Positions 1-12,499 of a stretch of DNA of 12,499 bases are shown here, piece after piece. A program made the translations under genes and the position numbers. How positions within the stretch are numbered: the stretch's first letter is position 1; each line of letters starts with the position of its first letter. Origin of the DNA: Gemmatimonadota bacterium (GTDB taxonomy: Bacteria; GCA-2686955). The notes below the pieces were generated by a model. The model did not search any database. It was not told the DNA's origin and saw nothing but the letters and a program-made list of their open reading frames with translations. Location of the stretch: contig NYZA01000202.1 in the NCBI GenBank assembly GCA_002686955.1, forward strand, positions 1-12,499, read 5' to 3'.

Positions 1-116
1 AAACGGAGGGAAGTGCTGCCAGGGTGCGGAGATGCGCCGCCACAGCAGAAAGTTGGTGAGATATGCGGGCTAGCGCAACGAGAAGCGGCTGCATCTCACG
101 ATACAGCCGCTCCCTG

Positions 117-145
117 CCAAGAGCGGAAGGTCATGCCGCTCTTGG
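117..145 (-). terminator. Hairpin just downstream of the small secreted-protein gene
   Basis: A perfect 10-bp stem (117-126 with 136-145, CCAAGAGCGG / CCGCTCTTGG) encloses a 9-nt loop. It lies 17 nt past the stop codon of the minus-strand gene ending at 162, the usual place for a 3' hairpin. No T-run follows on the minus strand, so it is not a canonical intrinsic terminator and may only stabilise the 3' end or assist factor-dependent termination. The remaining bases 1-116 show no gene I can support. Confidence 0.4.
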
Positions 146-161
146 GCTATCAGGTTTCAGG

Positions 162-587
162 CTACTCGGCGGAGCCGAATGCCTGAATCGTCGAGACCAT
201 GATCTCAGAGCCCTCGTCGAAGGGGCAGGGGCCAGGACTGTCGTTGTAGTTCAGCGGGTCGAGCCAAGTGACCCATTCGTCCTCCCAGCGGTGCATGGTC
301 ATCGTGCCGTCGAGGGGCAGACCATCGATGACGAAGCCCCAGTTGGAGCCGCCCACGCAAGGCTGGCTCTCCAAGCACTGGACCCGGCCCTGGCCGTCCA
401 CGACACGCCCATGAACTTCGACGTCGGTACCGGCGCAGTCGGTATTGCGCCACCAGCCGGTGATCATGCCACCTTGCAGTGTCAGCTCGAGTCCATCGCA
501 GTACGGATCGAAATCGAAGCAGGTCTGGGCCTGAACGGCGGCGGAGAGGAGCAGCGAAGCTGCGCCGATACAGAGAAGTTTCTTCAC
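162..587 (-). CDS. Small secreted six-cysteine protein of unknown function
   Basis: A 141-residue protein read from a GTG start at 587. This start is chosen because it gives a textbook signal peptide (VKKLLCIGAASLLLSAAVQAQ, with basic N-end, hydrophobic core and an Ala-x-Ala-like cleavage site near residues 19-21). A GGGGAC ribosome-binding site also lies about 8 nt upstream. The frame stays open to 860, but the upstream part reads as untranslated leader. The mature part is about 120 residues, rich in Trp, Gly and Asp, with six cysteines that could form three disulfides. This implies export to the periplasm or outside. No known domain is recognised. It is transcribed divergently from egtD, with about 260 nt between the two starts, so a shared regulatory region is possible. 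It ends just before a hairpin at 117-145. Confidence 0.7.
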   Translation of the reverse strand: MKKLLCIGAASLLLSAAVQAQTCFDFDPYCDGLELTLQGGMITGWWRNTDCAGTDVEVHGRVVDGQGRVQCLESQPCVGGSNWGFVIDGLPLDGTMTMHRWEDEWVTWLDPLNYNDSPGPCPFDEGSEIMVSTIQAFGSAE

Positions 588-849
588 GATTCTGTCCCCG
601 TTGAAGATCCACGGTTGCACCCGCTCAGGGCCGTTGGACGGTCCATCGGCCTGGGCCTGAACGGATCTACGAAATCTGAATGCGCCCCCAGGGTAAGCCC
701 GATCTCTCGCTCTCGCCACCCCGTAATTCATGTTTTTCGGATGTGTGGACGAAAAAACCGGCAAGACACGGGCCTGAAATGAGCGGGTCCAAACCCCTAT
801 TGCGTGAGGCGACGACCTAACCGATGGTGGAGCAGATTCGGAGGCCCCA

Positions 850-1893
850 GTGATTGCCACGACCTACCGCACGCGGAGCGAGCTGATCGATCGTTTTCAG
901 GCCGCGCTCTCGCGCGACGAATTGCGCTGCATGCTGCACGGGCGGCGGCGAGACGAGAGGGGAGCGTTCGCTCGTTCGGTCGTGGAGGGCCTCGAGAACG
1001 ATCCGCCGAAACTGGATTGCCGCTACCTCTACGACGCCAGGGGCAGTGCGCTCTTCGAACAGATCACGGCGCAACCCGAATACTATCCGACCCGCACCGA
1101 GGCGGCGATCTTGAGCCGTCATGCCCGTGACATCATCGAGGCTACCGGCGCGGCGCGATTCATGGAGTTGGGCTCCGGGAGCGCCGAGAAAACGGGACGT
1201 TTGCTGGATGCCGCCGCCGCGCGCGGCGGCGAGCTCACCTACGTGCCCGTAGACGTTAGTGAAGAGGCCTTGCACGCCGCGGGGGCGGCGGTGGCGCGGG
1301 AGCATAGAAATGCCCGTGTCATCGCGTTGAACGCAACCTATGAAGAGGCCTTCCCGCTTTTCGAAGATCTGTCACCGCTGCTCTGCCTTTTTCTCGGCGG
1401 CACCGTCGGCAACTTCCCGCCACCCCAGGCAGACCTGTTTTGGACCGAAGTGACGTACGCACTCCATCCGAGAGACCATTTTCTCGTCGGCGTTGATCTC
1501 GTAAAGAACCGCGACAGGTTGGAGCAGGCCTACAACGACGCCGCCGGTGTCACCGCGGAGTTTACGAAGAATCTCTTCGTCCGAATGAACCGAGAGCTCG
1601 GATCGGGTGTCGACGTGAGGGGATTGCGACACGAAGCGCGTTTCGATGAAGCCCAAGAACAGATAGAGATCCACGCCCATTTCACCGCGGAACAATCGAT
1701 CGGAGTGAAGTCCTTGGAGTGGGAGCGTTGCTTCGAAGCGGGCAGCCGTGTACTCGTCGAGATCTCGAGGAAATTCCGTCTCGACCGTTTCCCCAACTAT
1801 CTCGCCGGTTTCGGACTGCAAACTCGAGCGATCTACACCGACGCGCATCATGATTTCGCGCTGCTTCTGCTTCAGCGCGGGAATCGAGCATGA
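850..1893 (+). CDS. egtD: EgtD, L-histidine N-alpha-methyltransferase (ergothioneine biosynthesis)
   Basis: A 347-residue SAM-dependent enzyme of the EgtD family (about 320 residues in mycobacteria). It methylates the histidine alpha-amino group three times to give hercynine (trimethylhistidine). Visible signatures are the family block LYDARGSALFEQITAQPEYYPTR-type (near residues 59-80), the SAM loop ELGSGSAEKT, the GGTVGN motif with Asn188, and AYNDAAG with Tyr228. The segment VEISRKFR carries Glu304 and Ser306, matching the Glu282/Ser284 pair that binds the substrate in the mycobacterial enzyme. It starts with GTG at 850 behind GGAG at 840-843. Its stop overlaps the start of the next gene (ATGA, 1890-1893), indicating translational coupling. 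There is no DinB/EgtB domain nearby, so the sulfur step must be done by another enzyme, most simply the coupled fusion downstream. Cytoplasmic. Confidence 0.95.
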   Translation: MIATTYRTRSELIDRFQAALSRDELRCMLHGRRRDERGAFARSVVEGLENDPPKLDCRYLYDARGSALFEQITAQPEYYPTRTEAAILSRHARDIIEATGAARFMELGSGSAEKTGRLLDAAAARGGELTYVPVDVSEEALHAAGAAVAREHRNARVIALNATYEEAFPLFEDLSPLLCLFLGGTVGNFPPPQADLFWTEVTYALHPRDHFLVGVDLVKNRDRLEQAYNDAAGVTAEFTKNLFVRMNRELGSGVDVRGLRHEARFDEAQEQIEIHAHFTAEQSIGVKSLEWERCFEAGSRVLVEISRKFRLDRFPNYLAGFGLQTRAIYTDAHHDFALLLLQRGNRA

Positions 1894-4800
1894 ACGGACG
1901 GGGGGAAGTCTGCGACGGGATTTGCGGGATCTGTCCGGCGGGTTGCTGGGTCCGCGTCGAGATGCGGGAGGGGCGCATGATCGAGGTGGCCCCGAATCCT
2001 GATCATCCCCTGGGAATGATCTGCACGATCGGGCGACACTCTCCGCGGGTGGTTCACGATCCGGATCGGCTCCGAACGCCCCTCCGCCGCACCGGCCCCA
2101 AGGGAAGCCACCGATTCGCGCCGATCTCTTGGGACGACGCTTTTGCCGAGATCGTGGAGCGTCTCGAGACCATCAAGTCGGAGCACGGTGCCGAAGCCTG
2201 CGGGATCTACACGGGGCGCGGCAGCTTCGATATGGCGCTCTGCGACCTCTTTCAGCCCGCGGGAGTCGAAGTGTCGTCGGCTTCGAGCATTCTCTTCCCT
2301 TTCGGATCGCCGAACTCGCTGGGAGTAGGCGCGCTCTGCTACGTCTCCTTCGCGATGATCGCGCCTCATACTACGATGGGCGAAATGTTCGTTACGATGG
2401 ACACCGACGTGGATCAGGCGGAGCTGATCGTGGTTTGGGGGGCGAATCCCGCCACCGACTCGCCACCCTCGGGCCACCAGCGGATCCTACGCGCGAGAGA
2501 GAGGGGCGCCGAGGTGGTGGTCATCGATCCGCGGCGCAACCGGACCGCGCGAGAGTCCGGCGCTCAGTGGATTCCGCTCCGCCCCGGGACCGATGGCGCA
2601 CTCGCGCTCGGCCTGATCGAAGTACTCATTGAAGAGGAGCTGATCGAGGAAGAGTTCGTCGAAAACTGGACGGTCGGGTACGAAGGACTGACGACGCTCG
2701 CACAGCACTATCGGGCGGAGGTCGTCGAAGGGGTCACCGGAGTGCCCGCCGAAACGGTGCGCTCGCTGGCCCGTCGGATCGCCGGGGCGCGTGGGGCCGC
2801 CCCCGTGATGTATACGGGGCTCGAGTATTCCGACAGCGGTGTGCAAGCGATCCGAGCTGTATTCACCTTGTGGGCTTTGGCGGGCCAACTCGACGTCCCG
2901 GGTGGACTGCTCTTTCGCATGAAAGAGAATCGGTTTCCTCAGAACCGTCGTCACCTCGTTCCGAATCCCGACATGCGCAAGGCTCTCGGAAGAGATCGCT
3001 TTCCCGTCTACAGCCAGTATCGGGGCGAGTCCCATGCGATCGCATTGCCCGATTCTGTCCTCCGGGGAGAACCGTACCGCCTCCGCGCACTGCTGATTCT
3101 GGGCGGCTCGATCATCACCGCCTGGCCCAACCCCTCGCTCTGGCGCGAGACCCTCGGCGCGCTCGATTTCCTCGTCACCATCGACCGCTACCACACCGCC
3201 GATTCCGCCTATGCCGACATCGTTCTACCGGCAACAACAGGGTACGAGATGACGTCGTACTTACGTTACGGGCCGCTCTTCAAGATCCGGGAGCGCCTGG
3301 TGACGCCAGAAGGAGACGCACGCAGCGATTTCTTGATCCTGACGGAGCTGGCGCAACGATTGGGCTTCGGCGATCGCTATCCGCAAAGCGAAGAGGAGCT
3401 GCTAAAGTGGGCGCTCGAGGGAACCGGCTTCACGGTGGAAGAGGTTCGCGAGCGCGGAGGCTCGGTGCAGATTCCGACGGTGATGATGGAGTACCGCAAG
3501 TGGGAAAAAGGGCGGCTGCGGGCCGACGGTCACCCCGGATTCGACACACCGAGCGGCAAGTTCGAGATCGCCTCGTCCCTTCTGGAAGAGCACGGATACG
3601 ATCCCCTGCCTGTCTATACCGAGCCGGCGGAGGGACCGCTGTCCCGTCCGGATTTGGCCGAACGCTATCCACTTGTCTTCAACTCAGGCGCGAGGAATCG
3701 TTACGATTTCCGCAGTCAACATCATGGTGTCGAAGGCCTGCGGGAGCGGCTTCCCGAGCCGACGGTGATCGTGAACGATCTCGACGCCGCGGCACGTGAA
3801 ATCGAGGATGGTGATGCTGTCTGGGTAGAGACGGCGCGCGGCCGGGCGCATTTCCGAGCAAGAGTGACGCCTGAGATCGTGCGCGGCGCGGTCGACGCCG
3901 GTATGGGCGGCGGAGGCCCGCTGGGCTCGAAGGCGTGGCGTAAGTGCAACGTGAACGATCTCACGGATCTCGAGCATTTCGATCCGATCTCTGGCTTTCC
4001 GGTGTACAAGACCTTGCTTTGCGAAGTGGGTCTCGTAGAGGCGGTGAGATCGGAGGGGAAGATGTGGGGGACGGACACTCGGAAGGATGAAACGAAGGCC
4101 GGGCTCGACGCATGGCACGCAACCGCGCCCAACCCGCCGAAACGTATTGTGTATCTGGACAACAACGCCACGACTTCGGTCGATGCCGAAGTGCTCGGAG
4201 CGATGCTTCCCCTCTTGCGCGAAGAGTGTGGCAATCCTTCGAGCATTCATTCCATCGGAAGTGGGGCCCGATCGAAGGTGGAAGACGCGCGCCGTAAGAT
4301 CGCCCAGGTCCTCAACTGCACCGCGCGGCGGATCGTGTTCACGGGAAGCGGCACCGAAGCGAACAACCTGGCGATCGAAGGGACGATTCGGGCGCTGGGG
4401 CGGCCAGCGCATATCGTCACGAGTGCCGTGGAGCACCCCGCGGTACTGAACCCTTGCCGCGCGCTCGAAGCGCAGGGCCACGCACTGACGGTCTTGCCGG
4501 TCGATCGCGAAGGTCGTGTCGATCCGGCGGAGCTCGCGGATGCCTTCAGAGACGACACCGCGCTAGTCAGCATCATGCTGGCCAACAACGAGACCGGCAC
4601 GATCGAGCCGATCGCGGAGTGCGTTGCTCTTGCGCGGGAGCGAGGCATCCTCTTCCACACCGACGCGGTTCAGGCCCTGGGCAAGATCCCTCTCGATGTG
4701 CGGGAGCTGGGCGTCGATCTTCTGAGCGTCTCTTCGCACAAGATCAACGGCCCGAAGGGGGTGGGGGCACTCTACCGGCGAAAAGGTGTCGCGATCGACC

Positions 4801-5303
4801 CCTTGGTCCACGGAGGCGGCCAGGAATCTGGATTGCGCTCCGGCACCGAAAACGTTCCCGGCATCGTGGGCTTTGGAAAGGCGTGCGAAGTCGCTCTGCG
4901 CCGGCTCAACGATGGTGAAATGGGCCGTGTGGGGAAGCTTCGAGACCATCTCGAAGCCGGCATCGCCGAACTCGCCACGAAGGCGATCCGCAACGGCAGC
5001 AGGTGCCACTGCCTGCCCAACACCCTGAATACCACCCTCCCGGGCGTACGTGGCGAATCGCTGGTGCTCCACCTCGATCGATGTGGGGTGGCGTTCTCCT
5101 CCGGATCCGCCTGCAAATCGGGCAACCCGGATCCCTCCCACGCACTGCTCGCGATGGGGCTATCGGAAGAAGACGCCCACTGCGCTCTTCGCTTCTCGCT
5201 CGGAGTGGGGACCTCTCGCGAAGATGTGGACTACACGCTGGAGAGCCTGGGACGCGTGCTTCGCGACACTTTTGCGGCGGTGCGTTTCGTGGGGTGTCGC
5301 TGA
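1890..5303 (+). CDS. Metallopterin-dependent ergothioneine synthase (molybdo/tungstopterin oxidoreductase fused to cysteine desulfurase)
   Basis: A 1137-residue two-module enzyme. Residues 1 to about 735 are a DMSO-reductase-family metallopterin enzyme. It has a [4Fe-4S] motif C12-x2-C15-x3-C19-x25-C45, a likely Mo/W ligand Cys150 (in GALCYVS after FGSPNS), the pterin motif WGANP at 183-187, and a C-terminal dinucleotide-binding domain from about residue 593. Residues 751-1137 are a NifS/IscS-type desulfurase with the start KRIVYLDNNATT, PLP lysine Lys951 (SSHK) and persulfide cysteine Cys1075 (SSGSACKSG). Both active sites look complete and the frame is continuous. This architecture, next to egtD, matches the ergothioneine synthase described from Caldithrix abyssi. 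There the N-module is related to tungsten acetylene hydratase and the C-module draws sulfur from cysteine to thiolate trimethylhistidine at imidazole C2. No twin-arginine signal, so cytoplasmic. The function is inferred from architecture and context; metal identity cannot be read from sequence. Confidence 0.9.
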   Translation: MNGRGEVCDGICGICPAGCWVRVEMREGRMIEVAPNPDHPLGMICTIGRHSPRVVHDPDRLRTPLRRTGPKGSHRFAPISWDDAFAEIVERLETIKSEHGAEACGIYTGRGSFDMALCDLFQPAGVEVSSASSILFPFGSPNSLGVGALCYVSFAMIAPHTTMGEMFVTMDTDVDQAELIVVWGANPATDSPPSGHQRILRARERGAEVVVIDPRRNRTARESGAQWIPLRPGTDGALALGLIEVLIEEELIEEEFVENWTVGYEGLTTLAQHYRAEVVEGVTGVPAETVRSLARRIAGARGAAPVMYTGLEYSDSGVQAIRAVFTLWALAGQLDVPGGLLFRMKENRFPQNRRHLVPNPDMRKALGRDRFPVYSQYRGESHAIALPDSVLRGEPYRLRALLILGGSIITAWPNPSLWRETLGALDFLVTIDRYHTADSAYADIVLPATTGYEMTSYLRYGPLFKIRERLVTPEGDARSDFLILTELAQRLGFGDRYPQSEEELLKWALEGTGFTVEEVRERGGSVQIPTVMMEYRKWEKGRLRADGHPGFDTPSGKFEIASSLLEEHGYDPLPVYTEPAEGPLSRPDLAERYPLVFNSGARNRYDFRSQHHGVEGLRERLPEPTVIVNDLDAAAREIEDGDAVWVETARGRAHFRARVTPEIVRGAVDAGMGGGGPLGSKAWRKCNVNDLTDLEHFDPISGFPVYKTLLCEVGLVEAVRSEGKMWGTDTRKDETKAGLDAWHATAPNPPKRIVYLDNNATTSVDAEVLGAMLPLLREECGNPSSIHSIGSGARSKVEDARRKIAQVLNCTARRIVFTGSGTEANNLAIEGTIRALGRPAHIVTSAVEHPAVLNPCRALEAQGHALTVLPVDREGRVDPAELADAFRDDTALVSIMLANNETGTIEPIAECVALARERGILFHTDAVQALGKIPLDVRELGVDLLSVSSHKINGPKGVGALYRRKGVAIDPLVHGGGQESGLRSGTENVPGIVGFGKACEVALRRLNDGEMGRVGKLRDHLEAGIAELATKAIRNGSRCHCLPNTLNTTLPGVRGESLVLHLDRCGVAFSSGSACKSGNPDPSHALLAMGLSEEDAHCALRFSLGVGTSREDVDYTLESLGRVLRDTFAAVRFVGCR

Positions 5304-5344
5304 ACCGATCCGTCGGGTAGCATGCTGCCAGAGGAGATCACCCG

Positions 5345-6496
5345 ATGGCATCGATGCTGTTCAGCGAGGAACACGAGATCTTCCGTGGCGCATTTCGCGC
5401 TTTCGTCGCGGCCGAGGTAACGCCCAATGCCGAAGAGTGGGAGCGGCGGCGCGAAGTGCCGCGGGAGCTGTGGTTGAAGATGGGCGAACAGGGCTTTCTG
5501 TGCCCGTGGTTGCCGGAAGAAGATGGGGGACTCGGTCTCGATTTCGGCTACTCGATGATCGTCAACCAGGAGCTGATCCGGGGGGACGGATTCGGGGTCG
5601 GAGTGCCGCTGCACAGCGATGTCGCAACTCCTTATCTCGCCGGCTACGGAACAGCGGAGGCGAAGCGCCGTTGGCTGCCGGGCTGTTTGAGCGGAGAGAC
5701 GATCACGACCGTGGCCTTCACCGAGCCGGACGCCGGCAGCGATCTGGCGGCGATTCGCACCCACGCGGTCCGCGACGGCGACGACTTCGTGATCAACGGC
5801 CAGAAAACCTTCATCACCAACGGCTGGGTGAGCGACCTCAACGTCGTCGCGGTAAAGACCGATCCTTCCGCCGGGCACCGGGGGATCAGCCTGATTCTGG
5901 TAGATTCCGGAGCGAGGGGCTTCGAGCGCGGGCGGAAGCTCGAGAAGATGGGTTACCACATGCAAGACACGGCGGAGCTCGCGTTCGTCGACTGCCGGGT
6001 GCCCGCAGCCAATCTTCTGGGCGAAGAGGGAGAAGGGTTCCGCTATCTGATGGAGAAGCTCCAGCAGGAGCGGCTCGAAGTTAGCATCAAGTGTCAGACC
6101 ATGGCGGAGGAGTGCCTGAAAGAGGCGATCGAGTACACGCATACGCGGAGCGCATTCGGCAGGACGATCGCCGCCCACCAGGCCAGCGCTTTCAAGCTGG
6201 CAGAGATGGCGACCGAGGTCGAGCTCGGGCGCACCTTTCTCGAAGACCTCGTGGCGGAGCATATCGCCGGGCGAAACATCGTGCAGCGGGTGTCGATGGC
6301 GAAGTACTGGCTGGCGGAGATGGCCAATCGAACCGCCTACGCGGCGGTGCAGCTACACGGTGGCTACGGATACATGGAGGAGTACAGAATCTGTCGCCTC
6401 TTTCGCGATGTGCGTTCGTTGCCGATCGTCGCTGGAACCAGCGAGATCATGAAGCTGATCGTGGCGCGAGGGCTTGCGCCCAATTCCTCAAGGTAA
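5345..6496 (+). CDS. Acyl-CoA dehydrogenase family protein
   Basis: A 383-residue flavoprotein of normal length for the family, which oxidises acyl-CoA at the alpha-beta bond and passes electrons to ETF. Signature 1 is seen as VAFTEPDAGSDLAAIRT (from residue 123). The C-terminal signature is YGYMEEYRICRLFRD followed by IVAGTSEIMKLIVARGL. Glu346 sits at the place of the catalytic base of medium-chain acyl-CoA dehydrogenase (the Glu before Tyr). The start at 5345 has AGAGGAG about 8 nt upstream. It lies 41 nt after the ergothioneine synthase on the same strand, so it is probably co-transcribed. Substrate cannot be told from sequence. A role in ergothioneine metabolism is not established; ordinary fatty or branched-chain acyl-CoA oxidation is the default reading. 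Confidence 0.93.
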   Translation: MASMLFSEEHEIFRGAFRAFVAAEVTPNAEEWERRREVPRELWLKMGEQGFLCPWLPEEDGGLGLDFGYSMIVNQELIRGDGFGVGVPLHSDVATPYLAGYGTAEAKRRWLPGCLSGETITTVAFTEPDAGSDLAAIRTHAVRDGDDFVINGQKTFITNGWVSDLNVVAVKTDPSAGHRGISLILVDSGARGFERGRKLEKMGYHMQDTAELAFVDCRVPAANLLGEEGEGFRYLMEKLQQERLEVSIKCQTMAEECLKEAIEYTHTRSAFGRTIAAHQASAFKLAEMATEVELGRTFLEDLVAEHIAGRNIVQRVSMAKYWLAEMANRTAYAAVQLHGGYGYMEEYRICRLFRDVRSLPIVAGTSEIMKLIVARGLAPNSSR

Positions 6497-6502
6497 GGGT
6501 TC

Positions 6503-7000
6503 ATGAAAAGAACAGCAATCGATCCGGATCTCTTCGACGCCCGCGGTCCACAGGTCCGTTCTTTCGTCAAGACCACGACGATCGACGCGCCGCCGGAGAA
6601 GGTCTACGAAATCTGGACCGATGCCGCGGCATTCGTGGCGGCCTATGCATCACCGAATGTCGATCTCAGAGCCGAGATCGACCTTGCGATCGGCGGGAGA
6701 TATGAATGGCTGTGGGACGGTGTGACCGGAAGCAACGGCTGCCAGATCCTCAGCTACATTCCGAATCGCATGATCAGCTTCAGCTGGAACGCCCCGCCCA
6801 GCCAGCCCGAGAGCCGCGCCAAGCGCACTTGGGTGGTCGTGGAATTCGAGAGAAGCAGGGAAGGCGGCACGCATCTCACGCTGACACATCTCGGTTTCGG
6901 TACCGCCCCGCACTGGCAAGAGACCTTCGAGTACTTCTCCGCGGCTTGGCTGCATGTGCTCGAACAGTTCAAGAGGGCGCTGGAAGGTGGGGGCGAGTGA
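6503..7000 (+). CDS. AHSA1/SRPBCC (START-like) domain protein
   Basis: A 165-residue protein beginning 6 nt after the acyl-CoA dehydrogenase stop, with AAGGTAAGGG overlapping that stop as ribosome-binding site. The order of features is that of the AHSA1-like branch of the SRPBCC fold. First comes a beta strand and VKTTTIDAPPEKVYEIWTD (near residues 21-39), then GGRYEWLWDG, a central strand MISFSWNAP, WVVVEFER, and THLTLTHLGFG. A final amphipathic helix carries WLHVLEQFKRALEG. Family members form a hydrophobic pocket for small ligands and usually have no catalytic centre that can be read from sequence. Tight spacing suggests co-transcription with the upstream genes. Its ligand is unknown. Confidence 0.85.
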   Translation: MKRTAIDPDLFDARGPQVRSFVKTTTIDAPPEKVYEIWTDAAAFVAAYASPNVDLRAEIDLAIGGRYEWLWDGVTGSNGCQILSYIPNRMISFSWNAPPSQPESRAKRTWVVVEFERSREGGTHLTLTHLGFGTAPHWQETFEYFSAAWLHVLEQFKRALEGGGE

Positions 7001-7043
7001 CGGAATCACGATTTCCGGAGTTGAAGAAACAGGCGTCGGATTG

Positions 7044-7133
7044 ATGGTCCGAGCGCTTCTCTCCGCGCTGATGCCGGGCGCGCTCGCGGACGCCGAAGCG
7101 CTCGATCTTGCGAACTGGCATTGGCCTAGTCAC
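7044..7133 (+). pseudogene. Possible 5' end of a gene cut by the insertion sequence
   Basis: An ATG at 7044 opens a frame of about 30 residues (MVRALLSALMPGALADAEAL onward, then WHWPSH) that runs straight into the left end of the IS element and stays open into the transposase. The composition is protein-like, but no family is recognised and the ribosome-binding site is weak. A second tiny frame (GTG 6997 to stop 7045) overlaps the AHSA1 stop and touches this ATG. Either could be the remnant of a gene that followed the AHSA1 gene. Equally, this may be ordinary intergenic DNA. Confidence 0.2.
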
Positions 7134-7143
7134 TATGTAACGA
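7134..7143 (+). repeat. Left subterminal inverted repeat of the IS
   Basis: TATGTAACGA is the reverse complement of 8673-8682. The next two bases (TC) match the right copy (CC) with one difference. It lies 83 nt before the transposase start. Confidence 0.75.
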
Positions 7144-7226
7144 TCGACTCCGAGCGCAAGCTCGTGGACTACGCTACGGTTAGAGAACCGTTGCGCGCAG
7201 GGCCACCATACGAAAGGAGCCGGTCC

Positions 7227-8355
7227 ATGTCGCAGCATATCCGCTTTGTTGGCCTTGATGTTCACTCTGATGCGATCGCGATAGCAATTGCCGATCCAGG
7301 CGATCCTGGCGATCCAGTGAAGAGCGTCGCGCAGATTCCAAATGACGAGGCGTTGATCAGGAAGTGGATGAAGCGCCTGGGGACGACGCACGATCTTCGG
7401 GTCTGCTACGAGGCTGGCCCGGGCGGCTTTGTTCTGTATTGGCAGCTGACGCGGCTGGGGGTTCCTTGCACGGTGATCGCCCCTACTTTGATACCGAGGA
7501 CGCCCTGGTGATCGGCGCAAGACAGATCGCCGGGATGCCATGATGCTGGCAGATGCTTTACGGTCGAACTCGTTGACACAGTGCTGGATTCCGACAGCGG
7601 AGGAGGAAGCGCTGCGAGATCTGGTTCGCGCCCGTGAGGCGGCAGTCCGCGATCACACGCGTGCACGGCACCGTCTGACCAAGTTCCTACTTCGCCAAGG
7701 ACGGCGCTGCCCCCAGAGCGCTCGCAAGTGGACGACGGGCTGGTGGGCTTGGCTACGTCAACTGAACTTCGAGTATGTCGGGCACACGGAGACCTTCTTG
7801 GACTACGTGCATGAAGTGGAGCATGCTGCTGAACGAATCAAGCGTCTGGAAAGCGCCATCAAGTCGGCCATTGAGCAGGGTCGCGAAGAGATCAAGGAAC
7901 TCGTGGCGGGTTTGTCGAGCCTGCGAGGCGTAGGCCTCATCACCGCGGTGACCTTTGTTGCCGAAGTGGGGACTTTCGAACGATTCGAACACCCGCAGGA
8001 TCTGATGGGGTACGTCGGCGTGATCCCGAGCGAGCACTCCAGCGGCAACCAGATCAAACGAGGCGGAATCACGAAGACCGGCAACGCTCACATTCGGCGC
8101 GTCATCGGGGAGGCAGCCTGGACCTATCGCCATCGGCCAGCGGTGTACGGCGCACTCAAGAGGCGCCAACAGGGCCTCTCCGAGGAGGTCAAGGCAATCG
8201 CATGGCGAGCTCAACACCGCCTCTATCGTCGATACAGGGTGCTCAGCGAAAGGGGCAAGCCGCACCAGGTCGTGGTGACCGCCGTGGGCCGAGAACTACT
8301 GGCCTTCGCTTGGGAGATCGGACACCAAGTCTACAAGGAACAAAGGGCCGCCTGA
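7227..8355 (+). pseudogene. IS110/IS1111-family transposase, broken by a one-base insertion
   Basis: The first part (7227-7511, 94 codons) has the DEDD RuvC-like start FVGLDVHSD with Asp11, and CYEAG with Glu62. It ends early at TGA 7509-7511. Removing one C from the CCC run at 7503-7505 restores a continuous frame through RTPGDRRKTDRRDAMMLAD (third-site aspartates Asp100 and Asp103). This continues into the second part, open from 7540 and ending at 8355. The second part carries the coiled-coil middle and the C-terminal Tnp_2 domain (LRGVGLITAVTFVAEVG, then PSEHSSGNQIKRGGITKTGN with the serine region of the family). The repaired protein would be 375 residues, normal for the family. The start at 7227 has GAAAGGAG upstream. 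The family cuts and joins DNA guided by an element-encoded RNA. A programmed frameshift is possible but is not the norm here; a disabling mutation or a sequencing error is more likely. Confidence 0.88.
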
Positions 8356-8404
8356 GGCACACGCAGCACTATGAACTCACGTCACGAGACAAAGATGTGA
8401 ATCG

Positions 8405-8416
8405 AACCGGCCAGCG
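8405..8416 (+). repeat. Left arm of a 12-bp inverted repeat in the IS right end
   Basis: AACCGGCCAGCG here is the perfect reverse complement of CGCTGGCCGGTT at 8588-8599. Beyond the core, ATCGAA on one side and a CCC on the other also match with a one-base offset, so similarity runs about 20 bases. The arms are 171 nt apart. Confidence 0.6.
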
Positions 8417-8587
8417 AACCCGAAACAAGCGATCCGGAGAGTCCTCGCAGCTCCTATGCGATAGGGCCTTCGCCTCAGCTCGCGTTCCTAGTCAGAGGTA
8501 CCTCCCGACGGATCATGATTGTGCCGGGGGGCGCTGGGCCCCGTTCGCGAATACCAGACTGATCATTCGTCGAAATGCTCTCGGGAA

Positions 8588-8599
8588 CGCTGGCCGGTT
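8588..8599 (-). repeat. Right arm of the 12-bp inverted repeat in the IS right end
   Basis: CGCTGGCCGGTT, partner of 8405-8416. It sits about 75 nt inside the right subterminal repeat. It may close the predicted noncoding RNA or mark an older nested end. Confidence 0.6.
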
Positions 8600-8672
8600 T
8601 CGATTCCGCTCCCTCGCAAGAAATCACCAAATCCGCCCACCACCAAAAAACAAGATCTTTTCGATTGACAGG

Positions 8673-8682
8673 TCGTTACATA
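8673..8682 (-). repeat. Right subterminal inverted repeat of the IS
   Basis: TCGTTACATA is the perfect reverse complement of 7134-7143. Recognisable methyltransferase coding sequence resumes within a few bases (from about 8686), which supports an element boundary here. Confidence 0.75.
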
Positions 8683-8689
8683 CCAGACG

Positions 8690-9966
8690 ATGAGCGATCT
8701 GAGGGAGGCCCGGATCGCGTGCCGGGCTTTGCGCGAGGCCGCTCCCGATCTGCCGCTCTTCGTCTCGCTGACCTTCGAGCGCAAACGACGGGGCTTTTTC
8801 ACCGTCATGGGCGATCCCCTGGTCCCCTCGCTGCTCGAGCTCGCCCGCCAGGGGGCCGATGCGGTCGCGCTCGCGCGGCTGGTCGACGGGCTGCCACACT
8901 ATGCCGCCCAGTCCACCGCGCTGGCCCCGGCCGAGGTCCCCAAGGCCGTCGCCGATCGCTACCGGCTCTATCTGGTGCTCGGAAACTCGCGAAAGCCGGT
9001 CATCACGGGCACCTTCGTTCGTGACGGCTTCGCGCCGATGCAAGCCATGTTGGCGGCGGTTCGAGGTGGGGAGCAGCAGCTCCGCGACCGGCCCCTGGCC
9101 ATCTTCGACTGCTGCCCCAGCCCACCGCTGAAGTGGAGCGACCTGACCTGCCAGGCGCTGATCGACTGCGCCCGAAGCGGCGTGCCCGCAGAGCTCGTGA
9201 GCATGCCGCTCACCGGCGCCACCGCGCCTGTCACCCTGCGCGAGGCGGTGGTCCAGCATGCGGCCGAGAACCTCTCCGGAGTGGTCATCCACCAGCTCGC
9301 GAGCCGGGGCGCCCCGATCGTGTACGGCGGCTCGCCCTCCGCCTTCGACATGCGGCGCGGCACCACGCCGATGGGCGCGATCGAGACCATGATGATCGAC
9401 TCGGCCTATGCGCAGGTCGGCAAGCATCTGGGGCTGCCGACCCATGCGTACATGGGCCTTTCCGACGCCAAATGCCCGGACTACCAGGCCGGGCTCGAGT
9501 CGGGCATCGGCGCGGTGCTGGCCGCGCTCAGCGGCATCAACGTCGTTTCCGGTTCGGGCATGCTCGATTTCGAGATGTGCCAGTCGCTGGAAAAGGTGTT
9601 GCTGGACCACGATGCCTTGGGCATGGCGCACCGCCTGATCCGGGGAATCGAGCGGCGTGAGGGGGACGCGCTGACCCTGATCAGCGAGCTGGTGAATCGG
9701 GGGACTCCCTTCTCTCCCACGACCACACCCGTCGCAACTGGCGGGACGAGCTCGGTGTCGCCTCGCCCCTGATCGATCGCGACACTTACGGAGATTGGGA
9801 GGCCAAGAGAGCTCGATGGGCCCACACCCGCGCCGCCGACGAGATCGCCCGCCGCCTAGAGAAATACGAGGTTCCGCCGCTCGCGCCCGAGGTGGGCGCC
9901 GCCCTCGACGAGATCATGCTCGACGAGCTGAAACGACACGGAATGAGCGAGCTGCCCTCCGGCTGA
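8690..9966 (+). pseudogene. Chimeric, frameshifted methyltransferase: homocysteine-methyltransferase fragment joined to MttB-family (trimethylamine/betaine:corrinoid) domain
   Basis: The open frame 8690-9772 starts inside a domain: MSDLREARIACRALREA and RRGFFTVMGDPLVPSLL, then GADAV, are mid-barrel segments of homocysteine S-methyltransferases (normally preceded by Glu-Thr). At about residue 57 the sequence switches to an MttB-family barrel (ALARLVDGLPHY, then YRLYLVLGNSRKPVITGTF, GATAPVTLREAV, APIVYGGSPSAFDMR, SDAKCPDYQAGLE). MttB-family proteins are near 480-490 residues, so both partners are truncated at the join. At the GGGGG run 9699-9703 one base is missing. Adding a G restores DSLLSHDHTRRNWRDELG and the rest of the MttB C-terminus to the TGA at 9964-9966. 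No in-frame amber codon is present, so this is not a pyrrolysine-type MttB. MttB relatives demethylate quaternary amines onto a corrinoid protein; this copy is almost surely inactive. It begins right beside the IS right end, which may have removed the 5' part. Confidence 0.8.
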
Positions 9967-10097
9967 GCTCGGCCGATCTCCAGCAGGGTCTTCGCAATCT
10001 CGTTCGTGCGTCGTCTTCTCATCGGTTCGAGGATTGTGCGAGGCAGCCGACGAACGGGAAGATCTGGAGACACGCTTGGGGTGGCGGAATCTACTGC

Positions 10098-10123
10098 CTA
10101 GTGTCCCGTTCGGATAGTCCGTT
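10098..10123 (+). repeat. Left terminal inverted repeat of the MITE
   Basis: CTAGTGTCCCGTTCGGATAG followed by TCCGTT. It pairs with 10237-10262 with one mismatch (C versus T, sixth base from the inner end). Confidence 0.85.
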
Positions 10124-10236
10124 ATACGATTCTCGATGGATCGGCGTCGCAATCAAGGCGCAACGACGAAGGCGTAGCAGCGCTACGTCGAGGAGGAAGC
10201 AACGCCGAGTGCGGCGTCGAGACGCGGTAGGTGCGC

Positions 10237-10262
10237 AACGAACTATCCGAACGGGACACTAG
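10237..10262 (-). repeat. Right terminal inverted repeat of the MITE
   Basis: Reverse complement of the left repeat except for one base. It ends in ACACTAG at 10262. Confidence 0.85.
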
Positions 10263-10742
10263 ATTCCAGCCTTCGTCTCGTGCGCTGTATCGTGGAAGAC
10301 AACCACTCCAGGGCGGGATCGGATTGGGGCTTTCAGTGCGCGGCCGGCGGTGGAATCGACGCGATCGATTCCAGGCTCTTCCTCCTGGCCATCAGCTTCG
10401 TTTCTGCGCCAGGCGACGGCGTGCGCGCCGTGCTTGCCATGCCGTACGGCGTCGCTCAGCTCGATCCCGCGGAGATCGGGAAAGAAAGCCCGGGCTCGCG
10501 CGGCCGTCCGGGACTGCACAGGACTGGTGGTATCACGCCCACGGGTCTATCGTCTGGAAGACAGGCTCGCTCGGCTCCGAAGCGAAGAGCCCAATGCGCA
10601 GAGCGGGTTTCTGTTGGTCATGGGAGTCGGACACGTCCTTTTCAAGTGCGAGGTCGTCGGCGTCGCTACTCCCTTCCCCCTCCCCGCCCGCCCTCGGCGA
10701 GCCGCCGCGGTGGAGCGGCCCCGCCGCATACTTGCATCGCCG
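10263..10742. other. About 480 bp with no confident gene
   Basis: Several frames are open, as expected at this GC content, but none has a good start and ribosome-binding site or a clear family match. The most protein-like stretch is plus strand 10280 to about 10490 (RCIVEDN, then LFLLAISFVSAPGDG and LAMPYGVA). It faintly recalls the invasion-associated locus B (IalB) family. The downstream segment around 10525-10670 looks protein-like only in another frame (CTGLVVSRPRVYRLEDRLARL). That pattern would fit a decayed, frameshifted gene, but the match is too weak to name it. Confidence 0.3.
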
Positions 10743-10754
10743 TGCAATTTTCTC

Positions 10755-10782
10755 TTGACCTCCGAGTCGGAGTGGCGATAAT
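10755..10782 (+). promoter_or_regulatory. Sigma70-type promoter of arsR-arsM
   Basis: TTGACC (10755-10760), a 16-nt spacer and GATAAT (10777-10782) are close to the consensus -35 and -10 boxes. The expected transcription start, about 7 nt after the -10 box, falls at the A of the arsR ATG (10789). With no Shine-Dalgarno sequence before that ATG, the mRNA is predicted to be leaderless or nearly so. Confidence 0.7.
10760..10772. promoter_or_regulatory. Candidate ArsR operator in the promoter spacer
   Basis: The perfect interrupted palindrome CTCCGA-G-TCGGAG lies between the -35 and -10 boxes, where a bound repressor would block RNA polymerase. It is nested in a wider inverted pair TGCAATT (10743-10749) / AATTGCA (10780-10786). 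ArsR/SmtB repressors bind such dyads at their own promoters. Which pair is the true operator cannot be decided from sequence. Confidence 0.55.
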
Positions 10783-10788
10783 TGCACC

Positions 10789-11280
10789 ATGGCACAAACG
10801 AGCAAGAGTCTCGCATTCGCCGCCACCCGCTGCAGAGAGCTCGAGCAGCTGCTGGTGCCCGACTTTTTCCGGGCGCTGGCCGATGCGAATCGGCTGGGGA
10901 TCCTCGGCCGGCTCGCCTCCAGCTCCGAGGGCGAGAGCGTGGGCTCCATCGCCCAGTGCTGCCCGGTGGACCTCTCCGTGGTCTCGCGGCATCTGGGCAC
11001 CCTGCGACAAGCCGGGATCGTGGGCTGCGAGAAGCGAGGCAAGCAGGTGATCTACCGGGTGCGAACTCGGTGGCTCGCAGAGACGCTGCGCGGAATGGCG
11101 GACGCGATCGAGGCCTGCTGCCCGGGCGAAGACGCCACCTGCACCTTGCCGGTGAGCGCCGGAGCCGGGGCCACCGGCTCGGACGAAGCCGGTGGCAAGG
11201 AAGGAACCCCCGCTGGGTCCGATACTCACGAGATCAACCAACAAGAAAGGACGCCAAGAGGCGTCGCCCCGAAGGAGTAG
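10789..11280 (+). CDS. arsR: ArsR/SmtB-family metalloregulator
   Basis: A 163-residue protein with a winged-helix DNA-binding domain in residues 20-95 (FFRALADANRLGILGRL, recognition helix around DLSVVSRHLGTLRQAG, wing GKQVIYRV). Two cysteine clusters are seen. Cys57-Cys58 lies just before the recognition helix, near the CxC site of E. coli ArsR. Cys110, Cys111 and Cys118 (CCPGEDATC) resemble the C-terminal CC-x5-C arsenic site of Acidithiobacillus ferrooxidans ArsR. Family members leave DNA when As(III) or a methylated arsenical binds. Residues from about 122 to 163 form a Gly/Ala/Thr-rich tail with no known role. Sitting 3 nt before arsM, it likely represses the operon through the palindrome in its own promoter. 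Confidence 0.93.
   Translation: MAQTSKSLAFAATRCRELEQLLVPDFFRALADANRLGILGRLASSSEGESVGSIAQCCPVDLSVVSRHLGTLRQAGIVGCEKRGKQVIYRVRTRWLAETLRGMADAIEACCPGEDATCTLPVSAGAGATGSDEAGGKEGTPAGSDTHEINQQERTPRGVAPKE
11170..11196 (+). other. Stable hairpin inside the 3' part of arsR
   Basis: Perfect 9-bp stem GCCACCGGC (11170-11178) / GCCGGTGGC (11188-11196) with a 9-nt loop, in the segment encoding the low-complexity ArsR tail. A second perfect stem, GACGCC-AAGA-GGCGTC, lies at 11250-11265, five bases before the arsM ribosome-binding site. They could tune arsM translation or RNA stability, or simply reflect GC-rich coding sequence. Confidence 0.4.
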
Positions 11281-11283
11281 ACG

Positions 11284-12195
11284 ATGTCAGACGCAAGGAA
11301 GATCCGGGAAGAGGTATCCACCGCCTACGCGAAGGCTGTCACCCGGGGCAGCAGCTGCTGCGATTCGGGTGTGACCGCGGAGACGGTCTCCGACCAGGTG
11401 GACGCCGGGGCGCAGGCAGACGACTCTCGCACCCCGCGCCGCACAAAGGGTGTCGCGGCGAGCTTCGCCGGCTACACGGAGGAGGAGCTGGCCGAGCTGC
11501 CCGAGGGTGCGGTGGAGAACTCCTTCGGTTGTGGCAACCCCCTCGCTTTCAGCGAGGTGCGGGAGGGCGACACGGTCGTGGACCTGGGCTCGGGCGCCGG
11601 GATCGACCTCCTGATCGCCGCCCGGGCGGTCGGGCCCGAAGGGCGCGTCATCGGCGTCGACATGACCGACGAGATGATCACCAAGGCCCGCGCACACGTC
11701 GCCGAGGCGGGCGTCACGAATGTCGAGGTGCGCAAGGGCCTCATCGAGGAGCTCCCGATCGAGAGCGGCACAGCGGACTGGGTCATCTCGAACTGCGTCA
11801 TCAACCTCTCCCCCGAGAAGGAGCACGTCTTCGCCGAGATCGCCCGGGTGCTCAAGCCTGGCGGACGCATGCAGGTGTCCGACATCGTCGTGGAGGGCCT
11901 GCCCGACTGGATGCGCGAGAGCGCAGGGCTCTATTCCGCCTGCATCGGCGGGGCGGTCTCCGAGAAGGAGTACCTGGCGGGCCTCTCGTCCGCGGGCCTC
12001 GTCGAGGTGGAAGTGAAAGACCGCCTCGTCTACGAGGCGAGCCAGATCGCCGGCATCGTCGAGTCTGAGCTGCCCGACGCGCTCGAGAAGCTCACGAAGG
12101 ACGGCGTGCCGCTCGGCCGGGAACAGCTGCGGACCCTCGCGGGATCGGTGGAGGGCAAGGTAATGAGCCTCAAGATCGCCGCGCGCAAAGCGTAG
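11284..12195 (+). CDS. arsM: ArsM, arsenite S-adenosylmethionine methyltransferase
   Basis: A 303-residue class I SAM methyltransferase that adds methyl groups to As(III), giving mono-, di- and trimethylated arsenicals. The SAM loop VVDLGSGAGID is at residues 98-108, with acidic VIGVDMTDEM after it. Three cysteines of the ArsM As-binding set are present: Cys83 (FGCGNP), Cys171 (ISNCVINL) and Cys220 (SACIGGA), at the spacing of Cys72/Cys174/Cys224 in the algal enzyme. An extra N-terminal Cys25-Cys26 pair (GSSCCDSG) is also common in bacterial ArsM. The ribosome-binding site GAAGGAG lies at 11271-11277, three nt separate it from arsR, and the two are surely one operon. No arsenite pump, arsenate reductase or arsenical-oxidising enzyme is in view. 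Cytoplasmic; the product is volatile or exported. The 3' end overlaps a convergent gene by 26 nt. Confidence 0.95.
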   Translation: MSDARKIREEVSTAYAKAVTRGSSCCDSGVTAETVSDQVDAGAQADDSRTPRRTKGVAASFAGYTEEELAELPEGAVENSFGCGNPLAFSEVREGDTVVDLGSGAGIDLLIAARAVGPEGRVIGVDMTDEMITKARAHVAEAGVTNVEVRKGLIEELPIESGTADWVISNCVINLSPEKEHVFAEIARVLKPGGRMQVSDIVVEGLPDWMRESAGLYSACIGGAVSEKEYLAGLSSAGLVEVEVKDRLVYEASQIAGIVESELPDALEKLTKDGVPLGREQLRTLAGSVEGKVMSLKIAARKA

Positions 12196-12499
12196 CCTCC
12201 GGGCGTTCCGTGTCCAACACTTCGTCGTTTCCTCTGGTGATCGGCTCCTGGCGCACGCAGTGCGGCCGACTCCTCGTATACCGGATCGACTCGAGCCAGC
12301 CGGCATTGCCCTCTCCGCCGTAGGCTCCCATGTCGTTCCTGGGCTCGTTCGGATACCAGAGCGGCCAGCGGGGGTGCCAGTCGGAGATGCGGTCTTCGAG
12401 CGTGGAATCGCCGGCGTCGACCGAGGGCGATCCAGGACCGAGGAGCCAGGCGAGAGGGCCCACGGAGCGGAAGTCGGGATCGGCGTCGATATTCCCTTC
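12170..12499 (-). CDS. C-terminal end of a beta-helix / choice-of-anchor-type secreted protein (partial)
   Basis: Runs off the right edge; 109 codons visible. The order GNIDADPDF, then LLGPGSPSVDAGDSTLEDR, then DMGAYGG is the typical tail of bacterial parallel beta-helix proteins (the pattern GNI-D-DP-F ... GSPAIDAGD ... D-GAYE). These are large, usually exported proteins of Planctomycetes, Myxococcota, Verrucomicrobia and others. About 40 less conserved residues follow the DMGAYGG motif and overlap the arsM 3' end on the other strand. The N-terminus, signal and any anchor are outside the window. Exact function is unknown. Confidence 0.75.
   Translation of the reverse strand, partial: EGNIDADPDFRSVGPLAWLLGPGSPSVDAGDSTLEDRISDWHPRWPLWYPNEPRNDMGAYGGEGNAGWLESIRYTRSRPHCVRQEPITRGNDEVLDTERPEATLCARRS

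Follow-up and report, generated by a model that had tools for sequence, protein, structure and literature searches.

A probable two-gene operon for O2-independent ergothioneine synthesis in a bacterium whose genome encodes a cytochrome c oxidase

The closest described system to the locus analysed here is the metallopterin-dependent ergothioneine synthase (MES) of Caldithrix abyssi (CaMES, 1136 aa), characterised by Beliaeva and Seebeck; the family was described in 2022 (PMC9516567). CaMES is a two-module polypeptide co-encoded with egtD. Its predicted FeS ligands are C14, C17, C21 and C48, and mutation of C153, K952, C1074 or C1135 nearly abolished ergothioneine, the C153S variant being nearly inactive and the C1135S variant inactive (PMC9516567). 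The pathway has been presented as an anaerobic, possibly ancient route to ergothioneine and is stated to be encoded exclusively in anaerobes (PMC9516567). It shares its substrate, N-alpha-trimethylhistidine (TMH), and its product with the EgtB and EanB routes, whereas the enzymes are unrelated. Acetylene hydratase (PDB 2e7z) resembles the N-terminal module (N-module) of MES in having Fe4S4 and bis-MGD with a Cys ligand, but it is without a desulfurase domain, belongs to another clade and catalyses another reaction.

We analysed a 12,499-nt stretch of DNA (the window) from the draft genome G000 of an uncultured bacterium, and find it highly probable that two of its genes form an operon for O2-independent ergothioneine synthesis in a host with a cytochrome c oxidase (Table 1; genomes, contigs and loci are given by our G, C and L handles where needed). 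The operon adds a member to the family described in 2022, and what is new here is the oxygen point, the pathway itself having been described then. An earlier note on this DNA had expected that the finding would widen a rare pathway; this did not hold, the pathway being already known as scattered and listed in 55 genomes (PMC9516567).

Table 1. Positions of the features discussed; locations are in the window unless a locus is named.
Feature	Location	Strand	Evidence
Dispersed repeat	1..90	.	also on other G000 contigs, one of them C120 with the cytochrome oxidase genes
GGAGG, likely ribosome-binding site of egtD, 5 nt ahead of the GTG start	840..844	+	sequence
egtD, L-histidine N-alpha-methyltransferase, 347 aa	850..1893	+	TIGR03438, PF10017, M. 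smegmatis EgtD match
ATGA overlap, MES start / egtD stop	1890..1893	+	sequence
Metallopterin-dependent ergothioneine synthase (MES), 1137-aa fusion, predicted	1890..5303	+	domains, residues, tree
Fe4S4 domain, cysteines C12, C15, C19, C45	1914..2057	+	PF04879, 23.3 bits vs 22.7
Predicted bis-MGD metallopterin module: Molybdopterin residues 60-489, Molydop_binding 601-708	2067..4013	+	PF00384, 124 bits; PF01568, 69.7 bits
C150 codon, counterpart of CaMES metal ligand C153	2337..2339	+	residue comparison
Cysteine desulfurase module, Aminotran_5, NifS/IscS type	4149..5234	+	PF00266, 263.7 bits
K951 codon, PLP-binding lysine	4740..4742	+	residue comparison
C1075 codon, persulfide cysteine of desulfurase	5112..5114	+	residue comparison
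C1136 codon, C-terminal relay cysteine	5295..5297	+	residue comparison
Unfused metallopterin proteins of G049	L150:6517-8730 and L151:6120-8447	-	N-module identity

The first gene, in which the earlier note had seen EgtD motifs, was confirmed as egtD: it scores 305.0 bits against TIGR03438, the NCBI EgtD equivalog model (cut-off 290.9 bits), and 311 bits against PF10017, and it is the single PF10017 gene of the host genome. The match to M. smegmatis EgtD (PDB 4uy7/4pim; E 1e-60) spans nearly the entire length. Among the histidine-binding positions of the EgtD structures that were checked, Y39, Y56, G161, N166, Y206, T213, E282 and S284 of the M. smegmatis enzyme are kept, and the sole change is I in place of M252. 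The window protein also differs from its M. smegmatis counterpart in falling in a divergent EgtD subclade with those of L006, G025 and G007.

The second gene starts with an ATG that overlaps the stop codon of egtD, and the overlap makes translational coupling of the two likely. Its description in the earlier note, a 4Fe-4S metallopterin enzyme joined to a complete cysteine desulfurase, agrees with the Pfam domains found in a single uninterrupted frame in the order Fe4S4, Molybdopterin, Molydop_binding and Aminotran_5, the last complete at residues 754-1115. The closest solved relative of the N-module is acetylene hydratase 2e7z (E 9e-67). The desulfurase module reaches 476.8 bits against TIGR03402, under the equivalog cut-off of 530.75. 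The layout is that of the Caldithrix abyssi enzyme, as the same note had claimed, with nearly equal length and with the FeS, metal-ligand, PLP and relay residues in common: by comparison with the residue numbering given in PMC9516567, the window MES carries counterparts of every residue reported essential in CaMES (C12, C15, C19, C45, C150, K951, C1075 and C1136), as well as C1098, the counterpart of the less important CaMES C1097. The Fe4S4 cysteines are also kept in the 19 other MES, bar one cut by a contig end. We considered two of the fetched proteins as CaMES itself: that of G059 was rejected, its length and C-terminal cysteine positions differing from the published numbering, and for L228 the identity is not claimed, since length and 8/8 published cysteine positions agree but the K952 position does not. 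An AlphaFold model of the full MES was built on a shallow alignment, and its N-module is weak (mean pLDDT 65.4) and unreliable. A promoter and terminator scan of the window gave nothing above shuffles, and Rfam gave no match within it.

The characterised enzyme of C. abyssi (PMC9516567) allows a prediction of the cofactor, the route of the sulfur and the product. EgtD would convert histidine and three SAM to TMH. L-cysteine would serve the C-terminal desulfurase of MES as sulfur source, with a persulfide forming on C1075. C1136 would then pass the sulfur on to the bis-MGD metal centre, of which C150 would be the ligand, and the metal centre would put it on C2 of the TMH imidazole. We infer that the two genes would suffice to make ergothioneine from histidine, SAM and cysteine; this statement stays conditional because MoaA was not found in the incomplete genome and the pathway is known here from sequence.

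To place the enzyme, related fusions were collected. A scan of genome contigs gave 9 others and whole-genome searches gave more, for 19 other loci in total and, with the window, 20 from bacteria and archaea; of 386 bacterial genomes sampled, 11, counting that of the window, have a match that covers most of the fusion. A maximum-likelihood tree made from N-module sequences, CaMES not among them, unites the 20 fusions in a single clade (100/99) that excludes acetylene hydratase (2e7z) and thiosulfate reductase (2vpw). The window MES is sister to that of G007 (97/91), in a group with L006 (a Desulfuromonadales metagenome-assembled genome), G025, G230 and G198. An assignment of the window N-module as acetylene hydratase was rejected, as it is joined to a desulfurase domain and lies outside the hydratase clade. 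In genome G049, two proteins have the N-module but lack a desulfurase domain; their identity to the window N-module is 45 and 48%, and the tree attaches them by a long branch to the MES clade (100/100). The egtD of G049 is on a different contig. These unfused proteins may resemble an unfused ancestor of MES. At L003:5956-9339, the MES ORF of the nDJH6bin12 MAG is too short to include the C-terminal relay cysteine, yet the DNA match runs on past its end, which suggests a frameshift (contig coverage 2.5).

The two genes also travel together. egtD adjoins MES in the window and in 13/19 other MES loci; chance is thus excluded, because related fusions occur at all 19 and 13 of these have egtD alongside. 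The order is egtD upstream in the window, L006, G025, G007, G230 and G059, and downstream in the remaining adjacent loci, and the NTGA overlap between the genes recurs in L006, G025, G007 and G059. The egtD of G007 is split over two contig ends, and in the genomes of L005 and L010 egtD is on another contig than MES. In the egtD tree, the window, L006, G025 and G007 group at 100/100, in agreement with the MES tree. G230, in contrast, is in the window's MES group yet has an egtD from a different egtD group, so partners are sometimes swapped. The hosts in which rpoB was found lie far apart in the rpoB tree, which makes horizontal transfer of the pair probable. In distant hosts the two genes have probably been passed on together, and the co-inherited pair offers a compact candidate system of two genes for making ergothioneine. 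The acyl-CoA dehydrogenase, AHSA1 and MTTB genes downstream in the window were left out of the operon, because MES had none of them as a neighbour in the other loci searched. Directly upstream of egtD-MES in G059 lies a betaine-type ABC transporter (OpuAC-permease fusion and an ATPase-like ORF; L157:10716-12973, minus strand), which resembles the EgtUV ergothioneine importer.

We then looked in the host genome (4.28 Mb, 270 contigs, 84.5% complete) for the other ergothioneine routes. No EgtB was found above cut-off in this 84.5% complete genome: the best match, 48.2 bits against a cut-off of 360, covers only the C-terminal part of the model (positions 291-413), and sub-cut-off matches also occur in four control genomes. 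Likewise, no EanB-like multi-rhodanese protein was detected among its contigs: of the three rhodanese matches inspected, one belongs to a ThiS-ThiF-rhodanese protein, another to a short frame of 209 aa and the third to a frame interrupted by stops. The genome check for a separate EgtB or EanB pathway was therefore negative at this completeness, and the earlier note's central reading, egtD with an O2-independent metallopterin-dependent synthase using cysteine as sulfur donor, is supported by the residues, by the grouping of the N-module with the desulfurase fusions and by the lack of a detected competing route. For the cofactor, MoaC and MoeA are adjacent on contig C93, and no MoaA was detected at 84.5% genome completeness. 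Either the assembly or the explanation has a gap at this point; moaA may be missing from the incomplete assembly. A second, divergent COX1-family protein (53.8 bits) is encoded a few kb from moaC-moeA on the same contig (L154:6553-7935, minus strand).

The 76.7-kb contig C120 of the host genome carries coxB, coxA, coxC, CtaA and CtaB, with coxA scoring 449.6 bits and containing the motif GHPEVY. A COX1 search over 12 other MES genomes found a COX1/COX2 set in G102 (the genome of L006), a haem-copper quinol-type oxidase with cytochrome bd in G098 (L002), and weaker COX1-family matches in G101, G103 and G106. Since the window host and two further MES genomes encode terminal oxidases, the published restriction of MES to anaerobes appears doubtful at the genome level, with the provisos that all three are draft, metagenome-derived genomes, binning having been checked only for the window's genome, and that oxidase genes are no proof of aerobic growth. 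Judged by the host's cytochrome c oxidase, the organism in which the pathway operates is probably facultative or oxygen-tolerant. We put even chances on a broader proposal, in which MES works in O2-respiring bacteria, some of them facultative aerobes that obtain ergothioneine solely through the O2-independent enzyme. The anaerobe restriction becomes testable with an intact operon whose genome also encodes cytochrome c oxidase and with the two other genomes, and the oxygen point bears on why the third sulfur route persists.

Contrary to the proposal of the earlier note, the host is not deltaproteobacterium-like. In a coarse rpoB tree of 20 rows, the host groups with G001 (85% identical) beside two Krumholzibacteria, the latter weakly (88/86), inside a 100/100 set with Latescibacterota, Zixibacteria, G007 and G059, and not near the deltaproteobacterial row. 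The window system thus differs from CaMES in a host near Krumholzibacteria, Latescibacteria and Zixibacteria that has cytochrome c oxidase, and in a function that is predicted. Neither egtD nor MES was found in G001, the sister-family genome, which counts against the main reading. The host rpoB is itself split on contig C126 (L195), with the 3' part at the start of the contig (11-2989) and the 5' part at its end (15465-16157), both on the plus strand; the contig looks like a circularised or misassembled one.

The oxygen argument depends on operon and oxidase being in one organism, and a misbinned window contig is the likeliest of the alternatives, though we consider it improbable. The contig is just 12.5 kb long, its tetranucleotide correlation of 0.704 is at the low end of the genome's own contigs (0.634-0.881), and the missing MoaA would fit such an error. 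Against this, the codon usage of egtD and MES fits G000 best of seven sets, and the repeat at the contig end recurs in five other G000 contigs, one of which is C120, and is missing from every locus fetched from other genomes; codon usage and this genome-specific repeat tie the contig to G000.

The two other alternatives concern function. It is quite unlikely that a MES-fold enzyme here thiolates another methylated histidine or heterocycle, or uses selenium, to give an ergothioneine analogue: the unfused G049 sisters are evidence of an N-module family that extends beyond MES, but the window MES overlaps a bona fide egtD with an intact histidine site, is co-inherited with it and lies within the fusion clade with all essential residues kept, and 4/4 MES homologues tested made ergothioneine (PMC9516567). 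An ordinary DMSO-reductase-family oxidoreductase fused by accident to an FeS-repairing IscS, with no role in ergothioneine, would suit the best solved relatives of the N-module, which are acetylene hydratase, thiosulfate reductase and formate dehydrogenases. That the fusion is conserved across 20 bacterial and archaeal loci, mostly with egtD adjacent, that its clade is fully supported, and that the relay Cys is present in every MES whose end is not truncated or frameshifted leave this the least credible explanation, to which we give hardly any weight. We thus retain ergothioneine synthesis by the egtD-MES pair as the preferred reading.

The remainder of the window holds several further features. 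At 6954-8355 is an IS110-family transposase that looks broken, its N- and C-terminal parts apparently in different frames. The adjoining ORF of the MTTB (trimethylamine methyltransferase) family, at 8690-9772, matches model positions 107-409 of 500 only and is possibly truncated. A 26-nt inverted repeat, 96% complementary with arms 113 nt apart, spans 10098-10262 and was not seen in other fetched loci by an exact 20-nt search. An ArsR-type regulator followed by the arsenite methyltransferase ArsM occupies 10789-12195, and the GC3 of ArsM, 0.90, is above the 5-95% range of G000.
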